A stretch of DNA of 64,000 nucleotides from Ereboglobus luteus (lineage in GTDB: Bacteria > Verrucomicrobiota > Verrucomicrobiia > Opitutales > Opitutaceae): the NCBI RefSeq assembly GCF_003096195.1, contig NZ_CP023004.1, positions 3,390,501 to 3,454,500 of the forward strand, read 5' to 3'. The first letter of the stretch is position 1, and each line of letters opens with the position of its first letter. The translations under genes were made by a program, and so were the position numbers. The notes under the pieces were generated by a model. It did not search any database. It had not been told where the DNA came from and worked only from the letters and a program-made list of their open reading frames with translations. This document shows, one piece after another, positions 1-64,000 of this stretch.

Positions 1-125
1 TTACGTGATATATACGGCATCTGTGCATATTGAAAAACAGCTTGCGCTTTCCGGCTTACCTCCCTGCTTTTAGATGCCCATTTTTCTTATTTTCATCAAC
101 TGCATAGCACAAACGTAAAAAACAT

Positions 126-3100
126 ATGAATAACAAACCCTCGGACTCACCGGTTCAGCGTGAAATCAAGAATTTCCGCTCAAAGCCTTCCCGGCTTTCT
201 ACGATAAAAAGATCGCCGTTCATTTGTGGCACGTTTGCCGCCGTGGCTGCGTTGATAATGGGCGTGATGGCTCCTTTGGAGGCCGAGAATCATTATGATA
301 ACGTCGCGCCCGCCGGGACGCAGTATGTATCAATAAACAGCGCGCCCAGCACCACCACCACAGGTCAATATGTATATAGCAGCGGCACCGATGGCGGGGG
401 CACATGGCATTATTACTACCGTGATTACCTGAACCTCGACGCCACCCTGAACGGTATCACCGGCGCGGGAACCGCCAACATCACCCACGATAACAGCGGT
501 TTTGGCAACGCCACGGGCAATCTCAACGTCACCACCTCCGGCAACAACAGCGGCTATGCGCTGAACCTGACCAACCAGAGCCTCGACGGCACCACCACCG
601 TCAATCTCAACAATGCCTCCTTTGTCGGCACCACCAATGGCATTCGCCTCACCACCCCGTCCACGGGCGCCAGCTCCATCACCCTGAGATCCAATGTCAC
701 TGTGAATGCAGCCACGGCATTGTATTTTAGCTCCCCGAATGGCGCGACGACAATCAACAACGCCGGCACGATTACTGGCGCCGATTCAGCCATCCAGAAC
801 ACCAGCGGCGGCACCGCCGCGGTGCGCCTCGTCAACACCGGCAACCTCATTTCGCAAGGGCTTAGCGGCCTCTCCTCGGCGGTCGAGCTCTACTCGGACT
901 CAGGCGCCATCACGGTCGAGCACAACGCCGGCACCATTGTCGCCCAGAACCAGGCCTCCACGGGCCACGCCATCGACCTCTACTCGACCTCCGGCAACCT
1001 CACCGTCACCACGGCGGCGGGCGCCACGGTCACGGCGGCGGGCAGCGGACGCGGCATCGAGGCCATTTCCTCAACCGGTGACATCAATATTACCACGCGC
1101 GGTGCCGTGACCACCGCAAACGGCGACGGCATTTATGCCGGCAGCGCGGGCGCGATCGACATCACCACCACCGGCAACGTCATCGCCACCGGCAATGGCC
1201 GCGGCATCGTTGCCGCTGGCACCGGAACCGAGGACATCAAAATTACCGCCAACGGCGGCGTCATCAGGACGGCCAATAATTCAGGCATCGTGGCCACAAA
1301 CAATGCCGCCGGCGCGGGTGATATCACCATCGACACCACCGGTGCCACGCTCGACATCAATGTCAGCGGCTCCCAGGGCATCCAGGCTTCGTTCACCAAT
1401 GCCGCGGCCACGGGCGACATCTCCGTCACCACCGGCGCGGGCACCATCAGGCTGGACGTCAACGGCGACGACGGCATTCAGGCCCTCAACTACGGCTCCG
1501 GCAAAGTCACCGTGGACAACAGCGCCGGCATTTACAACCAGGGCCAGCTCGCCCACCACTACGGCATTGTTGCGATTTCCGGATACAATTCCGCCACCGA
1601 CGGCGGCGCGGTCTCCGTGACCAACAGCGGCCGGATCGAGACCAATGCCGGTCCCGCCATCATGGCCGGGGCGCGGAACAACGCGGACGGCGACGCCGTC
1701 ACCGTTGTCAACAACGGCGTGCTCAAGAGCGAGAACCACAGCGGCATCGTCGCCACAAACGTCGGCGGGGCGGGCGCGGTCAACGTCACCAATTCCAGCA
1801 CCATCGACACTTACAGCCACGGCATTGATGCCGCCGTCGCCACTGGCACGGCCACAATCACCAACGCCGGCGTCATCACCACCGAAAACGGCTCGGGTGT
1901 GCGTGTCAATGCCGGCTCCGGGCTGGCGGTCGTGCAAAACCAGAACATAATTCTCGCCCAGGGCATCGGCATGCACGGCGTCGAAATCAACGGCTCCGGC
2001 ACCGTCACCAACACCGGCGTCATTGAAAGCGAAAACGTCGACGGCGACGGCGTGCGCATCACCGGCGCGGGCTACGTGGACAACCAGCTCAGTGCCGTCA
2101 TCAAATCTGGCGGCGGCAACGGCATCCACATCGGCTCGGGCACGGTCTCCAACTCAGGTCGCGTCGATGCCGCGGACGGCACGGGCGTGCTCATCGACGC
2201 CGCGGGACTCGTGGTGAACACCGGCAGCGTCAACGCCGCCAGCGGCGTGTTCGTGGGCGGCGTCGCCCGCGTGGACAACTCCGGACGCATCAAGGCGACC
2301 GACGGCCACGGCGTGCGTGTCAATTCCGGCCTTGTGCAAAACCTCGGTGCGACCAGCAGCATTGAGGCGGCCGGAGCGAACTACCACGGCGTGTTCATCG
2401 ACACAACCGGCACCCTCATCAACCAGGGCCTCGTCCAGGCTTCCGGCGCCAACGGCCACGGCGTGAACATTGGCGGCGACGGCGCGGTCGGCAACACCGG
2501 CGCGATCACCGCGATCGACGGCATTGGCGTGAACATCGGCGGCGACGGACTCGTCGAAAACATCGGCGCGGGCAGCAGCATCGAGTCCCGCGGCAACAAC
2601 CACAGCGCGGTTGTGATCGCCGGCACCGGCACCGTCACCAACCAGGGCCTGATTCAGGCCAATGGCGCCAACAGCCACGGCGTGGACATCGGCGGCAACG
2701 GCGAAGTCGGCAACACCGGCGCGATCACCGCGATCAACGGCCACGGCGTGACCATTGGCGGCGACGGACTCGTCGAAAACATTGGCGCGGGCAGCAGCAT
2801 CCAGGCCGGCGGCGCGGATCATCACGGCGTGTTCATAGCCGGTTCCGGCACCGTCATCAACGAAGGCTCCATCAAGGCCACCGGCGCCAACGGCGACGGC
2901 ATCAACATCGGCTCCGGCCTCGTTAAAAACGACAACCTCATCGAAGCCAACCACAGCGGCATCGTCATCAACGGCTCGGGCACAGTTTTTAACACGGCTG
3001 CCGGAAACATCTTCGCAGGAAACGGCAACGGCATCCAAATCAACGACGCTGGCGCTGACTCAAACCGCGTCGAAAACGCGGGCAACATCTCCCTCGGCGT

Positions 3101-6100
3101 CAACACCGGCGCGCGCGGCATCGAAGTCACATCCCAAGGCGGCAACATCGACATCATCAACACGGGCAAGGTCGCCAACCTCCACGGCACCGGCGGGGCC
3201 GGCGTCTACGCCACCACCACCGCCGCCGGCGAAATCAACATCACGCAAACCGGCGCGGGCGCCGAAATCCGCACCGGGCACGCCACGGGCATCTTCGCCG
3301 AGGCGGAGGATGGCGAGATCAACATCGTTCTTGATGGAGGCATCCTGAGGACCACCGACGCCGCGGGCATCGTGGCGCGCACCCGGGATGGCGACATCCT
3401 CATCGACACCACCGGCGCCACCGTCCAAATCAGCGCCATTGCCGCCAACGAGCACGGCATCGAAGGCGCCGCCTCCGGCGTGGGCAGCGTCCAAATCGTC
3501 ACAGGCGACCCCGCCACAGTCATTTCAACCATTGGCACCGGCGCCAACGGCATCCGAGCCACCAGCGATACCGGCGCGGCCGTCACGGTTGACATGCAGG
3601 GCGGCTCAATCACGACCGCCGATCCCGACGCCACGGGCATTTACGCCGCGCTCACCGGCGCCGCCGCCACCGGCGATGTGGGCGTCCGCCTGGCCGGCTC
3701 CATCACGACCGGCGGCAATGCCTCCCACGGCATTTCCGCCACCAACGCCGGCTCCGGCGATGTCATCGTCGAGCTGACCGACACCGCCGCGATCACCACC
3801 TCCAACGGCTCGGCAGTCCACGCCACCACGGTTGACGGCGACATCGCCATCACCGGCACCAAGGCCGCCATCAACGCCGTCACCCACAACGACGCACTGC
3901 ACGCCCTCAACGCAGTCTCCACCGGCACGGGCAACATCCAAGTCCTTGCCACTGGCAACTATGCCACCACGGGCGACGGCTCGCATGGCTGGAACCTCCA
4001 GTCCGACGGCGGCAACATCACCGCGATTCACAACAACGGCGCGATCAAGACCTCCGGCGAAGTTTCGCACGCCGTCAACGCCGAGACCACCGGCGCGGGC
4101 AGCGTCACGATCGGCCTTTCCGACGACACCGTGATCAGCACGGTTGACGGCTCGGCTGTCAATGCGCTCTCCGAGGACGGAGACATCATCATTTCCGCCA
4201 CCGGCGCGACCATCACCGCGAACACTGTCACCGACGGCCTCGCCGCGCTCAACGCGGTCGCCACTGGCACGGGCAATGTGTATGTTAAGACACAAGGCGA
4301 CTACACCACCGCGGGCGACGGCGCGCACGGCTGGAATCTCCAATCCAATGGCGGCGCTATCGAGGCAATTCACGGCGGTGGCGCAATCACCACGACCGGC
4401 GAAATTTCGCACGCCATCAACGCCGAGACCAGCGGCGCGGGCTCGGTTGTCGTTTCCATATCCGACGACACCGTGATCAGCACGGCGGACGGCTCGGCGG
4501 TCAATGCGCTCTCCGGGGACGGAGACATCACGATCGTCTCCGGCACCGCCACGAGCATCACCGCGAACACCGTGACCGACGGCATCCACGGCCTCAGCGC
4601 GGTCGCCACCGGCACTGGCGGCATCCTCGTTGCGACGCAAGGCGACTACACCACCGCGGGCGACGGCGCGCACGGCTGGAACCTTGAATCCAACGGCGGC
4701 AACATTGTCGCCTATTATGGCGGCGGCGCGCTTACGACGACCGGCGAAATTTCGCACGCCATCAACGCCGAGACCAGCGGCGCGGGCTCGGTTGTCGTTT
4801 CCATATCCGATGACACCGTGATCAGCACGGCGGACGGCTCGGCGGTCAACGCGATCTCCGGGGACGGCGACATCATCATCTCCGCCACCGCCGCGAGCAT
4901 CGTTGCGAACACCGTGACCGATGGCATCCACGGCCTCAGCGCGGTCGCCACCGGCACCGGCAGCATCCTCGTTGTGACGCAAGGCGACTACACCACCGCG
5001 GGCGACGGCGCGCACGGCTGGAACCTTGAGTCCAACGGCGGCAACATTGTCGCCTATTATGGCGGCGGCACGCTTACGACGACCGGCGAGATTTCCCACG
5101 CGATCAACGCCACGACCAACGGCAACGGCGGGGCTGGGATTTATCTTTCCGATGACACCGTGATCAGCACGGCGGACGGCTCGGCGGTCAACGCGGTCTC
5201 CGGGAACGGCGACATCATCATCTCCGCCACCGCCGCGAGCATCGTTGCGAACACCGTGACCGATGGCATCCACGGCCTCAGCGCGGTTGCCACCGGCACC
5301 GGCAGCATCCTTGTTGCGACCCAAGGCGACTACACCACCGCCGGCGACAACGCGCACGGTTGGAACCTCCAAACCGACGGCGGTGCGATCACCGCGAACT
5401 ACCTCGACGGCGCGATTTCCACCAATGGCGACAACTCCCACGGCATTTACGCCGAGACTAATTCCGTGGCCGACGGGGACATCACAATCAGGCACGGTGG
5501 CTCGATCACGACCGGCGGCCTATATTCCCACGGCATTTTTGCCGACGCCTATGCGGGCAGCTCTGTCGATATCGGCCTGATCGACGGTTCCAGCATCACC
5601 ACCGCCGACGGCTCCGCGATTGTCGCCTACACCGATGACGGAGACCTCCTCATCCGCGGCGACGACGTGACAATCAACGCCAACACCATCACTGACAATG
5701 TTCACGGTCTTGATGCAACCTCCTACGAGGCGGGCAATGTGTCCGTCATCACCAGGGGCAACTACACCACCGCCGGCACCGACGCGCACGGCTGGAACCT
5801 CGTTTCCCACGACGGCGGCAATGTTTACGCCGAAATGCTCTCCGGCACAATCAAAACCGCTGGCGCGGGCGCCATCGGCATCAACGCCCAAAGCCTCTCC
5901 GGCACGGGCGATGTCACCGTCGTCTCCAATGCCGTCATAAACACCACGGGTTCCGGCGCGCACGGCATCGTGGCCGGATCCGCCGATGGCGTTTCGACTA
6001 TCATCAGCAAGGGTGCCGTCACGACCACCGGCGACTACGCCAATGCGCTCGTGGCCGCGTGCCGCATCGCTGTTGTCCAGCTTGAGGCCAATGCCAACGC

Positions 6101-8027
6101 ATCCGGATTCAACGCTTCCGCCATCGTTGTCGAGCCCTCGTTCAGCTCGACGGTCAACATCCTCGCCGGCATCTCGGCGCACGGCGGCTGGGGCGCCGGC
6201 GCGGCGGGCATCATCCTCGACGACACCGGCCCCGTCACGGGCGGGCACACCGTCACCAACGCCGGCTACATCGGCGCGTCCTCCGACAACGCCATCACCA
6301 TCCTCGGCAACAGCGACGTGACCGTGGTCAACACCGGCACCATCGTCGGCACCATCACTGGCGGCACCGGCCACCACACCATCGTCAACACCGGCGAATG
6401 GCACCACCGCAGCCACGCCGACACCACCGGCGCCTCCGGACGCGACACACTCGGCGTTGCTGTCTCCCACCTTGGCGACGGCATCAACACCATCATCAAC
6501 ACCGGCACGATGCACGTCGTCGGCGCTGATGAAAGCGATGTCGTCACCGTGGATGACACCGGCAGCTACCATCCCTTCCTGCACACCCAGCACGCCCTCG
6601 CCGCCAGCGGGGCCGCCCACGCGCACGTCCTCCGTGTCGCCTCCTTCCACAACCAGGGCGTCCTCAACCTCGCCAACGGAATCACCGGGGACATCCTCCT
6701 CCTTTCCGAAAGCGCCGTCGCGGGCGACGCCGGCTCCGGCGTTTACATCTCCGACAACGGACGCCTCACCATCGACTTCGTTTACAACGAAGGCGGCGCG
6801 AACTCGCTCGTTGACATGCTCGTTGTTGACAGCACGCAAGTCGCCGGTGGCGCCACCATCATCACCGCCAATCCCGTCGGCGGCCCCGGCGCCCTCACCA
6901 CGGGCAACGGCATTCCCGTCGTCGAGGTGCTCGGCGGCATGGGCGTCTCCGCCCGCGACGCCTTCGCCCTCGACAGCCGCCACTTCATCGGCCCCTTCGA
7001 ATACCGCCTCTACCACGGCGCGAAAGGCGGCAATCCCGCGAACGACGGCAACTGGTATCTGCGCTCGCACTACCGCCCCTCGGTCAGCGGGCACCTCGCC
7101 AACTGGTATGAAGGCGCGGTCATGTTCAACCACACGCACCACGAGCGCGTGAGCAACGACCTCTCCGCCGCCTCCGCGACCGACGCCTCCGCCACCGGCA
7201 ACGACAAGAAAAACAACGGCTGGCTGCGCATCTCCGGACGCATGAACCTCGGCGACAGCGTCGCCAAGACGCACCGCGTGAACACGACAAACTACGTTGT
7301 CCATGCCGGCTACGACATGCTCGCCACCGAGGGTGCCATCCTTGCCGGCGACCTCATTCGGGTCGGCGTCATGGGCGGCTACGGCAACTCCCAGACCGAC
7401 GTCAAGGTTGACGACATCTCCATCAAGGGCTCTTCCCGCATCGACGGATTCAACATCGGCGTTTACGGAAGCTGGTTTGCCGACAAGGCCGGCAAGCGTG
7501 GCTGGTATGCCGACGCATGGCTCTCGTTTGCGACCTACGACAACCAGGTCGATGACGACGGTATGCGCCGCCTCAAGTATGACTCGCACGGCATGAGCCT
7601 CAGCGTCGAGGGTGGCTACGCATGGTATCCGAAAAAGACCGGCATGGTCTTCGAGCCCCAGGCGCAACTCATCTACAACCGCCACAGCACGGACACGCAC
7701 ACCGACGAAGTCGGCATGACCGTCCGCTCGCGCTCGTCGGAATACATGCGCTCGCGCCTCGGCCTCCGCGTCTATCCGCAGCGCCGGCACTTCTTCCAGC
7801 CCTTCGTCGAGGCCAGCTGGTGGCACGCCTACCAGTATGCCGAGCTTCGCTTCGACAGCCATCGCGTGAAATACAGCGTGCCGCGCGACATGTTCGGCTT
7901 CAAGTTCGGCGCCCAGGCTGATCTGGGCCGCGGCTGGACGATTTGGGGCGACGCCGGCGCGCACATTGGCACGAACTACAACTACATGGACGTGCGCGCC
8001 ATGTTCGGAATCCGCTACGGCTGGTAA
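126..8027 (+). CDS. Giant autotransporter (type V secretion), repeat-rich passenger
   Basis: A 2,633-residue surface protein that would export its own passenger across the outer membrane. The N-terminus is long and basic (residues 1-30), followed by a hydrophobic stretch at about 33-52, which fits an extended Sec signal peptide. Residues 55 to about 2300 are Gly/Asn/Thr/Ala-rich with recurring 'NTG.I', 'GNGHGI' and 'TADGSAV' turns, as in beta-helix passengers. From about 2325 ('ANWYEGAVMFNH') to the end is a pertactin-like helix and beta-barrel, closing with an aromatic residue (GIRYGW). The passenger has at most a couple of cysteines, usual for this family. Two tandem-repeat blocks lie inside. 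No paired transporter gene is adjacent, so it is self-contained. Function is probably adhesion or biofilm, but nothing shows a ligand. The start is the first ATG; no clear Shine-Dalgarno precedes it. Confidence 0.9.
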   Translation: MNNKPSDSPVQREIKNFRSKPSRLSTIKRSPFICGTFAAVAALIMGVMAPLEAENHYDNVAPAGTQYVSINSAPSTTTTGQYVYSSGTDGGGTWHYYYRDYLNLDATLNGITGAGTANITHDNSGFGNATGNLNVTTSGNNSGYALNLTNQSLDGTTTVNLNNASFVGTTNGIRLTTPSTGASSITLRSNVTVNAATALYFSSPNGATTINNAGTITGADSAIQNTSGGTAAVRLVNTGNLISQGLSGLSSAVELYSDSGAITVEHNAGTIVAQNQASTGHAIDLYSTSGNLTVTTAAGATVTAAGSGRGIEAISSTGDINITTRGAVTTANGDGIYAGSAGAIDITTTGNVIATGNGRGIVAAGTGTEDIKITANGGVIRTANNSGIVATNNAAGAGDITIDTTGATLDINVSGSQGIQASFTNAAATGDISVTTGAGTIRLDVNGDDGIQALNYGSGKVTVDNSAGIYNQGQLAHHYGIVAISGYNSATDGGAVSVTNSGRIETNAGPAIMAGARNNADGDAVTVVNNGVLKSENHSGIVATNVGGAGAVNVTNSSTIDTYSHGIDAAVATGTATITNAGVITTENGSGVRVNAGSGLAVVQNQNIILAQGIGMHGVEINGSGTVTNTGVIESENVDGDGVRITGAGYVDNQLSAVIKSGGGNGIHIGSGTVSNSGRVDAADGTGVLIDAAGLVVNTGSVNAASGVFVGGVARVDNSGRIKATDGHGVRVNSGLVQNLGATSSIEAAGANYHGVFIDTTGTLINQGLVQASGANGHGVNIGGDGAVGNTGAITAIDGIGVNIGGDGLVENIGAGSSIESRGNNHSAVVIAGTGTVTNQGLIQANGANSHGVDIGGNGEVGNTGAITAINGHGVTIGGDGLVENIGAGSSIQAGGADHHGVFIAGSGTVINEGSIKATGANGDGINIGSGLVKNDNLIEANHSGIVINGSGTVFNTAAGNIFAGNGNGIQINDAGADSNRVENAGNISLGVNTGARGIEVTSQGGNIDIINTGKVANLHGTGGAGVYATTTAAGEINITQTGAGAEIRTGHATGIFAEAEDGEINIVLDGGILRTTDAAGIVARTRDGDILIDTTGATVQISAIAANEHGIEGAASGVGSVQIVTGDPATVISTIGTGANGIRATSDTGAAVTVDMQGGSITTADPDATGIYAALTGAAATGDVGVRLAGSITTGGNASHGISATNAGSGDVIVELTDTAAITTSNGSAVHATTVDGDIAITGTKAAINAVTHNDALHALNAVSTGTGNIQVLATGNYATTGDGSHGWNLQSDGGNITAIHNNGAIKTSGEVSHAVNAETTGAGSVTIGLSDDTVISTVDGSAVNALSEDGDIIISATGATITANTVTDGLAALNAVATGTGNVYVKTQGDYTTAGDGAHGWNLQSNGGAIEAIHGGGAITTTGEISHAINAETSGAGSVVVSISDDTVISTADGSAVNALSGDGDITIVSGTATSITANTVTDGIHGLSAVATGTGGILVATQGDYTTAGDGAHGWNLESNGGNIVAYYGGGALTTTGEISHAINAETSGAGSVVVSISDDTVISTADGSAVNAISGDGDIIISATAASIVANTVTDGIHGLSAVATGTGSILVVTQGDYTTAGDGAHGWNLESNGGNIVAYYGGGTLTTTGEISHAINATTNGNGGAGIYLSDDTVISTADGSAVNAVSGNGDIIISATAASIVANTVTDGIHGLSAVATGTGSILVATQGDYTTAGDNAHGWNLQTDGGAITANYLDGAISTNGDNSHGIYAETNSVADGDITIRHGGSITTGGLYSHGIFADAYAGSSVDIGLIDGSSITTADGSAIVAYTDDGDLLIRGDDVTINANTITDNVHGLDATSYEAGNVSVITRGNYTTAGTDAHGWNLVSHDGGNVYAEMLSGTIKTAGAGAIGINAQSLSGTGDVTVVSNAVINTTGSGAHGIVAGSADGVSTIISKGAVTTTGDYANALVAACRIAVVQLEANANASGFNASAIVVEPSFSSTVNILAGISAHGGWGAGAAGIILDDTGPVTGGHTVTNAGYIGASSDNAITILGNSDVTVVNTGTIVGTITGGTGHHTIVNTGEWHHRSHADTTGASGRDTLGVAVSHLGDGINTIINTGTMHVVGADESDVVTVDDTGSYHPFLHTQHALAASGAAHAHVLRVASFHNQGVLNLANGITGDILLLSESAVAGDAGSGVYISDNGRLTIDFVYNEGGANSLVDMLVVDSTQVAGGATIITANPVGGPGALTTGNGIPVVEVLGGMGVSARDAFALDSRHFIGPFEYRLYHGAKGGNPANDGNWYLRSHYRPSVSGHLANWYEGAVMFNHTHHERVSNDLSAASATDASATGNDKKNNGWLRISGRMNLGDSVAKTHRVNTTNYVVHAGYDMLATEGAILAGDLIRVGVMGGYGNSQTDVKVDDISIKGSSRIDGFNIGVYGSWFADKAGKRGWYADAWLSFATYDNQVDDDGMRRLKYDSHGMSLSVEGGYAWYPKKTGMVFEPQAQLIYNRHSTDTHTDEVGMTVRSRSSEYMRSRLGLRVYPQRRHFFQPFVEASWWHAYQYAELRFDSHRVKYSVPRDMFGFKFGAQADLGRGWTIWGDAGAHIGTNYNYMDVRAMFGIRYGW
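2330..2986 (+). repeat. About 219-bp tandem repeats within autotransporter
   Basis: Three in-frame units of about 73 residues run through the passenger. Each carries 'GSSI.A.G...H', a 'G.GTV.N.G.I.A.GA' strand and a 'GHGV.IGGDG.V.N' strand. The phrase encoding GGDGLVENIGAGSSI begins at 2541 and again at 2760, exactly 219 bp apart. The units have diverged at many positions, so this is an older duplication than the 342-bp block further on. Confidence 0.75.
3987..5789 (+). repeat. 342/345-bp tandem repeats within autotransporter
   Basis: The codons for 'HGWNL' recur with their GGCTGG (or GGTTGG) at 3987, 4329, 4674, 5016, 5358 and 5790. This gives unit lengths of 342, 345, 342, 342 and a diverged 432 bp, all multiples of three. 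Each unit encodes about 114 residues containing 'GDYTTAGDGAHGWNL', 'EISHAINAETSGAGS' and 'DDTVISTADGSAV'. The middle units are almost identical at nucleotide level, which points to recent unequal recombination or gene conversion. Confidence 0.9.
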
Positions 8028-8068
8028 GCCCCGCGCAATTCCGAGGCAATCCCGCGCCTGCCATTTCG

Positions 8069-8098
8069 ACGCCCCCGGAACCCCCGGGGGCGTTTTTT
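8069..8098 (+). terminator. Rho-independent terminator of autotransporter gene
   Basis: A 9-bp perfect GC-rich stem (8069-8077 with 8085-8093), a 7-nt loop and a run of six T lie about 40 bp after the autotransporter stop codon. This is the textbook intrinsic form. Confidence 0.85.
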
Positions 8099-8275
8099 GG
8101 GGAATGCGCCGGGGCGCGATTCGGCCGGACAACAATGAAGGCTCCTTCTCTCCTTGTGCCTCGTTGTGCCAGTTCCGAATGTTGGAAACCCGACCATCAA
8201 CGCCCAGGCCGTGGCCGCCGCGCGGAAGTAGGGGCGCGCACCTTACATGCGCCCAAGTATGCTAATGGCAGGGCG

Positions 8276-8295
8276 GTTGGCGAACTGTCGCCAAC
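8276..8295. repeat. Short palindrome, REP-like, type 1
   Basis: An 8-bp inverted repeat (GTTGGCGA / TCGCCAAC) with a 4-nt loop, preceded by GGGCG. A degraded relative with the same GGGCGGTTG lead and central ACTGTCGC lies at about 27485, in another intergenic gap. This suggests a dispersed repeat family. Confidence 0.5.
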
Positions 8296-8362
8296 GCTCG
8301 AACCGTCGTTACCGAGCACAGGCGTCATCTGTCAACCGCAGTGTTCATCTCCCGTATTTCTC

Positions 8363-8383
8363 GGCGCGCTCGGCGAGCGCGCC
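8363..8383. repeat. GC-rich palindrome
   Basis: GGCGCGCT and AGCGCGCC flank a 5-nt loop. No T-run follows on either strand, so it is not a typical intrinsic terminator. It may be part of the same cluster of dispersed repeats. Confidence 0.4.
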
Positions 8384-8436
8384 CCACCCAAAACTAGGGC
8401 TGTTTCGGTTTAAATTGTCGCGAGGAAACGCCTTTT

Positions 8437-8499
8437 GGTAGGGCGAACCGTCCCGGTGAGCCACAACATCTCCGGCTTACCGGGACGGTTCGCCCTACC
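8437..8499. repeat. Long palindromic repeat, 21-bp perfect arms
   Basis: Two perfectly complementary 21-nt arms (8437-8457 and 8479-8499) enclose a 21-nt loop. The arms begin GGTAGGGCG and carry AACCGTCCC. The hairpin sits between two convergent genes. No T-run follows on the outer side. It resembles the REP-type elements that RAYT transposases spread, but no such transposase is in the window. Confidence 0.75.
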
Positions 8500-8546
8500 T
8501 CAAATGCGACAGAATAAACCAAAAAAGCTCTGGCTCATGAATGGCC

Positions 8547-10595
8547 TCACTTTGCGAGGATGGGCGCGAGCCAGTCGGGAGGGGGAGGGGCGTAGGGACC
8601 GTCGAGTTTTTCTTTCCACATTTTGTCGGTGAGACGTTTGGTCAGGGCCCATTCCTCGTAATAGGAAAGCACCGCGCCGGTGCAGAGCAGCTCGCGTCCG
8701 CGCCAGGGATAAAGGACAAACAATGCTCGCGCGCGTCCGGTGGCGACGCCGAGGGATTCATCGACGTTTGGATCATGCGCGACCTCCGCCCACCGCGGGG
8801 CGTTGTCGCGGGGTTTTTCCTCAGTGGATGAATGAAAATAACCCATCGCGTTGGCGAGTGTGTAGCCGAATTGAACGAGCGTGGCTCGTTCGGATTTGGT
8901 GAGTTCGATTTCGTCGAGCTGCTTGGCGAGAATGGTTTCCAACTGGCGTGAAAGGGTGGCGAGCTTGTTCCATCGGTTTTGCACACGCTCGCTACCGCCG
9001 CCGAATCCGGGTTTGTATTCTAGGGATTCACTTGTGTCGGCGTTTTCGTTCTCAAGCGGAGTAAAAACGCCATGCTGTTCGAGCAGTGCAATCGTGCGCT
9101 CAACAAAACGCACGTATTCGCGCCAGAATGCGAGGTTGGGTTCGACGAAACCGGGCGGAGGCGGACGGAGATCGCCGACGCCAGTAATGCGCATCACGGA
9201 AAGTTTTGCCTGCAATGTATAGGTGTGCCGGATTTGCGCCCAGCTCGCGAGTTGGGTCTGGCAGGTTTTTCTTTGCCAGGGGAGGCTGCCCATGAACGCC
9301 GGTGCTTCCTTGACCGGCGGCGCGTTGAGTGCGCGGAGCACGTCGATGTAATCGGCGTAGAGGCTGCGCGGTTCGCCTCCCTGCGAGAGTGTGATTTGTC
9401 GGGCTCGTTTGCACCACGACGCCCACTCTGCGCCATCGGGATCGTCCTTGATTTTGGGCATGCGCTCATGCGCGAACGCAGAGCCGAGGAACGCGGCAAC
9501 GGTGAGGCCGTTAGGGCGCATATTATCTTTGAGACACGAGGAAATGATTTCGGCGTCGGGAAGCGCGTGCGTGGGCATCACGCGGAAACGGATGTCGGAA
9601 AGCGGCGAATGATTCGCTTGGGGCTCAATGCGGTTTTCGTCGTTGATGGCGGAGCGTGGCGGATTCTGGCGCGCGTCCTGAAGGAGTATTTCGCGTAGGC
9701 GGTCGAGTCTAAGCGTTGCGGGCTGGACTTTGTTCTTAACAATATCCGAAGAGGGATGGCAGGCGGATCGAATGTCGGAATTGTTGACGATGATTGTGCG
9801 GTCGGCGATGGGCCCGGCAAAGATGCTCAGGCTGGTAAAGCTGGTTATGAACTCGGGATTCCCCCTCTCATTATACCATTTCCAAGTGTTGGAAACCCTG
9901 ACCATGTTCGCCCATGCCGCGAGCTCGGCGTCGTTGGTTGCCCTCATGGGGACGAGTTGCAGCCAGCGGACGGCGCGATGGTAGTCGGCGAGCGCGTCGT
10001 CATCGGCGTAGAAACTCACCGGTTCGCAGCGGCGGTAGTCGATTCTGAAAAACCGATCATCTTCGCTGTAATCGAGCCATGGAGGGCATTCCAAAACTTC
10101 GGCGTCGCGAATGAGCGCGACTTGCCGATTGATTTCAGGGAGCAGGGATTCAGAGAAATTTTCGGTGGTAGCGGGAGTGCCGAGAATCACCATCGCGGGG
10201 CCGAGGATGTGTTGAATGAGCGTGGATGGATAAACCGGTTTCTTCTTTTGGGAGGAGAAGGGTTTGCATGCATTGTAAAGGCCTTCCAAGTCGACGCGCA
10301 GACGGGTGGCGCGGCGCAGTTCGAGTTCGCGGAACGAATCCTCGAACAATGCGTGATAGGCGGCGAGGGCGGCGTCGCTGGTGATGAAACGAATGGATTC
10401 GGGCGCTTTGCCGAGTTTCAGATAGGGCTCAAAAATTTGCTTATAATCTTTTGCTCCGATGATGAGTTTGTCGCGCTGGAGTTGTTCGTGTTGCGCGGGG
10501 GTAAGTTCGGAAGCGGGAAGTTTGTCGCGCTGGGCGCTGGCGAAAGGTGAAAGCGCAAATGCGGCGGCGAGGGCAATCAGGGTTGGGCGAAGCAT
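8547..10595 (-). CDS. DUF3160 family secreted protein, copy 1
   Basis: A 682-residue protein of unknown function. The start chosen is the ATG at 10595, because 'MLRPTLIALAAAFALSPFASA' is a clean signal peptide shared with the neighbouring paralogue; the frame stays open upstream but that part looks non-coding. DUF3160 landmarks are 'RFITSDAALAAYHALFED' near residue 65 and, at the C-terminus, 'DPNVDESLGVATGRARALFVLYP' followed by 'GAVLSYYEEW' and 'RLTD..WKEKL'. Compared with the second copy it lacks about 65-85 residues in the middle (near 9000-9080). It is probably periplasmic. The gene is convergent with the autotransporter and lies 76 bp from the stop of copy 2. Confidence 0.8.
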   Translation of the reverse strand: MLRPTLIALAAAFALSPFASAQRDKLPASELTPAQHEQLQRDKLIIGAKDYKQIFEPYLKLGKAPESIRFITSDAALAAYHALFEDSFRELELRRATRLRVDLEGLYNACKPFSSQKKKPVYPSTLIQHILGPAMVILGTPATTENFSESLLPEINRQVALIRDAEVLECPPWLDYSEDDRFFRIDYRRCEPVSFYADDDALADYHRAVRWLQLVPMRATNDAELAAWANMVRVSNTWKWYNERGNPEFITSFTSLSIFAGPIADRTIIVNNSDIRSACHPSSDIVKNKVQPATLRLDRLREILLQDARQNPPRSAINDENRIEPQANHSPLSDIRFRVMPTHALPDAEIISSCLKDNMRPNGLTVAAFLGSAFAHERMPKIKDDPDGAEWASWCKRARQITLSQGGEPRSLYADYIDVLRALNAPPVKEAPAFMGSLPWQRKTCQTQLASWAQIRHTYTLQAKLSVMRITGVGDLRPPPPGFVEPNLAFWREYVRFVERTIALLEQHGVFTPLENENADTSESLEYKPGFGGGSERVQNRWNKLATLSRQLETILAKQLDEIELTKSERATLVQFGYTLANAMGYFHSSTEEKPRDNAPRWAEVAHDPNVDESLGVATGRARALFVLYPWRGRELLCTGAVLSYYEEWALTKRLTDKMWKEKLDGPYAPPPPDWLAPILAK

Positions 10596-10671
10596 GGCGC
10601 GCAGTCTCCGATTTTCCCGCGGTCGATGCAAGCCGTGAGCGCGCGGTTTCGGGAAGCTCTCAGAGCTGCGT

Positions 10672-12917
10672 TTACTTTGCGAGGATGGGTGCGAGCCAGT
10701 CGGGCGGGGGAGGGGCGTCGGGGCTGTCGAGTTTTTCTTTCCATTCGGCATCGGTGAGGCGTTTGGTCGGCGCCCATTCCTCGTAATAAGAAAGCACCGC
10801 GCCGGTGCAGAGCAGCTCGCGTCCGCGCCAGGGATAAAGGACAAACAATGCCCGCGCGCGTCCGGTGGCGACGCCGAGGGATTCATCGACGTTTGGATCA
10901 TGCGCGACCTCCGCCCAGCGCGGGGCGTTGTCGCGGGGGTTGTCGCCGGCTGCTGCGAGGTAGCCCATTGCGTTGGCGACTGTATAACCATATTCAATTA
11001 AAATGGAACGCTCGGAATTCGTGATCTCGATGTCACTGAGTTGTTTTGCAAGAATGGTTTCAATTTGGCGCGATAGAATGGCGAGGGTGTTCCAGCGTTC
11101 TGATAGGCTATCAGTGGTATCCTTATATTGAGGTTTCATTTCACCGCGTTCCATTTTGTCAGCATAAGTGCGGAGCAATGCGATGGCATGTTTGCAAGCT
11201 GTGCGCATTTCTTCCGATGTGGCAAATGCAGGACCTGATAATGCATCAACGAGTTTCTGGGTCTGTAGCTCCTTATCCATCCACATCAGCTGGCTTGCTT
11301 TGCGAAGAAGGGCCTCGTTCTTATGTGATTTCAAAATATCCAACCTGGCATCATCTTGGGTGAACCCGGACGTTTCGATTTCGTCCGCTGTTGCGCGGAG
11401 GTATTGCACGAATGCAATTACGGATGGCTCAAACACGGTTTCTGCATCAAGTAACGTGATTGTGCGTTCAACCAAACGCACATATTCACGCCAGAATGCG
11501 GGGTTGGGCTCGACAAAACCGGGCGGCGGTGGGGGGCATGCTCTATGCCACCGTAGGTTAATCCGAGTTTTGATTGTAGCACATATGTGTGCCGGATTTG
11601 CGCCCAACTGGCGAGTTGGGTTTGGCATGCTTTGATTTGCCAGGGAATGCTACTCATGAATGAGGGCGCCTCTTTGACGGGCGGAGCATTCAGAGTGCGA
11701 AGCACATCAATGTAATTGGCGTAAAGACTACGCGGCTGTCCGTCCTGTGGAAAGGTAAGGAGCCGGGCACGTTTATTTGTGGAAACCCATTTGCCAGTGT
11801 CGACTTGAGGCATTCGTTCATATGCGAAGGACGAGCCGAGAAATGCCGCGACAGTGAGGCCGTTGGGATGGATTTCGTCGGAGAGAAAAGCGGATAAAAT
11901 TTCGGCGTCAGGGAGCGCGTGTGTAGGTATCACGCGAAAACGGATTTCGGAAAGGGGCGACGTATCTTTTGGGGATTTGTCCCGGATTTCATCGTTGATG
12001 GTGGTGTGCACTGAATTTTGACGGGCATTTGCGAGGAGGACTTCCCTCAACCGGGTGCACTTTTTAGATTTCTCCCGGGGACCCAAGACGGCGGCGCAGG
12101 CACGCAGGATATCCAAATTATTCACTATAATAGTGCGGTCTGCAATCGGGCCAAGGAAAGCGCTTAATCCAGTGAAACTGACTATGAAGTCGGGCAGGGT
12201 GGTCACGAATAGTGTTCTTGATGCAATGACCATGTGCGCCCACGCTTCGAGCTCGGCGTCGTTGGTTGCCCTCATGGGGATGAGTTGCAACCAGCGGACG
12301 GCACGGTGGTAGTCGGCGAGCGCGTCGTCGTCGGCATAGAAACTCACCGGCTTGCAGCGACGGTAGTCGATTCTGAAAAACCGATCATCTTCGCTGTAAT
12401 CGAGCCATGGAGGGCATTCCATTTTGTCGGCAGTGCGTATGAGCGCGGCTTGACGTGTAATTTCGGGAATCAGTTTTTTTGAAAAATTATCCGTGGTCGC
12501 GGGAGTGCCGAGAATCACCATCGCGGGGCCGAGAATATGCTGGATAAGGTCGGGCGGATAGGTCGGCTTGTTGGAAGAGTGGGGTTTGCATGCATTGTAA
12601 AGGCCTTCCACGTCGCCGCGCAGGCGGGTGGCGCGGCGCAGTTCGAGTTCGCGGAACGAATCTTCGAATAGCGCGTGATAGGCGGCGAGGGCGGCGTCGC
12701 TGGTGATGAAACGAATGGATTCGGGCGCTTTGCCGAGTTTCAGATAGGGCTCGAAAATTTGGTTATAATCTGTTCTGCCGATGATGAGTTTGTCGCGCTG
12801 GAGTTGTTCGTGTTGCGCGGGGGTAAGTTCGTCGGCGGGAAGTTTGTCGCGCTGGGCGCTGGCGAAAGGTGAAATCGCGAATACGGCGGCGAGGGCAATC
12901 AGGGTTGGGCGAAGCAT
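10672..12917 (-). pseudogene. DUF3160 family secreted protein, copy 2, frameshifted
   Basis: A tandem paralogue of the preceding gene, starting at the ATG at 12917 with the same signal peptide and running about 748 residues if read through. The frame breaks at a run of six G at 11531-11536. The upstream frame reads 'HAPHRRP' where the downstream frame reads 'PPPPPGFVEPN', the sequence found in copy 1. One extra G would restore the full gene. The first 400 bp and last 300 bp are nearly identical to copy 1, whereas the middle has diverged and is longer. It is either a genuine pseudogene or a homopolymer sequencing error. About 60 bp upstream of both copies is also shared, so the duplication included the leader region. 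Confidence 0.75.
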
Positions 12918-13031
12918 GGCGCGCAGTCTCCGATTTTCCCGCGGGCGAGGCAAGCCGTGAGCGCGCGGTTTCGGGCTGGGTTGCGCAATCGCGGGCTTGC
13001 GCCTTGGCGCGCGGATCGTCGTAGTGTGGGC

Positions 13032-14183
13032 ATGACTCTTCAACGCACACCTCTTTACGACTTTCATGTGGCGCATGGCGGCCGCATGGTGGACTTCGCC
13101 GGTTGGGAAATGCCCGTCCAATACAAGAGCATTCTTGAGGAGCATAAAACCGTGCGCCGCGCCGCGGGTCTTTTTGATGTGAGCCACATGGGCGAATTCG
13201 ATGTGAGCGGCGCGGACGCGTTTGCGTTTTTGCAGCGCCTCCTGACAAACGATCTTTCGAAAATGACGCCGGGGCGTATCGTGTATTCGCCGATGTGCTA
13301 TCCGAGCGGCGGCGTTGTGGACGACCTGCTTGTTTACAAGCGCGGCGACGGGGATTATCTTCTCTGCGTCAACGCGGGCAATATCGCCAAGGACCTCGAT
13401 TGGATCGGCGAGCAACTGGTTGCGTTGCGCAAGCCCGACGGGGCGCGTTATGACGTGACGGTCTCCAATCGTTCCGCTGACTACGCGCTGCTGGCGATTC
13501 AAGGCCCGCGCGCGCTTGAGATCGTGCAGTCGCTTGCGCCCGCCGCCGGACTTGGCGAGATCAAGTATTATCATTTTAAGGACGGCATCGAGGTTGCCGG
13601 AGTGCGGTGTCTTGTGAGTCGCACGGGATACACGGGCGAGGACGGTTTCGAGCTTTACCATGCGCCCGCCGACGCGCGCGCGCTGGCCGACGCGCTTTTC
13701 GCCGCGGGCGCGCCGCTCGGCATGGAGCTCGCCGGGCTTGGCGCGCGCGACAGCCTGCGGCTCGAGGCCGGATTCCCCCTCTACGGGCATGAGATCACGG
13801 CGGATATTTCCCCGCTCACCGCGGGGCTCGACTGGACGGTGAAGTTGAAAAAAGAAGGAGGCTTTGTCGGCAGCGAGCCGCTCGCGGCGGAGATGGAGTC
13901 GCGCGCCTCCACCGCGCCGCAAGCACAGGCGGCGTTGCGGAAGGTTGTGTTTTTCAAGACCGGCGACCGGCGCATCGTGCGCGCCGGGGCGCAGGTGCTC
14001 AATGGGGCGGGGGAGCAAATCGGCGAGGTGCTTTCGGGCACGCTTTCGCCGGTGCTCAACGAGGCCATCGGCTCGGCGATTGTTCCGGCGGCCGCGGCGC
14101 CGCATCCGTTGCTCACCGACATCCGCGGAACAAAAATCGCTTTGCAACTCGTCAAACCTCCATTTGTTCAACTAAAGAAATAA
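13032..14183 (+). CDS. gcvT: Glycine cleavage system T protein (aminomethyltransferase)
   Basis: 383 residues. It transfers the methylene of aminomethyl-lipoyl H protein to tetrahydrofolate and releases ammonia. Family marks are 'MVDFAGWEMPVQY', 'GLFDVSHMGEF', the catalytic aspartate region 'GGVVDDLLVYK', and a C-terminal barrel with 'GTLSPVLNEAIGSAIVP'. The ATG at 13032 gives the usual N-terminus 'TPLYDFH'; the 25 upstream in-frame residues are Arg-rich and unlike the family. gcvH follows after 7 bp. The gene is divergent from the frameshifted DUF3160 copy. No gcvP is present in the window. Confidence 0.95.
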   Translation: MTLQRTPLYDFHVAHGGRMVDFAGWEMPVQYKSILEEHKTVRRAAGLFDVSHMGEFDVSGADAFAFLQRLLTNDLSKMTPGRIVYSPMCYPSGGVVDDLLVYKRGDGDYLLCVNAGNIAKDLDWIGEQLVALRKPDGARYDVTVSNRSADYALLAIQGPRALEIVQSLAPAAGLGEIKYYHFKDGIEVAGVRCLVSRTGYTGEDGFELYHAPADARALADALFAAGAPLGMELAGLGARDSLRLEAGFPLYGHEITADISPLTAGLDWTVKLKKEGGFVGSEPLAAEMESRASTAPQAQAALRKVVFFKTGDRRIVRAGAQVLNGAGEQIGEVLSGTLSPVLNEAIGSAIVPAAAAPHPLLTDIRGTKIALQLVKPPFVQLKK

Positions 14184-14190
14184 ACAAACC

Positions 14191-14574
14191 ATGAGCAACC
14201 TCCCCCAAGATATCAAATACACCGAGTCCCACGAATGGCTCAAAATTGACGCCGACGGCATCGCGACCATCGGCATCACCGACTATGCGCAAGGCAGCCT
14301 CGGCGACATCACGTATGTGCAACTACCCAAGGCCGGCGCCGCGTTCAAGGTTGGCGAGAGTTTTGGCGTTGTTGAATCCGTGAAGGCCGCGTCCGACCTT
14401 TACGCGCCGGTGGCCGGCACGGTTGTCGAGGTCAACGCCGCGCTCGACGCATCGCCCGACTTGGTGAACACGGCGCCGTTCACCGATGGATGGATGCTGA
14501 AGATCCGCATGGATTCACCCGCAAGCACCGCCGCGCTTCTCGACGCGGAGGCATACGCAAAACTGACCGCCTGA
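14191..14574 (+). CDS. gcvH: Glycine cleavage system H protein
   Basis: 127 residues, the normal length. It carries the lipoyl arm that shuttles aminomethyl groups between the P, T and L proteins. The lipoylation lysine is in 'GVVESVKAASDLYAP', and the N-terminus 'YTESHEWLK' is characteristic. It lies 7 bp after gcvT, so the two are surely co-transcribed. The decarboxylase gene (gcvP) does not follow; a CorA gene does. Confidence 0.96.
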   Translation: MSNLPQDIKYTESHEWLKIDADGIATIGITDYAQGSLGDITYVQLPKAGAAFKVGESFGVVESVKAASDLYAPVAGTVVEVNAALDASPDLVNTAPFTDGWMLKIRMDSPASTAALLDAEAYAKLTA

Positions 14575-14603
14575 CAAGGCGGTCCGCGACAAACCCGGAG
14601 CAC

Positions 14604-15590
14604 ATGATCCGTTCCCTCATATTCAGCGAAGGCAAGCTCGTGGGCCGCGACCTGGAGGTCGAGGCGCTCCGGCTTGTGCGCGCCGACAAGGGGCTTGTGA
14701 TCTGGGTTGATCTTGAGGACCCGACGGACGATGAAACCAAGGCCATCCTCGAGGGCGTCTTCCAGTTTCACCCGCTCGCAATCGAGGACTGCGTGGCGCC
14801 CAGCTCGCTTCCAAAAATCGAGGATTACGACGACTACTTCTTCCTGGTCGCGCACTGCGTCGATCCCACGCGTATTGAAAAATTCAATACAACCGAGATC
14901 AATCTCTTCCTCGGGCGCGACTTCATGGTCACGTTTCACCGCGCCAGGATGCACGTCGTCCAGTCGGTGCTTGAGCGTTGCGCCCGTTTTATCGGCGGCG
15001 TGATCGCGCGCGGCCCGGACCGGCTCGCGCACCTTTTGCTCGACGCGCTCATCGACAACTTCAAGCCGGTCACGGACGAGTTGCGCAACGAGCTCGACCT
15101 GATCGAGGAGAACGTTCTCTCCGAGGAAACGGACGGACGGCGCGCCACGACCCTCATCCCCAAGCTCATCGAGGTGCGTTCGGAGATAAACCATTTGCGC
15201 CAGATTATCCGGCCGCTGCGCGAGGTTGTCGGGCGCCTGACGATGGGCGGCAGCAAAAACATACGCGCCGCCACGCTGCCTTATTTCCGCGACCTTCGAG
15301 ACAACCTGATTCGCATTGATGAAACGGCCGCCACTTACGCCGACCAGCTGTTGATCTCGTTTGATCTCTACCTGAACAAATCGGACTTTCAGGCAAACGA
15401 AGGCATTAAGACGCTCACTGCCCTCACCGCGCTCACGCTCCCCGCGACGCTTGTCGGCACTTGGTATGGCATGAACTTTGAAAACATGCCCGAGCTGAAA
15501 ACGCCGTTTGGCTATCCAATCGCAATCGGCGTCACCCTGGTGATTACCGCCGTGATTTGGTTTTGGTGCAAACGCCGCCGCTGGATATGA
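14604..15590 (+). CDS. corA: CorA family magnesium/divalent cation transporter, copy 1
   Basis: 328 residues, inner membrane. It has a long cytoplasmic acidic/helical N-terminal domain and two C-terminal membrane helices joined at the signature 'YGMNF' (GMN) loop, followed by 'NMPELK' and a terminal 'KRRRWI'. The start is the ATG at 14604, which has GGAG a few bases upstream and aligns with the second copy ('MIRSLIF' against 'MITSLVY'). It is 29 bp after gcvH and may share its transcript. The ion is likely Mg2+, with Co2+ or Ni2+ possible. Confidence 0.9.
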   Translation: MIRSLIFSEGKLVGRDLEVEALRLVRADKGLVIWVDLEDPTDDETKAILEGVFQFHPLAIEDCVAPSSLPKIEDYDDYFFLVAHCVDPTRIEKFNTTEINLFLGRDFMVTFHRARMHVVQSVLERCARFIGGVIARGPDRLAHLLLDALIDNFKPVTDELRNELDLIEENVLSEETDGRRATTLIPKLIEVRSEINHLRQIIRPLREVVGRLTMGGSKNIRAATLPYFRDLRDNLIRIDETAATYADQLLISFDLYLNKSDFQANEGIKTLTALTALTLPATLVGTWYGMNFENMPELKTPFGYPIAIGVTLVITAVIWFWCKRRRWI

Positions 15591-15629
15591 CGCGCGCCGC
15601 GCGCTCTAATGAAAAATGGAGAATGTGGA

Positions 15630-16604
15630 ATGATCACCTCGCTCGTATATCGCGGAAACAAATTCTCGGCGCTCAATCCCGCGCCGGAGACGCTTGCCGC
15701 GGTGCGCGAGGAGCCCGGCGCGCTTCTGTGGGTTGATCTCTCGAATCCGACCGACGAGGAGATCAAATTCATTCTCGACTCAACCTTCCACTTTCACCCG
15801 CTTGCGATCGAGGACTGCGTGAGCGACGCGCCCGTCCCCAAGGTCGAAATGTATGACGACTGCATGCACCTCGTCATGCACGCGGTCACTTGCGACGACG
15901 AGGAGCTTTTTAAGACGAACGAAATCGACCTGTTTGTGGGGAGGAACTTTCTCGTTTCCTACCATCGCGCCCCGCAGCCCGTGATCGAGTCCGTGCTCGA
16001 GCGCATGTCGAAGACCTCCTCCGCGCTGGTGCGCGGCCCGGATCGTTTTGCGCACACGATTCTCGACGGCATGGTTGACGGCTACAAACCGTTCCTTGAG
16101 ACGCTTCGCCTTCAAGTCGAGGGGCTCGCGCAGCGCGTGATCCAGCGCATCGACGCCGAGGAGCTTTTCCCGCGCATCGTGGCGTTGCGCAAGCAACTCT
16201 CGCAATTGCGCCAGATCGTGCGCCCGCAGCGCGCCGTCGCGCTTGAGCTCGCGCAGGGCAAAAACAGATACATTCGCAACGTGATGCTGCCGTATATGCG
16301 CGACTTGGAGGAGGAACTCGGGCGCATCGAGACGCAGGCCGCGTCGCTTTCCGACCAGTTAATTTTGTCGTTCCGGATTTTTCTCAACAAAACCAACCAC
16401 GAGGCGAACGCCGGCATTCGCGTGATGACCGCGATCACCGCGCTCACGTTTCCCACGATCCTCATCGGCGGCTGGTATGGCATGAATTTTCTCGACGACA
16501 TGCCCGAGCTGAAAATGCGCTACGGTTATCTATGCGCGGCCGTGGCGGCGTTGCTGGGCACGGTTGGCGTATGGATTTTCATGCGCTGCAAGAAGTGGTT
16601 GTGA
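15630..16604 (+). CDS. CorA family divalent cation transporter, copy 2
   Basis: 324 residues, a tandem paralogue of the preceding gene. The GMN motif is present in 'GGWYGMNFLDDMPELK', with a basic cytoplasmic tail 'RCKKWL'. The ATG at 15630 was chosen over the in-frame ATG at 15609 because GGAG lies about 8 nt upstream and it matches the N-terminus of copy 1. Matching blocks such as 'FHFHPLAIEDCV', 'VRGPDRFAH' and 'LRQIVRP' show an old duplication; overall the copies are clearly diverged and may differ in ion or regulation. Confidence 0.88.
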   Translation: MITSLVYRGNKFSALNPAPETLAAVREEPGALLWVDLSNPTDEEIKFILDSTFHFHPLAIEDCVSDAPVPKVEMYDDCMHLVMHAVTCDDEELFKTNEIDLFVGRNFLVSYHRAPQPVIESVLERMSKTSSALVRGPDRFAHTILDGMVDGYKPFLETLRLQVEGLAQRVIQRIDAEELFPRIVALRKQLSQLRQIVRPQRAVALELAQGKNRYIRNVMLPYMRDLEEELGRIETQAASLSDQLILSFRIFLNKTNHEANAGIRVMTAITALTFPTILIGGWYGMNFLDDMPELKMRYGYLCAAVAALLGTVGVWIFMRCKKWL

Positions 16605-16779
16605 ACGAGGCGAACCGCGGGGAAGCGCCTTGCGCGCAAGCGGTTTTTCGCATGCAAAACGCCCCCGAAACTCGTGTCTTTGCAAAACGCGCGGCCGATT
16701 ACGTTTGCTTATAGGTGAAAATGACGTGCATCTTTTTTGAGGAAACGGAGTCAGACTCTGCAACCAACCCGCGCATCAC

Positions 16780-18351
16780 ATGAAAACGCCCAAACTTCTC
16801 GTTGTTCTGTGCCTCCTGTTAGCATGTCCACTCGCGGCGAATACCGTGCAAGTCGATGTGCCAAAGTTAACGCCGGCCGAAGTCGAGACGCTGGTCGGCC
16901 CCATCGCACTCTATCCCGACGCGTTAATCGGCGTCATATTGCCCGCGTCCACATACGCGACCGAAATCGTGCTTGCCGCGCGTTATTTCGAAAACGGCGG
17001 AACCCTGGATCAGGTCGAAAAACAATTTTGGGATGAAAGCGTGCGCACGCTCGCGCATTATCCCGAAGTGTTGAACTGGATGGATGAAAACCTCGAATGG
17101 ACGCGGCAGCTCGGCGTGACCTTTGTCGCGCAATCCGAGGACGTGATGTCTGCGATTCAACGCCTTCGCGCGCGCGCCCATGCGCTCGGCAACCTGAAAT
17201 CGACCTCGCAGCTCACCGTCATCAAGGAACCCAATTACATCCGCATCATCCCGACCGTGGCGGAGACAATCTACATACCGCGCTACGATCCCGATGTGAT
17301 CTATGTGTCGCGTTATTATTGGGGTTTTGGCCCCGCCTGGTCGTGCGGCCCGTGGCTCCGATACGATTGCAACTGGGCGCTGGGCGGCGTATGGGTCGGC
17401 GCGTGGAGCCCGACCCATTTTCATCGTCCACCCTGGATTCACCACGCCGGACGGCCGCATCCGCCGCGCTATGTCCATCAGCACACATGGCGCCCGAAAC
17501 CCGGGCATGGAATCGCGCACAACAGGCCGCCTCCGCACCGCCCCGGCCACGTCGAGCGCCCGCGCCGCGTCATCAGCGATCCGCACTTCAAGGATTCCGT
17601 CAAGCCATCCTCCGGAAAACGTCCGTCGCGGCATGCCGGCAATTACACGGAGCGCCGCCCGTCGTCCGGAAAAAAAGGCCCGCCTTCCGTAAACAAATCC
17701 GACGACCGCCGCCGTCCATCCCAGCCCAAGGCGGGCACGTCGACACGCCCGTCTTCAAAACAAAGGCCGGCCCGTGTCACCAACAATCGCGGCAGCTCGC
17801 GGACGGATCTCACCACAACAACAACCGCGCCTGAAAACACAGGCAGCACGCGCGTGACGCGCCAGCGCCGGCCCCGCAATACGGATGTGGACGGACGCCA
17901 GTCAACCCAGCCGCGCCAGTCTCGCGAAGTTTCGAGAACGCATGCGGACCGCGGCAACAGGGATGCCACGTCCTCGCGCAATTCCGGCGCCACGCGCAGG
18001 CCGTCGCCGCCACCGCAGCAGCAGACCGACACACCGCGCTCGTCGTCTTCTTCCTCATCCTCGTCTTCAAGATCGACGTCGTCCTCGAGCAGCAGTTCGG
18101 AGACGCAAAGCACCACCACCACGTCCAGCTCCAGCAGCAGAAACAGTTCGCGTAGCGACAACAGCAGCAGCCGGAGTTCGAGCAGTTCGGACCGCGGCTC
18201 GAGCCGTGGTTCCGAGGCAAGATCCTCATCGTCGTCATCCAGGTTTTCATCCTACCAACAGCGCTCCTCATCGGGCCCGTCGCAACGCAGCGCGCCGTCC
18301 CCGACGCCGCGTTCATCCGGGGGATCGAGTTCCCGCGGAGGCCGGCGGTAA
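16780..18351 (+). CDS. DUF3300 secreted protein with Ser/Arg-rich tail
   Basis: 523 residues. A signal peptide (1-20, ending LAANT) is followed by a DUF3300 domain at about 25-190. This has 'VGPIALYPDALIGVILPASTYATEIV' split over two strands, 'VRTLAHYPEVLNWMDENLEWTRQLG' and 'PNYIRIIPTVAETIYIPRYDP'. Then comes a Trp/Gly/His-rich part (190-260) and a long low-complexity tail. The tail is rich in Arg/Pro/Ser, with serine homopolymers encoded mainly by TCG, TCC and AGC around 18040-18240. The function of the family is unknown. The tail is probably disordered and may bind the cell wall or nucleic acid by charge. It is monocistronic: 175 bp to the previous gene and 179 bp to the next. Confidence 0.85.
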   Translation: MKTPKLLVVLCLLLACPLAANTVQVDVPKLTPAEVETLVGPIALYPDALIGVILPASTYATEIVLAARYFENGGTLDQVEKQFWDESVRTLAHYPEVLNWMDENLEWTRQLGVTFVAQSEDVMSAIQRLRARAHALGNLKSTSQLTVIKEPNYIRIIPTVAETIYIPRYDPDVIYVSRYYWGFGPAWSCGPWLRYDCNWALGGVWVGAWSPTHFHRPPWIHHAGRPHPPRYVHQHTWRPKPGHGIAHNRPPPHRPGHVERPRRVISDPHFKDSVKPSSGKRPSRHAGNYTERRPSSGKKGPPSVNKSDDRRRPSQPKAGTSTRPSSKQRPARVTNNRGSSRTDLTTTTTAPENTGSTRVTRQRRPRNTDVDGRQSTQPRQSREVSRTHADRGNRDATSSRNSGATRRPSPPPQQQTDTPRSSSSSSSSSSRSTSSSSSSSETQSTTTTSSSSSRNSSRSDNSSSRSSSSSDRGSSRGSEARSSSSSSRFSSYQQRSSSGPSQRSAPSPTPRSSGGSSSRGGRR

Positions 18352-18389
18352 AAAACAAAGACGTTTTTCCTGACGCAGTTTTTCAATTT

Positions 18390-18417
18390 GGAGCGGCGAC
18401 TTGAAAATCGCCGTTCC
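18390..18417. repeat. Short palindrome, REP-like, type 2
   Basis: A 10-nt inverted repeat with one mismatch (GGAGCGGCGA / TCGCCGTTCC) around an 8-nt loop, in the gap after the DUF3300 gene. A second small GC hairpin follows directly. There is no T-run, so it is not an obvious terminator. Confidence 0.45.
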
Positions 18418-18457
18418 GGCGCAAGCGCCCTGTTTGGGTATTGCCAAGATTAGGGAT

Positions 18458-18486
18458 GCGCCATCCACGCCATGGTGCGCTTTTTT
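18458..18486 (+). terminator. Possible intrinsic terminator after DUF3300 gene
   Basis: An imperfect GCGCC/GGTGCGC stem with a bulge is followed by six T at 18481-18486. It lies about 110 bp after the DUF3300 stop. The stem is weak, so this is tentative. Confidence 0.35.
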
Positions 18487-18530
18487 GGATTTGTCGCGAA
18501 CGAGCGGCTCATCCATGAGTGTCGGATATC

Positions 18531-19169
18531 ATGGAGTCGCACCCAAACACACGCTGGCTTGAGTGGAGCAAGCGGCTTCAAGCCATCGCCCAAACCGGAC
18601 TCACTTTTACCCAGGATTTCTACGACATTGAACGCTACAAGGCGATTCGCCAGTTGGCCGCCGAGATGCTCGCCGAGGGTTCAGGCATGGAGCAGTCCGC
18701 CATACTTGGTTTGCTGGAGAACGAAACGGGTTACGCCACGCCCAAGGTGGATGTTCGAGGCGTTGTTTTTCGCGACGACAAATTGTTGCTGGTGCGCGAG
18801 CGTGAGGATGGCAAATGGACGCTGCCGGGAGGGTGGGCGGATGTCTGCGCGTCTCCGGCGGAGAATGTCGTGCGCGAGATTCATGAGGAGTCCGGGTTGC
18901 TGACCCGCGCGTTGAAAATTCTGGCGGTGTTTGATCGCGAAAAGCATGCGCACGAACCGCCGTATGCCTTTCACATTTATAAAATGTTCATGCTGTGCGC
19001 CATTGTGGGCGGAACGGAAACGGCCGGCGAGGAGACTGATTCGGTTGGTTTTTTTGGCGAACAGGAGATCCCTGAACTGTCAATCAGCCGGGTTACAACG
19101 GCGCAAATCGCCAGAATGTTTGAGCATCATCGCAATCCGGATTTGCCGGCGGATTTTGATCGGGACTGA
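18531..19169 (+). CDS. Nudix hydrolase with N-terminal Nudix_N_2-type domain
   Basis: 212 residues. The N-terminal helical part (1-65) resembles that of ADP-ribose/ADP-glucose pyrophosphatase-like Nudix proteins ('RLQAIAQTGLTF...YDIERYKAIRQLAAEM'). The Nudix fold follows, with 'VDVRGVVFRDDKLLLVRE'. The Nudix box is 'GGWADVCASPAENVVREIHEESGL': the REXXEE core is intact, but the first glutamate of GX5EX7REUXEEXGU is alanine. That changes a conserved but not the chief catalytic residue. The substrate is unknown, probably a nucleoside-diphosphate derivative. The ATG at 18531 is preferred; a GTG at 18519 is possible. It is convergent with the LysE gene. Confidence 0.82.
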   Translation: MESHPNTRWLEWSKRLQAIAQTGLTFTQDFYDIERYKAIRQLAAEMLAEGSGMEQSAILGLLENETGYATPKVDVRGVVFRDDKLLLVREREDGKWTLPGGWADVCASPAENVVREIHEESGLLTRALKILAVFDREKHAHEPPYAFHIYKMFMLCAIVGGTETAGEETDSVGFFGEQEIPELSISRVTTAQIARMFEHHRNPDLPADFDRD

Positions 19170-19203
19170 AATGAGTGCGGCGCGTTCGAGGCGCGTCCGA
19201 ATC

Positions 19204-19902
19204 TCATTGTCCGTCAACCGGAGCCACCTGCTCCGGCGGTGGCGACGCATGATGGCGCTGGGCTTGGTAGAGTTTTTTCTGTGCCTGGTTCACGACCATG
19301 CACACGCCGAAGATGATCACGATGATGGCGGCGATCATATTTAGCCTGCGCAGGAATCCGTGACCGAGCAGGCGCGACACCGTGTGCGCGCACATGCAAA
19401 GAAGCACCCACCAGCCCATTGAGGCGACGAAGATTCCCGAGACCAGCATCGCCGCGTGCATGTGGTTTGTGTCGGGGCCGCCCATGCCTGTCGCGGCGAT
19501 GATCGTGGTCATACTGAACAGCGTGATGGGGTTCGACAAGGTGAGCACGCATGTCGAGAAGTAGGCGACAATCAGGTTGCGCTCATGCACGGGGCGCTTG
19601 ACCTCCTTGATGCGCGGCGGAGTGCAAAGCAGGAAGATGCCCATCGAGATGACCACGCCGCCGCCGACGAACTGCACCGCGGTGTTGTGCGCGTCGAGAA
19701 TCGGGAGTATCCACGAAAGAAAGAGCGCGCCGATCGCCCCGATGATGGCATCCGCCGTTGCCGCGCCGAAGCCCGACACGAGGCCGGCGAGCCGGCCGTC
19801 CGCCATCGTGCGGCGCAGGATTAAAATCGCGATGGGCCCGATCGCCACGCACACCGCAATGCCGGCTCCCAAACCTTGGGCGAAAGGTGTCAGGTCCATC
19901 AT
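19204..19902 (-). CDS. LysE/RhtB family amino-acid exporter
   Basis: 232 residues, inner membrane, with about six hydrophobic segments. It has the N-terminal LysE pattern 'GIAVCVAIGPIAILILRRTMADGRLAGLVSGFGAA' (split by charge) and 'LTLSNPITLFSM' in the middle, the usual N-P motif of the family. The last 25 residues are a polar tail rich in Gln, Pro and His. It exports an amino acid or small metabolite; the exact substrate cannot be read. It lies 75 bp downstream of greA on the same strand but behind greA's terminator, so it probably has its own promoter. Confidence 0.85.
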   Translation of the reverse strand: MMDLTPFAQGLGAGIAVCVAIGPIAILILRRTMADGRLAGLVSGFGAATADAIIGAIGALFLSWILPILDAHNTAVQFVGGGVVISMGIFLLCTPPRIKEVKRPVHERNLIVAYFSTCVLTLSNPITLFSMTTIIAATGMGGPDTNHMHAAMLVSGIFVASMGWWVLLCMCAHTVSRLLGHGFLRRLNMIAAIIVIIFGVCMVVNQAQKKLYQAQRHHASPPPEQVAPVDGQ

Positions 19903-19915
19903 GGCGCCGGTTACA

Positions 19916-19952
19916 ATAAAAACAGGCCAGCAGTGTGTTTTCTGTTGGCCTG
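19916..19952 (-). terminator. Rho-independent terminator of greA
   Basis: On the minus strand a 7-bp stem (CAGGCCA / TGGCCTG) with a 16-nt loop is followed by TTTTTATT. It starts 25 bp after the greA stop codon and separates greA from the LysE gene. Confidence 0.8.
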
Positions 19953-19977
19953 CGGAACTAGGGAGTGCTGGGTCGTG

Positions 19978-21825
19978 TTACTTGGCATCCACGTAGCGTG
20001 AGATGGCGGTAACGGTGTAGGTTTCCTCGGCGTTGCCGATTTTTACGGTGATGGTGTCGCCAACTTTTTTGGAAAGAAGGGCAAGGCCGAGCGGCGTTTT
20101 GTAGGCAATGATGTTTTGCTCGGGGATGCTGTCCCATGCGCCGAGGATCGTGTAGCTCGCATTTTTGCCGGAGGCAGTCTTGACGTCCACGACGCTGCCG
20201 ACGCTGACCTGGTCGGTGGTGGCCTCGGTGAAGTCGGTGATGCGCGCGCGGCCGATTTCCTTTTCGAGCTGCGCCTTCTGGGCCATGAGCACCTGCTGGT
20301 CCTGCTTGGCCATTTTGTATTCGGAGTTTTCCTTGAGATCGCCGTGCTCGCGGGCGGCGGCGATGGCGCGGGAGTTTTCCGGAATCTTCTTCGATTTGAT
20401 GGTTTCGTATTCCTCGCGCTTGCGCTCGTAGCTTTCGCGGGAAACGAGGAGCTGCTCCTCCTTGCTTTCGGCATCGCTGGCGACGAGCGACTGGATGGCC
20501 GGGAAGATTTTGATGAAACGGGCGAGGAGCGACTTCTTGGTGAGCTCCTCGAAACCTTGGTTGAGGAGAAGCGCGCTGGCGAGGTCTCGGGCGGTTTCGG
20601 GGTCGGCCTCGCGGAGGAGATCGCCGATGAGCTCAAGGTCGTCGCTGAGCATTTCCGCCAGCGGAATGCGGCGGGCTGACGCGGCTTGAAGCGCCTCGTA
20701 ATCGATCGCGTAGAAAATGGAGCTCAGGAGGCGGGGAGCGATGAGGTCCTGAAGGAGCTTGGCAAATTTCTTCGAGTTGCGGTTCTTGATGATCCATTGG
20801 AGAACCGGCGCGCGAAGGTTTTGCTCGGTCTGCCAGCGCTTGAGCGTCTCGGCGAGTTTTTGCGACTGCTCGTTCTCCACAAGGAAGTTGATGCATTCGG
20901 TGGTGAACTTGCCCTGGCTGTTTTTGAGGAGGCCGAAGGTGATTTCAATGTAATCGCCCGGATGGGTTTCCTTGACGAGGTCGAGGAACTTGCCCTGGAA
21001 CTGGACGGGGATTTTTTCGGCGATGGAGCCGAGTTCGCGCTGGTTTGCAACGAGCGCGCCTTGCGAGGGTTCAAGCGTGGTCACGTCGACACCGGCATGG
21101 CGTGCGAGCGAGTCGCGGATGTGCGCGCCGTAGAGTTTTTGCGCGGAGTCAAGCTGGTTGCTGCTTTTTACGGCCTCGGTGACCGCGTCGAGAACCTTGC
21201 TGACATCCTTCTTGGTGTTTTTGGAGGCGGTAAGCGTGTGCAGGAGTTCCTCGGCGAGCGCGATGCGGCGGCGGGCGGAACGGGTGGCGTTAAAATCGTC
21301 CTCAATCTCATCCTCGGCGGCGATGGGCACCTCGCGAAGAATGTAGCACTCGGTTTTTTTCTCGGGAATGACGATGCGCGGGTCGCGGGCGATGGCTTTT
21401 TTGGCGGCGGTCCACCATTTTTTAAACGCGGGCTGGCCGACGACTTGCGCGAGGGTGAGCTCGAGGTCGATGGCGGTCGTGGCGTGGTTGGGGTAGGATT
21501 TCAGCGCCTCGACAATAAGCTCCGCGGGCGCCTCGGTGATAAGTTTGTTGATCGTGGCGGCTTCCGTCTGTTTGCGAACGAGGAGGTGTTTCTCGTTAAG
21601 CACCTGCATGGTGTTCACGCAAAAGGCGGGGTCCATGGAGTGGCCTTTTTTCTCAAGGAAATCGATGATGAGGCGTTGCGAGCCCTCGTTGTAGGACTTG
21701 ATCTGGCCGAAACCCCAGCTGTTGTGGATAACGTAGCTGCCGGCTTTCATGGCCTCGAGCTTGGCTTTGGACGCTTTGAGCGTGGGATTTTTTGCGATGA
21801 GCGCGTTGACAGCTTCCGAATTCAT
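19978..21825 (-). CDS. greA: Long GreA-type transcription elongation factor
   Basis: 615 residues, about four times the length of an ordinary GreA. The last 155 or so residues are a complete GreA. They have an N-terminal coiled coil with 'AAAREHGDLKENSEYKMAK', keeping the acidic tip residues (D and E of GDLKENSEY) that help RNA polymerase cleave backtracked RNA. An FKBP-like C-domain follows ('VSVGSVVDVKTASGK', 'YKTPLGLALLSKKVGD'). The preceding 460 residues are helical, start 'MNSEAVNALIAKNPTLKASK' and contain 'SYVIHNSWGFGQIKSY', a small beta motif. Chlamydial GreA carries a comparably long N-terminal extension, so this appears to be a PVC-group form. The ATG at 21825 is chosen; upstream codons contain the likely promoter. 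Confidence 0.88.
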   Translation of the reverse strand: MNSEAVNALIAKNPTLKASKAKLEAMKAGSYVIHNSWGFGQIKSYNEGSQRLIIDFLEKKGHSMDPAFCVNTMQVLNEKHLLVRKQTEAATINKLITEAPAELIVEALKSYPNHATTAIDLELTLAQVVGQPAFKKWWTAAKKAIARDPRIVIPEKKTECYILREVPIAAEDEIEDDFNATRSARRRIALAEELLHTLTASKNTKKDVSKVLDAVTEAVKSSNQLDSAQKLYGAHIRDSLARHAGVDVTTLEPSQGALVANQRELGSIAEKIPVQFQGKFLDLVKETHPGDYIEITFGLLKNSQGKFTTECINFLVENEQSQKLAETLKRWQTEQNLRAPVLQWIIKNRNSKKFAKLLQDLIAPRLLSSIFYAIDYEALQAASARRIPLAEMLSDDLELIGDLLREADPETARDLASALLLNQGFEELTKKSLLARFIKIFPAIQSLVASDAESKEEQLLVSRESYERKREEYETIKSKKIPENSRAIAAAREHGDLKENSEYKMAKQDQQVLMAQKAQLEKEIGRARITDFTEATTDQVSVGSVVDVKTASGKNASYTILGAWDSIPEQNIIAYKTPLGLALLSKKVGDTITVKIGNAEETYTVTAISRYVDAK

Positions 21826-21854
21826 AATGGTCAGTTCAGTTTTGAGAATCTGAG

Positions 21855-21884
21855 AGTCAAACGCTACTGCGGCGCACATGTCAA
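21855..21884 (-). promoter_or_regulatory. Candidate sigma-70 promoter for greA
   Basis: A perfect TTGACA lies on the minus strand at 21884-21879. With an 18-bp spacer the -10 would be TTGACT (3 of 6 to consensus), 30 bp before the ATG. The -35 is convincing, the -10 weak. Confidence 0.35.
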
Positions 21885-22020
21885 CCCAGCGGCTCCAGTT
21901 CGTGAAATTTGGACGAGTTCTTGAGTTTTTTGTTTTTCAAACCCGTCGTTTTTTGACATTAGAGCGCGCGCCGTCCGGAGAAACAATGCGGGGAAAAGCG
22001 GGAATGCGTTCGGCAACACC

Positions 22021-23448
22021 TCATGGCGTTCGCCCGATATTGGCCAGGCTTCGGTCAACATCGCGCTCCCATTCGGTTATCTCGCGGGTTAGCCGTTCCA
22101 CAATCGCCGGCTCGGTTTTTGCCAGATTGCGAGTTTCCCCCGGGTCTTGGTCCAGCCTGAACAGCGCGGGCGCATTTTCCTTGGAAAGGTGGAGCTTCCA
22201 CGGTCCGGAACGCACGGCCCGCCGTCCGCGGAAACGCCAGAAAACCGACCGTTCGGGCAATGCATCTTCTTTTTGCAAGTGTTTCACCAAGCTGACTCCA
22301 TCAGGATGCAGGACCTTGGTTTCGGGCAGAGGCACACCCGCGAGCTCCAGCGCAGTCGGGACAATGTCCATGGTCATCGCCACTGCCGCACTCGTCCGGC
22401 CGGCGGGGATTTGTCCGGGCCAGCGGGCGATTGCAGGCACCCGATGCCCGCCTTCGAAAAGGGACATTTTGCCGCCTTGATATGCTCCATGGTTGGAAAT
22501 CTCCCCGCGATACCGCCCTTGATACTCAAGGTAACCGCCATTGTCGGAGGTAAAAATCACCAGCGTGTCACCTTCCAGTCCCAGCTGTCGCAGGGGGTCC
22601 AGTATTCGTCCGGTGCTGCGGTCCACATCGCCAATCATCTCCTGCACGACTTCGCGCAACTCCGGCCCGCCCACATGCGGCCCGAGCCGACTGTCGGCGG
22701 GATTGGTTATGCCGTAATAGCCTTTGCCCAGCTTGCGATGGGGCTCGTCGCTGGAGCGCATCCAGGGAAAATGGATGGCCGCGTGCGAAACAAAGAGAAA
22801 AAACGGACGGGCCTTGTTCCGTTGGATGAATTGAATGGAATAGTCGGTGATGAGGCGCGTGGTGTTGCCGGGCTGCTTCTCCGGCTTCAGCACTTCGTTT
22901 TCCCACCAATCGGGGAGGCCCGCGCGATTGATTTGGGCCGAGTAATCGCCTTCGCTGCAAATGAGCCCGCGGAATTCACCGAACCCGAAACGCACCGGAT
23001 TCTCGTCGGGATGATGTCCGAGATGCCATTTGCCAAACAGTCCTGTCTCATACCCGGCCGCGCGCAAATGCTGCGCCAGCGTGACTGTCTTCGCGGGCAA
23101 CCCATGCCGCTCCGCTGGAAATTCCATGATCGGCAATGCGGACTCAATGCCAACGCGCTGGGGATAGCGTCCCGTGAGAAATGCCGCGCGAGTCGGCGAG
23201 CACATCGGGCCGTTGGCATGAAAGTCGGTGAAACGCATTCCCTCGCGGGCCATTTTATCCAGGCGCGGTGTCGGCTTGCCGGGGTTTCCGTAGCAGCCGA
23301 GGTCGGCATAACCCAAGTCGTCCGCCAATATCACCACAATATTGGGCGGACGTTTGAGGGCAGGCGGGGAAGCGGCGCCGGCGGCCGAGGCGGCGCTTCC
23401 CGCCAATCCGGCGAGCGAGGCAATAATCAATCGGCGGCGGTGCGTCAT
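22021..23448 (-). CDS. Secreted arylsulfatase (sulfatase family S1)
   Basis: 475 residues. It would remove sulfate esters from a carbohydrate in the periplasm. The N-terminus has a twin-arginine-like/basic signal ('THRRRLIIASLAG', Ala-rich to about residue 26). Metal-binding aspartates are in 'ILADDLGYADLG'. The modification motif is C83-S-P-T-R with downstream 'LTGRYPQRVG', so the cysteine must become formylglycine; no maturase gene is in the window. It also has 'GKWHLG' and 'FTSDNGGYLEYQG'. It sits 8 bp after the TonB receptor and is almost certainly its co-transcribed partner. Confidence 0.93.
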   Translation of the reverse strand: MTHRRRLIIASLAGLAGSAASAAGAASPPALKRPPNIVVILADDLGYADLGCYGNPGKPTPRLDKMAREGMRFTDFHANGPMCSPTRAAFLTGRYPQRVGIESALPIMEFPAERHGLPAKTVTLAQHLRAAGYETGLFGKWHLGHHPDENPVRFGFGEFRGLICSEGDYSAQINRAGLPDWWENEVLKPEKQPGNTTRLITDYSIQFIQRNKARPFFLFVSHAAIHFPWMRSSDEPHRKLGKGYYGITNPADSRLGPHVGGPELREVVQEMIGDVDRSTGRILDPLRQLGLEGDTLVIFTSDNGGYLEYQGRYRGEISNHGAYQGGKMSLFEGGHRVPAIARWPGQIPAGRTSAAVAMTMDIVPTALELAGVPLPETKVLHPDGVSLVKHLQKEDALPERSVFWRFRGRRAVRSGPWKLHLSKENAPALFRLDQDPGETRNLAKTEPAIVERLTREITEWERDVDRSLANIGRTP

Positions 23449-23456
23449 TTGTTAAT

Positions 23457-26441
23457 TTAGAAACGCCCGCTGATGCCCATGTTCAGGCGCGCTCCATAGA
23501 CTTCGGTGACATAAGTGCGGGAGCGATCCCCCACATACCAATCGGGCGAATGATTAAAGGCATTCAGGTAATCCACAAAAAAGTTGAGCCTCGAGTTGAG
23601 CCGGTATTGGACGTTGAAATCCCAGGTCGGGTCGTCCGTCTTGTAGGTGCCTGCTGTTGCCGCCGCCGAGAAGCGGAAATAATAACTGCCCTTGAAGTGA
23701 TGGGTGGCACGGAGTGTGAGCTTGCCGATTTTATATACAATTCCGGCATTATAGGTGGTGGGCACAAATTCGACCAGCGGACTTTCCTCGCCCGCGGCAT
23801 TGGTGCCCGAAGTGTTGAGCCGGGTGTAGTTGGCCCAGAGTGTCAGGCCCTTGAACGGCTTCGGAAGGAAGTGAAGCGATTGATTATAATTAAGCTCCAG
23901 GCCGTCGATGCGCGCGTCTCCCATGTTGTCCCTGGTGGTGAAGGTAAAGCCCTCATAGCGTCCGTCGAACCCGTTGCCCGGACCTTCCCCGATGATGCGA
24001 TGGGTCGTGGCGATGAAATCGGTAATGTCCTTGCGAAAAACACCGGCGGAAATAACGCCGGCCGGCTCCAGGTAATACTCAATGCTAAGGTCGTAGTTTT
24101 TGCTGTATTGCGGCTTCAGACTTGGATTCGAGGAAACCACGGTGCCGTCATCATCGACCCCGCCCCGGTAGGTCACGGTTGTGTAGGGAATCAATTCCTT
24201 GATTTCCGGACGTCCGCACGAGGTCGAGTAACTGGCGCGCAGCACGAAATTGCGCACCACATTGTAGGTGACATGCACGCTCGGGAAAACCTTGGAGTAG
24301 CTTCCCCTTCGCTCAATTGTTGTTTGGTCGGGATTGTATGGATCGGAAAGCGAGCCCCGCGCCTTCACGCGCGTTTCCTCGGCGCGCACTCCGGCCAGAA
24401 TGGTAAGCGGTCCGATACTTGAAGTGGCCTGAATGTATCCGGCGTTAACCAGTTCCCGCGATTCGCCGGGAATCGCCTTTTTTGAAACCGTGGTGCCGTT
24501 TTCGGAAAACTGCTCCGGATGTGTCTTGAAGTGGCTCCGAAACCGATCGAAATCGAGTTGATCCATTCCCTCGTAATGCCCGTCAAAAAGGCCGTAGCTT
24601 TTCGAGCCTTTCAGAAAACCGGACAGGTTGTCGTCATTGATGCTGGTGTCGGGATTGACGCCCTGCACTCCGTCAACGCCGACGTAATACCATTTTGGCC
24701 GATAGGTGTTGAGCATCCAGCGGGTTTGGTGGCGCATGTCGAAACCGCTCTTTAGTTTCACCGGATTATTAAATACACGCAGTGTTTTTTCCGCATCAAT
24801 GCGATAGTTTGTGATGTCGTCCTTGGTGCGGTCGGGTTGCTCAATCCACTCGGCCTTGTATAAATTAAAATTGCTGCCGTATGCGATGGAGGGACCTATG
24901 GTTTGCGTATACTTGGGGCGGTCGCGGTCTGTTGTGTCGATCGCCATGCCGATGCCGGGCAACGTTGCGTTAAGGGCAAGGTAATTGTTGGTTGCCCGCC
25001 CGGGATTGTAGGAAAACTCAGTGGTCACAAGACCATCCGTGAATTTTTTCTCACCGCCAAGGGCCGCCTTGAATGTTCTTTGGTAACGCCGCTCTTCCGC
25101 CGCGCACGATGTGAAGGTGGCGTTTAACAATTCCGTGAAGGTCCCGGTGTATCCGGGGGCGATGCCGGCTGTCTGATTACTCGCGGTCCGAGGGGTTTTT
25201 CCTGCTTCAATGTCGGCGCGACTGACTTTGTTATAATCGGCAACCCGGCGGCTGCCGGTTGCGTTTGTGTTAAAGCTCAGGCGTTCAGTATGGAAATTAT
25301 AATAGGTTCCGGCGAGCTTCACCCAAGTGCGCAGCGTTTTGTTGAAACGGTATTCAAAGTTGGCGCTTATGCCGCCGCGTCTCCTCGTGTTGGTGTCGTC
25401 AAGATAGCGCGCGCGACTGTTGATGGGCTGGCCTTTCACGAGATACGCGCCTTGCACACGGTCGCGATGGCTCACCGTCTCGGTATAGCTCGCCGAAAAG
25501 GCGATACCGAGCCGCCTGCCGAAAAAGGTGTCCATATAGCTGATCGCGGCAGTCGGCGTAACCGGTGTGCTGGAGCGATAGGTGTTGAGGTTCGCGCCCG
25601 CGCGATAATCGATGACCCGGTTGCGATAATCGAAGGCGGATTTTGTCACGAGATTCACCGAGCCGCCCAATGAGTCCGCGGGCATGTCGGGACGGTTTCC
25701 TTTTGTGATTTCAATTTCCTTGATTGAGTCCGAGGGAATCTGGTCGACAAGCATCGCGCGGTCGCCTTGTGGCATCACACCGATGGTCGGCGAGGATGAG
25801 CGCGTGCCGTCAAGTGTCACCGAATTCATATCTGGAGGCGTGCCGCGCACACTGACGCCAATGACATCGCCCGCTTCGATATTTACCGCGAGGCCGGGTA
25901 GGTTTTGGAGGAAATTTCCCACATTGCCGTCGGCCACATTTCCGTAGGCATCCATTGAAATCACGCTGACGACATTCTCCGCGTTGCGCTGCCGTGTGAT
26001 TGACGCCGCGTTTCCCTCGCGCTCGCCGGTGACGACGATTTTTTCCAAGCGCACAATCTCGTCCGCGTCCTTTAGCTCGATTGGCAAATCCACCATCGCC
26101 CCCGCAGTCACATTAACCGTCTTCGACCAAGGCATGAGGCCCGTGTAATAAACCTCGATCACGTGCGTGCCCTCGGGAATCCGATAAAATGAAAACTCTC
26201 CCTCTCGCGAGGTTGTGGTTCGCAGATTCAGCGCCCGGACGCTGACTGTCGCGCCCTCAAGATACGCGCCGGTCGCCTCGTTGGAAACTCGGCCCGTCAT
26301 GGTGCCACTGCCCGAGCCGGCCGGCTGTGCCGGGATGCGCGGCAGTAGAACAAATAATATTGCAAAAAGAGTCAGCGCCGCGCGGGCCGCGGACAAAGAG
26401 AATATAGACGGTATTGGCGACTGTGGGTGCGGGGATTTCAT
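23457..26441 (-). CDS. TonB-dependent receptor with carboxypeptidase-like N-domain
   Basis: 994 residues, outer membrane. It has a signal peptide (about 18-42), then a CarboxypepD_reg-like fold at 45-125 ('MTGRVSNEATGAYLEGATVSVRAL'), then the plug ('IVVTGEREGNAASI', 'NVGNFLQNLPGLAVN', 'ISVRG..PDMNSVTLDG' type). The rest is a long barrel ending in phenylalanine (MGISGRF). The plug resembles the TonB-Xanth-Caul group that imports oligosaccharides. The ATG at 26441 is chosen because it begins the signal peptide; the frame is open upstream through non-coding promoter DNA. The sulfatase gene follows, and the FCD-AraC regulator gene is divergent. Confidence 0.93.
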   Translation of the reverse strand: MKSPHPQSPIPSIFSLSAARAALTLFAILFVLLPRIPAQPAGSGSGTMTGRVSNEATGAYLEGATVSVRALNLRTTTSREGEFSFYRIPEGTHVIEVYYTGLMPWSKTVNVTAGAMVDLPIELKDADEIVRLEKIVVTGEREGNAASITRQRNAENVVSVISMDAYGNVADGNVGNFLQNLPGLAVNIEAGDVIGVSVRGTPPDMNSVTLDGTRSSSPTIGVMPQGDRAMLVDQIPSDSIKEIEITKGNRPDMPADSLGGSVNLVTKSAFDYRNRVIDYRAGANLNTYRSSTPVTPTAAISYMDTFFGRRLGIAFSASYTETVSHRDRVQGAYLVKGQPINSRARYLDDTNTRRRGGISANFEYRFNKTLRTWVKLAGTYYNFHTERLSFNTNATGSRRVADYNKVSRADIEAGKTPRTASNQTAGIAPGYTGTFTELLNATFTSCAAEERRYQRTFKAALGGEKKFTDGLVTTEFSYNPGRATNNYLALNATLPGIGMAIDTTDRDRPKYTQTIGPSIAYGSNFNLYKAEWIEQPDRTKDDITNYRIDAEKTLRVFNNPVKLKSGFDMRHQTRWMLNTYRPKWYYVGVDGVQGVNPDTSINDDNLSGFLKGSKSYGLFDGHYEGMDQLDFDRFRSHFKTHPEQFSENGTTVSKKAIPGESRELVNAGYIQATSSIGPLTILAGVRAEETRVKARGSLSDPYNPDQTTIERRGSYSKVFPSVHVTYNVVRNFVLRASYSTSCGRPEIKELIPYTTVTYRGGVDDDGTVVSSNPSLKPQYSKNYDLSIEYYLEPAGVISAGVFRKDITDFIATTHRIIGEGPGNGFDGRYEGFTFTTRDNMGDARIDGLELNYNQSLHFLPKPFKGLTLWANYTRLNTSGTNAAGEESPLVEFVPTTYNAGIVYKIGKLTLRATHHFKGSYYFRFSAAATAGTYKTDDPTWDFNVQYRLNSRLNFFVDYLNAFNHSPDWYVGDRSRTYVTEVYGARLNMGISGRF

Positions 26442-26546
26442 GGTAAGAATCGGGTTTTGGGAGGGGGATTTGATTGCCGGGCGTTGAATCGATTTGCCTA
26501 GTTCGGTAATTACGCTTGTTTTTATCCAGCATTTGATTTTTATTTT

Positions 26547-26616
26547 CAAGCAGTGACAAACGTCCGAATATAGAATGCCCAGCCCCGCATATATTATTGT
26601 TTGATTTCGCATATTT
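26547..26616. promoter_or_regulatory. Shared 70-bp upstream element, copy A
   Basis: This lies in the 208-bp gap between the TonB receptor and the divergent FCD-AraC gene, starting 105 nt from the receptor's ATG. It aligns without gaps to 31063-31132, with 48 of 70 identical and 24 of 30 in the core that begins GCATA and ends GATTTCGCATATTT. A GAATCGAT 45 nt from the start codon is shared as well. It is probably an operator and promoter region. Confidence 0.7.
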
Positions 26617-26649
26617 TTAAAAACTATAAGGCGAAAATATTTTACAGTT

Positions 26650-27450
26650 ATGACAGACGACGAACTTCGCAGACTCTCATCGCTCCGATCCCTGATCGAG
26701 GGCTTCGGCTCGCGCTGTGCCGCGGTGCAACTGGCGGGCAAGCACGAGCAGATCGACGCATTGCATGAAATTGCGAAACGCCTGAACAAGGCGGCGCGCA
26801 AGCGTGATTACGAGGGCTTCCGCAATGCGGACGCGCAATTGCACGAAACAATAATGGAGGCAGCCGGCGTTCCCTTTTTGCGCGAAGTCTGGAAAATTGT
26901 GTGGAACGGGCTCTCCGAATTTCACGAGCGCGGCTTCAAGGAATATGTCACCGACCCGCGCACGCTCATTGGCGAACATGAGTATTTGCTCGAAACAATC
27001 GCCCGCAGCGATGCCGCCGCCGCCGAGGATGCGGCGCGCTGCCATGCCGAGGCCAACTGGGCGCGGTTGGCGGCGCGCAAGCAAAAAACCAGCAAGGGCA
27101 CCGAGCCGTTTCATTTCGCGGAGGCGCACATAGCCGCGCATTTGCATTGCCCGCTGCGCTTGGAGGAGGTTGCGGCAAAAATCGCCTTCACCAGCCCGGG
27201 AAATCTCTCCCGTTTGTTCAGGCAGCATTACGGTCTCAGCTTCAAGGCGCATTTGCAAAAATTGCGCATGGCAAAAGCAGCGGAACTGCTTGCATCGACC
27301 GGCCTTCCGGTCGCGACAATCGCCCGGCGCGTGGGATATCGTGATGTGTCGCGTTTCGCGCAGCATTTCCGCAGGCATTATAAAATGCTGCCCCGGGAAT
27401 GGCGAAGCACGACGGCGGACGGGCGCGCGCAAGGAAACACGGTATTCTGA
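26650..27450 (+). CDS. FCD-AraC fusion transcriptional regulator
   Basis: 266 residues with an unusual architecture. Residues 1-145 look like an FCD ligand-binding domain, normally the C-terminal half of FadR-type GntR regulators. The usual metal ligands are present: D61 and H65 in 'DAQLHETI', H110 in 'GEHEYL' and H132 in 'CHAEAN'. There is no GntR winged helix in front. Residues 155-255 are an AraC/XylS DNA-binding domain ('LEEVAAKIAFTSPGNLSRLF' and 'GYRDVSRFAQHFRRHY'). It probably senses a small acid, perhaps a sugar acid, and controls the divergent receptor-sulfatase operon. The ATG at 26650 is the first in frame. Confidence 0.82.
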   Translation: MTDDELRRLSSLRSLIEGFGSRCAAVQLAGKHEQIDALHEIAKRLNKAARKRDYEGFRNADAQLHETIMEAAGVPFLREVWKIVWNGLSEFHERGFKEYVTDPRTLIGEHEYLLETIARSDAAAAEDAARCHAEANWARLAARKQKTSKGTEPFHFAEAHIAAHLHCPLRLEEVAAKIAFTSPGNLSRLFRQHYGLSFKAHLQKLRMAKAAELLASTGLPVATIARRVGYRDVSRFAQHFRRHYKMLPREWRSTTADGRAQGNTVF

Positions 27451-27480
27451 TCACCCAGGCGCGATTGTGACTGGACCGGA

Positions 27481-27512
27481 GGGTAGGGCGGTTGCCAGAC
27501 TGTCGCAATTCG
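27481..27512. repeat. Degraded copy of type 1 palindrome
   Basis: GGTAGGGCGGTTG followed by CCAGACTGTCGCAA resembles the element at 8271-8295. It lies between two convergent genes. The pairing arms have decayed. Confidence 0.4.
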
Positions 27513-27541
27513 CGGCGCCCGCAGGGCCGCTTATTATTCGC

Positions 27542-28444
27542 TCAACGCGGGATGAATTTCTGCACACGCCAGTTTACTATCTCGGCGATGTATATATTTC
27601 CGCTTGGAGCCACGGCGATCTGGTGCGCATAACCGAATTCTCCCGGCATTTTTCCAGGAACCCCGAATGTGCCTTCGAGTTTGCCGTCGAGTGTCAATTT
27701 CACAACGCGGTTGGCGTGTCCGTCGCACATGAAGAGGTAATCGTCGGGAGTTATGCACATGCCCCACGGCGAGCCGTATTGATCCCATTGTGTTATATAT
27801 TCGCCTTCGCGTGTGAAAACTTGAATGCGATAGTTTTCGCGGTCGCCTATATAAACGCGCCCCGTGCGATCCACCACGACGGAATGCGGCATGTCGAACT
27901 CGCCGGGGCCGGTTCCCTTGCGGCCCCACGCATTTATGAAGCGCCCCTCTTTTGTATAACGCACCACGCGCGAGTTTCCGTAACCATCGGTCACGTAGAT
28001 GTCGCCGTGCGGACCAAATCCGACATCGGTGGGCTGGTTGAAATTTTCCTCGGTTTCACCGGGGGTTTGCTTGCGCCCGAGCACCATGCGAACTTGGCCG
28101 GCGGGATCAATTTTAACAATCATGTGGCCGCCGCCATCGACCGCCCAGATGTTGCCCTCGGGGTCAAGTTTGACACTGTGCGGCCAGACAAACATGCGGT
28201 TGCCCCACGCGCGTCGCAAAGTGCCGTCGGGCGCAAACTCCATGAGGGGATTTTCCCCGCGGTGAAAAACATAAGCGTGCTCGCGGGAGTCGACGGCGAT
28301 CCCCGGGGTTTCCTCGAAAGTGGTGTTGTCGGGAAGTCTTGGCCACAACGGATCCGGTTTATAATTCAGGCGGGGCCATTTGCTGCCGTCGACGATTCGC
28401 GCGTTTTGATAAATTTGACCAATTGCTGTTGTCGTTTCGCTCAT
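27542..28444 (-). CDS. NHL-repeat beta-propeller protein (PAL/SMP-30-like)
   Basis: 300 residues with no signal peptide, so probably cytoplasmic. Five or six NHL-type blades carry recurring 'G.I.V.D..G.....V' strands: 'TPGIAVDSREHAYVF', 'PHSVKLDPEGNIWAVDGGG', 'PTDVGFGPHGDIYVTDGYGN', 'PHSVVVDRTGRVYIGDREN' and 'AHQIAVAPSGNIYIAEIVN'. The closest named fold is peptidyl-alpha-hydroxyglycine amidating lyase or SMP-30/gluconolactonase-like. In this setting a lactonase or sugar-binding role is plausible but unproven. It is the last gene of the sialidase-MFS-NHL operon, 44 bp after the MFS gene. Confidence 0.8.
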   Translation of the reverse strand: MSETTTAIGQIYQNARIVDGSKWPRLNYKPDPLWPRLPDNTTFEETPGIAVDSREHAYVFHRGENPLMEFAPDGTLRRAWGNRMFVWPHSVKLDPEGNIWAVDGGGHMIVKIDPAGQVRMVLGRKQTPGETEENFNQPTDVGFGPHGDIYVTDGYGNSRVVRYTKEGRFINAWGRKGTGPGEFDMPHSVVVDRTGRVYIGDRENYRIQVFTREGEYITQWDQYGSPWGMCITPDDYLFMCDGHANRVVKLTLDGKLEGTFGVPGKMPGEFGYAHQIAVAPSGNIYIAEIVNWRVQKFIPR

Positions 28445-28488
28445 GATAAATTTTATAATAAAATCGAAGTCTTGAAAATATGAGAGGT

Positions 28489-29862
28489 TTAATGGGTTGT
28501 GATCTCATGGCGCGCCACGCGCGTAACTATGTCGCGTTTTACAAAAACCAGGCCCGCGAGAATCAAAAGAACCGCGCCGACGAGATAAACAACCGAGCCG
28601 AACGCGATCGCCTCGCTCATGTTTGCCACCGGATCGGCGTGGCGGCCGTATTTTGTGGCCAGCCCGACCGCAAGCGGGCCGAGCGCGCCGCCACCCCAGC
28701 CGACCATGTTCATCAGTCCCGCGGCGCTGGCGCGGGCTCGTGGCTCGACCACATCGTAAACGGATGCGAAAACATTCGAGTCATAAAAACCCTTGCACAT
28801 GCCGAAGCACGCCATCGCAACGAGGAGCAGCGTGACATTGTTTGTCAGCCCGACAAGCCCCACAAAAACAATCCCGCAGACAAGCCCGGTTGCCTGCACC
28901 AGCATGCGCCCGCCGGGATGTCGCGCCGCCCACCGATCCGCAAGAATGCCGGCGAATGGCACGCTTATCGCGCTTGCCAGATGGATGAACACACTGCCTG
29001 AAAGGCCGGCGTTTGTCAGTCGGAAGTGAAACTTTTCAACCAAGAAATAGGGCGTCCATGTGAGGAAAATTGTCGCGACAAAATTCGCCGCCATGAATCC
29101 GCCCAGAAGCAGCCACACGGTGGGTTTGCGCAATATAATCCTGGCCGTTTCGAACACGGTTGGCGGAGTCTCGTCAACCGCGGCCTGCGCTGGTTGCGGC
29201 TGCTCCGGCTGCCGGTCTTTTTCAGCTTTTAATGTTTCGGCTTCCTCGCGTTCCGCCGCACCGCGCGCGCGGTCATGCAGGAAGCGATAGAGCACGAGCG
29301 CGAGCAGCATGCCCGCCGCGCCGAACAGATAAAATCCCCAGCGCCAGCCGTGGTGTTCGGCGAACCACGCGCCGAGCCAGCCACCGCCAATGGTGCCGGC
29401 GTAAACGCTCGACTGGTGCAGCGAGAACGCGCGCGACCGCGTCTTCCGGTTGTGATAGTCGCCCATCAGTGACATGGCCGATGGAAAATAAAACGTTTCG
29501 CCGACTCCCTCGAGCGCGCGCACCGTGACAAAATGCCAGAGCTTGCTGCACCAGCCGGTCATCACCGTGATTGCGCTCCAGAACAGGCACCCGCCGAGAA
29601 TGAGGTGCTTGCGTGAAACGCGATCGGCAATGAATCCGGCAAACGGCGAGCCGAATGCATACACCCACATGAACGCCGACCCAATCAAGCCGAGCTGCAC
29701 CGCATCGAAGCCGAATTCTGTTTTGAGCGCCGGAAAAACGGCGTAGATCGCCTGGCGATCCGCGTAGTTAAAAAAACAAATGCACCAAAACATCGCCACC
29801 ACGGCCCATTTATAATTCGGGCCGACGACACGTTGGGGTTTGCTTGGTTTTTCAGGGGACAT
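28489..29862 (-). CDS. MFS transporter (anion:cation symporter type), operon B
   Basis: 457 residues with twelve likely membrane helices. The first loop carries 'FFNYADRQAIYAVFP', and the loop after helix 2 has 'GFIADRVSRKHLI', the MFS A-motif. A charged cytoplasmic loop near residue 200 ('REEAETLKAEKDRQPEQPQ') separates the halves. Relatives carry hexuronates, other sugar acids or organic anions. It lies 38 bp after the sialidase-like gene and is likely the inner-membrane importer for that enzyme's product. Confidence 0.88.
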   Translation of the reverse strand: MSPEKPSKPQRVVGPNYKWAVVAMFWCICFFNYADRQAIYAVFPALKTEFGFDAVQLGLIGSAFMWVYAFGSPFAGFIADRVSRKHLILGGCLFWSAITVMTGWCSKLWHFVTVRALEGVGETFYFPSAMSLMGDYHNRKTRSRAFSLHQSSVYAGTIGGGWLGAWFAEHHGWRWGFYLFGAAGMLLALVLYRFLHDRARGAAEREEAETLKAEKDRQPEQPQPAQAAVDETPPTVFETARIILRKPTVWLLLGGFMAANFVATIFLTWTPYFLVEKFHFRLTNAGLSGSVFIHLASAISVPFAGILADRWAARHPGGRMLVQATGLVCGIVFVGLVGLTNNVTLLLVAMACFGMCKGFYDSNVFASVYDVVEPRARASAAGLMNMVGWGGGALGPLAVGLATKYGRHADPVANMSEAIAFGSVVYLVGAVLLILAGLVFVKRDIVTRVARHEITTH

Positions 29863-29900
29863 GCGGGGATGTGTTTAAAAGGGTGGGGTGGCGCGGTTGC

Positions 29901-30953
29901 TTATTTGCGTTCGAGCACCACATGTTTTATGCGCGCGCGGTTCCACGTGTAGGTGATATGCACGCGTCCGTCCTGTGCCTGGATGATCGCGGGATAGGCG
30001 TAACCGTTGCGCACGGGGACATTCTCAAGTGTGATTGCGCGCTCCCATGCCTCTCCGTCCATGGAGTAATCGACGACGAGCGGACACCGCGCGCCCCATT
30101 TCGATTTGTCCGAGGCGACTCGCGGATTATACACAAGCAGCATGCCGCCTTCCCTCAGGGCAATCGCATCAATGCCGGAGTTTATCGATGCGATGCCGGT
30201 GCCGGAAAGGGGCGTCCAAGTCTTGCCTCCGTCACGCGACCACGTGCGCGATATTTCACGGTTCGCACTGCGCGAAAGCGCCATGAGTGAGCCGTCCGGT
30301 TGGATTAAAATAGTTGGTTGGATCGAGCGGAATTTTTTCGGGTCGGCGACATCATCGCTCTTTTTCCAATCGACGAGCGAGTCATCGGTTCGCTCAAAAC
30401 AGATTGCCCAATCGTTCTTGTTGTATTCCCGCGCGCTCGGGCAAAGCAGCGTGCCGTCCTTGAGGCGCACCGGCTTGTTTTTGACAGGCCCCACCAGATT
30501 TTTCGGAAGGCGCGAGCGATTTCCCCATGTTGCGCCGCCGTCCCTCGAAACCAGCAACTCACCCCACCAATCCGTTGGCGAGGGGCCGACTTTGAAGAAC
30601 AAAATAACGCGCCCGTCTGCCGCCCGGTAAAGAACCGGATTCCAAGTCGGGTGACGTTTGCCGTCGGATTGCACGCCGTTGGCAACCGAAACGCCTGGTG
30701 TCCATGCGCCGTTTTCATAGCGGGACACCCATATCTCCACGTCATCATGTCCCTCTTTGCTGCCGCCAAACCAAGTGGCGATGAATTTGCCGGGCGCAAT
30801 TTCCACGATTGAGGACGAGTGCACCTCGGCCACGGGCGGCGCCGGTTCAATGAAACCACTCTTGACGATCTCCCATCGCGGAGCGGCGCATGCGGCGGAG
30901 AGCATCGCGATGCAATAAAAGGCGGCAAGCCGGAAGGTTTTTAACGATGTCAT
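29901..30953 (-). CDS. Sialidase-superfamily exo-glycosidase (BNR/Asp-box)
   Basis: 350 residues with an N-terminal signal ('FYCIAMLSAACAAP'). Asp-boxes of form SxDxGxTW occur at residues 136-143 (SRDGGATW) and 239-246 (SRDGGKTW). The N-terminal pattern 'EVHSSSIVEIAPGKFIATWFGGSKEGHDDVEIW' (several strands) is typical of the bacterial sialidase-like family near GH33. True sialidase specificity is uncertain, since relatives in polysaccharide loci act on other acidic sugars. The ATG at 30953 is chosen to begin the signal. It is the first gene of operon B, preceded by the shared 70-bp element. Confidence 0.83.
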   Translation of the reverse strand: MTSLKTFRLAAFYCIAMLSAACAAPRWEIVKSGFIEPAPPVAEVHSSSIVEIAPGKFIATWFGGSKEGHDDVEIWVSRYENGAWTPGVSVANGVQSDGKRHPTWNPVLYRAADGRVILFFKVGPSPTDWWGELLVSRDGGATWGNRSRLPKNLVGPVKNKPVRLKDGTLLCPSAREYNKNDWAICFERTDDSLVDWKKSDDVADPKKFRSIQPTILIQPDGSLMALSRSANREISRTWSRDGGKTWTPLSGTGIASINSGIDAIALREGGMLLVYNPRVASDKSKWGARCPLVVDYSMDGEAWERAITLENVPVRNGYAYPAIIQAQDGRVHITYTWNRARIKHVVLERK

Positions 30954-31318
30954 GGAAGGGTGCCTGTGAGTTTTGGGTTTAATTATGCAATCTGCCCGCG
31001 AATCGATCTGACATGATTTCACGATCATTAATCATGCTTATTCAAAAAGAATCCGACTGTTGCAAGCAGCGACAGGCACCAAGACCGAGAATGCTTTTCC
31101 GCGCATAAATTGATGTTCGATTTCACATATTCGCCACACCCTTGGTCGGGACAAACATCCTGTTTTGTTTGAGATAAAACATAGCCGCAATGTGTAAACT
31201 CGATCACCGCGAGCGCCCTGACGATGGCATCGTCTTTGTCATGTGCCGAGGCAATACGCTGTCTTGAGTCCATGGTTTTGCGCTGCCTAGATGCGGGCGA
31301 AACACACGGCGGCCGGCC
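30954..31318. other. Gene-free promoter interval of operon B
   Basis: These 365 bp hold no recognisable gene; an 81-codon minus-strand frame here covers the regulatory element and has no family features. Besides the 70-bp element it contains a TGTTTT/AAAACA inverted repeat with a 9-nt spacer at 31161-31181. The iclR stop codon lies at the right edge. Confidence 0.6.
31063..31132. promoter_or_regulatory. Shared 70-bp upstream element, copy B
   Basis: The partner of 26547-26616, located 109 nt before the sialidase-like gene's start codon, almost the same distance as copy A. A matching GAATCGAT lies 47 nt from the start. The conserved core here reads GCATAAATT then GATTTCACATATTC. Confidence 0.7.
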
Positions 31319-32095
31319 TTACCGTTTCATGGCCAGGATTCGTTCCAGTCGCGCCGCGAGCTTGAGCACGGATTGTTCGAGTTCGGCTTGGTCCCGATGG
31401 ATATAAACGTCGTGGCGCAGCAATAGCGCCACCGCGAGGCGCGGCGGATTCACAAGCGGCTCGCGCACGATGGCGGCAATGGACACATGGTCCTTGCTGC
31501 TCTCGCGGATATTCCATGCAAAACCCTTTTCACGCGCCTGCCGCAGCTGCGCGTAGAAGCGCTCGGGCGAAAGATTGGTATGGGGCGTGGTCGCCTCGTC
31601 CCCCTCGCGGGGCGCGTATTTGGGCCACTCGGACTCGGGCATTTGCGCAACGAGAACTTTTCCCGGCGACGATGAATGAATCAGGCTGTTTTGCCCGAGG
31701 CGCATGGTGTTGCCCTCGTCCCCGGCCGCGCAGACGACATAGGCGTAACGTCCGCCGAGCATGTCGACATACACGCTCGCATCGAGCGCCGCGGCGGTTT
31801 TGCGCAGCTCGGCGTCAAGGCGCATATTGTGGGCGAAGTGCGCGGCCACTTCATGCACAAACTCAAAGATGCGCGCATCCACGCCATAGCGATAATTGCG
31901 CGGGTTTTGTTGAAGAAAACCGATTTGGCAAAGCGTCTTGAGCAACCGGTGCAGGGACGACTTTGGCATGCCGAGCTCATTGGCGATCTGCGTGACGCCA
32001 AGCGCGTAGCCTCGTTGAAGCAAGAGGCGGACAACCGCTATGCCTTGCGTCAATGGTGTCGCTGTTCGTTCGTGCCGGGGTGGGGACTGGCTCAT
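31319..32095 (-). CDS. IclR family transcriptional regulator
   Basis: 258 residues. The N-terminal winged helix (about 10-75) has 'LGVTQIANELGMPKSSLHRLLKTL' across the recognition helix, followed by 'GFLQQNPRNYRYG'. The C-terminal IclR effector domain has 'SVYVDMLGGRYAYVVC' and 'SSSPGKVLVAQMPE'. Regulators of this family usually sense a sugar acid or aromatic acid. It is divergent from the FAD oxidoreductase-GH65-pgmB run, with a 133-bp gap that holds a suitable palindrome. The ATG at 32095 is chosen; 13 further codons are open upstream. Confidence 0.9.
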   Translation of the reverse strand: MSQSPPRHERTATPLTQGIAVVRLLLQRGYALGVTQIANELGMPKSSLHRLLKTLCQIGFLQQNPRNYRYGVDARIFEFVHEVAAHFAHNMRLDAELRKTAAALDASVYVDMLGGRYAYVVCAAGDEGNTMRLGQNSLIHSSSPGKVLVAQMPESEWPKYAPREGDEATTPHTNLSPERFYAQLRQAREKGFAWNIRESSKDHVSIAAIVREPLVNPPRLAVALLLRHDVYIHRDQAELEQSVLKLAARLERILAMKR

Positions 32096-32148
32096 CTTGG
32101 CACTAGAGAAAGTGCTTCGCCGGATGGCGGGCAATCTTTATCCTTCCG

Positions 32149-32162
32149 TTCCATTGGTGGAA
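32149..32162. promoter_or_regulatory. Candidate IclR operator
   Basis: TTCCA-TTGG-TGGAA is a perfect 5-bp inverted repeat with a 4-bp centre in the divergent gap between iclR and the FAD oxidoreductase. IclR-family sites often contain TGGAA/TTCCA half-sites, usually in the opposite orientation, so this is a candidate only. Confidence 0.4.
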
Positions 32163-32228
32163 TCCATCCGCGCGCCAACGGCGGTCCGTGCTCGTTGTCA
32201 TTCGAAAAAGCGCCCCATATCTGCGGGC

Positions 32229-33566
32229 ATGGAATCCCAACCCTGTGATTTTACCACCCCGTGCCTTGTTGTTGGCGGAGGCCCCGCCGGTTATGGCGCG
32301 GCGCTCGCCGCCGCGCGAAACGGCTGCAAGGTCATGCTCGTCGAGCGCCACGGTTTTCTCGGAGGCATGGGGGCCGCGGCGAATCTCAGTTGCTACATCA
32401 ACTACCGCAGCGGCGAGGAGGATTTGAGCGAGGCGGCATACCGCGAGCTCATCGGGCAGCTGAGGGCCTCCGGGCTTTCGTATCCCGTGCGCTATGCACA
32501 CACAGATTACATCGATCCCGAATTCACAAAGGTGGTGATGGAAAAAACACTCATCGGCGCGGGCGTGACGCTGTTGTATCATAGCTTGTTTGAGCGCGCC
32601 GCGCGCGCGGCGGACGGAGGCTGGTTGGTCGAGTTCGTCGCGAAAAACGCGCGCATCCGCGTGCGCGCCGATTATGTGATCGACGCCACCGGTGACGCGG
32701 ATGTGTGCGCCTCCGCCGGGGCGGCGATGACACACGGGCGCAAGAGCGACGGGCGCGCGCAACCCATGTCGATGGTCACGCAACTTTCCGGTTTTGATCC
32801 CGGGGCCTGGGAGCGCGCGGGCGAGCCCATCGAGGCCGGGCGTTATGCGGTGAAATGCGATTGCTTCGCCGATCTCATCGCCCGGGCGCGCGCCGAGGGT
32901 GAGTGGACAATTCCACGCGAAAACATTGCCATGCTCTGGGCAGCCCCCGGCGATCCGACTTCTGTGACCATCAACGGCACGCGCATCAACGGGCTGAGCG
33001 CGTGCGACCCGCTTGATGTCACGCGCGCGGAGATCGAGGGCCGCCGTCAGGCGGACGAACTGGCGCGGTTTTTCAAAAAATACGTGCCCGGTTTTGAGCG
33101 CTCGCATTTGTCCCGCACCGGACCGCAAATCGGCGTGCGCGAGAGCCGGCGCATCACCGGGCGCGCCTTGCTCACCGAGGATGATGTGCGCGAAAGCCGA
33201 CATCCCGATGATTCCATTACACGCTGCGCCTATCCGATCGATGTGCACAGCCCGGACAGCGCCTCCACCCAGTTTGAATCGATACCGGGCAAGCATTCCT
33301 ACGGCATACCGTGGGGTTGCCTGCTGCCCGCCAGTCTCGAAAACATGGCCGCCGCCGGGCGCTGCATCAGCGCGACACATGAGGCCGCGGGCAGTTTTCG
33401 CGTCATGCCCACCTGCATGGGGCTTGGCGAGGCGGCCGGTTCGGGGGTGGCAATCGCAGCGGAGCGCGGAGCCGTTTTGTCATCAGTGCCGGCGCAGGCA
33501 GTCCGTGCCATGATGGACGGGAATCTGCGGCGCCGCGAGGCATCCGAATCCATAATCAACAAATAA
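32229..33566 (+). CDS. FAD-dependent oxidoreductase (FAD_oxidored type)
   Basis: 445 residues, cytoplasmic. A Rossmann dinucleotide site lies close to the N-terminus ('CLVVGGGPAGYGAALAAARNG', a GxGxxG pattern) and 'VMLVERHGFLGGMG' ends the second strand with the ribose-binding Glu. Family features continue with 'VIDATGDADVCASAGAAM', 'IGVRESRRITG' and a C-terminal 'AGSFRVMPTCMGLGEAAG'. PF12831-type oxidoreductases often sit in polysaccharide loci of Verrucomicrobiota and Planctomycetota; the substrate is usually unknown. The ATG at 32229 is chosen because upstream in-frame codons run into the iclR gene. GH65 follows after 5 bp. Confidence 0.87.
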   Translation: MESQPCDFTTPCLVVGGGPAGYGAALAAARNGCKVMLVERHGFLGGMGAAANLSCYINYRSGEEDLSEAAYRELIGQLRASGLSYPVRYAHTDYIDPEFTKVVMEKTLIGAGVTLLYHSLFERAARAADGGWLVEFVAKNARIRVRADYVIDATGDADVCASAGAAMTHGRKSDGRAQPMSMVTQLSGFDPGAWERAGEPIEAGRYAVKCDCFADLIARARAEGEWTIPRENIAMLWAAPGDPTSVTINGTRINGLSACDPLDVTRAEIEGRRQADELARFFKKYVPGFERSHLSRTGPQIGVRESRRITGRALLTEDDVRESRHPDDSITRCAYPIDVHSPDSASTQFESIPGKHSYGIPWGCLLPASLENMAAAGRCISATHEAAGSFRVMPTCMGLGEAAGSGVAIAAERGAVLSSVPAQAVRAMMDGNLRRREASESIINK

Positions 33567-33571
33567 CTGAC

Positions 33572-35896
33572 ATGATTCCGGCTAGTAACATAAGCGGATT
33601 GGATTCCCCTGATTTTTTGATCGAGGAAACATCCTTCGACCGCGCGTCCATAGCCACAAACGGCTGCAAGTTCATGATCGGAAACGGTCGCATGGGAGTG
33701 CGCGGCACGCTTGAGGAATTTTCCAAGGAGCAGCTTGCCGCCTGCACGCTGGCGGGCGTTTACGACCAGCTTCCGGGCAAGTGGAGGGAGCCGGTCAACG
33801 CGCCAAATCCTTTTTATGTCCGCGCGTTTCACGAGGGAGTCCTTCTCTCCGCGGAATCGTTGCAACCTGTGTCGCATCGGCAGTGGATCGATATGCGCAC
33901 GGCCCGGCATGGGCGCGAAACAGTTTTTCGACTGGACGGCGGACTCGAGGTTTCCATCAAGGCGGTGCGCTTTTTGAGCGCGGCGGAAACGCATGCCGGA
34001 GTCATGCGCTACTCCATTGAGGCGAGCCGCGATTGCGAACTGGTGATTGAAGCCGGGATCGACGGGGATGTGTGGGACTTGAACGGTCCCCACCTTGGGG
34101 ACTTCGCGGCCTCCGAGCAGGACGGCGTGCTCGTCCTCGGGGCCCGGACGCATGAACAGGGCAGGGCGCTGGCCGTGGGCGTGGCGTATGAGGAAACACT
34201 TCCGGCGGGGAACACGCGCCCCGCGGAAATCGCGGCGCGCGCGACTTCGATCACAAGGCGCGTGACGGTGCGCGCGAGGGCCGGCGCGGCGTATTCATTT
34301 TCAGGATACATCTCGTTTTTTTGCGATACGGAAAATGCCGCCGCCAGGGTCGTCGAATGCTGCCGCGGTTCGCTGGCGACGGGCTGCGACGCGATGTTTG
34401 CCGCGCATTGCGACGTGTGGGACGGGCGTTGGAGGCGCTCCGACGTGGAGATCGACGGCGACCCGGGGGCGCAACTTGCGCTCCGGCACGGCATCTACCA
34501 GTTGCTTATCGTCGCGCCCTCGCACACGGACCGGGTGTCGATCCCGGCGCGCGGTTTGTCAGGCCAAGTTTACAAGGGCGGCGTGTTCTGGGATACCGAG
34601 ATTTTCATGCTGCCGTTTTTCACCCATACGCAGCCCGAAACGGCGCGCCGGCTGCTTTCCTACCGGAGTCACACGCTGGACGGCGCCCGGCGCAAGGCGG
34701 CGGACCTCGGGTTTCGCGGAGCTTTTTACGCGTGGGAAAGTCAGGAGACTGGCGATGATGCGTGCACGTATTTCAACGTCACCGACGTTTTCACGGGGCG
34801 GCCCCTGCGCACCTATTTTCGCGACAAGCAAGTGCATGTCAGCGCCGACGTGGCCGTGGCGATCTGGAACTACTACCGGCAGACGGGCGACACGGAGTTT
34901 ATTGTCGAGGGCGGAGCGGAAGTGATTCTGGAATGCGCGCGCTTTTTTCTGTCGCGCGCGTGCATAGATCCGGACACGGGGCGGCACGAGATTCGCGACG
35001 TGGTCGGCCCTGACGAGTATCATGAGCGAGTGGACAACAACGCGTTCACAAACGCCATGGTGGCGGCGACGCTGCGCATCGCGATCGACACACTGGAGCT
35101 GATGCGGAATCACGATGCGCGCGCGCTGGCGACGCTTGTCGCGCGGCTTGATTATGCGAACGATGCGAGACGCCTCGGGGAAATGGCCGCGCGCCTTTAC
35201 CGTCCCTCGCCATCGCCCGATTCCGGCGTGATTGAACAGTTCGACGGCTATCATCGCATGGAGGACGCGAGTTTGGTCGAGGTGACGAAGCGTGTCATCC
35301 AGCCCAGCGAGTATTGGGGGGCGACGCACGGTGTTGCCGCGAACACGAAGATCATCAAGCAAGCCGATGTCGTGTTGATGCTCCACCTGTTTCGCGACGA
35401 GTTTTCGGAGGACGTCAAGCGCGCGAATTGGGAATACTACGAACCGCGCACCGAGCATGGTTCGAGCCTTAGCCCATGTGTGTATGCGCTCGTGGCGGCG
35501 GACATTGGCAAGACGGACTGGGCGTATCGTTACTTTCTCAAAACCGCCACCATCGATTTGACGGGCGATTCGAAGCAATACGTTGGCCCGCTCTACATCG
35601 GAGGCACGCATCCGGCGGCAAATGGAGGCGCGTGGATGGCGGCCGTGCTTGGTTTCGGAGGACTGCGCGTGTGCGACGGCTTTGTGCGCCTTGACCCGGT
35701 TTTGCCGGAGGGCTGGGAGTCGCTGGCATTTTCTTTTTGCGCGCGTGGCGACTGGTTTCGCGCGCGAATCACGCGCGGCGGAATTTCGGTGACCGCGGAT
35801 GCCGCGAATCGCGCGGGCGTCGAGTTCAGGTTCGCCGGCGGCGCGGGCGCGGTGTGCGCACCGGGAGCAACCCTTTCAACGGACGTTTTGTCATGA
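33572..35896 (+). CDS. GH65 disaccharide phosphorylase (maltose/kojibiose/trehalose type)
   Basis: 774 residues, cytoplasmic, without a signal peptide. It splits an alpha-glucosidic disaccharide with phosphate to give beta-glucose-1-phosphate. Order: N-terminal beta-sandwich (1-270), linker, (alpha/alpha)6 barrel (about 300-680), short C-terminal beta layer. The general acid is E482 in 'VVGPDEYHERVDNNAFTN'; 'GVFWDTEIFMLPFF' and 'TIDLTGDSKQYVG' fit the substrate and phosphate sites. The next gene, beta-phosphoglucomutase, overlaps its stop and uses the same product, which strongly supports phosphorylase rather than hydrolase activity. Which disaccharide it cleaves cannot be read from sequence. 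Confidence 0.92.
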   Translation: MIPASNISGLDSPDFLIEETSFDRASIATNGCKFMIGNGRMGVRGTLEEFSKEQLAACTLAGVYDQLPGKWREPVNAPNPFYVRAFHEGVLLSAESLQPVSHRQWIDMRTARHGRETVFRLDGGLEVSIKAVRFLSAAETHAGVMRYSIEASRDCELVIEAGIDGDVWDLNGPHLGDFAASEQDGVLVLGARTHEQGRALAVGVAYEETLPAGNTRPAEIAARATSITRRVTVRARAGAAYSFSGYISFFCDTENAAARVVECCRGSLATGCDAMFAAHCDVWDGRWRRSDVEIDGDPGAQLALRHGIYQLLIVAPSHTDRVSIPARGLSGQVYKGGVFWDTEIFMLPFFTHTQPETARRLLSYRSHTLDGARRKAADLGFRGAFYAWESQETGDDACTYFNVTDVFTGRPLRTYFRDKQVHVSADVAVAIWNYYRQTGDTEFIVEGGAEVILECARFFLSRACIDPDTGRHEIRDVVGPDEYHERVDNNAFTNAMVAATLRIAIDTLELMRNHDARALATLVARLDYANDARRLGEMAARLYRPSPSPDSGVIEQFDGYHRMEDASLVEVTKRVIQPSEYWGATHGVAANTKIIKQADVVLMLHLFRDEFSEDVKRANWEYYEPRTEHGSSLSPCVYALVAADIGKTDWAYRYFLKTATIDLTGDSKQYVGPLYIGGTHPAANGGAWMAAVLGFGGLRVCDGFVRLDPVLPEGWESLAFSFCARGDWFRARITRGGISVTADAANRAGVEFRFAGGAGAVCAPGATLSTDVLS

Positions 35897-36567
35897 CCAT
35901 GATCGCACACGATTTTATTTCCGAGGCGCGCGGGATGATTTTTGACCTGGACGGTGTCATTGTGGACACGGCCAAGTATCATTATCTCGCATGGAAACGG
36001 CTCGCGGAGGAGCTCGGGTTTGCGTTCAGCGAGACGGACAATGAGCGGCTCAAGGGCGTCAGTCGCATGCGGTCGCTGGATATTCTTTTGAAGATTGGAG
36101 GCATGGTCTTTGACGACGACGCCAGGCGGCGGCTCGCCGAAAAAAAGAACCTCTGGTATGTCGAGTATATCTCCCGGATGGACAAGTCGGAGATTCTGCC
36201 CGGGGCGGGTGATTATCTCGGGTATCTGCGCGGCCGCGGAAAACGCATCGCGCTCGGTTCCGCGAGCAAGAACGCGCCCATGATTCTTGAGCGACTCGGC
36301 ATCGCCCCTCTGTTTGACGCGGTCATCGACGGCAACAAGGTGGCAAACGCCAAGCCCGATCCCGAGGTGTTTCTCACGGCTGCGCGGGCGCTCGCGCTTG
36401 ATCCGTCCGAGTGCGTCGTTTTCGAGGATGCCGGGGCGGGTGTGGAGGCTGCGGTGCGCGCGGGCATGCGCGTGGTGGGCATTGGCGATCCCGCCGTCTT
36501 GAATTCGGCAAACTGCGTGGTCGGCGGACTCGACGCATTGCTGCCCAAAAATCTCCACAATAAATAG
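35893..36567 (+). CDS. pgmB: Beta-phosphoglucomutase (HAD family)
   Basis: 224 residues. It turns beta-glucose-1-phosphate into glucose-6-phosphate. HAD motif I is 'FDLDGVIVDT', with D18 the phospho-acceptor and D20 the acid/base. 'KGVSRMRSLDILL' is the cap substrate loop, 'LGSASKNAP' motif II, K in 'NAKPDPEVFL' motif III and 'VFEDAGAGVEAA' motif IV. The start at 35893 overlaps the GH65 stop (ATGA), implying translational coupling; an ATG two codons later is also possible. Confidence 0.95.
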   Translation: MTMIAHDFISEARGMIFDLDGVIVDTAKYHYLAWKRLAEELGFAFSETDNERLKGVSRMRSLDILLKIGGMVFDDDARRRLAEKKNLWYVEYISRMDKSEILPGAGDYLGYLRGRGKRIALGSASKNAPMILERLGIAPLFDAVIDGNKVANAKPDPEVFLTAARALALDPSECVVFEDAGAGVEAAVRAGMRVVGIGDPAVLNSANCVVGGLDALLPKNLHNK

Positions 36568-36592
36568 GCAACTCCTTTTCCATTCCAAAATT

Positions 36593-39500
36593 ATGAACGC
36601 GACAGAATACCCTCACTCCACTCACCCTTGGCTCCGAATGTTTCGCTTCATTTTCACTGTGCTTCCGTTCGCGGCCGGCTTCGTCATGTTTTTCCCGGCG
36701 GTTCCCTCGCATTGCGCGGAACCGTTGGAAAACGCGGCGGCATACTCATTGTTGCGCAACGAGGACGGGAGCTCGAAACCGGGCGCGTTTCCCATGGGGT
36801 TTGTGCGCGGGGAAACGGCCCAAACAGTGCAGCTTGGCTTTAGCCAGGTGCAGGACGTGGCGATGTTTGATTCATTGGTCAAGGGCGAGAAATATCCGGA
36901 GCCGTCCGCTTATTTGCAATCGAGGGAGGGCATTGAGTATTACAGCCTGGCGCTGCCCGCGGACAGCCTGGGGCCGCTGCATCTCAGCGCGGCGGGTGAA
37001 AATGCCATCGGCACGAAACCCGTGCCCGGCATCGGACCTTTGCTCCTCGCGCACGGGCCGGATGGCAAACCGTATTCGCATCCCAAGCACAAGACGCGCG
37101 CGCTGGCGAAGAGCATCGACCTTTGCGACGTTTTCGACCGCAACACGCGCCGGTATCTGGTCAGTTATGTGCGGGAGCATGTGCGCTCCCGGGTCGGCTC
37201 GCCGATTGACAACCGCATCGCGCGATGGGGACTCGACAACGAGTGGGAGGCCCGCCCGAACTATTCCCCGGAAGCGTGCCGCTTGTTTGTCGAGTGGCTG
37301 AAACGCGCCTACCAGAATAACATCACCGAGCTGAACAGGGCGTGGGGCTCGTCGTTCACCGCGTTCGACGCGGAGCTGACCAAGGAGCTGCCGCGCGAGG
37401 ATGATTACCTGCGGAAACCCGGACGGTTTCTCGACTGGTGCGATTTTCAATCCGAATATTTCATGCACGTGCTCGGCGAGCAGATGGCCGCGATGCGCGA
37501 GGCCGATCCGCGCAAGCGGGGTGTCGTGCACAAATCGACACAGATCACGCTCGAAATGCCTGCGACGAGCCGGACGCGCATGATAAACCACGGGCGTTTT
37601 GGCGACATTGCGCGGCCCCACAGCGGAGGGCTCTATGGCATCGACATGTATGGCGCCGGAGACAGGCAGGCGTATGAAATCAACTATATTTTTAATTGCA
37701 TTCGCCCGCATGATCGCGCGCCGGGATTCGGTGTGATGTTGTGCGAGGCCAACAACCACGGAGGGCCGGGGCACCAGTTCGCGGGCACAATGTGGCGGCT
37801 GCTTGCGAACGGATTGAAGTCCATGATGTTTTTCACGCCCGGCTACGTGGGCGCGCCGGTGAAGAGCGACTGGGATCATTTCTCTTTCATCGACCGCGAC
37901 ACGGGCCGTCCGAAGGACAAGTTTTTCTACGCCGCGCGCTGGGCAAACATGGTCCGCCGCACGGAGGAATTTTGGAGCGCCGCCGTGCCCGCGCCGGGAA
38001 TGCCCCGCATTGCGATGCTCGTGCCGAAACGCGATGTGCTTCTGAGCGAACGCTCCGAGCGGAACCAGAACACCGGCATGTTTTCCTACGCGCGGAACCA
38101 TCGCTGGATGGTTTTCCGCTGGTTGCGCGAGCAAGGTTATTGGGTCGATGTGCTGCCCTACGAAAAACTGGGCGACGATTACCTTTCCGCTTACGATGCG
38201 CTTGTGCTCGTCGGCGCCGAACACCTCTCGCCCACGGAATGCGAGACAATCGCCCGCCACGTCGCCTCGGGGCGCGTCCTTGTCGCCGACACGATGCCGG
38301 GCTACTTCGACCAGCATCATCGCGTGCTGAATGCCTTCGCGAAAGTCGCGGGAGTCGAGGCCTCGCGCCTGCCGGATCTGGGCGAGGTGCATTTTGATAT
38401 CAATGGCCGCAAGGTGTCCGCGAAAACGCCGGTTGCGGTCAACCTGCGCGCAGACGGCAACGCAAAGGTGCTTGCACGGGATGCCGCCGGAAAACCGCTC
38501 GCCTTGGTGAGCCCGTTTCACGGTGGCCGCATTTTGCTCATGCCGTTTGAACTCGGCTCACTTGAGCATGTCGAGAAAGGCAAGTCGCTCGACTCGCTGC
38601 AATCGGGCAACGCCCCCACGGCGGGCAGCGAGCCCTACGCATCATTCCCGGGCGAGTTCGACATCGGCGCGTGGCTGGGCGGATTGTTGAGAACCGCGGG
38701 GGTGAGGCCGGCATGTGCGATTTCGGGCGAAAACAGCGACAACGCGCGCATCATTCGCATCGAGCAGCCGTATGTCGATGCGAACGGAAACGTCGCCGTT
38801 GTCATTACAAATCGCGCCCAGATCGAACCGCGGGAAATAATGCGGGCGTGCGAAATCGAGCTGCCGCTGCCCGGCGGCGCATGGGCGGCGGGGCTCTGGG
38901 GCTCGGCGGAGTCGGACGAACTGCACCCCGTCTCCGTCGCGCAGGTTTCCGGCGCGTTGCATCGCGTGTCCCTGCCGGAGATCGCCAGCGCCGGGGTGCT
39001 TTATTTTTTCCGCAAACACGAGCCGCTGATCGGGATCACGAGCATCGAAGCGGAAGGCGGGGCGGTGGCGGTTGACGGCGTCACTCCCAAAATCGCACCG
39101 GGTGCCGCGCTCAAGGTGACAGCGCGTTTGTTTAACACGACGGGCGCGACGCTTTCATCGGGCGAAATGGCGTTGCGCGCGCCTTCCGGCTGGACAATCG
39201 GCGCGGAGCGCGTGCGCACCAAGGAGCTCGCCGCCGGCGAATCCGTTTCGGTGGAGTTTTCCATCATCCCCGAAAAAGACGGCAAGCGCATGAAGCCGGA
39301 TTGGATTTACCCGCTGGTCGCGCGCTGGGGCACTGATGGCAAAGACCGCTCCATCGCGGCAACCCATGTCGAAAGCGCGCCGTTGCCGGAGGACATTGCC
39401 TGGCTGCTCACCGACAACGCGAACTATCCCGAGACCCATCCCTACAAAAAGAAAACCGGCGCCACCTACGCGTATTCGAAAAGCGCCATGGCCGAGGCGG

Positions 39501-39907
39501 ACCCCATAAGCAAGGCGGGCAAGACGCCGCCCGGGCGCGCGCTACTCGGCGGTTTCGGAAGCATAGCCGGCGAACGCAACAGCTTTAACCGGGGTGGTTA
39601 CGTGAAAACTTTTTATGCGCGTTACAACACGCCCAAGGTCGAGGTGACGTTCGACCTGAAGGATGTGCGCACCGTGCGCCGCGTGAACATTGTTTCCGGC
39701 CCCGAGCCGGTGCGGCCCCAGGGCATTGAGGTGTTCACAAGCGAGGATGGCAAAACCTTCGCGCTGCAAAAAACGATCACTCCCGGCGAGCCATCGCTGG
39801 AACATGTCGCCGCGCTGGATGATATTCGCGCCCGCCATGTGAAGCTGGTCGTCACCTGGCCCAAGGCGGGCGGGACTCTCGACGAAGTCGAGATATGGGG
39901 ACGTTGA
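36593..39907 (+). CDS. Secreted GH42-like beta-galactosidase with C-terminal discoidin domain
   Basis: 1,104 residues with a signal peptide ending near residue 43. The (beta/alpha)8 region (about 150-480) has 'RWGLDNEWEARPNYSPEACRLF' (split strands; NE is the likely acid/base) and 'WLKRAYQNNITELNRAWGSSF', both GH42-like. The probable nucleophile is E in 'MLCEANNHGG'. A GATase-like domain follows (about 480-640, 'LREQGYWVDVLPYEKL'), as in GH42 trimers. Then comes a NEW3-like beta domain (815-920) and an F5/8-type discoidin module (about 960-1104) for carbohydrate binding. Divergence around the catalytic residues leaves the sugar open. It lies 25 bp after pgmB, in the same operon. Confidence 0.75.
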   Translation: MNATEYPHSTHPWLRMFRFIFTVLPFAAGFVMFFPAVPSHCAEPLENAAAYSLLRNEDGSSKPGAFPMGFVRGETAQTVQLGFSQVQDVAMFDSLVKGEKYPEPSAYLQSREGIEYYSLALPADSLGPLHLSAAGENAIGTKPVPGIGPLLLAHGPDGKPYSHPKHKTRALAKSIDLCDVFDRNTRRYLVSYVREHVRSRVGSPIDNRIARWGLDNEWEARPNYSPEACRLFVEWLKRAYQNNITELNRAWGSSFTAFDAELTKELPREDDYLRKPGRFLDWCDFQSEYFMHVLGEQMAAMREADPRKRGVVHKSTQITLEMPATSRTRMINHGRFGDIARPHSGGLYGIDMYGAGDRQAYEINYIFNCIRPHDRAPGFGVMLCEANNHGGPGHQFAGTMWRLLANGLKSMMFFTPGYVGAPVKSDWDHFSFIDRDTGRPKDKFFYAARWANMVRRTEEFWSAAVPAPGMPRIAMLVPKRDVLLSERSERNQNTGMFSYARNHRWMVFRWLREQGYWVDVLPYEKLGDDYLSAYDALVLVGAEHLSPTECETIARHVASGRVLVADTMPGYFDQHHRVLNAFAKVAGVEASRLPDLGEVHFDINGRKVSAKTPVAVNLRADGNAKVLARDAAGKPLALVSPFHGGRILLMPFELGSLEHVEKGKSLDSLQSGNAPTAGSEPYASFPGEFDIGAWLGGLLRTAGVRPACAISGENSDNARIIRIEQPYVDANGNVAVVITNRAQIEPREIMRACEIELPLPGGAWAAGLWGSAESDELHPVSVAQVSGALHRVSLPEIASAGVLYFFRKHEPLIGITSIEAEGGAVAVDGVTPKIAPGAALKVTARLFNTTGATLSSGEMALRAPSGWTIGAERVRTKELAAGESVSVEFSIIPEKDGKRMKPDWIYPLVARWGTDGKDRSIAATHVESAPLPEDIAWLLTDNANYPETHPYKKKTGATYAYSKSAMAEADPISKAGKTPPGRALLGGFGSIAGERNSFNRGGYVKTFYARYNTPKVEVTFDLKDVRTVRRVNIVSGPEPVRPQGIEVFTSEDGKTFALQKTITPGEPSLEHVAALDDIRARHVKLVVTWPKAGGTLDEVEIWGR

Positions 39908-40059
39908 TAAAAGGAGGGTTCCGACGTTCCGCTAATGGAATCGCTTGTTTGATAATTTGAATCATCTCCTTGTCCCGTCCCGCGACATAATAAAAATTCC
40001 GTTTATAGTAACTCCCTTCCGCTCGTTCCCCATTTTATACATCAACCCCGAATATCACT

Positions 40060-42228
40060 ATGATTATGCCCAACCCAAAAAAAATACTCGCCGCGTTGCT
40101 GATTTTTCCATGCGCCGTATTCGCACAGGAAGCCCCCGTCGTTCCGGATGATGACGATGATATTGTCGTGTTATCCCCCTTCGAGGTAAGGGAGGACGCC
40201 AATGGGGGCTACGCCGCCACCAACGCGGTCTCCGGCACGCGCCTTAACACCAATCTGCTGGAGCTTCCCAAGACAGTCGATGTGGTGACGTCCGATTTTA
40301 TCAAGGACATTGGCGCAATAGACATGGCAGGCGCCCTGCAATATACTCCCGGTGTTGTTCTTGCGGATGACAATGTGGGCTCGGACGATGCCTACGGCGG
40401 GCGTTTCTCAATTCGCGGCATACAGACCAACACATCCTATCGAAACGGTTTCCCCTCATCCTTTATTGTCGATCCCGTTCTCATCGACCGCATCGAAATA
40501 ATCAAGGGGCCGTCCTCCACTTTTTCCGGCCCCATTGAGCCGGGCGGCACGCGCAATTATATAACACGCAAACCACCCGGAAAGAGCACGACATCATTGT
40601 TCAGCCGTTATGAAAGCTTTAGCCGTTTTCGCGCGCAAATAGTCAACGGCGGTCCGCTGAAAACCGACAAGTCGCTTTCCTATCGCATTGCCGGTGTGTA
40701 TGAGGATTTCGACAGCTATCAGGATTTCGCCAACCGGAAGCGCCATGTCGGGGCGGGCACCCTGCTCTGGAAAATATCGTCCAAGGCCACGCTTCAAACC
40801 GATTTCCAATACGTTCGCAGCGAGGTTATTCCGAGCACCCACACGGGCATCTTCACCCTTGTAAACGGCGAGCGCACCTATCAGGACGACATCCCGCGCG
40901 AATTCAACCGCCAGGGACCGGAGGCCTTTGCCAACACCACGCAAATTTCCTCGCTGACCGACTTCACCTACAGAATAAATCACACGTGGACCGTTCGCGC
41001 CGGCCTTATATATACAAACCAGGATGTCGCCCGCCTCCTGCCCGGCACCGGCTCGCAAATAGTCATGGTCAACGGAAGGCGCGCAGTCTCGCGCACCGAG
41101 GTCACTTACATGAAGGACGCGATCAGCACCGCCGTGAATCCCCAGGTTTACGCGGTGGGCGAATTCAAATACGGAAAGATCTCGCACAAGCTGATGCTTG
41201 GCGCCGATTTTTATCATTTCGACACAAAAAACGACATATACAGAAAAACCGAGCTCACGCGCCTTTTTATAGACGACCGGGCCAATAATGATTACAGCCT
41301 CGGCAATCCGGCGGACTACGACGAGTTCAACCTGCGCCGCACACTGCACCGCTACAAGGCGCTCTCGATGAATAATATTATTCAGTTCTTTGGCAAACGC
41401 CTCACCATCATGCAGGCGCTCCGTTACACTCATCTTGATGATATTGCCAAAAACGACATGGTCACGGCCGCCAATCCCCGCGTGCAGGACACGCAATCCA
41501 ACTGGGTGCAATCCTATGGGGCGTCCTTGAAAATCCTGCCCGACATGTCGGTTTTCCTCAGCTACAGCCAGTCATTCAATCCGCAGGCTCTCTTTTTCAC
41601 TTATGAAGGCAACATGCTCAAGCCGCTCAAGGGCAGGGGCTGGGATGTCGGTGTGAAATACGACATTATAAAGAACAAGCTTTCGAGCACGCTCACGGCC
41701 TACGATTTGAAGCAAAACAACGCCATGATCGCCGACTTTGATCATTCGGGATATTATCTAAACAGTGGTGAAACGAAAAGCCGCGGCGTGGAGTTCACAC
41801 TCCAGGCGCACCCGGTGAAACCCTGGCAGGCCACGCTCGGCTACTCGTATATTGACGCCGAGATAGTAACCGCGCCCGCGTCCCGCCCCGAGCGTCTCGG
41901 ACGCGTGGCCAACATCCCCAAGCACCAGCTCACCCTGTGGAATCATTATCGCATTTCGAATGGCGCGCTCAAGGGACTGGCCGGCGGGCTCGGCGTCGTT
42001 TACATGTCCGCCCGGCGCACCCACGCCACGCTTGCCGACCAGCCCGGAATCGAGGCGCCGGGTTATACAAAATTGGACCTGAGCATTTCATACTCATTTA
42101 AACTCCGCAGGATGCCCGTCACCTTGCGCGGAGAGGTTAACAACCTCACCGACGAGAAGTATTTCTCCGCTTACAACTACTACGGCATGCCGCGCACCTA
42201 TTCGGGCTCGCTGGAGCTTCGGTTCTAA
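40060..42228 (+). CDS. TonB-dependent receptor, siderophore-receptor-like
   Basis: 722 residues, outer membrane. A signal peptide ends at 'VFAQEAP', then comes an acidic spacer (PDDDDD) and the Opitutaceae-type 'VVLSPFEVREDANGGYAATN' N-terminus. The plug (about 55-170) has 'LPKTVDVVTSDFIKDIG' and 'RIEIIKGPSSTFSGPIEPGG', and the barrel ends in phenylalanine (SGSLELRF). The plug resembles FhuA/FecA-type receptors, yet the position among glycoside hydrolases suggests sugar uptake. It lies 152 bp after the GH42-like gene, so it may have its own promoter, and 30 bp before an MFS gene. Confidence 0.9.
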   Translation: MIMPNPKKILAALLIFPCAVFAQEAPVVPDDDDDIVVLSPFEVREDANGGYAATNAVSGTRLNTNLLELPKTVDVVTSDFIKDIGAIDMAGALQYTPGVVLADDNVGSDDAYGGRFSIRGIQTNTSYRNGFPSSFIVDPVLIDRIEIIKGPSSTFSGPIEPGGTRNYITRKPPGKSTTSLFSRYESFSRFRAQIVNGGPLKTDKSLSYRIAGVYEDFDSYQDFANRKRHVGAGTLLWKISSKATLQTDFQYVRSEVIPSTHTGIFTLVNGERTYQDDIPREFNRQGPEAFANTTQISSLTDFTYRINHTWTVRAGLIYTNQDVARLLPGTGSQIVMVNGRRAVSRTEVTYMKDAISTAVNPQVYAVGEFKYGKISHKLMLGADFYHFDTKNDIYRKTELTRLFIDDRANNDYSLGNPADYDEFNLRRTLHRYKALSMNNIIQFFGKRLTIMQALRYTHLDDIAKNDMVTAANPRVQDTQSNWVQSYGASLKILPDMSVFLSYSQSFNPQALFFTYEGNMLKPLKGRGWDVGVKYDIIKNKLSSTLTAYDLKQNNAMIADFDHSGYYLNSGETKSRGVEFTLQAHPVKPWQATLGYSYIDAEIVTAPASRPERLGRVANIPKHQLTLWNHYRISNGALKGLAGGLGVVYMSARRTHATLADQPGIEAPGYTKLDLSISYSFKLRRMPVTLRGEVNNLTDEKYFSAYNYYGMPRTYSGSLELRF

Positions 42229-42258
42229 GCGGGGTCGTTTACACAGTTAATTTCTCCC

Positions 42259-43521
42259 ATGACCGCCGTTCCCGCACCCAAAGAGAAACCGCTCTCGCCG
42301 AATTACCGGTGGCTGATTCTGGGCATGCTGATTGTCATCGGCTACCTGAACCAGTTTGACCGGCAGACCGTCTCCGTCCTCAAGACGACAATCAAGGCGG
42401 CGTTTGAAATCGACGACTCCGGGTATGCGCTGCTCGTGAACGCGTTCACGGCGTGCTACGCGATCGCCTACATCGGAAGCGGCTGGGTCGTGGATCGCAT
42501 CGGCCCGCGCAAGGCGCTGGCGCTGTTTGTGGCGGGCTGGTCGCTCGTGACCGTGGGTTGCGGCATGGCGCACGCATTGTGGCTGATGGTGATTTTGCGC
42601 GGCCTGCTCGGGTTTGCGGAGCCGGGACTTTTTCCCGTCACGATGCGCGTCTCCACGGTATGGGCGCCCGACAAGAACCGCGGCGTTTTCATGGCGTTCG
42701 CCACGATTGGCACGAGCATCGGCAGCATCACAGCCGTGCCGATCATCGCATGGCTGACGATTCACTTTCACTGGCGGCTCTCGTTTGTCGTGCCCGGTGT
42801 GATCGGCATTGTTTTGGCGTGGATGTGGTGGCGGTGGTATCGAGAGCCGAAGGCCCAGGCGCAAGGCGCGCCGGCGACACCCGCGGAGGCGGCGCCCGTT
42901 GCCAAACCCGCCGCGCTGCCATGGACGACACTGTGGCGGCAGCGCCCGCTTTGGGGCGTGATACTCGTGCGCCTGATCAGCGATCCGGTGTGGTATTTTT
43001 GCCTGTTCTGGATGCCGGGCTATTTGCAGGAATCGAAACATGTTTCCATCGGCATGCTCGGCGTGATCGGCTGGATTCCGTTTTTGTGCGCGACAATCGG
43101 CGGGCTGGCGTTCACCGCGCTGTCCGACTATCGCGCAAAGCTCGCCGGCTTGCGCGGCCGAAAATTCCTCGTCATGGCGACGGCCGTGCTCGGGCCGCTA
43201 TGCTGGCTGATTCCGCACACGTCCGTGATGCCTACAATCGTGCTGTTCTGCGTTGTCGCGGTGTTGTGCAACGCCTGGCTCGGCTCCATCGCCCCGATCA
43301 TTGCGCAAGTGTTCCCCGTGGGCAATGTCGCGAGCGTTTACGGCATAGCAGGCGCATTCGGCGCCACGGGCGCGATTGTGTTCAACTGGCTCATCGGCCA
43401 GGCCGCCACGCTTTGGGGCATGGACACACTCTTCATCGTGATGGGCTGCCTGCACCCGTGCGCGGCGCTCGTGATGGCATTTTTCATACGCAGCGGGGAC
43501 ATGATAAAAACATCCCGCTGA
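42259..43521 (+). CDS. MFS transporter (hexuronate/ExuT-like)
   Basis: 420 residues with about twelve membrane helices. Family signs are 'GYLNQFDRQTVSVL' in helix 1, the A-motif loop 'GWVVDRIGPRKALAL' and 'RGLLGFAEPGLFPVTMRV' in helix 4, which is typical of the anion:cation symporter group (hexuronate, glucarate). It is a different branch from the MFS protein at 28489. Placed directly after a TonB receptor, it would move the imported sugar into the cytoplasm. Confidence 0.88.
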   Translation: MTAVPAPKEKPLSPNYRWLILGMLIVIGYLNQFDRQTVSVLKTTIKAAFEIDDSGYALLVNAFTACYAIAYIGSGWVVDRIGPRKALALFVAGWSLVTVGCGMAHALWLMVILRGLLGFAEPGLFPVTMRVSTVWAPDKNRGVFMAFATIGTSIGSITAVPIIAWLTIHFHWRLSFVVPGVIGIVLAWMWWRWYREPKAQAQGAPATPAEAAPVAKPAALPWTTLWRQRPLWGVILVRLISDPVWYFCLFWMPGYLQESKHVSIGMLGVIGWIPFLCATIGGLAFTALSDYRAKLAGLRGRKFLVMATAVLGPLCWLIPHTSVMPTIVLFCVVAVLCNAWLGSIAPIIAQVFPVGNVASVYGIAGAFGATGAIVFNWLIGQAATLWGMDTLFIVMGCLHPCAALVMAFFIRSGDMIKTSR

Positions 43522-43564
43522 AACGCGCCCCATTTCCAACAATAACAAAACCTCATAGAGCATC

Positions 43565-46500
43565 ATGAATATAAAACAAACCCCGAGAACGATCTGGTTA
43601 ACAGTGGTCGCCGCATTATGCGCGGGCACAATCGCGCCCCTCGCCGCCGACCCCGTCCAGGCTGTCCAGGCCGACGCGTTTGTGGCGTCCACCGCCGTCG
43701 CCACGCATTGGCGCAAGGGCGGCAGCGCCACCAATCCGTTTCCGGATGTTTACATGACCAAGTTCGACGAACTCTCCAGCCTGGTGATAGATTCTGGCAT
43801 TCGCCACATTCGCGACACGGGCAGCACGCCCGACTTTATTAAAAAGATACAAATGCTTTCCGACGCGGGCGTGAAGAGCATCATCACAATCCATCCCGCG
43901 GCGGGCATCCGTCCGAATTCCCTCTACTGGGCCGCCGGCGCCGCATACAGCGTCGATGACTACGTGCGCGTCGTGGGGCGCGACGTGATAGCCTATCTCG
44001 AAATGAACAACGAGCTCGACATGGCCAGCCAGCGCTCCGCCACATACTGGCGCCCGAACGACACAGTGACACTTTCGGACGACCCGGAATCGGCGAATTA
44101 TTATATTAATTATATCAAGGCCGCGACCGCGGATGCGAAAGCCTCCCTCGCCGCCTCCGGCGACGGTTCAATCGCCAGCGTGCCTCTCATCGGGCCTTCT
44201 TTTGCGACGACTGAAAAGGGCCCGAACTCAAGTTACACAAGGGCGGGCGACCTGAGCCAGCATGTCGATTTCAGCAATATTCATCATTATTACCTGGGAA
44301 GGGAGCCCGAGACCTCCACGATCCGCGGCATTGATTATGTCGTGGAAAACTGCGCGCGCGAGCAGGCTCCCGGCAAGGGCATGATCGCGACCGAGGGCGG
44401 CGAAAGCACGATAGCCGGAACATCGAAGCAGATCTGGCCCGCCGTGATCCAGGGGCGCTACATGCCGCGTTATTTTCTCACCCACTTCCTGAAGGGGTTC
44501 ACCGTGACGGCCGCATACGAACTCGTGGACGAAAGCAGGGGCGCGAGCGTTCCCAACACAAACAAAGAGGACAACTTCGGCCTCATTAAAAACGACCTTA
44601 CGCCCAAGCCCGCGTATCACGCGGTGAAGAACATGCTTTCAGTCCTGAAAGACCCCGGCCCGTCGTTTGAGCCGGCGACACTTGACTACGCGATGAGCGG
44701 CGGAACTGACAATGTGAACACCGCGTTTTTCCAAAAGCGAAACGGCGATTTTTACCTGTGCCTCTGGCTTGGCGTTTCCAGTTATGATTCCACCGGGGAT
44801 GGCTCGATTTTTGACAATCCGCCGCAGTCGGTCACCCTCGCTTTGCCCGCCGAAATCCAAAGCGCGCGCATTTTCATCCTGGACGACACCGGCGCGATGA
44901 CTTCCGCCGCGGCAAGCATCGCGGGCAACGCCATCACTGTGAGCGTCACCGATCGCGTTACGATTGTCCGCCTTAGCGCGACAAGCAATGGCGGTGAGGC
45001 ATCGATGCCCACGGGGCTGCGCGCGGCTCCCGCAAGCGGGCAGATCGCGCTCAAGTGGGCTCCCGTTTTTGAAGCCACATCCTATACAGTCAAACGCGCT
45101 TCCTCCGCCTCCGGTCCGTTCACCGTGGTCGCCTCCGGGCTTGCGTCGCCCGAGTATACGGACACCGGCCTCACGGATGGAACCACCGTGTATTATAAAG
45201 TCACGGCGACTGCTCCCGGCGGTGAAAGTGTCGAATCCGTGCACATCGCCGCGACGCCGTTCAAGCCTATTATCGACAACGCCGACGGTTTGCCGGAAGT
45301 GACGCTTAACGGCGCATGGACGGCCTCCACCGCCGCCCCATTTGGAAATAATAATTTCCCCGTCGATTATTATAATACCAATTTTATCCACGACGGAAAT
45401 ACTGCCAAGGGAACTAAGAGCGTTGTATTTACTCCGACAATCACGACCGCCGGCAATTATAATGTGTATATTCGCTGGACCGCCACGAGCGGCCGCTCCA
45501 ACAACACGCCGGTTGAAGTCACAGACAGCGAGGGGACGCACCAATATACCGTGAACCAGCGCATCAACAGCGGCACTTGGGTGCTGCTCGGCACTTTCAA
45601 ATTTGCCGCGGGCGCGACTGGCAATGTCACAATTAAAAACGACAGCACCAACGGGCACGTCATTGCCGACGCCGTCCGCCTCGTGCTCGACATGCCGCGT
45701 TCGCCGGCCGGTTTGACCGCCTCGACAGACGCGCCGCCGGTTGCGCTGTCATGGACTGCCGTCACGGGCGCCACGGGTTACACCGTGCGCCGCGCGACTT
45801 CGCAACACGGGCCATGGACACTGCTTGCTGACAACGTGCCCGGCACCAGCTACAGCGACGCCGGCACCGAGGCCGACACCGTTTATTATTACACGGTCTC
45901 GACCGTGGGCGGCACGGGCGAGGGCGCGCCGGGTTATCCGGTTGCGGGCGCGAGCATGCGCCCGGTCATCACCAGCGCGGCCACGAAAAACGGCGTCGTC
46001 GGCGAGCCGTTCTCCTATCAGATCATCGCCCAATATTCGCCAACGGCCTACGATGCGACTGGGCTTCCGTCGGGTTTGGCTGTCAACCAAACCTCCGGTA
46101 TGATTTCCGGCACCGCCGCGACATCCGGCACCTATAATGTCGTCCTGTCCGCAAGCAATGCCGCGGGCTCCGGCACGGCGGCGCTTCTGCTGGACATCGC
46201 CTCGGAGCTCTTCGCGCCGGTCATCACAAGCGCGACAACCGCCGTCGCCCACGAGGGTGAGCAATTCCTCTACGAACTCACGGCAAGCCAGCAGCCGGAC
46301 ACCCTGACTGCGACGCCGATGCCCGCGGGCCTGGATTACGATCCGGCCACGTCGATGATCAGCGGCATACCGACCGCAAGCGGCACATACAACATCATGC
46401 TCTCGGCAACGAATCGCAAGGGCACCGGCACGGCCAGTCTTGAGCTCGTCGTCGAACCCGTGCGCTACCCCCCGTCGATATCCAGCCCGACGTCGGCCTC

Positions 46501-47830
46501 GGGCGCCGTGGGCTCCGCGTTTTCCTACCAGATTGACGCAAATTATCTCCCGTCGGGTTTTGCCGCGACCGGTTTGCCCGAAGGGTTGAGCATCGATGCT
46601 TCGACCGGCGCGATTACTGGAACACCACTCACGAGCGGCAAGTTCACCGTCACGCTCTCCGCGACCAATGGCGCCGGCGACGGCCAGGCGCAACTCGTCA
46701 TCACCATCGACGGCCACGTGGAGACGGAGTCCGTGGTGAGCACGGGATTGACCGCCCCGGTTTCGGGCGTGTGCGACAGCGCGGGCAACCTTTATGTGGT
46801 CGATGGCGGCGCCATCAAAAAAATCGCCGCCGCCAACAATGCGGTTTCAACGCATGCAACCGTTCCCCAGGCGACCTGCATCGCAAGCAGCCCCGGCGAG
46901 CCGGGCGTGTTTTACGTCGGCGGCAGCGGCGGCGCGGTTAATAGGATTCTCGCCGACGGCACAGTTGTCACGCCTTCGCTTGCATCCGGTCTCGACGCCA
47001 TCAACGGCATCGCCGTCGATGCCCAGGGCGCCGTTTACGTTTCCAGCGGCGACACGGTCAAAAAAATCTCCCCCGCGGGCGAAGTTTCCACGCTGGTCGA
47101 CACGGGGCTCAATGCGCCCGGCGGTCTTGCGATCAATGAAAGCACGGGCAGGCTGTATGTTGCCGACACGGGTAACAATGCCGTCAAGGAAATCAACACC
47201 GAGACCGGCGCAGTCACCGCCACCGCCACGGGATTCAACACGCCCGAGGCCCTCGCGATTGATGACGCCGGACTCATTTATGTGACCGACACGGGCAGCG
47301 GCAAGGTGCTCGTCCACGATGCGGTTTCCAAAAAAACGAGCACCGTCCTCGACACGACCGCAGGGCTCAATGCCCCCGCGGGCATCGCGATTGACGGCGA
47401 CGGATTTGTTTACGTGGTCGACACCGGCAACGCCTCCGTAAGCGCAATCCTCGCGAGTCCCATGACAACGGTTGAGCTTCAAAACACGTCAGCGGCGACA
47501 CGCTCACGCGTCACCCTTGACGGAGCCGTGCGCGCCTCGCCTGGAGCCACCTATCAATGGTTCAAGGATGGCGTCGCGATCCCCGGCGCAACGGGCTCGA
47601 CGTATGAAATCGCCTACGTGCTGCACGCCGATGCCGGGGTCTACTCCGTCATCGCGAGCAATCCTCTGGGGAAAAGCAGTGACAGCATGGTGCTGCTCGT
47701 GACCGGAGTGGAACCGCCGCTAAGCGACGATAGTTTCGAGAAGGGCGGCGGCGCGACAAGCCTCTGGATGCTTGGCGCACTGGCGCTGCTTATGGGGCTG
47801 CGCCGGATCGTTTCGCGCCGCTTCCGCTGA
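43565..47830 (+). CDS. Multidomain GH-A surface protein with NHL propeller and CTERM anchor
   Basis: 1,421 residues, secreted (signal ends about residue 29). Residues 35-470 look like a clan GH-A glycosidase (GH5/GH39-like): E150 in 'EMNNELD' is the likely acid/base and E277 in 'MIATEGGES' the nucleophile. Then: fibronectin III (about 480-565), a golvesin-like carbohydrate module (575-705), a second FN3 (710-800), three Put_Ig repeats with 'GLP.GL......G.ISGT...SGTY' (805-1055), an NHL-type propeller (1055-1300) and an Ig-like domain ('YQWFKDGVAIPGATG'). The end is a sorting signal: GGGATS, a helix and RRIVSRRFR, like GlyGly-CTERM or MYXO-CTERM. It is probably cell-surface bound and acts on a polysaccharide outside the cell. 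Confidence 0.75.
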   Translation: MNIKQTPRTIWLTVVAALCAGTIAPLAADPVQAVQADAFVASTAVATHWRKGGSATNPFPDVYMTKFDELSSLVIDSGIRHIRDTGSTPDFIKKIQMLSDAGVKSIITIHPAAGIRPNSLYWAAGAAYSVDDYVRVVGRDVIAYLEMNNELDMASQRSATYWRPNDTVTLSDDPESANYYINYIKAATADAKASLAASGDGSIASVPLIGPSFATTEKGPNSSYTRAGDLSQHVDFSNIHHYYLGREPETSTIRGIDYVVENCAREQAPGKGMIATEGGESTIAGTSKQIWPAVIQGRYMPRYFLTHFLKGFTVTAAYELVDESRGASVPNTNKEDNFGLIKNDLTPKPAYHAVKNMLSVLKDPGPSFEPATLDYAMSGGTDNVNTAFFQKRNGDFYLCLWLGVSSYDSTGDGSIFDNPPQSVTLALPAEIQSARIFILDDTGAMTSAAASIAGNAITVSVTDRVTIVRLSATSNGGEASMPTGLRAAPASGQIALKWAPVFEATSYTVKRASSASGPFTVVASGLASPEYTDTGLTDGTTVYYKVTATAPGGESVESVHIAATPFKPIIDNADGLPEVTLNGAWTASTAAPFGNNNFPVDYYNTNFIHDGNTAKGTKSVVFTPTITTAGNYNVYIRWTATSGRSNNTPVEVTDSEGTHQYTVNQRINSGTWVLLGTFKFAAGATGNVTIKNDSTNGHVIADAVRLVLDMPRSPAGLTASTDAPPVALSWTAVTGATGYTVRRATSQHGPWTLLADNVPGTSYSDAGTEADTVYYYTVSTVGGTGEGAPGYPVAGASMRPVITSAATKNGVVGEPFSYQIIAQYSPTAYDATGLPSGLAVNQTSGMISGTAATSGTYNVVLSASNAAGSGTAALLLDIASELFAPVITSATTAVAHEGEQFLYELTASQQPDTLTATPMPAGLDYDPATSMISGIPTASGTYNIMLSATNRKGTGTASLELVVEPVRYPPSISSPTSASGAVGSAFSYQIDANYLPSGFAATGLPEGLSIDASTGAITGTPLTSGKFTVTLSATNGAGDGQAQLVITIDGHVETESVVSTGLTAPVSGVCDSAGNLYVVDGGAIKKIAAANNAVSTHATVPQATCIASSPGEPGVFYVGGSGGAVNRILADGTVVTPSLASGLDAINGIAVDAQGAVYVSSGDTVKKISPAGEVSTLVDTGLNAPGGLAINESTGRLYVADTGNNAVKEINTETGAVTATATGFNTPEALAIDDAGLIYVTDTGSGKVLVHDAVSKKTSTVLDTTAGLNAPAGIAIDGDGFVYVVDTGNASVSAILASPMTTVELQNTSAATRSRVTLDGAVRASPGATYQWFKDGVAIPGATGSTYEIAYVLHADAGVYSVIASNPLGKSSDSMVLLVTGVEPPLSDDSFEKGGGATSLWMLGALALLMGLRRIVSRRFR

Positions 47831-47845
47831 CGATTCGCGTCGCCA

Positions 47846-50800
47846 ATGCTGCCTCGCACCTTTCTGACGCAACTCATCCCTGCGCGCATCGACGAGGCGG
47901 CGCGGCGATTGCAGTCCCGGATATGGACGCCGCTTCCCGACGCCGTGATCGAGGTTGCTGGGACGGAAAGTTTTCGCGATCCGGACTTCCGCACGCCCGG
48001 GCAACTGACAGGGGCCGATTTCACCCCTGTTTCCCCCAATGTCGATATCCATTGGGGCCCAAAATATTCGCAACGCTGGTTCCGGCTTGTGCTTCCCGAC
48101 GCGCCCGCGGGAGACAAAAGCACGCGCTACCTCGAATGGCGCGACCAGGCGGAGGCGACCTTATACATCGATGGCATTCCCTACTCGGGGCTCGATCTTG
48201 CGCATCGCTATTGCCCGCTTCCGGATGGAACGCGCGAGGCGCTGGTCGAGTCGGTGTGCATCCGCTCGGGCATCTGGCTCGACGGCACCGCCTCGCATCT
48301 GGAGGAGCAAGGCAGTCGTTACACGCCGCCGCGTCTTTTCACACGCAATGACGCAGCTTGGAACGCCTATCACGATTTGAAAGTCCTGCTCGATCTTCTC
48401 GAGGTCGAGCACCGGGACTATCAGCCGCCATCGCCCGTCGGGCCGCCGCCAAAAGTGTTTACCGATCCGGTGCGCAACACGCCGCCGGTCTTCCGGGCCA
48501 GCCCGTTGTTTCGCCGGTTGTCGCACAGACTCGATGTCGCCGTGCACGTCTTCGACCGCAAGGGACTGAATGCGTTTGCGCAGGAGCTTCGGAAAATCTA
48601 CCGCGATTTTCCGGCGGACCTCGATGCGCTCCATGCCGTGCTGACCGGCCATGCGCATATTGATCTGGTGTGGTTGTGGCCGGAGCGTGTCGGCGAATTC
48701 AAGGCCGTCCATAGCTGGGCCACGCAAGTCCGCCTCCTCACCGAGTATCCCGAGTTTCGTTTCGGATATTCGCAACCCGCGAGCTACCGCGCCGTCGAAC
48801 GCATCGCGCCCGCGCTGCACGAACAAGTGCGCGGGCTCATCGCGCAAAATCGCTGGGAGGCGACGGGCGCGAGCTATGTCGAAAGCGACACACAAATTCC
48901 GTGCGGCGAGGCGCTGTGGCGAAGCCTGCGCATGGGGCAGGACGAGTTCAGCCGCCTGCGGGGAACCCCCGCGAGCGTTTTCTGGCTGCCGGATGTCTTC
49001 GGCTACAGCGGCTGCGTGCCGCAATTGTTGCGCGCCTGCGGAGTCACGGGATTTTTCACGACAAAACTTTCCTGGAGTTCCATAAACCGTCCGCCTCACA
49101 CATCTTTCATGTGGCGCGGTAATGACGGAACCGAAGTCGCCTCGCACCTCGTGTTGTTGCACGACTATAACGAGGCCGCCAACCTGCGCCGGCTTCGCGA
49201 AGACGCGCTGCATCACCAGCAGGCCGCCGTGCACGGCGAGTTTCTTGTCCCCACCGGTTATGGCGACGGCGGCGGCGGTCCGACCGAGGAGATGTGCGAG
49301 CGCGTGCGCCGTCTCAATAATCTCGCGGGCGCGCCTCGCGCGCAATGGGGCGGAATCGAGGAGTTTTATGAAAAACTCAATTCAATCTCGCAAAGCCTCC
49401 CCGTGTGCGCGGGCGAGTTGATGCTCGAAATTCACAGGGGCGTTTACACGACGCATGGGCGGCTGAAAACAGCGTTTCGCTCACTGGAGCGCGCCCTGCA
49501 AATCCAAGAGGCCGCGCATGTGGCCGCCGGCATGGGGCCGGTTGATTTGCATGCGTGGGAGCGGTTGGTTTTTGCGCAATTCCACGATTACATTCCCGGC
49601 AGTTCAATCTGGGAGGTTTATGAAAAGGGCATTCCCGAAATCGAGCGGCTTGCCGTCGAGGCACTCACCGCAGCGAAGCATGCGTTAATGAAAAATTGCG
49701 GCACGGAAAACCAGACGGACAAATGCTGGTTCAATCCCCTGCCTCAACCGCGCAACTGGATCGACGGCGATGCATGCTATCGCATGCAACCATTGAGCGG
49801 AGGTTCCGTGATGGCACTCGAATGCGTTAACGCATCCAATCCATGCGCTTCGTCCACGGAACTGGCGAGCGACCGGGTGCGCGCGACATTTGACGCGACG
49901 GGCGGACTGCTCTCGCTTGCGATTGACGGCGAGGCAGTCGCGCTGCGCGGCACCGGCCACCGTTTGCTCGCCTACCCGGATCATCCCGCATCGTTTGAGG
50001 CGTGGGACATAGACCGCAACACACTCGTTGATGGTTTGCCCGCGCAACCCGTCGGCGAACCGGACGTCATCAAAAACGGACTGTCGTCGGGCGTGCGATT
50101 TACCTACCGCGTGGCGGAAACAAGCACGGCTCGCGTTTTTTATCACGTGCGTGCCGCCGAGCCGGTCTTGCGCATCGACTACGAAATCGACTGGCGTGAT
50201 GCGGAGTTTCTCCTGAAGGCTGTATTCGAAACCGGATACGACGGACGCATGGCGCGTTTTGGCGCGCCCTTCGGGAGCACGTTGCGAGGACAATGGCCCG
50301 GATACCCTCGCGAGGAAGCGTTGTGGGAGGTTCCCTTTAGCCGCTGGTTGACGGTTACCGACGATGCCCAGGCGAAAGGCCTCTCCGTGATCACACGGGA
50401 TCGTTATGGCGCCAGCGTGCGCGACGGCGCCGTGGGTGTGACACTGGTGCGGAGCGCGTTTGTCACCGAGGCGGACCATCACCCGCAGATTCGTGAAACA
50501 CCGAATCGCCCCGTTCACTCGGACATTGGCGTGCAAAGCGTGAGTCTCGCCATCGGGCGTTATCATCACGCCCAGCCCGCGAACGATCAGGCCCCGGCAC
50601 TGGCCGATTCGCTATTCACACCGTGTGTGCGGTTTGATGCAGATGCGCCATGCGCGGTAGAATGCGGACTAGTGGGTATCCAAAATACAAATACACTTCA
50701 ACCTTGCTGGGCTGAGCCAGGACGCGACGGAATCTGGGCCCTGCGAGTGCACGAAACAGGCGGCGAGTCCGGGGAGGCTCGGCTCGAAATCGCCAAGGAC

Positions 50801-50965
50801 TGGTGCGCGTCTGCCTGCGCATTGGGAACACCTCTTGAAGCCATCACGGATGAAAGCTGGCACGCCGGTTCACTTGAGGTTCCTTACCGCGCCTACGAGG
50901 TAAAAACTGTGTGGTTTAAGCCAGTTGGCGGACGATCCATCCCGCAACGACGCTCCCATCAATAA
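47846..50965 (+). CDS. GH38 alpha-mannosidase
   Basis: 1,039 residues, no signal peptide, so probably cytoplasmic. It hydrolyses alpha-mannosides. The zinc site begins at 'GHAHIDLVWLWP' (H271 and D273), the catalytic nucleophile is D383 in 'FWLPDVFGYSG', and a third zinc histidine is in 'FAQFHDYIPGSS'. An N-terminal beta-sandwich (1-230) precedes the barrel, and large C-terminal beta domains follow (650-1030), as in bacterial and class II GH38 enzymes. It begins 15 bp after the surface protein and ends the rightward run. Alpha-mannose in the target glycan is therefore likely. Confidence 0.93.
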   Translation: MLPRTFLTQLIPARIDEAARRLQSRIWTPLPDAVIEVAGTESFRDPDFRTPGQLTGADFTPVSPNVDIHWGPKYSQRWFRLVLPDAPAGDKSTRYLEWRDQAEATLYIDGIPYSGLDLAHRYCPLPDGTREALVESVCIRSGIWLDGTASHLEEQGSRYTPPRLFTRNDAAWNAYHDLKVLLDLLEVEHRDYQPPSPVGPPPKVFTDPVRNTPPVFRASPLFRRLSHRLDVAVHVFDRKGLNAFAQELRKIYRDFPADLDALHAVLTGHAHIDLVWLWPERVGEFKAVHSWATQVRLLTEYPEFRFGYSQPASYRAVERIAPALHEQVRGLIAQNRWEATGASYVESDTQIPCGEALWRSLRMGQDEFSRLRGTPASVFWLPDVFGYSGCVPQLLRACGVTGFFTTKLSWSSINRPPHTSFMWRGNDGTEVASHLVLLHDYNEAANLRRLREDALHHQQAAVHGEFLVPTGYGDGGGGPTEEMCERVRRLNNLAGAPRAQWGGIEEFYEKLNSISQSLPVCAGELMLEIHRGVYTTHGRLKTAFRSLERALQIQEAAHVAAGMGPVDLHAWERLVFAQFHDYIPGSSIWEVYEKGIPEIERLAVEALTAAKHALMKNCGTENQTDKCWFNPLPQPRNWIDGDACYRMQPLSGGSVMALECVNASNPCASSTELASDRVRATFDATGGLLSLAIDGEAVALRGTGHRLLAYPDHPASFEAWDIDRNTLVDGLPAQPVGEPDVIKNGLSSGVRFTYRVAETSTARVFYHVRAAEPVLRIDYEIDWRDAEFLLKAVFETGYDGRMARFGAPFGSTLRGQWPGYPREEALWEVPFSRWLTVTDDAQAKGLSVITRDRYGASVRDGAVGVTLVRSAFVTEADHHPQIRETPNRPVHSDIGVQSVSLAIGRYHHAQPANDQAPALADSLFTPCVRFDADAPCAVECGLVGIQNTNTLQPCWAEPGRDGIWALRVHETGGESGEARLEIAKDWCASACALGTPLEAITDESWHAGSLEVPYRAYEVKTVWFKPVGGRSIPQRRSHQ

Positions 50966-51321
<356 letters not shown>

Positions 51322-54056
51322 TCAGATCGGGACGTAGTCGGGGGTTTGCTCGGGCTCCACGACTTCGGCTGTCGTGAGTTGCACCAGTTCGTGGAGGGTT
51401 TTGAAGTGCGCGGCGAGGTCGTTTCCTTCGGTGCCGCCAACGAGGCGCTCAAAGAGGCCGCGTTTGCTGTCCTTCAGGCTTTGGATGCGTTCCTCGATTG
51501 TTCCGGCTGTCACCATGCGGTAAACGAAAACAGTGTTCGACTGACCGATGCGGTGGACTCGGTCAACGGCCTGCGCCTCGACGGCGGGGTTCCACCACGG
51601 GTCGAGGAGAAAAACGTAGTCCGCGGCGTGCAGCGTGATGCCGGTGCCGCCGGCCTTGAGTGAGACGAGCATCGCGGCGGCGCCTTTCGCGTTTTGGAAG
51701 GCCTGCACGGGCTTGAGGCGATCCTTGGTCATGCCCGTGATTTCGTAGCGAGGCAGGTCGGGGTAGGTGAGGGCGATGGCTTCGTGGACGCGCTCAAGGA
51801 GCATCACGAATTGCGAGAAGATGACAACTTTGTGCCCGCCGCTGATGATTTCAGCGAGTTTTTCAACGAGGAGGTTTATCTTGCCGGAGTCGGCGAGCGG
51901 GGTGTCCAGCCAGGGGAGCATGTCGGGGTCGCAACAAATCTGGCGCAGGCGCGTGAGGAGGGCGAGAAACCCGAAGCTGCGCTCGCGCAGGGCGGCGTCC
52001 ATATCGTCACCGAGGCGTTGCAGTCCCTCGGCGCAGACGCGGGCGTATTCGGCGCGTTGCACATCGGTGAGCGGGCAGACGAGTTCCATTTCAACTTTCG
52101 GCGGAAGCTCGGTGGCGACTTCGCTTTTGGTGCGGCGCAGGATGAAGGGGGCGAGTTGTGCGCGGAGTCGGGTGAACGCGCCTTCGCGATCGGCGGCGAG
52201 CGCGGCTTCAAAACCGGCGCGCGTGCCAAGCAGCCCGGGCAGGAGGAAGCGGAAAATGGACCACAGGTCGAGCTGGCGGTTTTCGAGCGGGGTGCCGGAG
52301 AGGACGATGCGATGCTGGGCGCGGATGGCGAAGCAGGTTTGCGTGGTTTTGGCGACGGGGTTTTTGATGAACTGGCCCTCGTCGAGGATGGCGTAGCCGA
52401 AGCGCGCGGTGTCAAGGCGGGCGCGGTGTTTGCGGAGTTGCGCGTAGCTCGCGATCCAGACGATGCGCTCGGAGACGGCGGGGGCGCGGTCTGCAGTTTG
52501 CCGTTTGCGGTTCCAGCTTCGGGCTCGGCGGCGTGATTTGTTTCGGTGGCGTTGCCGACAAAGGGATTTCCGTTTTTCAGGACTTTGATGCGAATGTGCG
52601 GGGCGAATTTCGCGAATTCCTCCTGCCAGACGGGAACGACGCTGGCGGGGCAAACGATGAGCGTGGGGAGCGCGGGATCGTTGGCGGGGCGGACGGAGAG
52701 GAGCGAGATTGTCTGAAGGGTTTTGCCGAGGCCCATTTCGTCCGCGAGGAGTCCGTGGCAGCCGGTGTCGCACAGGTGGTGCATCCATTCAACGCCGTGG
52801 CGTTGATAGGGACGGAGGATTTCGGGGAGTTGCTTGGTGAAGGGCGCGGGGGTGGTGACGGCCCGGCGCCATGCCTCGATTTCGGGCGAAAGAGTCAGCT
52901 TGAGGCGCGCGTCATTGAATAGGGAGAAAATGAGATACGGGGGAAGCTCGCCGTCGGGGTTTTCCGCCTCGGAGATGTTGCGTCTCCAGTTTTCCAGCGT
53001 TTCGAGCCGGTCGGCGGGGAGTGTGACGATGCCCACGCCGGGGAGCAGGGTGGGCGAGGCGCCGCGCTTGGTGACGAGTGCGACCTCCTCGTCGGTGAGG
53101 AGGCGTTCGCCGGATTTGAATATCCAGCGCAAGTCGAGGGCGGCATCGTTGTCGCCGCCCCCGGCGGTTTTAGATTTCAAATTCGAAATTTCAGAATCAC
53201 TGGTCGCGTTTTTTTTGCGAGCGCGCCGGGTGGCGATGGCGCTGACTTCGAGGGTTTGCGCGTTCTGGAGGAGTTTTTCCGTTTCGGGGGCGAGTTCGAT
53301 TTCGTAGGCGCGCCGCCATGCGGGGAGGGTATTTTTCAGATAAGATGGAATCTCGATGATGTTCGAGAGGAGGTAGTGGCCGGTTTGTGCGTTGTAGGCG
53401 AAATGCGATTTGCGCGCGAGGGCGGCGAGTCCGATGAGCTTGGCGCGTTCCGCCCGCGTGGTTGCGGGGCGGGCGGACGAGGCGGTGTTGCCCGGTGTGA
53501 AGGCCGGGGCGCGGGGCGCGCGGGCATTGGCCGGGTCTTTCCAGAACGCCTCGAACGAGAGTCCGTTGTGGCTGGTGGCGAAGGTGAGGACGAGTGTGCG
53601 CGGAGGCGGCGCATCGGAGGTTGCCGGGACGGTTTTGCCGTTGGTTGCCGCGCCGGAGGATTGCGGCGCGGGCGCGTTGGCACCGTTGCCGTTGCCGTTG
53701 GCGGATGGCTCGGCGGGCAGGGGAGGGAGTTCGTCGCAAAGGAGTTCCTCGATTTCGTGAATGCCGGCGACCGCGATGGCGCGGGCTTTTTCGGTGTCGT
53801 CAGTCGATGCGCGGATGTTGAGCTCGCCATTTTCCCATTCGATGACGGCGTATTCATCGCGTTTTTCAATGCGGCGGTGAATGATGGCGTCCTTGTTGGT
53901 GAGCTCGAGTTCGCGGATTTCGCTGTCGCGGTAAATGCGGCGGCCCTGTTCGAGCTGGCTGTCCGTGAACACGGCGAACCAATCGCCTTCGAGTTTCTCA
54001 AACCAAAACTCGAGCGATTGCGGACTGTAGATGCGTTTTGCGGCGTGCTTTTGCAT
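51322..54056 (-). pseudogene. SNF2-family DNA helicase, frameshifted
   Basis: A SWI2/SNF2 ATPase that would remodel protein-DNA complexes, about 910 residues if read through. The N-terminal half has SWIM-like and linker regions, 'LRPYQRHGVEWMHHLCDTG' and Walker A 'ADEMGLGKTLQTIS'. After the break the other frame continues with 'WIASYAQLRKHRARL', motif II 'AILDEGQFIKNP', 'VLSGTPLENRQLDLWSIF', and the helicase C half with 'GGTGITLHAADYVFLLDPWWNPAVEAQA' (two strands) and 'DRVHRIGQ'. The break lies in a run of five G at 52480-52484, and one extra G would join the halves. The start used is the ATG at 54056 ('MQKHAAKRIYSPQ'); ATGs at 54119 and 54182 are also in frame. Confidence 0.8.
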
Positions 54057-54269
54057 GACGCGAAAAGGTTCAACGCTAGAATCGCATGAGTGTTGAGCAA
54101 TCCCTTTTTCAAGTGTCATTGTTTTTTGGGTGATAGCGAAGGCATACCCTCGGACGGAGGCGGGCGACGCGACTAAATTCATTGTAAAGCCGACGTTAAT
54201 ATACCGTTGCCAAGGTTTCCGCCCGACATTTGCGTTTGGGTTTCATTTTCCCAAATTATTTTTAATCTC

Positions 54270-55037
54270 ATGCAATGGTATTATGTTTTAAACGGCGAGC
54301 GCGTCGGACCCGTTTCACAGGAGCAATTCGACCAGCTTGTGCAGGCGGGCACGATCACGGGCGAGACGCTTGTCTGGCACGCGGGCATGACGGAGTGGCT
54401 GTCGTGGACGCAGACGGCGGCGCGGATCGCCGCTGAAAGCGACTCGGCCGTGTGCGCGGTGAGCGGCCGTCTTTACCCGAAGCGCGAGATGCTTGAATAC
54501 CAAGGGCGCTGGGTGAGCGCCGAGCACAAGGACGAGTTTTTCCAGCGCATTCGCGAGGGCGTGCAGCACCACACTGCGATGCCGGGCGAAGTGCGCTATG
54601 CGGGATTTTGGATTCGGTTCGCGGCGGTCATTATCGACATGATGTGCCTGTGGGCGATCAACATGGTTTTCAGCGTGGGTTTCATGTTTGTGATGATGGC
54701 GCTTGGCGGCCTCGCGTCCGCGTCTGGACGCGGTGGAATGACACCGGTCGTCGTGATTCTGCAATTGTCCCTCTATGTTGTGCAAATTGCCGTGGCGCTG
54801 GCCTATGACGTGTTTTTTATCCGAAAATATGACGCGACTCCCGGCAAACTTGCGTTGGGCTTGAAGATTCTGCGCGCCGATGGCGACAAGCTTTCGGTGG
54901 GCCGGATTATCGGGCGCAATTTTGCAAAAGGTGTCAGCGCGTTGATCCTGTGCATCGGCTACATAATGGCCGGCTGGGACGATCAAAAACGCGCCTTGCA
55001 CGACATCATGTGCGACACGCGCGTGGTGCGCAAATAA
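54270..55037 (+). CDS. GYF_2-RDD membrane protein
   Basis: 255 residues. Residues 1-50 are a GYF_2 domain ('WYYVLNGERVGPVSQEQF' and 'LVWHAGMTEWL'), a small protein-protein interaction fold. A link region has a Cys near 'VCAVSGRLYPKREMLE'. From about 105 an RDD domain begins ('YAGFWIRFAAVIIDMMCLWAI'), with three membrane segments and 'ATPGKLALGLKILRADG' and 'GWDDQKRALHDIMCDTRVV'. The ATG at 54270 starts the GYF domain exactly. It is the first gene of the membrane cluster and lies 49 bp before the next. Confidence 0.9.
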   Translation: MQWYYVLNGERVGPVSQEQFDQLVQAGTITGETLVWHAGMTEWLSWTQTAARIAAESDSAVCAVSGRLYPKREMLEYQGRWVSAEHKDEFFQRIREGVQHHTAMPGEVRYAGFWIRFAAVIIDMMCLWAINMVFSVGFMFVMMALGGLASASGRGGMTPVVVILQLSLYVVQIAVALAYDVFFIRKYDATPGKLALGLKILRADGDKLSVGRIIGRNFAKGVSALILCIGYIMAGWDDQKRALHDIMCDTRVVRK

Positions 55038-55085
55038 TCGCAACCGCCGGGGCGCGTTTAATCTTTCCACGCTTTTTTTGATTCC

Positions 55086-55649
55086 GTGAGCAACAAATCT
55101 CCAACACTGAACGGCCCCTGTTCTTGCGGCGGACGCTATTTGCTCACGCCGGGGCGCGCGCAATGCGAGGTGTGCAAGGATGACTACCAGTTTGTGGAGT
55201 TTCCGGCGTTTCGAGCGGAGCGCGTGGTGACGAAACCGCACGAGTTGACGGGCGGTGACGACGCGACTTGTTTCTTCCACGCGCAAAACCAGGCTGAGGC
55301 CGTGTGCTCGTCGTGCGGACGGTTTTTATGCCCCGTGTGCGCGGTCAATTTCGGCGGACGCATTTTGTGCCCGACATGCATCTCAAGCGGAAAAACATCA
55401 CCGTCGAAGGTTGATCGTGAGAAATGGATGGCGGACACCACCGCGTTTTGGCTTGCGGCGCTGCCGCTGATTGCCTGGCCGCTCACGATTGTGACGGCCC
55501 CGGCGGCGTTTGTGCTGGTGTTGTTGAACTGGAACAAACCCGCAAGCATCGTGAAGCGCTTTCGCTGGCAGCGCTGGGTGGCGGGCGTGCTTTCGCTGGT
55601 GCAAATCGCCGGATGGGTGTGGTTGTTTGTGGAGATGTTTTCAGAATGA
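55086..55649 (+). CDS. B-box-like zinc-finger membrane protein
   Basis: 187 residues with a GTG start. Residues 12-30 hold a C-x-C...C-x-x-C zinc ribbon ('CSCGGRYL', 'CEVCKDD'). Residues 62-100 hold a B-box-like C-x2-H...C-x2-C...C-x2-C...C-x2-C cluster ('CFFHAQNQAEAVCSSCGRFL', 'CPVCAVNFGGRILCPTC'). Two hydrophobic helices follow (about 120-145 and 160-183). Its start is 48 bp after the RDD gene, and its stop overlaps the next start. It is probably an adaptor anchored in the inner membrane. Confidence 0.8.
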   Translation: MSNKSPTLNGPCSCGGRYLLTPGRAQCEVCKDDYQFVEFPAFRAERVVTKPHELTGGDDATCFFHAQNQAEAVCSSCGRFLCPVCAVNFGGRILCPTCISSGKTSPSKVDREKWMADTTAFWLAALPLIAWPLTIVTAPAAFVLVLLNWNKPASIVKRFRWQRWVAGVLSLVQIAGWVWLFVEMFSE

Positions 55650-56341
55650 GCGCGAACGACGGCAATAATCCGCGATACAAATATCTGCACTGTCAAAATG
55701 GCGGGCTGTTTTCGCGCGGGAGCCTGTGGCTCGCGGACGACCATGTGCTGCAAATCACCTCGGTCGGACTGCATGAGCGCTACCGGCGTTTTTATTTGCG
55801 CGACATCAAGGCGATCATGGTTGGCGAAGCTTTCTCGTCCAAAGTCGGCGGTTTTATCTGCGGGGTCATCGCATTTGTCTTTGGAGTGATTTCATTTTTG
55901 ACGATACTGCCGCCTGGCCCTGGAGCAGGCGCAATAGTGATTTGGTTATTTTTTGCGATTACCCTTGGACTGATGCTTTTTTTCCTATGGCGCGGGCGCA
56001 CGGTGACAGTTTATGTGGTGACGGAATTGCAAACAGTGCTGTGGCGCTCCGTAGCGCGGAAATGGCAGGCGGACAAATTGATCGCGCAACTCACGCCGTT
56101 GATCAATGCGTCGCAGGCGGATTTGACGCGCGCGCAACCGACGATGGCGGAACAGGTGTCGGACGCGGTCGATGCCGCCGTTGAGCAAACGGCGATGGAG
56201 AATCAGGCCGCCGCGCAACAATCGCCAATGCCCGAACTGCCCGCGCAACCCGAGTTGCCCTCGCAGCCGGAGCTGCCGCAAATGCAACCGCGGCAAACTT
56301 CGGACTCGCAAAATCCGGACGGAGGCCCGGGCGCGGCATGA
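55646..56341 (+). CDS. Membrane protein with PH-like domain and Pro-rich tail
   Basis: 231 residues, starting at an ATGA overlap with the previous stop. The N-terminal part ('LFSRGSLWLADDHVLQITSVGL' in two strands, then 'YRRFYLRDIKAIMVG') looks like a bacterial PH-type strand set. It encloses two membrane helices (about 68-90 and 95-115), after which the fold resumes ('RTVTVYVVTELQTVLW'). The C-terminal 60 residues are a disordered tail with repeated 'QPELP' units. No named function; it is a member of the translationally coupled membrane cluster. Confidence 0.75.
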   Translation: MSANDGNNPRYKYLHCQNGGLFSRGSLWLADDHVLQITSVGLHERYRRFYLRDIKAIMVGEAFSSKVGGFICGVIAFVFGVISFLTILPPGPGAGAIVIWLFFAITLGLMLFFLWRGRTVTVYVVTELQTVLWRSVARKWQADKLIAQLTPLINASQADLTRAQPTMAEQVSDAVDAAVEQTAMENQAAAQQSPMPELPAQPELPSQPELPQMQPRQTSDSQNPDGGPGAA

Positions 56342-56739
56342 GCACGGCGGAAAATCCACCTTTGCCGTCGCGGGCCGGCGGACCGATGCGCAGGCTGCGC
56401 TGCACGCGGCACTCGGAGCGCGAGGCGGCGGCGTGTTGCGCGGAGTGCGGGCTGCCGTTTTGCCGCGAGTGCGTCTCGGAATACGAGGGGCGCTTGTTGT
56501 GCGCGGCGTGCCTGGAGAAAATCGTTGCGAACGCGAAGGCGGATGCGGACGGGAGCAATCGCGGTCTTTTCGCGCTGACGGCGAACTCGGTGAAACGCGC
56601 GGCGTCGCTCGCGGCGGGTGTGGCGTGGCTCTGGTTGTGTTTTTACCTGGCGGGTTTGCTGATCGAAAAACTGCCGCAGTCGGTGCATGAAGGCACGGTG
56701 TGGGCGCAGGCGGCGGAGGAGGCGCTGGGCGAGGAATGA
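56338..56739 (+). CDS. Small B-box-like zinc-finger membrane protein
   Basis: 133 residues. It has a single B-box-like cluster at about 22-60 ('CTRHSEREAAACCAECGL', 'CRECVSEYEGRLLCAACL'), clearly related to the cluster in the protein at 55086. One hydrophobic helix follows (about 90-112). The start overlaps the previous stop (ATGA) and its own stop overlaps the next start. It probably works with its larger relative as an adaptor or metal-structured anchor. Confidence 0.78.
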   Translation: MSTAENPPLPSRAGGPMRRLRCTRHSEREAAACCAECGLPFCRECVSEYEGRLLCAACLEKIVANAKADADGSNRGLFALTANSVKRAASLAAGVAWLWLCFYLAGLLIEKLPQSVHEGTVWAQAAEEALGEE

Positions 56740-58430
56740 CGCGCAAGGGCACCACCGCACGCCGTCGCGAGACGGAGCCGTCCGCGCTGGCATTGATCGA
56801 GGAATCCGTGCACCTGCTCCGTCGCGCGCCGGCGGGCGTGTTTGTGTTTCACCTTCTCGGCGCGGGGGCGTGGGCGCTGGCGCTTTTGTTCGCGTGGGCT
56901 TACGTCTCGTGGTTCAGGCCGTCGCGCGACGAGCTTGCGCTGGGCGCGTGCGCGCTCGTGCTGCTGTATGCGTGGATGAAGGTCGCCCAGGCGGAAATGT
57001 GCGCGCGGTTGCTGGCGTTTCGCCTTGGCGCGAAGCCGGAGAAATTCACATGGCGCAGGGCGGCGCGTCTGGCGGTTTCGCAATTCAAAATCCACGCGTG
57101 GGGACCGGCGGCGCTGGCGGTGTCGGGTGTGCTGCTGCTGCCATTCGGTTATGTGTGGCTGTATTTTCAAACGGCGACGGCGCTTGGCTCCGCTCAAGTC
57201 CCGGAGCAACACGGCGCGGCTGAGGCGGATGCGCGGCAGCTTGCGAAACTCTGGCCGCGGCAGGGGCATGTGGGGCTGCTCGTGATCAGTGCGCTTTCGC
57301 TTGTGGTTTTTGCAAACGTGGCGGCGTTGTTTTACATGCTGCCTTGGCTGGCGCGCACGTTGCTCGGAATGGAAAACTTCATGTCACTGAGCGGCTGGTC
57401 GATGCTCAACACCACATTCCTCATGTGTGTGACGGCGCTCACGTGGCTCGCGATCGATCCGCTTGCGAAGGCGTTTTGCGTGCTGCGTGTTTTTCGCGGG
57501 CGCGCCCTGCGCACCGGCGCGGATTTGCGCATCGAAATCGCCGCTGTTCGAAAAACAGGACGCGCCAAAACAGGTTTCGCCCTCGTCGCGTTGGTCGCAA
57601 GCACGCTGATGTTTTCGGGTGACGCGACGGCAGCCGGGCGGGACTCCGCTTCCGATCAACAACAGCAGCAACAAGTCCAGCCTGCCGAGCTCGACCAAGC
57701 CATCGACGAAGTGCTGGCGCGCCGCGATTTTCAATGGCAGTTGCACCCGGATGAAAAGGCACGGTCTTCGGATGACGAGGCGAGCGCAATCGAGCGTTTT
57801 TTCAACTGGATGGGGAGCGGGGTGAAATCAGTTTTTCGCGCACTGGCGGATTTTATCGGATGGCTGGCGGAGTTGCTTTCGCGCGACAATGAAAGCGCCT
57901 GGCCGGTTGTTACAAAGGAACGCTCGGGCATGGGGGACCTGTCGCTGTTGAAGTTTTTCCTCTACTCGCTTCTCGCGGTGCTGGTGGGGCTGCTCGTTTG
58001 GGTGATTTTTATCACGGTGCGCGGCGGCGGGCGCAAGATCGTGGAGGCGGCGGCGGGCGGCGCGGAGATCGGGGAAAAACCGGATTTGCGCGATGAAAAC
58101 GTGCAGGCGGCGCAACTGCCCTGGGATGAGTGGCTGCATCTCGCGCGCGAGCAGGTCGCGCTCGGCGAGTGGCGCCTGGCGCTGCGCGCGCTCTACCTCG
58201 CGCAACTCGCGCGCCTCGGCGCGGAGGGATTGCTGACGCTGCGGCGGCACAAGACGAATCTCGATTACGAGCGCGAACTGCGTCGCCGCGCGCTGCAGCG
58301 CGCGGGACTGCCGGAATGGTTTGCCGCGAGGCGGCGCGAGTTCGAGGCGGCGTGGTATGGCCGCGAGCAGACGGACGAGGCGCGCGTGCGCGCGTGGTTC
58401 GACGAGCTGGAGAAAGGAGCGAAAATATGA
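56736..58430 (+). CDS. DUF4129-containing polytopic membrane protein
   Basis: 564 residues from the ATGA overlap at 56736 (an upstream in-frame start at 56700 would overlap the previous gene more deeply). Five or six membrane helices occupy the first 300 residues. After a Gln-rich linker ('SDQQQQQQVQ') the region 'LDQAIDEVLARRDFQWQL' begins a periplasmic or cytoplasmic segment, with another helix near 400-425. The C-terminal DUF4129 domain has 'LRALYLAQLARLGAEGLLTLRR', 'TNLDYERELRRRA' and 'FEAAWYGREQTDE'. DUF4129 usually accompanies MoxR and DUF58, as here. The mechanism is unknown. Confidence 0.8.
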   Translation: MTRKGTTARRRETEPSALALIEESVHLLRRAPAGVFVFHLLGAGAWALALLFAWAYVSWFRPSRDELALGACALVLLYAWMKVAQAEMCARLLAFRLGAKPEKFTWRRAARLAVSQFKIHAWGPAALAVSGVLLLPFGYVWLYFQTATALGSAQVPEQHGAAEADARQLAKLWPRQGHVGLLVISALSLVVFANVAALFYMLPWLARTLLGMENFMSLSGWSMLNTTFLMCVTALTWLAIDPLAKAFCVLRVFRGRALRTGADLRIEIAAVRKTGRAKTGFALVALVASTLMFSGDATAAGRDSASDQQQQQQVQPAELDQAIDEVLARRDFQWQLHPDEKARSSDDEASAIERFFNWMGSGVKSVFRALADFIGWLAELLSRDNESAWPVVTKERSGMGDLSLLKFFLYSLLAVLVGLLVWVIFITVRGGGRKIVEAAAGGAEIGEKPDLRDENVQAAQLPWDEWLHLAREQVALGEWRLALRALYLAQLARLGAEGLLTLRRHKTNLDYERELRRRALQRAGLPEWFAARRREFEAAWYGREQTDEARVRAWFDELEKGAKI

Positions 58431-59719
58431 AGCGCCGAGCCTCGATGATTCTGCTCGCCGCGCTGGTCGTGCTGTTGCTCGGCGGCATCGCCGAATTGCT
58501 GCGCATGAGGATTTCGCGCGGCGATGTGTATCCGCTTTACTCGACCTATCGCGCTGACCCGCTCGGCACAAAGGCGTTTTATGAAAGCCTGGAGCTTGTG
58601 CCCGGCGCGCGCGCGCAACGGTGGCTGCGCGAGCCGGAAAAATTGCCGGCCGGCATGCGCGGGACGATTGTGTTTGCGGGGGTGAATTCCGCCGGGTGGT
58701 TGCGGACGGACCGCGTCACCGCAAAAAAACTCGACTCGCTCGCTCGCGGCGGCGCGCGCGTGGTCGTGACGTTCAAGGCGGGTTTCGGCGAGCGCGAGTT
58801 GAAGCGCTGGCGCGATTCGCGCACCGATGACGATTATTCAAAATACAATTTCGCGGGCGCGCCGGATTTTGCCGCGCATGCCTTGGAGAAGCGCGACGCA
58901 CCCGAGGTCGCGCCCGAAGAAAAACCGGAGCCCCCTGAGAAAAAAGGCAGTCGCAAGAAACAGGTGTTTGTCGATGCGGGCGAGCAATGGGGCGTGAAAA
59001 TCGTGACGCGCATCATCAAACCCGACGACGACGGCAGGCTGCCCCCCGCGGTGCGCTCGGAAGGACAACCGGGCGAATGGCCGGGAAGACTCGACTGGAT
59101 GAGCGAGTTGTATTTCGACACGGACAAAAGCGCGGACTGGCGCGTGCTTTACACGCGCGAGGGGCGCCCCGTGATGATTGAGCGCGCGATTGGCACAGGC
59201 TCTATCGTGCTGGCGGCGGATTCGTTTTTCCTGAGCAACGAGGCGCTGCAACGCGCGCGCGCGACCTCATTGCTCGCGTGGCTCGTGACCGCGCCGGGCG
59301 GCGACGGTGTTGTTGTTTTCGACGAATACCATCTCGGCATGACTGAGGATCACGGCGTGGCCGCGCTTGCGCGGCGCTATGGGCTGACGGGGGCTGCGTG
59401 CCTGGCGATGTTGCTGGCGGTGTTGTGGGTGTGGCATCGCATGGCGCTGTTCGTGCCGCCGCCCGCCGACGAGGATGATGAGCACGCGGGTTACGAGCCG
59501 ACGGCGGGCTTGGAGGCGTTGCTGCGCCGCTCGGTGCCCCGCGCGCAAGTGGCGCGTGTGTGCCTCGACGAATGGAAAAAAACGGCTTCGCCCGCCGACA
59601 TTGCGCGTGTGGACAAGGCGCTCGCGACGCTGGAGCGAAACGCGTCGCCGTGGAAAATCTACACAACCGCGCGGGAAGCGCTGCGAAAATCAGGAGGGGT
59701 TTTGCCCCGCCCAAAATAG
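58427..59719 (+). CDS. DUF4350 family membrane protein
   Basis: 430 residues, ATGA overlap at 58427. A membrane helix at 8-26 is followed by the DUF4350 region: 'YSTYRADPLGTKAFYESLE', 'GTIVFAGVNSAGWL' and 'LARGGARVVVTFK', a GATase-like fold without the catalytic triad. It continues with 'AIGTGSIVLAADSFFLSNEAL' (split strands) and 'DEYHLGMTEDHGV'. A second membrane helix lies at about 322-342, and an alpha-helical C-terminus ends the protein. The stretch 'EVAPEEKPEPPEKKGSRKK' is a disordered charged insert. It stands between the DUF4129 and MoxR genes as in many bacteria. Confidence 0.82.
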   Translation: MKRRASMILLAALVVLLLGGIAELLRMRISRGDVYPLYSTYRADPLGTKAFYESLELVPGARAQRWLREPEKLPAGMRGTIVFAGVNSAGWLRTDRVTAKKLDSLARGGARVVVTFKAGFGERELKRWRDSRTDDDYSKYNFAGAPDFAAHALEKRDAPEVAPEEKPEPPEKKGSRKKQVFVDAGEQWGVKIVTRIIKPDDDGRLPPAVRSEGQPGEWPGRLDWMSELYFDTDKSADWRVLYTREGRPVMIERAIGTGSIVLAADSFFLSNEALQRARATSLLAWLVTAPGGDGVVVFDEYHLGMTEDHGVAALARRYGLTGAACLAMLLAVLWVWHRMALFVPPPADEDDEHAGYEPTAGLEALLRRSVPRAQVARVCLDEWKKTASPADIARVDKALATLERNASPWKIYTTAREALRKSGGVLPRPK

Positions 59720-59730
59720 AAACCAATTTT

Positions 59731-60696
59731 ATGAACCCAACCATTGAATCGTTTACGGAAAAACTAACTGCCGCCCGTGCCGAGGTGGCGAAAGTCGTCA
59801 TCGGCCAGCAGGAGGCGGTCGAGCTTTCGCTCATCACTTTGCTGTCGCGCCAGCACGCGCTCATCGAGGGCGTGCCGGGCGTGGCGAAGACGCTGCTCGT
59901 GCGCACGCTCGCGCACGTGCTCGGCGTGCCGAGCGGGCGCGTGCAGTTCACACCCGACCTCATGCCGTCCGACATCACGGGCACGAATGTGTTTAATTTG
60001 CAGACAAACTCATTCACGCTGATTCGCGGGCCGGTGTTCACGTCGTTCCTTCTCGCCGACGAAATCAATCGCGCGCCCGCGAAAACCCAGGCTGCGCTTT
60101 TGCAGGCGATGCAGGAGCGCGTGGTGTCGATCGACCGCGAGACCTACGCGCTTGATGAGAACTTCACCGTGTTCGCCACGCAAAATCCGGCGGATTCCGA
60201 GGGCACTTATCCGCTGCCCGAGGCCCAGAAGGATCGCTTCATGCTCAAGATCAAAATGGAGCCGCCGGCGCGCGACGAGGAACTTTCGCTGGCGCGGCGC
60301 ATGGTCGGAAACAACACGCCGGAGGGCGCGCTTGCCGCGGGCGAAGTGCGCGCTGTGCTTGGCGCGGGCGAACTGGCCTCAATGCGCGCCGCGCTCGACA
60401 CGGTGACCTTGCGCGAGGAGCTGACGAGCTACGTGGTCGATCTTGTGCGCGCGACGCGCAGCCACGAGAGCATGCTGGTCGGCGCGGGGCCGCGCGCCAC
60501 GCAGGCGTTGCTGCTTGGCAGCCGCGCGCGCGCCGCGCTCGACGGTCGCGACTATGTGACGCCGGACGATGTGCGCGGCCTTGCAAGCGCGGTGCTCGGA
60601 CACCGCCTGATATTGCGCCCCGAGTTCGAAATAGAGGGACTGACAATCGACGAAGTGCTCTCGCGGATACTTGAACAAGTGGCGGTGCCAAGATGA
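59731..60696 (+). CDS. MoxR family AAA+ ATPase
   Basis: 321 residues, cytoplasmic. Walker A is 'GVPGVAKT' (47-54), Walker B 'LLADEINR' (107-114), sensor 1 'FATQNP', and the C-terminal lid has 'LLLGSRARAALDGRDYVTP'. MoxR proteins act as chaperones that assemble or activate VWA or DUF58 partners, which matches the DUF58 gene 105 bp downstream. The ATG at 59731 follows an AT-rich 11-bp gap. Confidence 0.95.
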   Translation: MNPTIESFTEKLTAARAEVAKVVIGQQEAVELSLITLLSRQHALIEGVPGVAKTLLVRTLAHVLGVPSGRVQFTPDLMPSDITGTNVFNLQTNSFTLIRGPVFTSFLLADEINRAPAKTQAALLQAMQERVVSIDRETYALDENFTVFATQNPADSEGTYPLPEAQKDRFMLKIKMEPPARDEELSLARRMVGNNTPEGALAAGEVRAVLGAGELASMRAALDTVTLREELTSYVVDLVRATRSHESMLVGAGPRATQALLLGSRARAALDGRDYVTPDDVRGLASAVLGHRLILRPEFEIEGLTIDEVLSRILEQVAVPR

Positions 60697-60764
60697 AGAA
60701 ATTGGGGCTTTCCGATTGCGCGCCACCGCGCGGTCTCGAAGTCGAAAATGGAGCGGTAACTCCC

Positions 60765-60795
60765 AATCGAAAATCGGAAATCCAAAATCGAAAAT
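60765..60795. repeat. AT-rich short repeat (AATCGAAAAT type)
   Basis: In the gap between the MoxR and DUF58 genes the word AATCGAAAAT occurs twice with AAATCC between, and a further TCGAAAAT lies at 60742. A similar AT-rich word (GATTTCAAATT...GAAATTTCAGAATC) is found inside the SNF2 gene at 53173-53198. It looks like a small dispersed repeat in otherwise GC-rich DNA. Confidence 0.45.
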
Positions 60796-60801
60796 AACAA
60801 C

Positions 60802-62145
60802 ATGACCTTCCTCCCCTCAACACGCTTGCTCTGGCTTGTCTTCGCCGTGGTGCTGCTTGCGGTGCCGGCGGGGCCGATGCCCGGGTTGATGCCGGTGTGC
60901 TTCGCCGCGCTGGCGATCGTGGTGTTGCTGGCGTTGCTTGATTTGGCGTTGAGTTTGCGGGGAGTGCGGATGCCCGGGGTGTCGATCCCGGATGTCGTGC
61001 GGTTTTCGAAGGACCGGCCCGGCGTGATCCCGGTGAGTTTTTCCAATGAGACAGGGCGCGCGATGGAGCTGCGTTTTGCGCTCGGACTGCCGAAAGTTTT
61101 TGCGGCAAAGGACAATGAGTTGTGGGTGCGCCTGCCGGCGGGCGCAAAAAAATCGCGCGCGCAAATCGAGTGGGCGTGCACGCCTTCGCGGCGCGGGCGT
61201 TTTGCGAATGCGGCGCTGGCGTGCTGCGAGGCGGGATCGCGAATGGGTTTGTGGCGGTTGCGCGCGCGGGCGCGGCTGGAGTGCGAGTTGCGCGTGTATC
61301 CGAATTTGTTTTCCGAGCGGCGTCAGCTCGCGGCGGTTTTTCTGGATCGCGGCCAGTTTGGCGCGAAGCTGCAGCGCACGGTCGGGCGCGGGCGTGAGTT
61401 TGAAAAAATGCGCGAGTATTTGCCGGGCGACGGGTTTGACGAAATCCACTGGAAGGCGACGGCGAAGCGCGGACATCCGGTGACAAAGGTTTTCCAAGCC
61501 GAGCGCACGCAGGAGATTTATGTGGTGATCGACATGTCGCGTTTGTCGGGGCGGCTCGTCACGCACGAGGGTGTCACGCAAACGGTGCTCGAACGCTACC
61601 TGACCTCGGCGCTGGTTTTGTTTCTCGCGGCGCAGCGGCAGGGGGACCGCTTCGGCGTGATCGCCTACGATGATCGCGTGCGCGTGAGTTTGCGCGCGGG
61701 CAACGGCGCAGCGCATTACGCGGCATGCCGCGAGGCTTTGCACACGCTCCAACCGGGCGAGGTGACACCCGACATGGCCGAGGTGGCGCGTCACATTCGG
61801 TTGCGGCAACGCCAGCGCGCGCTGTTGTTTTTCCTGACCGACCTGAGCGATCCCGTGCTGGCGGAGGATTTCGCGAGGCACGCTCCATTGCTGGCACGCC
61901 AGCATTTGATGCTGGTGAGCCAGTTGCGCGGGCCGGGCGTGGAGCCGCTTTTCGCAAACAAGGGCGCGGAGGGACGCGGCGATCTTTACGCGAGGCTTGC
62001 GGGCCACATGCGCTGGGAGGAAATGCAGGCGCTGATCCGCACGCTCAAGCAGAACAACATCACGGCGGCAGTGCTTGATGACGATGCGTTCGTGGCGAAC
62101 TTGGTGACGCAATATTTGCAGGTGAAGCGGAGGCAGTTGCTATGA
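60802..62145 (+). CDS. DUF58 protein (VWA-like)
   Basis: 447 residues. Two N-terminal membrane helices (10-25 and 30-50) are followed by a beta-rich region and the DUF58 signature 'GREFEKMREYLPGDGFDEIHWKATAK'. A VWA-like fold follows, with 'VVIDMSRLSG' in place of a full MIDAS (DxSxS is reduced to DMSRLS). Then 'GDRFGVIAYDDRVRV' and 'ALLFFLTDLSDP'. It is the partner of MoxR and may scaffold a membrane complex. The start at 60802 has no strong Shine-Dalgarno. Confidence 0.9.
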   Translation: MTFLPSTRLLWLVFAVVLLAVPAGPMPGLMPVCFAALAIVVLLALLDLALSLRGVRMPGVSIPDVVRFSKDRPGVIPVSFSNETGRAMELRFALGLPKVFAAKDNELWVRLPAGAKKSRAQIEWACTPSRRGRFANAALACCEAGSRMGLWRLRARARLECELRVYPNLFSERRQLAAVFLDRGQFGAKLQRTVGRGREFEKMREYLPGDGFDEIHWKATAKRGHPVTKVFQAERTQEIYVVIDMSRLSGRLVTHEGVTQTVLERYLTSALVLFLAAQRQGDRFGVIAYDDRVRVSLRAGNGAAHYAACREALHTLQPGEVTPDMAEVARHIRLRQRQRALLFFLTDLSDPVLAEDFARHAPLLARQHLMLVSQLRGPGVEPLFANKGAEGRGDLYARLAGHMRWEEMQALIRTLKQNNITAAVLDDDAFVANLVTQYLQVKRRQLL

Positions 62146-62249
62146 AGGCCGACCCTCGAACAGACGGAGCACGGGGAACGGGACGGGCCGCATTGGCCCC
62201 TGTGGTTCTTCGCGCATTCTGCGTTCCTTTTTTGGAGGATTTTTCATGA
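62142..62249 (+). CDS. Possible 35-residue coupled small ORF
   Basis: The ATG overlaps the DUF58 stop (ATGA) and the TGA overlaps the ATG of the SpoIIM-like gene (tcATGA), so ribosomes could be passed through it. The product would be basic then hydrophobic ('ALAPVVLRAFCVPFLEDF'). The family is unknown and the reading frame may be open by chance. Confidence 0.25.
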   Translation: MKADPRTDGARGTGRAALAPVVLRAFCVPFLEDFS

Positions 62250-63262
62250 TCGTAAACTTGGACCAGTTTATCGAGGCGGAGCGGCCGAAATGGGAGCGGC
62301 TCGACAAAATCTTGAACCGCCTGGCGAACGATCCCTGGCGCAAGCTGCCGCTTGAGGAAGTGCGCGAGATGGAGCATTTATATCAAAGAGCCTCGGCGGA
62401 CCTGGCGCGCCTGGCCACGTTTTCCGCGGAGCCGGAGACGCGCGCGTATCTGGAGAATCTTGTCGCGCGCGGTTACGCGGAAATCCACGGCGGCGCGGGC
62501 GGGCGTTCCGTCGCGCACTGGCGCCCGGGGAAATGGTTCTCGGTCACGCTGCCCGGTGTATTCAGGAAACGAATACGTGCGTTCTGGTTCGCGCTGGCGT
62601 TGATGCTGGGAGGCGCGGTTTTCGGGGGCTTCGCGGTGGCGCTTGATCCCGAAGCCAAGCAGGTGTTGATGCCGTTTTCGCACTTGCTCGGCGACCCGGC
62701 GGAGCGCGTTGCGAAGGAGGAGGCGGGCGCAGATTACAATAGGCTGGACGGCTCGAAGGGCACGTTTGCCGGTTATTTGATGACGCACAACATCCGCGTG
62801 ACCTTGCTCGTGATGGCGCTCGGCATGACGTGGGGCGCGGGGACGCTGGTGCTGTTGTTCTACAACGGCGTGATTCTCGGCGCGGTGGTCGCGGACTACG
62901 TGCTGGCGGGGCAGACGACGTTCTTGTTCGGCTGGCTGCTGCCGCACGGCATGATTGAAATCCCCGCGATTCTCGTGGGCGGGCAGGCCGGGTTTGTGCT
63001 GGCGGGCGCGCTGATTGGGCGCGGCCAGAACAAGGGGCTTGCGATGCGCCTGCGGGCGGCCGCGCCGGATGTGGTGACGTTGTGCGCGGGCGCGGCGTTG
63101 ATGCTTGTGTGGGCGGGCGTCGTGGAGGCGTTCATTTCGCAATACCACGCGCCGGTGCTGCCGTATTGGATCAAGATTGCCTTCGGCGTGATCGAAGGCG
63201 CGGTGCTGTTGTGGTATTTCGGATTTTGCGGGCGCAAAAGGGAAGGGGATGAAAATCAATGA
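62246..63262 (+). CDS. SpoIIM/DUF95 family membrane protein
   Basis: 338 residues. An N-terminal cytoplasmic helical part (1-110, 'DQFIEAERPKWERLDKIL' and 'LYQRASADLARL') is followed by at least five membrane helices. DUF95 marks are 'YLMTHNIRVTLLVMALGMTWG' (split), 'LFYNGVILGAV' and 'LLPHGMIEIPAILVGGQAG'. SpoIIM is a peptidoglycan-remodelling partner in spore formers, but relatives in non-sporulating bacteria sit beside MoxR, DUF58 and RDD genes, as here. The stop overlaps the next start. Confidence 0.93.
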   Translation: MIVNLDQFIEAERPKWERLDKILNRLANDPWRKLPLEEVREMEHLYQRASADLARLATFSAEPETRAYLENLVARGYAEIHGGAGGRSVAHWRPGKWFSVTLPGVFRKRIRAFWFALALMLGGAVFGGFAVALDPEAKQVLMPFSHLLGDPAERVAKEEAGADYNRLDGSKGTFAGYLMTHNIRVTLLVMALGMTWGAGTLVLLFYNGVILGAVVADYVLAGQTTFLFGWLLPHGMIEIPAILVGGQAGFVLAGALIGRGQNKGLAMRLRAAAPDVVTLCAGAALMLVWAGVVEAFISQYHAPVLPYWIKIAFGVIEGAVLLWYFGFCGRKREGDENQ

Positions 63263-64000
63263 GCGGCGCGAACGGTATTGAAAGACTGGATACAATCCGC
63301 GTGCGCACGCCGGAGGGCGCGGTGTTTTCCCACCGGCTGGCGAGCCCGGTGATGCGGATGCTCGCGCTGCTGGCCGACTGGATGATCGTGAGCGCGGGGT
63401 GGGGGATTGTGAGCGTGGCGATCAGCCTGCTGGCGCTTGTGAGCGTGGACGCGATGCGCGCGGTGAGCGTGATCGGATATTTTGTGGTGTCGCAGGGCTA
63501 CTCGATTTTTTTCGAGTGGCGGTGGCGCGGCCTCACGCCGGGCAAGCGGATGCTGCGGTTGCGCGTGATCGACGAACGCGGCTTGCGCCTGTCCCTGTGG
63601 CAGGTGGTGCTGCGCAATTTGCTGCGGGCGATTGACGCGCTCCCGCTCGGATATTTCGCGGGCGGCGCGACGGCGTTGCTGAGCCGCCGCTGCCAGCGGC
63701 TCGGCGACCTGGCGGCGGGAACGCTCGTGATTTGGGAGGCCCCGGAACCGGCGCCTGATCCGGCGTTGCTGGGGAGCGAAAAATACAACACGCTGCGCGG
63801 CCACGCGCCTGTGGTGGCGCGTTTGCGGCAGGCAGTTTCACCGGGCGAGGCGCGCGTGGCGTGGCTGGCGCTGGCCCGGCGCGACAAGCTCGATGACGCG
63901 GCGCGCGTGGAGTTGTTTGCCGACCTCGCGGACCATTTCAAATCGCTGACCGACTTTCCCGAGGGCGTGACGGACGGCGTGAGCAACGAGCAGTTCGTGC
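63259..64000 (+). CDS. RDD family membrane protein (incomplete at window end)
   Basis: The visible 247 residues begin at the ATGA overlap at 63259. The RDD domain spans about 20-155: 'HRLASPVMRMLALLADWMIV', then helices, 'WRGLTPGKRMLRLRVIDE' and 'RCQRLGDLAAGTLVIWE'. A soluble helical region follows ('LRQAVSPGEARVAWLALARRD'), and the frame is still open at the edge. It is the second RDD protein in the cluster and differs from the GYF_2-RDD protein at 54270. Confidence 0.88.
   Translation, partial: MSGANGIERLDTIRVRTPEGAVFSHRLASPVMRMLALLADWMIVSAGWGIVSVAISLLALVSVDAMRAVSVIGYFVVSQGYSIFFEWRWRGLTPGKRMLRLRVIDERGLRLSLWQVVLRNLLRAIDALPLGYFAGGATALLSRRCQRLGDLAAGTLVIWEAPEPAPDPALLGSEKYNTLRGHAPVVARLRQAVSPGEARVAWLALARRDKLDDAARVELFADLADHFKSLTDFPEGVTDGVSNEQFV

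Follow-up and report, generated by a model that had tools for sequence, protein, structure and literature searches.

Two minus-strand glycan operons of Ereboglobus luteus carry a similar sequence upstream of their first genes, which raises the question of whether one regulator switches both and, if so, which one. Within the window, by which we mean the whole 64-kb (64,000-nucleotide) stretch of DNA that was analyzed, element A (26547-26616) and element B (31063-31132) align without a gap and agree at 48 of 70 positions. This match had been claimed in a preliminary description of the locus and is borne out: in 1,000 dinucleotide shuffles of both intergenic regions, the best 70-mer had 38 matches (mean, 32.2), and nowhere else in the window does the element match at more than 35 of 70 bases. 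The core, GCATA...CATATT, does contain the 24 matches reported for it, but is 29 nt long rather than 30 nt. Likewise, the spacing between element and start codon is as described: 105 nt from the end of A to the ATG of the TonB receptor gene (26441), and 109 nt from the end of B to that of the BNR gene (30953). GAATCGAT does precede both start codons, although at 44 and 46 nt from the ATG, one less than the 45 and 47 nt originally given.

The downstream genes are unrelated, as had been claimed (Pfam TonB-dependent receptor versus BNR_2). The two operons are indeed separate, but they are not remote loci. Rather, they are neighbors that flank the gene for a regulator with FCD and AraC domains (FCD-AraC), with ~4.5 kb between the two elements. 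Element A is located in the gap between the TonB-receptor/sulfatase operon (minus strand) and the divergent FCD-AraC gene (plus strand). Element B is upstream of the minus-strand BNR_2-MFS-NHL operon, with an IclR gene further upstream. The genes are as follows.

22021-23448, minus strand: sulfatase, second gene of operon A (Pfam Sulfatase, 4e-62)
23457-26441, minus strand: TonB-dependent receptor, first gene of operon A (Pfam/NCBIfam)
26650-27450, plus strand: FCD-AraC regulator, proposed binder of A and B (Pfam FCD, 2.3e-19; HTH_18, 1.1e-24)
27542-28444, minus strand: NHL-repeat protein, operon B (domain match)
28489-29862, minus strand: MFS transporter, operon B (best named subfamily D-galactonate transporter, below its cut-off)
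29901-30953, minus strand: BNR_2 beta-propeller protein, sialidase-like, first gene of operon B (Pfam BNR_2, 1e-78)

We did not adopt the identification of the BNR protein as a sialidase: its matches to solved sialidases are only remote, and the propeller aligns with them only after its first part. In a genome of the same genus (G001), a 77%-identical BNR orthologue is found beside S1/P1 nuclease, MFS and GDPD genes (L177 8425-12760), and these neighbors suggest that its function may be other than that of a sialidase.

We consider it highly likely that A and B represent operators, together with -35 regions, of the FCD-AraC protein encoded between the two operons, and that this protein, when bound to its effector, acts as a class-I activator of both. 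The site, its repeat geometry, its link to the regulator, the fixed promoter spacing and the conserved metal ligands are established computationally. Each 70-bp element is compound. A direct-repeat operator (26573-26616 and 31089-31132) is joined on its left by a conserved promoter segment, CAAGCAGYGACA, and this left part is the -35 region of the target promoter. The operator is 44 bp long, with the pattern ...GCATA-N11-GATTTCnCATA. The predicted regulatory features are listed below.

26486-26493, plus strand: GAATCGAT box A, possible degenerate downstream half-site, ~112-113 bp from the core, weak score
26521-26526, minus strand: candidate -10 GATAAA of the TonB-receptor operon, 17-bp spacer, as read from the sequence
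26544-26549, minus strand: proposed -35 TTGAAA of the TonB-receptor operon, TTG 24 nt from operator A
26573-26616, plus strand: operator A, direct-repeat half-sites 26574-26593 and 26596-26615, spacing 22 bp (CGCATATATT/CGCATATTTT)
31000-31007, plus strand: GAATCGAT box B, possible degenerate downstream half-site, ~114 bp from the core, weak score
31037-31042, minus strand: candidate -10 AATAAG of the BNR operon, 17-bp spacer
31060-31065, minus strand: proposed -35 TTGCAA of the BNR operon, TTG 24 nt from operator B
31089-31132, plus strand: operator B, half-sites 31090-31109 and 31112-31131, ranked second by the held-out matrix

The held-out matrix spans 44 bp and was derived from 12 upstream regions of FCD-AraC genes at other loci, with A and B excluded. 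In the window it ranks A first (36.4) and B second (36.0), with the next best position at 10.7; this match is partly selected, because the choice of training sites was initially guided by A and B. For this reason, a de novo motif search was performed on 13 upstream regions of FCD-AraC genes, with the window left out, and it yielded the same motif (LLR 280, versus 200-208 for shuffled sequences). The de novo motif, the family-wide sites and the TTG offset depend much less on A/B-guided selection than does the matrix match. In most of the FCD-AraC upstream regions, the core follows the consensus RATGTYCGRTTTCnCATA, with the second half-site usually 22 bp off, a spacing shared by A, B and most other loci. 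Upstream of one FCD-AraC gene (L069 1358-1420) the half-sites are in tandem: the second copy follows the first at 22 bp, and a third, weaker one follows at a further 21 bp; these copies would make a good probe for cooperativity.

When a sequence-only model was used to search the whole 4.17-Mb genome, three matches were found: A (E 0.0037), B (E 0.0046) and the site of the sole FCD-AraC paralogue in this genome, which is 56% identical and located at position 2804079. All three sites precede operons at FCD-AraC loci. At E<=0.1, the search detects a site in 13 of 252 family genomes. The full-length FCD-AraC gene is present in nine family genomes, and the site was detected in 9/9 at this threshold, although L064-L067 and L071 are close relatives, and such counts therefore are not independent events. 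In G481, the site is at the end of a contig, and the adjoining cut-off reading frame begins MNETELRRLSELRAILEGFAARHAASH, the N-terminus of FCD-AraC. The protein search had missed this reading frame, which was revealed by the site alone. The remaining three family matches (G072, G553 and G479; E 0.026-0.088) look like chance when the surrounding sequence is read. The preliminary description had proposed a comparison with related genomes; the element does recur there, and only together with the FCD-AraC gene. In G001, the 77%-identical BNR gene is present, and the FCD-AraC gene and the site are both absent.

Full-length FCD-AraC homologues were found in Opitutaceae and in a few other Verrucomicrobiota; when contigs were scanned, an alignment query detected homologues and a single-protein query found nothing. 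Among the more distant relatives of FCD-AraC, outside the family, three (G133, G298 and G261) have no clear site upstream, and a fourth (G119) has a weak candidate (15/20). The region upstream of the G133 homologue (L046 about 1430-1480) lacks the motif and has instead a CACTGAT repeat, possibly a different operator.

Several relatives have loci with a similar arrangement. In L071, one site is located between the genes for the FCD-AraC regulator and a TonB receptor; another, which was outside the training set, precedes a gene for a DHDPS/NanA-type aldolase. Judging from these predicted sites, L071 is an independent two-operon case built on the same plan as the window. In L064-L067, the FCD-AraC gene is divergent from a DHDPS/NanA-type aldolase gene, whose family was assigned in L138 (that is, G480), and other FCD-AraC loci have nearby genes for sialic-acid-specific acetylesterase-type proteins, SBF or SSF transporters and BNR proteins. 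This context hints that N-acetylneuraminate may be the effector.

Because the held-out matrix, the genome scan and the family-wide co-occurrence tie the site to the FCD-AraC gene, we infer that this regulator (gene start at 26650), and not IclR, would bind both elements. The earlier proposal that one regulator serves both operons is supported in this predictive sense. The proposed two-operon regulon also holds as a prediction, and it would be extended by FCD-AraC's own divergent gap.

In the proposed mechanism, an FCD-AraC dimer (or two monomers) would occupy two direct half-sites, one 22-bp step apart and on the same face of the DNA. The FCD domain would take a small effector, probably a sugar acid coordinated through a metal ion. 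The effector-bound protein would then recruit RNA polymerase, in class-I fashion, to a promoter with its -35 TTG exactly 24 nt away, so that the TonB receptor-sulfatase operon and the BNR-MFS-NHL operon would be switched on together. FCD-AraC may also control its own gene. On the target strand, the TTG is offset from the operator edge by exactly 24 nt in 12/15 sites, and by 25 nt at the paralogue's site. Class-I activation is suggested because the operator is upstream of the -35 at a fixed distance, an arrangement that fits this mode of control. Both -10 boxes are weak; neither is detected by a generic promoter scan, which also does not list the TTGAAA/GATAAA promoter.

An extra half-site is found 111-112 bp away, downstream of the promoter, in L064, L065, L066, L067, L073 and the second L071 site, where it might permit a DNA loop; in L074, an extra half-site occurs at 88 bp. 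We considered GAATCGAT as a strong third site in the window and rejected it on its weak scores in both A and B; at most, it might be a weak extra half-site.

Binding, activation in preference to repression, and the class of effector are our inferences, and a rather unlikely alternative is that FCD-AraC binds A and B as a repressor that is released by its effector, like NanR. FCD sensors are usually found in repressors such as NanR (PMC8012715), and the half-site downstream of the promoter at 111-112 bp (L064-L067, L073, L071) could act as a repression loop or roadblock. However, A and B have this half-site in weak form or not at all, and the position of the main operator, upstream of the proposed -35 and at the fixed 24 nt in 12/15 sites, is the geometry of an activator. 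AraC-family proteins are mostly activators.

We also regard as doubtful that the paralogous FCD-AraC at genome position 2804079 binds A and B as well, which would give two regulators acting on three sites. The two proteins are 56% identical and have the same first recognition helix, and the paralogue's own site is related to A and B; its core alone matches those of A and B at 14/20 positions, which is not significant (360/1,000 shuffles), and matches the G013 core at 17/20. The G013 core itself matches the A/B core at 17/20, a value reached in 0/1,000 shuffles. However, the second recognition helix of the paralogue is of the SLF type, and SLF-type sites lack the left GCATA that A and B carry. 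For regulators with an SRF...HF(R/K) second helix, GCATA or ACATA is present in the left half-site in A, B and 7/8 others, versus 0/4 for those with SLF...HF(F/A/V), in a sample that is small and composed of related sequences. By this predicted correspondence, A and B fit the adjacent FCD-AraC and not the paralogue. The locus of the paralogue (L043 2600-10350; genome 2797099-2804849) has divergent genes for BNR_2, an SBF transporter and a TonB receptor, with its operator at L043 9367-9408.

It is very improbable that the IclR regulator (31319-32134) binds A and B, even though its gene is directly upstream of operon B. In G586, an 84%-identical IclR is found beside the same divergent FAD oxidoreductase (83%) with no site nearby, and the site of that genome is instead at its FCD-AraC gene, about 1.9 Mb from IclR. 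Conversely, G013 has the site and no IclR match, in a genome that is 67% complete. The divergent FAD oxidoreductase/GH65 genes are the more likely targets of IclR. In the window, IclR and the divergent FAD oxidoreductase occupy 31319-33566, and this pair is kept in G586 (83-84%) apart from the FCD-AraC locus; it is a separate module beside operon B.

Finally, the preliminary description had allowed for a dispersed repeat, but an origin of A and B as such a repeat, a mobile-element remnant or a recent intergenic duplication is scarcely credible, for although the two similar copies are 4.5 kb apart, the 4.17-Mb genome has only three matches, all before operons at FCD-AraC loci, and the motif recurs across genera beside FCD-AraC with its conservation concentrated in the half-sites and the -35.

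The preferred regulator, FCD-AraC, consists of an N-terminal FCD sensor domain and a C-terminal AraC HTH_18 domain. Its AlphaFold model (pLDDT 84.6) matches, in Foldseek searches, the DNA-binding domains of AraC, YesN and AdpA, as well as FCD domains that include those of McbR, PdhR, DgoR and NanR. No GntR winged helix was found at the N-terminus: Pfam detects the FCD and AraC domains only, and the model starts with the FCD helices. By sequence, the nearest solved FCD is that of DgoR (7c7e, 3e-10). In NanR, zinc is bound by Asp172, His176, His222 and His244, in the site that holds Neu5Ac (PMC8012715). The counterparts in FCD-AraC are D61, H65, H110 and H132, which are invariant in 9/9 aligned regulators and have a spacing of 4/45/22, versus 4/46/22 in NanR. 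Because all four zinc ligands of NanR are conserved, the effector is likely a sugar acid held by a metal.

In a literature search that was incomplete, we found no description of an FCD-AraC regulator or of its operator. On balance, we favor the broader view that FCD-AraC is an undescribed architecture with an operator code of its own. It would control operons for sugar acids and glycans in Opitutaceae and in a small number of other Verrucomicrobiota. Two paralogues are encoded by the Ereboglobus luteus genome, and the left half-site would vary with a specificity switch in the second recognition helix. For the window itself, the predicted sites support a regulon of local extent under an unusual FCD-AraC protein. 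In this regulator, AraC-type DNA binding is coupled to a sensor domain that is familiar from GntR repressors, and a predicted operator, the promoters it would serve and a probable metal site can now be assigned to it. Regulons of unstudied Opitutaceae can be read from sequence: in G481, the contig-end site led, correctly, to the prediction of a truncated gene for the regulator. In gut and soil Verrucomicrobiota, the sites point to the receptor and enzyme operons that probably act together in the use of glycans.

The system resembles several that are known. As in polysaccharide-utilization-type loci, genes for a TonB receptor, a sulfatase, a transporter and a beta-propeller protein are clustered with a regulator; the type of regulator and its operator differ, and no description of these was found in the literature searched. 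With AraC/XylS regulators (for example, AraC at I1-I2), it has in common the HTH_18 domain, two direct half-sites about two helical turns apart, an operator upstream of the -35 and a regulator gene divergent from the target operon. However, the sensor is an N-terminal FCD rather than the AraC cupin, the spacing is 22 bp, and binding is, in our case, predicted. DgoR, a D-galactonate-responsive GntR regulator, provides the best sequence match to the FCD, and the MFS transporter of operon B is nearest to the D-galactonate transporter subfamily, whereas the DNA-binding domain and operator are different. From NanR of Escherichia coli (GntR/FadR), FCD-AraC differs in having a C-terminal AraC-type DNA-binding domain in place of an N-terminal GntR domain, and neither GGTATA nor TATACC, as expected of the (GGTATA)n operator of NanR, is present in element A or B. 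What it shares with NanR and its sialoregulon is the FCD sensor, including all four metal ligands, and the use of one operator type for several glycan or sialic acid operons.

Follow-up and report, generated by a model that had tools for sequence, protein, structure and literature searches.

A candidate regulator of Ereboglobus luteus and other Verrucomicrobiota that joins an FCD sensor domain to an AraC-type DNA-binding domain

NanR, DgoR, DhdR and LldR are metal-type FCD regulators of the GntR superfamily, which carry a GntR winged helix and sense sugar acids or hydroxy acids beside their own catabolic genes. The AraC/XylS family (AraC, RhaS, MelR, AdpA) has a DNA-binding domain with two helix-turn-helix motifs, which most often activates and which uses direct repeats with half-sites spaced by some two helical turns (21 bp in AraC). 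AraC itself carries a cupin-type arabinose domain and forms DNA loops. E. coli XylR, in which a LacI/GalR-type ligand domain is reportedly joined to an AraC DNA-binding domain (PDB 4fe4/4fe7), is a precedent in kind for a C-terminal AraC domain with an N-terminal sensor borrowed from another regulator family. The protein described here, P0001 of Ereboglobus luteus, has the FCD fold of the first group and the two-HTH domain of the second: its C-terminal AraC-type domain stands in for the winged helix of NanR and its relatives, and its FCD domain takes the place of the cupin of AraC. The resemblance to XylR is one of design and not of membership, given that the sensor of XylR is of the LacI/GalR type whereas that of P0001 is a helical FCD domain whose ligand is probably an acid. 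A text search of open-licence PMC papers for FCD together with AraC returned, in the parts of the papers it covers, no description of such a protein.

We analysed a window of 64,000 nucleotides of Ereboglobus luteus (NZ_CP023004.1, positions 3,390,501-3,454,500); positions below are window positions unless another locus or contig is named. A sequence-only reading of this window had described an FCD ligand domain followed by an AraC helix-turn-helix, with no GntR winged helix, and had suggested profile searches and a structure prediction as checks. Both agree with it.

26650..27450, plus strand: FCD-AraC regulator gene (P0001), an open reading frame with an ATG start, 266 amino acids
26680..27051, plus strand: FCD ligand-binding domain, residues 11-134 (Pfam)
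27175..27408, plus strand: AraC-type double helix-turn-helix, HTH_18, residues 176-253 (Pfam and structure match)

In Pfam, the first domain matches FCD (PF07729) with 70.5 bits against a cut-off of 24.3 (E 2.3e-19) and the second matches HTH_18 (PF12833) with 86.9 bits against a cut-off of 33.6 (E 1.1e-24). The HTH_AraC profile also matches P0001, and the GntR winged helix (PF00392) gives no match at E<=1. The same architecture is found in relatives: FCD is above its curated cut-off in all five further family members scanned, and PF00392 is absent from these five at E<=0.001. In an AlphaFold model (input alignment of 14; pLDDT 87.1, pTM 0.83) the N-terminal half folds as FCD, with residues 1-146 matching the FCD structures of DhdR (Z 21.1), PdhR (18.9), DgoR (18.9), NanR 6on4 (16.7) and TM0439 (16.0), and residues 151-262 match the AraC DNA-binding domains of AdpA 3w6v (Z 16.3) and AraT (16.1). 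A Foldseek run on the model supports domains and structure, and NanR aligned across profile positions 11-140 in a PDB profile search. We rejected a hidden upstream GntR domain: all 14 aligned members start at the FCD domain, 13 of them with a methionine there, and P0002 with its translation begun one codon ahead of the ATG. P0001 is an AraC-family protein by its DNA-binding domain and an FCD protein by its sensor, and it is not a GntR protein because the defining winged helix is absent.

At least 18 full-length FCD-AraC members occur in 15 Verrucomicrobiota genomes. A profile of three members recovered at least 12 full-length proteins in nine of 252 genomes of the bacterial family, all with 323 bits or more, and after these and the G122 fragment described below the next match reached 71 bits and covered the HTH only, among the best 10 candidates scored per genome. 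At least five of 387 genomes drawn from the phylum have full-length matches (best six candidates per genome), both counts being lower bounds. A profile scan of genome contigs adds L084 (Chthoniobacteraceae) and L085. A single-sequence scan of the same kind with P0001 found no relative, whereas the alignment-based scan found relatives; the latter reaches near relatives only, and the same fusion may also occur further afield. Among plasmids, none of the 330 records matched by tblastn covers 80% of the query in one place. A fragment of 62 residues lies at a contig edge of G122; it is excluded from the 18 members, while its locus is included in the neighbour survey and its site in the training sites described below. 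The 4.17-Mb single-contig genome of E. luteus has just two FCD domains, both of them in FCD-AraC proteins; the paralogue, at C1:2804079, is 56% identical to P0001. FCD genes are patchy in the genus: G001 has two FCD matches and no full-length FCD-AraC protein, and G002 and G003 have no FCD match.

In a tree of FCD domains the 18 members form one side of a branch with support 100/100, against 29 other FCD domains of the family genomes (one of 30 proteins, L070 with 13.9 bits, was dropped by a 15-bit cut). The order and partner of the two domains, which the first reading had called unusual, are indeed so in these genomes, where all ten contrast FCD proteins of Opitutaceae that were scanned have the GntR winged helix first and FCD second. 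The family is monophyletic and rare, and the simplest reading is one fusion event followed by inheritance and perhaps transfer. Within it, P0002, P0003, L158, L159 and L166 form a paralogue subclade (support 99/98).

The genes around the regulator are as follows. Pfam bears out the receptor and sulfatase genes that had been placed divergent from it.

22021..23448, minus strand: sulfatase behind the receptor, predicted target (Pfam)
23457..26441, minus strand: TonB-dependent receptor, divergent from the regulator, predicted target (Pfam)
27542..28444, minus strand: NHL-repeat protein, predicted target (Pfam)
28489..29862, minus strand: MFS transporter, predicted target (Pfam)
29901..31028, minus strand: BNR_2 (sialidase-like propeller) protein, predicted target (Pfam)
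31319..32134, minus strand: IclR-family regulator adjoining element copy 2 (HTH_IclR, IclR_C)

The BNR_2, MFS and sulfatase genes of the window point to no clear substrate, a DHDPS aldolase is absent from this locus, and a promoter scan gave no clear promoter for the regulator gene. BNR_2 matches number at least 18 in the 4.17-Mb genome and up to at least 72 in further FCD-AraC genomes.

The intergenic region between regulator and TonB receptor holds an element of which a second copy lies upstream of the BNR_2 gene.

26544..26615, plus strand: whole shared element, copy 1, 50/72 identical to copy 2
26575..26613, plus strand: predicted operator copy 1, TonB/regulator intergenic, half-sites 26575-26591 and 26597-26613, period 22 bp
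31060..31131, plus strand: whole shared element, copy 2, 50/72 identical to copy 1
31091..31129, plus strand: predicted operator copy 2, some 60 bp before the start of BNR_2; half-sites at 31091-31107 and 31113-31129

The sharing already claimed from the letters alone is real: the copies have an ungapped score of 28, while none of 200 shuffled pairs (first-order Markov samples, here and in the site tests) scored above 15. Copy 2 was first spotted by eye and then tested against these shuffles; two BLAST searches, one with the intergenic region in the window and one with a piece of that region in the genome, missed it because the copies have only short exact words in common. The element holds a tandem direct repeat with a 17-bp half-site of approximately TGTTCGATTTCGCATA and a period of 22 bp. 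Such a predicted site is unlike those of metal-type FCD-GntR regulators and resembles the direct repeats of AraC/XylS proteins. Both copies read in the same direction, and in both cases the target genes lie leftward on the opposite strand. The first recognised rightward gene past copy 2 starts only at about 32040, and therefore the BNR_2-MFS-NHL genes are the natural target of copy 2. As listed, the rightward FAD_oxidored reading frame (32040-33566) overlaps at its start with the divergent IclR gene; since its domain begins only at residue 75, translation probably starts further downstream.

Upstream regions of relatives contain two half-sites ending in approximately GCATA, exactly 22 bp apart, the second of which ends 8-9 nt before the regulator ATG in G105, G108, G110, G121, G122, L084 and L085; in related loci the tandem repeat adjoins the regulator or an aldolase gene. 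A position weight matrix (PWM) from five sites of another genus (g6) scores the window copies at 30.6 and 27.8 bits, with the next match in the 64 kb at 14.7; the 139 control loci, 1.03 Mb in all, reach no more than 18.1 bits. In G123 (L161) the matrix places a site of 33.3 bits between aldolase and receptor genes, away from the regulator. Among 14 held-out loci it gives no convincing site at seven (the L020 paralogue, L051, L158, L166, L175, L176 and L177), only 16.0 bits at L160 and 19.6 bits at L174. A second match in L085 (20.3 bits at 15556), off the regulator and above the control maximum, is probably due to chance.

A second model (R1) was built from sequence only, using 10 sites and no window sequence. 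In the 4.17-Mb genome its best match is copy 2 (22.3 bits, E 5.6e-4) and its second is copy 1 (17.8 bits, E 0.016), followed by a third of 11.9 bits (E 1.25) and no others below E 1, among the best 150 of 1852 candidates. Across the 252 family genomes (best 26 candidates per genome) nine matches reach 22 bits or more, all at FCD-AraC loci; eight of these nine, and ten of eleven in a companion scan, had been used for training and so match by construction, and the one that was held out is window copy 2. Outside FCD-AraC genomes the maximum is 19.2 bits on the same candidates, and four genomes without a full-length FCD-AraC protein have matches of 17.1-19.2 bits, near or above copy 1, so that copy 1 by itself is within the noise of other genomes. 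The site is conserved and present in two copies in this genome. The pairing of regulator and element, proposed from the window, is thus backed by independent genomes, in that a model free of window sequence puts both predicted operators at the top of their own genome.

Variation in the operator follows the paralogue subclade, in which sites have mostly diverged: L159 retains the 22-bp tandem (19.5 bits with the g6 PWM), and similar repeats in P0002 and L166 are seen by eye only. In this subclade a leucine replaces arginine 235 of the second recognition helix, a change that could account for the lost GCATA part. A third half-site lies near the divergent genes at -136 to -138 in L162, L163, L164, L165, L167 and L084 and at -114 in L085, about 90 bp from the tandem pair (66 bp in L085). 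Four g6 loci (L162, L163, L164 and L167) share a second conserved element, an inverted repeat CAAGC-N13-(A/G)CTTG located 76 bp before the regulator ATG, with the third half-site on one side and the tandem operator on the other; both window copies retain only its left arm, CAAGCAG. The inverted repeat may be the site of another regulator or part of a promoter.

We propose, with a probability of roughly 0.75, that P0001 is a chimeric one-component regulator in which an FCD acid sensor directs AraC domains to two sites of 22-bp period, controlling uptake and degradation genes and its own promoter. The N-terminal FCD domain would dimerise and would hold a metal ion together with the carboxylate group of its ligand, a sugar acid or an organic acid of a related kind, and the dimer would position the C-terminal AraC domains head-to-tail on the tandem of 17-bp half-sites, 22 bp apart. 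The regulator would occupy one site between its own gene and the TonB receptor-sulfatase genes and a second before the BNR_2-MFS-NHL genes, and the two sites would join both gene groups into one small regulon. In this way the supply of the acid would be coupled to the genes for its uptake and degradation, with the regulator's own promoter also under control.

The least certain part of the proposal is the sign of regulation. We give about an even chance to ligand-dependent activation of the leftward operons combined with autorepression, in preference to pure repression. A pure repressor released by the acid, as most FCD-GntR proteins are, is nevertheless a serious contender, somewhat short of even odds. 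A downstream half-site as close to the start codon as in the seven loci named above would block transcription. Moreover, the third half-site could support a repression loop with the tandem pair, whose arrangement would allow one by analogy with Atu1419, an FCD tetramer that loops DNA in repression according to PMC7797058; a literature search for direct repeats plus looping found no paper. On the other hand, the distance of copy 2 from the BNR_2 start also fits an activator site, and AraC-type DNA-binding domains are mostly activators.

The proposed acid sensing rests on the FCD pocket and on the genes that recur beside the regulator. The four metal ligands that the sequence-only reading had picked out are present, and they align with those of NanR.

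26830-26832, 26842-26844, 26977-26979 and 27043-27045, plus strand: metal ligands D61, H65, H110 and H132 (alignment with NanR)
26686-26688, plus strand: R13, aligned with NanR Arg128

Asp172, His176, His222 and His244, which align to D61, H65, H110 and H132, are the zinc ligands of E. coli NanR, and Arg128 holds the ligand carboxylate, as given in PMC8012715. P0001 thus has the D-x3-H...H...H metal-site residues of NanR and its carboxylate arginine. D61, H65, H110, H132, R13 and E17 show no variation across the 14 aligned members, and in the remaining four of the 18 the metal ligands are readable by eye. That P0001 binds a carboxylic acid through the metal is a fair prediction, because the zinc ligands and Arg128 of NanR align to its residues. 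The NanR contacts to Neu5Ac at Asn165, Arg203, His214, Ser218 and Gln221 correspond to Y54, H92, P103, L106 and E109, and Asn215 falls on a gap. We rejected a NanR-like sialic acid sensor, as the sugar-contact residues besides R13 mostly differ, and we therefore limit the claim to the class of acid.

Neighbours were counted by tblastn within 8 kb of 19 loci (the 18 members and the G122 fragment), several of them near contig ends. A DHDPS- or HpcH-family aldolase is found at 13 of the 19, BNR_2 at 11, an SBF organic-anion transporter at eight and a TonB receptor at eight. In G105, G108, G110, G121, G122 and L085 the gene directly next to the regulator, and divergent from it, encodes the DHDPS-type aldolase. 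DHDPS occurs within 5 kb of seven of 13 regulators against about 0.15 expected (from 63 matches over 10 genomes that total about 59 Mb in rounded sizes), and SBF within 8 kb of eight of 19 regulators against about 0.2 expected (from 53 matches in about 90 Mb), counts that are not independent because several loci come from one genus (g6). We rejected the notion that AraC genes in general have such neighbours: the same queries at 58 AraC-HTH-only loci gave one ALDH match and none for the other families. Since these 58 loci are mostly from other taxa, the whole-genome counts are the better control. Aligned with NanA, the aldolases keep its Schiff-base lysine and its tyrosine; they fall below every NCBIfam equivalog cut-off, so we do not call them NanA or DapA, and NCBIfam assigned no family to two BNR_2 proteins. 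The G013 locus has an MFS gene and a KDG-kinase-like gene, the latter scoring under the cut-off of its family. At the paralogue locus (L020, 1100-8850) BNR_2, an HpcH/HpaI-type aldolase, SBF and a TonB receptor lie divergent from the second FCD-AraC gene, with no clear operator copy by the g6 PWM. A sugar acid is the likely ligand predicted for P0001, because the neighbours include TonB receptors, BNR_2, SBF transporters and pyruvate-type aldolases.

The FCD half could alternatively act as a dimerisation scaffold or metal sensor only, with no organic acid sensed. The sugar-specific residues of NanR are not kept, yet the invariance of the metal ligands and the carboxylate-binding arginine and the recurrence of pyruvate-type aldolases and organic-anion transporters beside the gene make this unlikely. 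Weaker still is the idea that the IclR protein binds the shared element and FCD-AraC controls something else: its gene adjoins copy 2 and encodes a genuine IclR protein, but tblastn finds IclR at the window locus alone and at none of the 18 other FCD-AraC loci while related loci have the tandem site, and the element is a direct repeat with a 22-bp period, as expected for AraC-type binding, where IclR proteins usually have palindromic operators, so that we consider it very improbable.

For the family as a whole, we put at around even odds that it is a distinct set of Verrucomicrobiota transcription factors, born of one fusion in which an FCD sensor exchanged its GntR winged helix for an AraC domain. 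On this reading its members would act as AraC-type regulators at tandem repeats, in several loci with a third half-site for looping, and would be dedicated to the import of sugar acids freed from sulfated or sialylated glycans and to their aldol cleavage. If this is true, an acid-sensing repressor module was turned into an AraC-type regulator, and the FCD sensor, familiar from GntR repressors, can operate DNA-binding machinery of an entirely different kind, with another operator geometry. The family would then serve as a natural test of where in a regulator ligand sensing resides and where the regulatory sign is set. The predicted two-site regulon and ligand class make the proposal testable, and would offer a handle on the control of glycan breakdown in Verrucomicrobiota.
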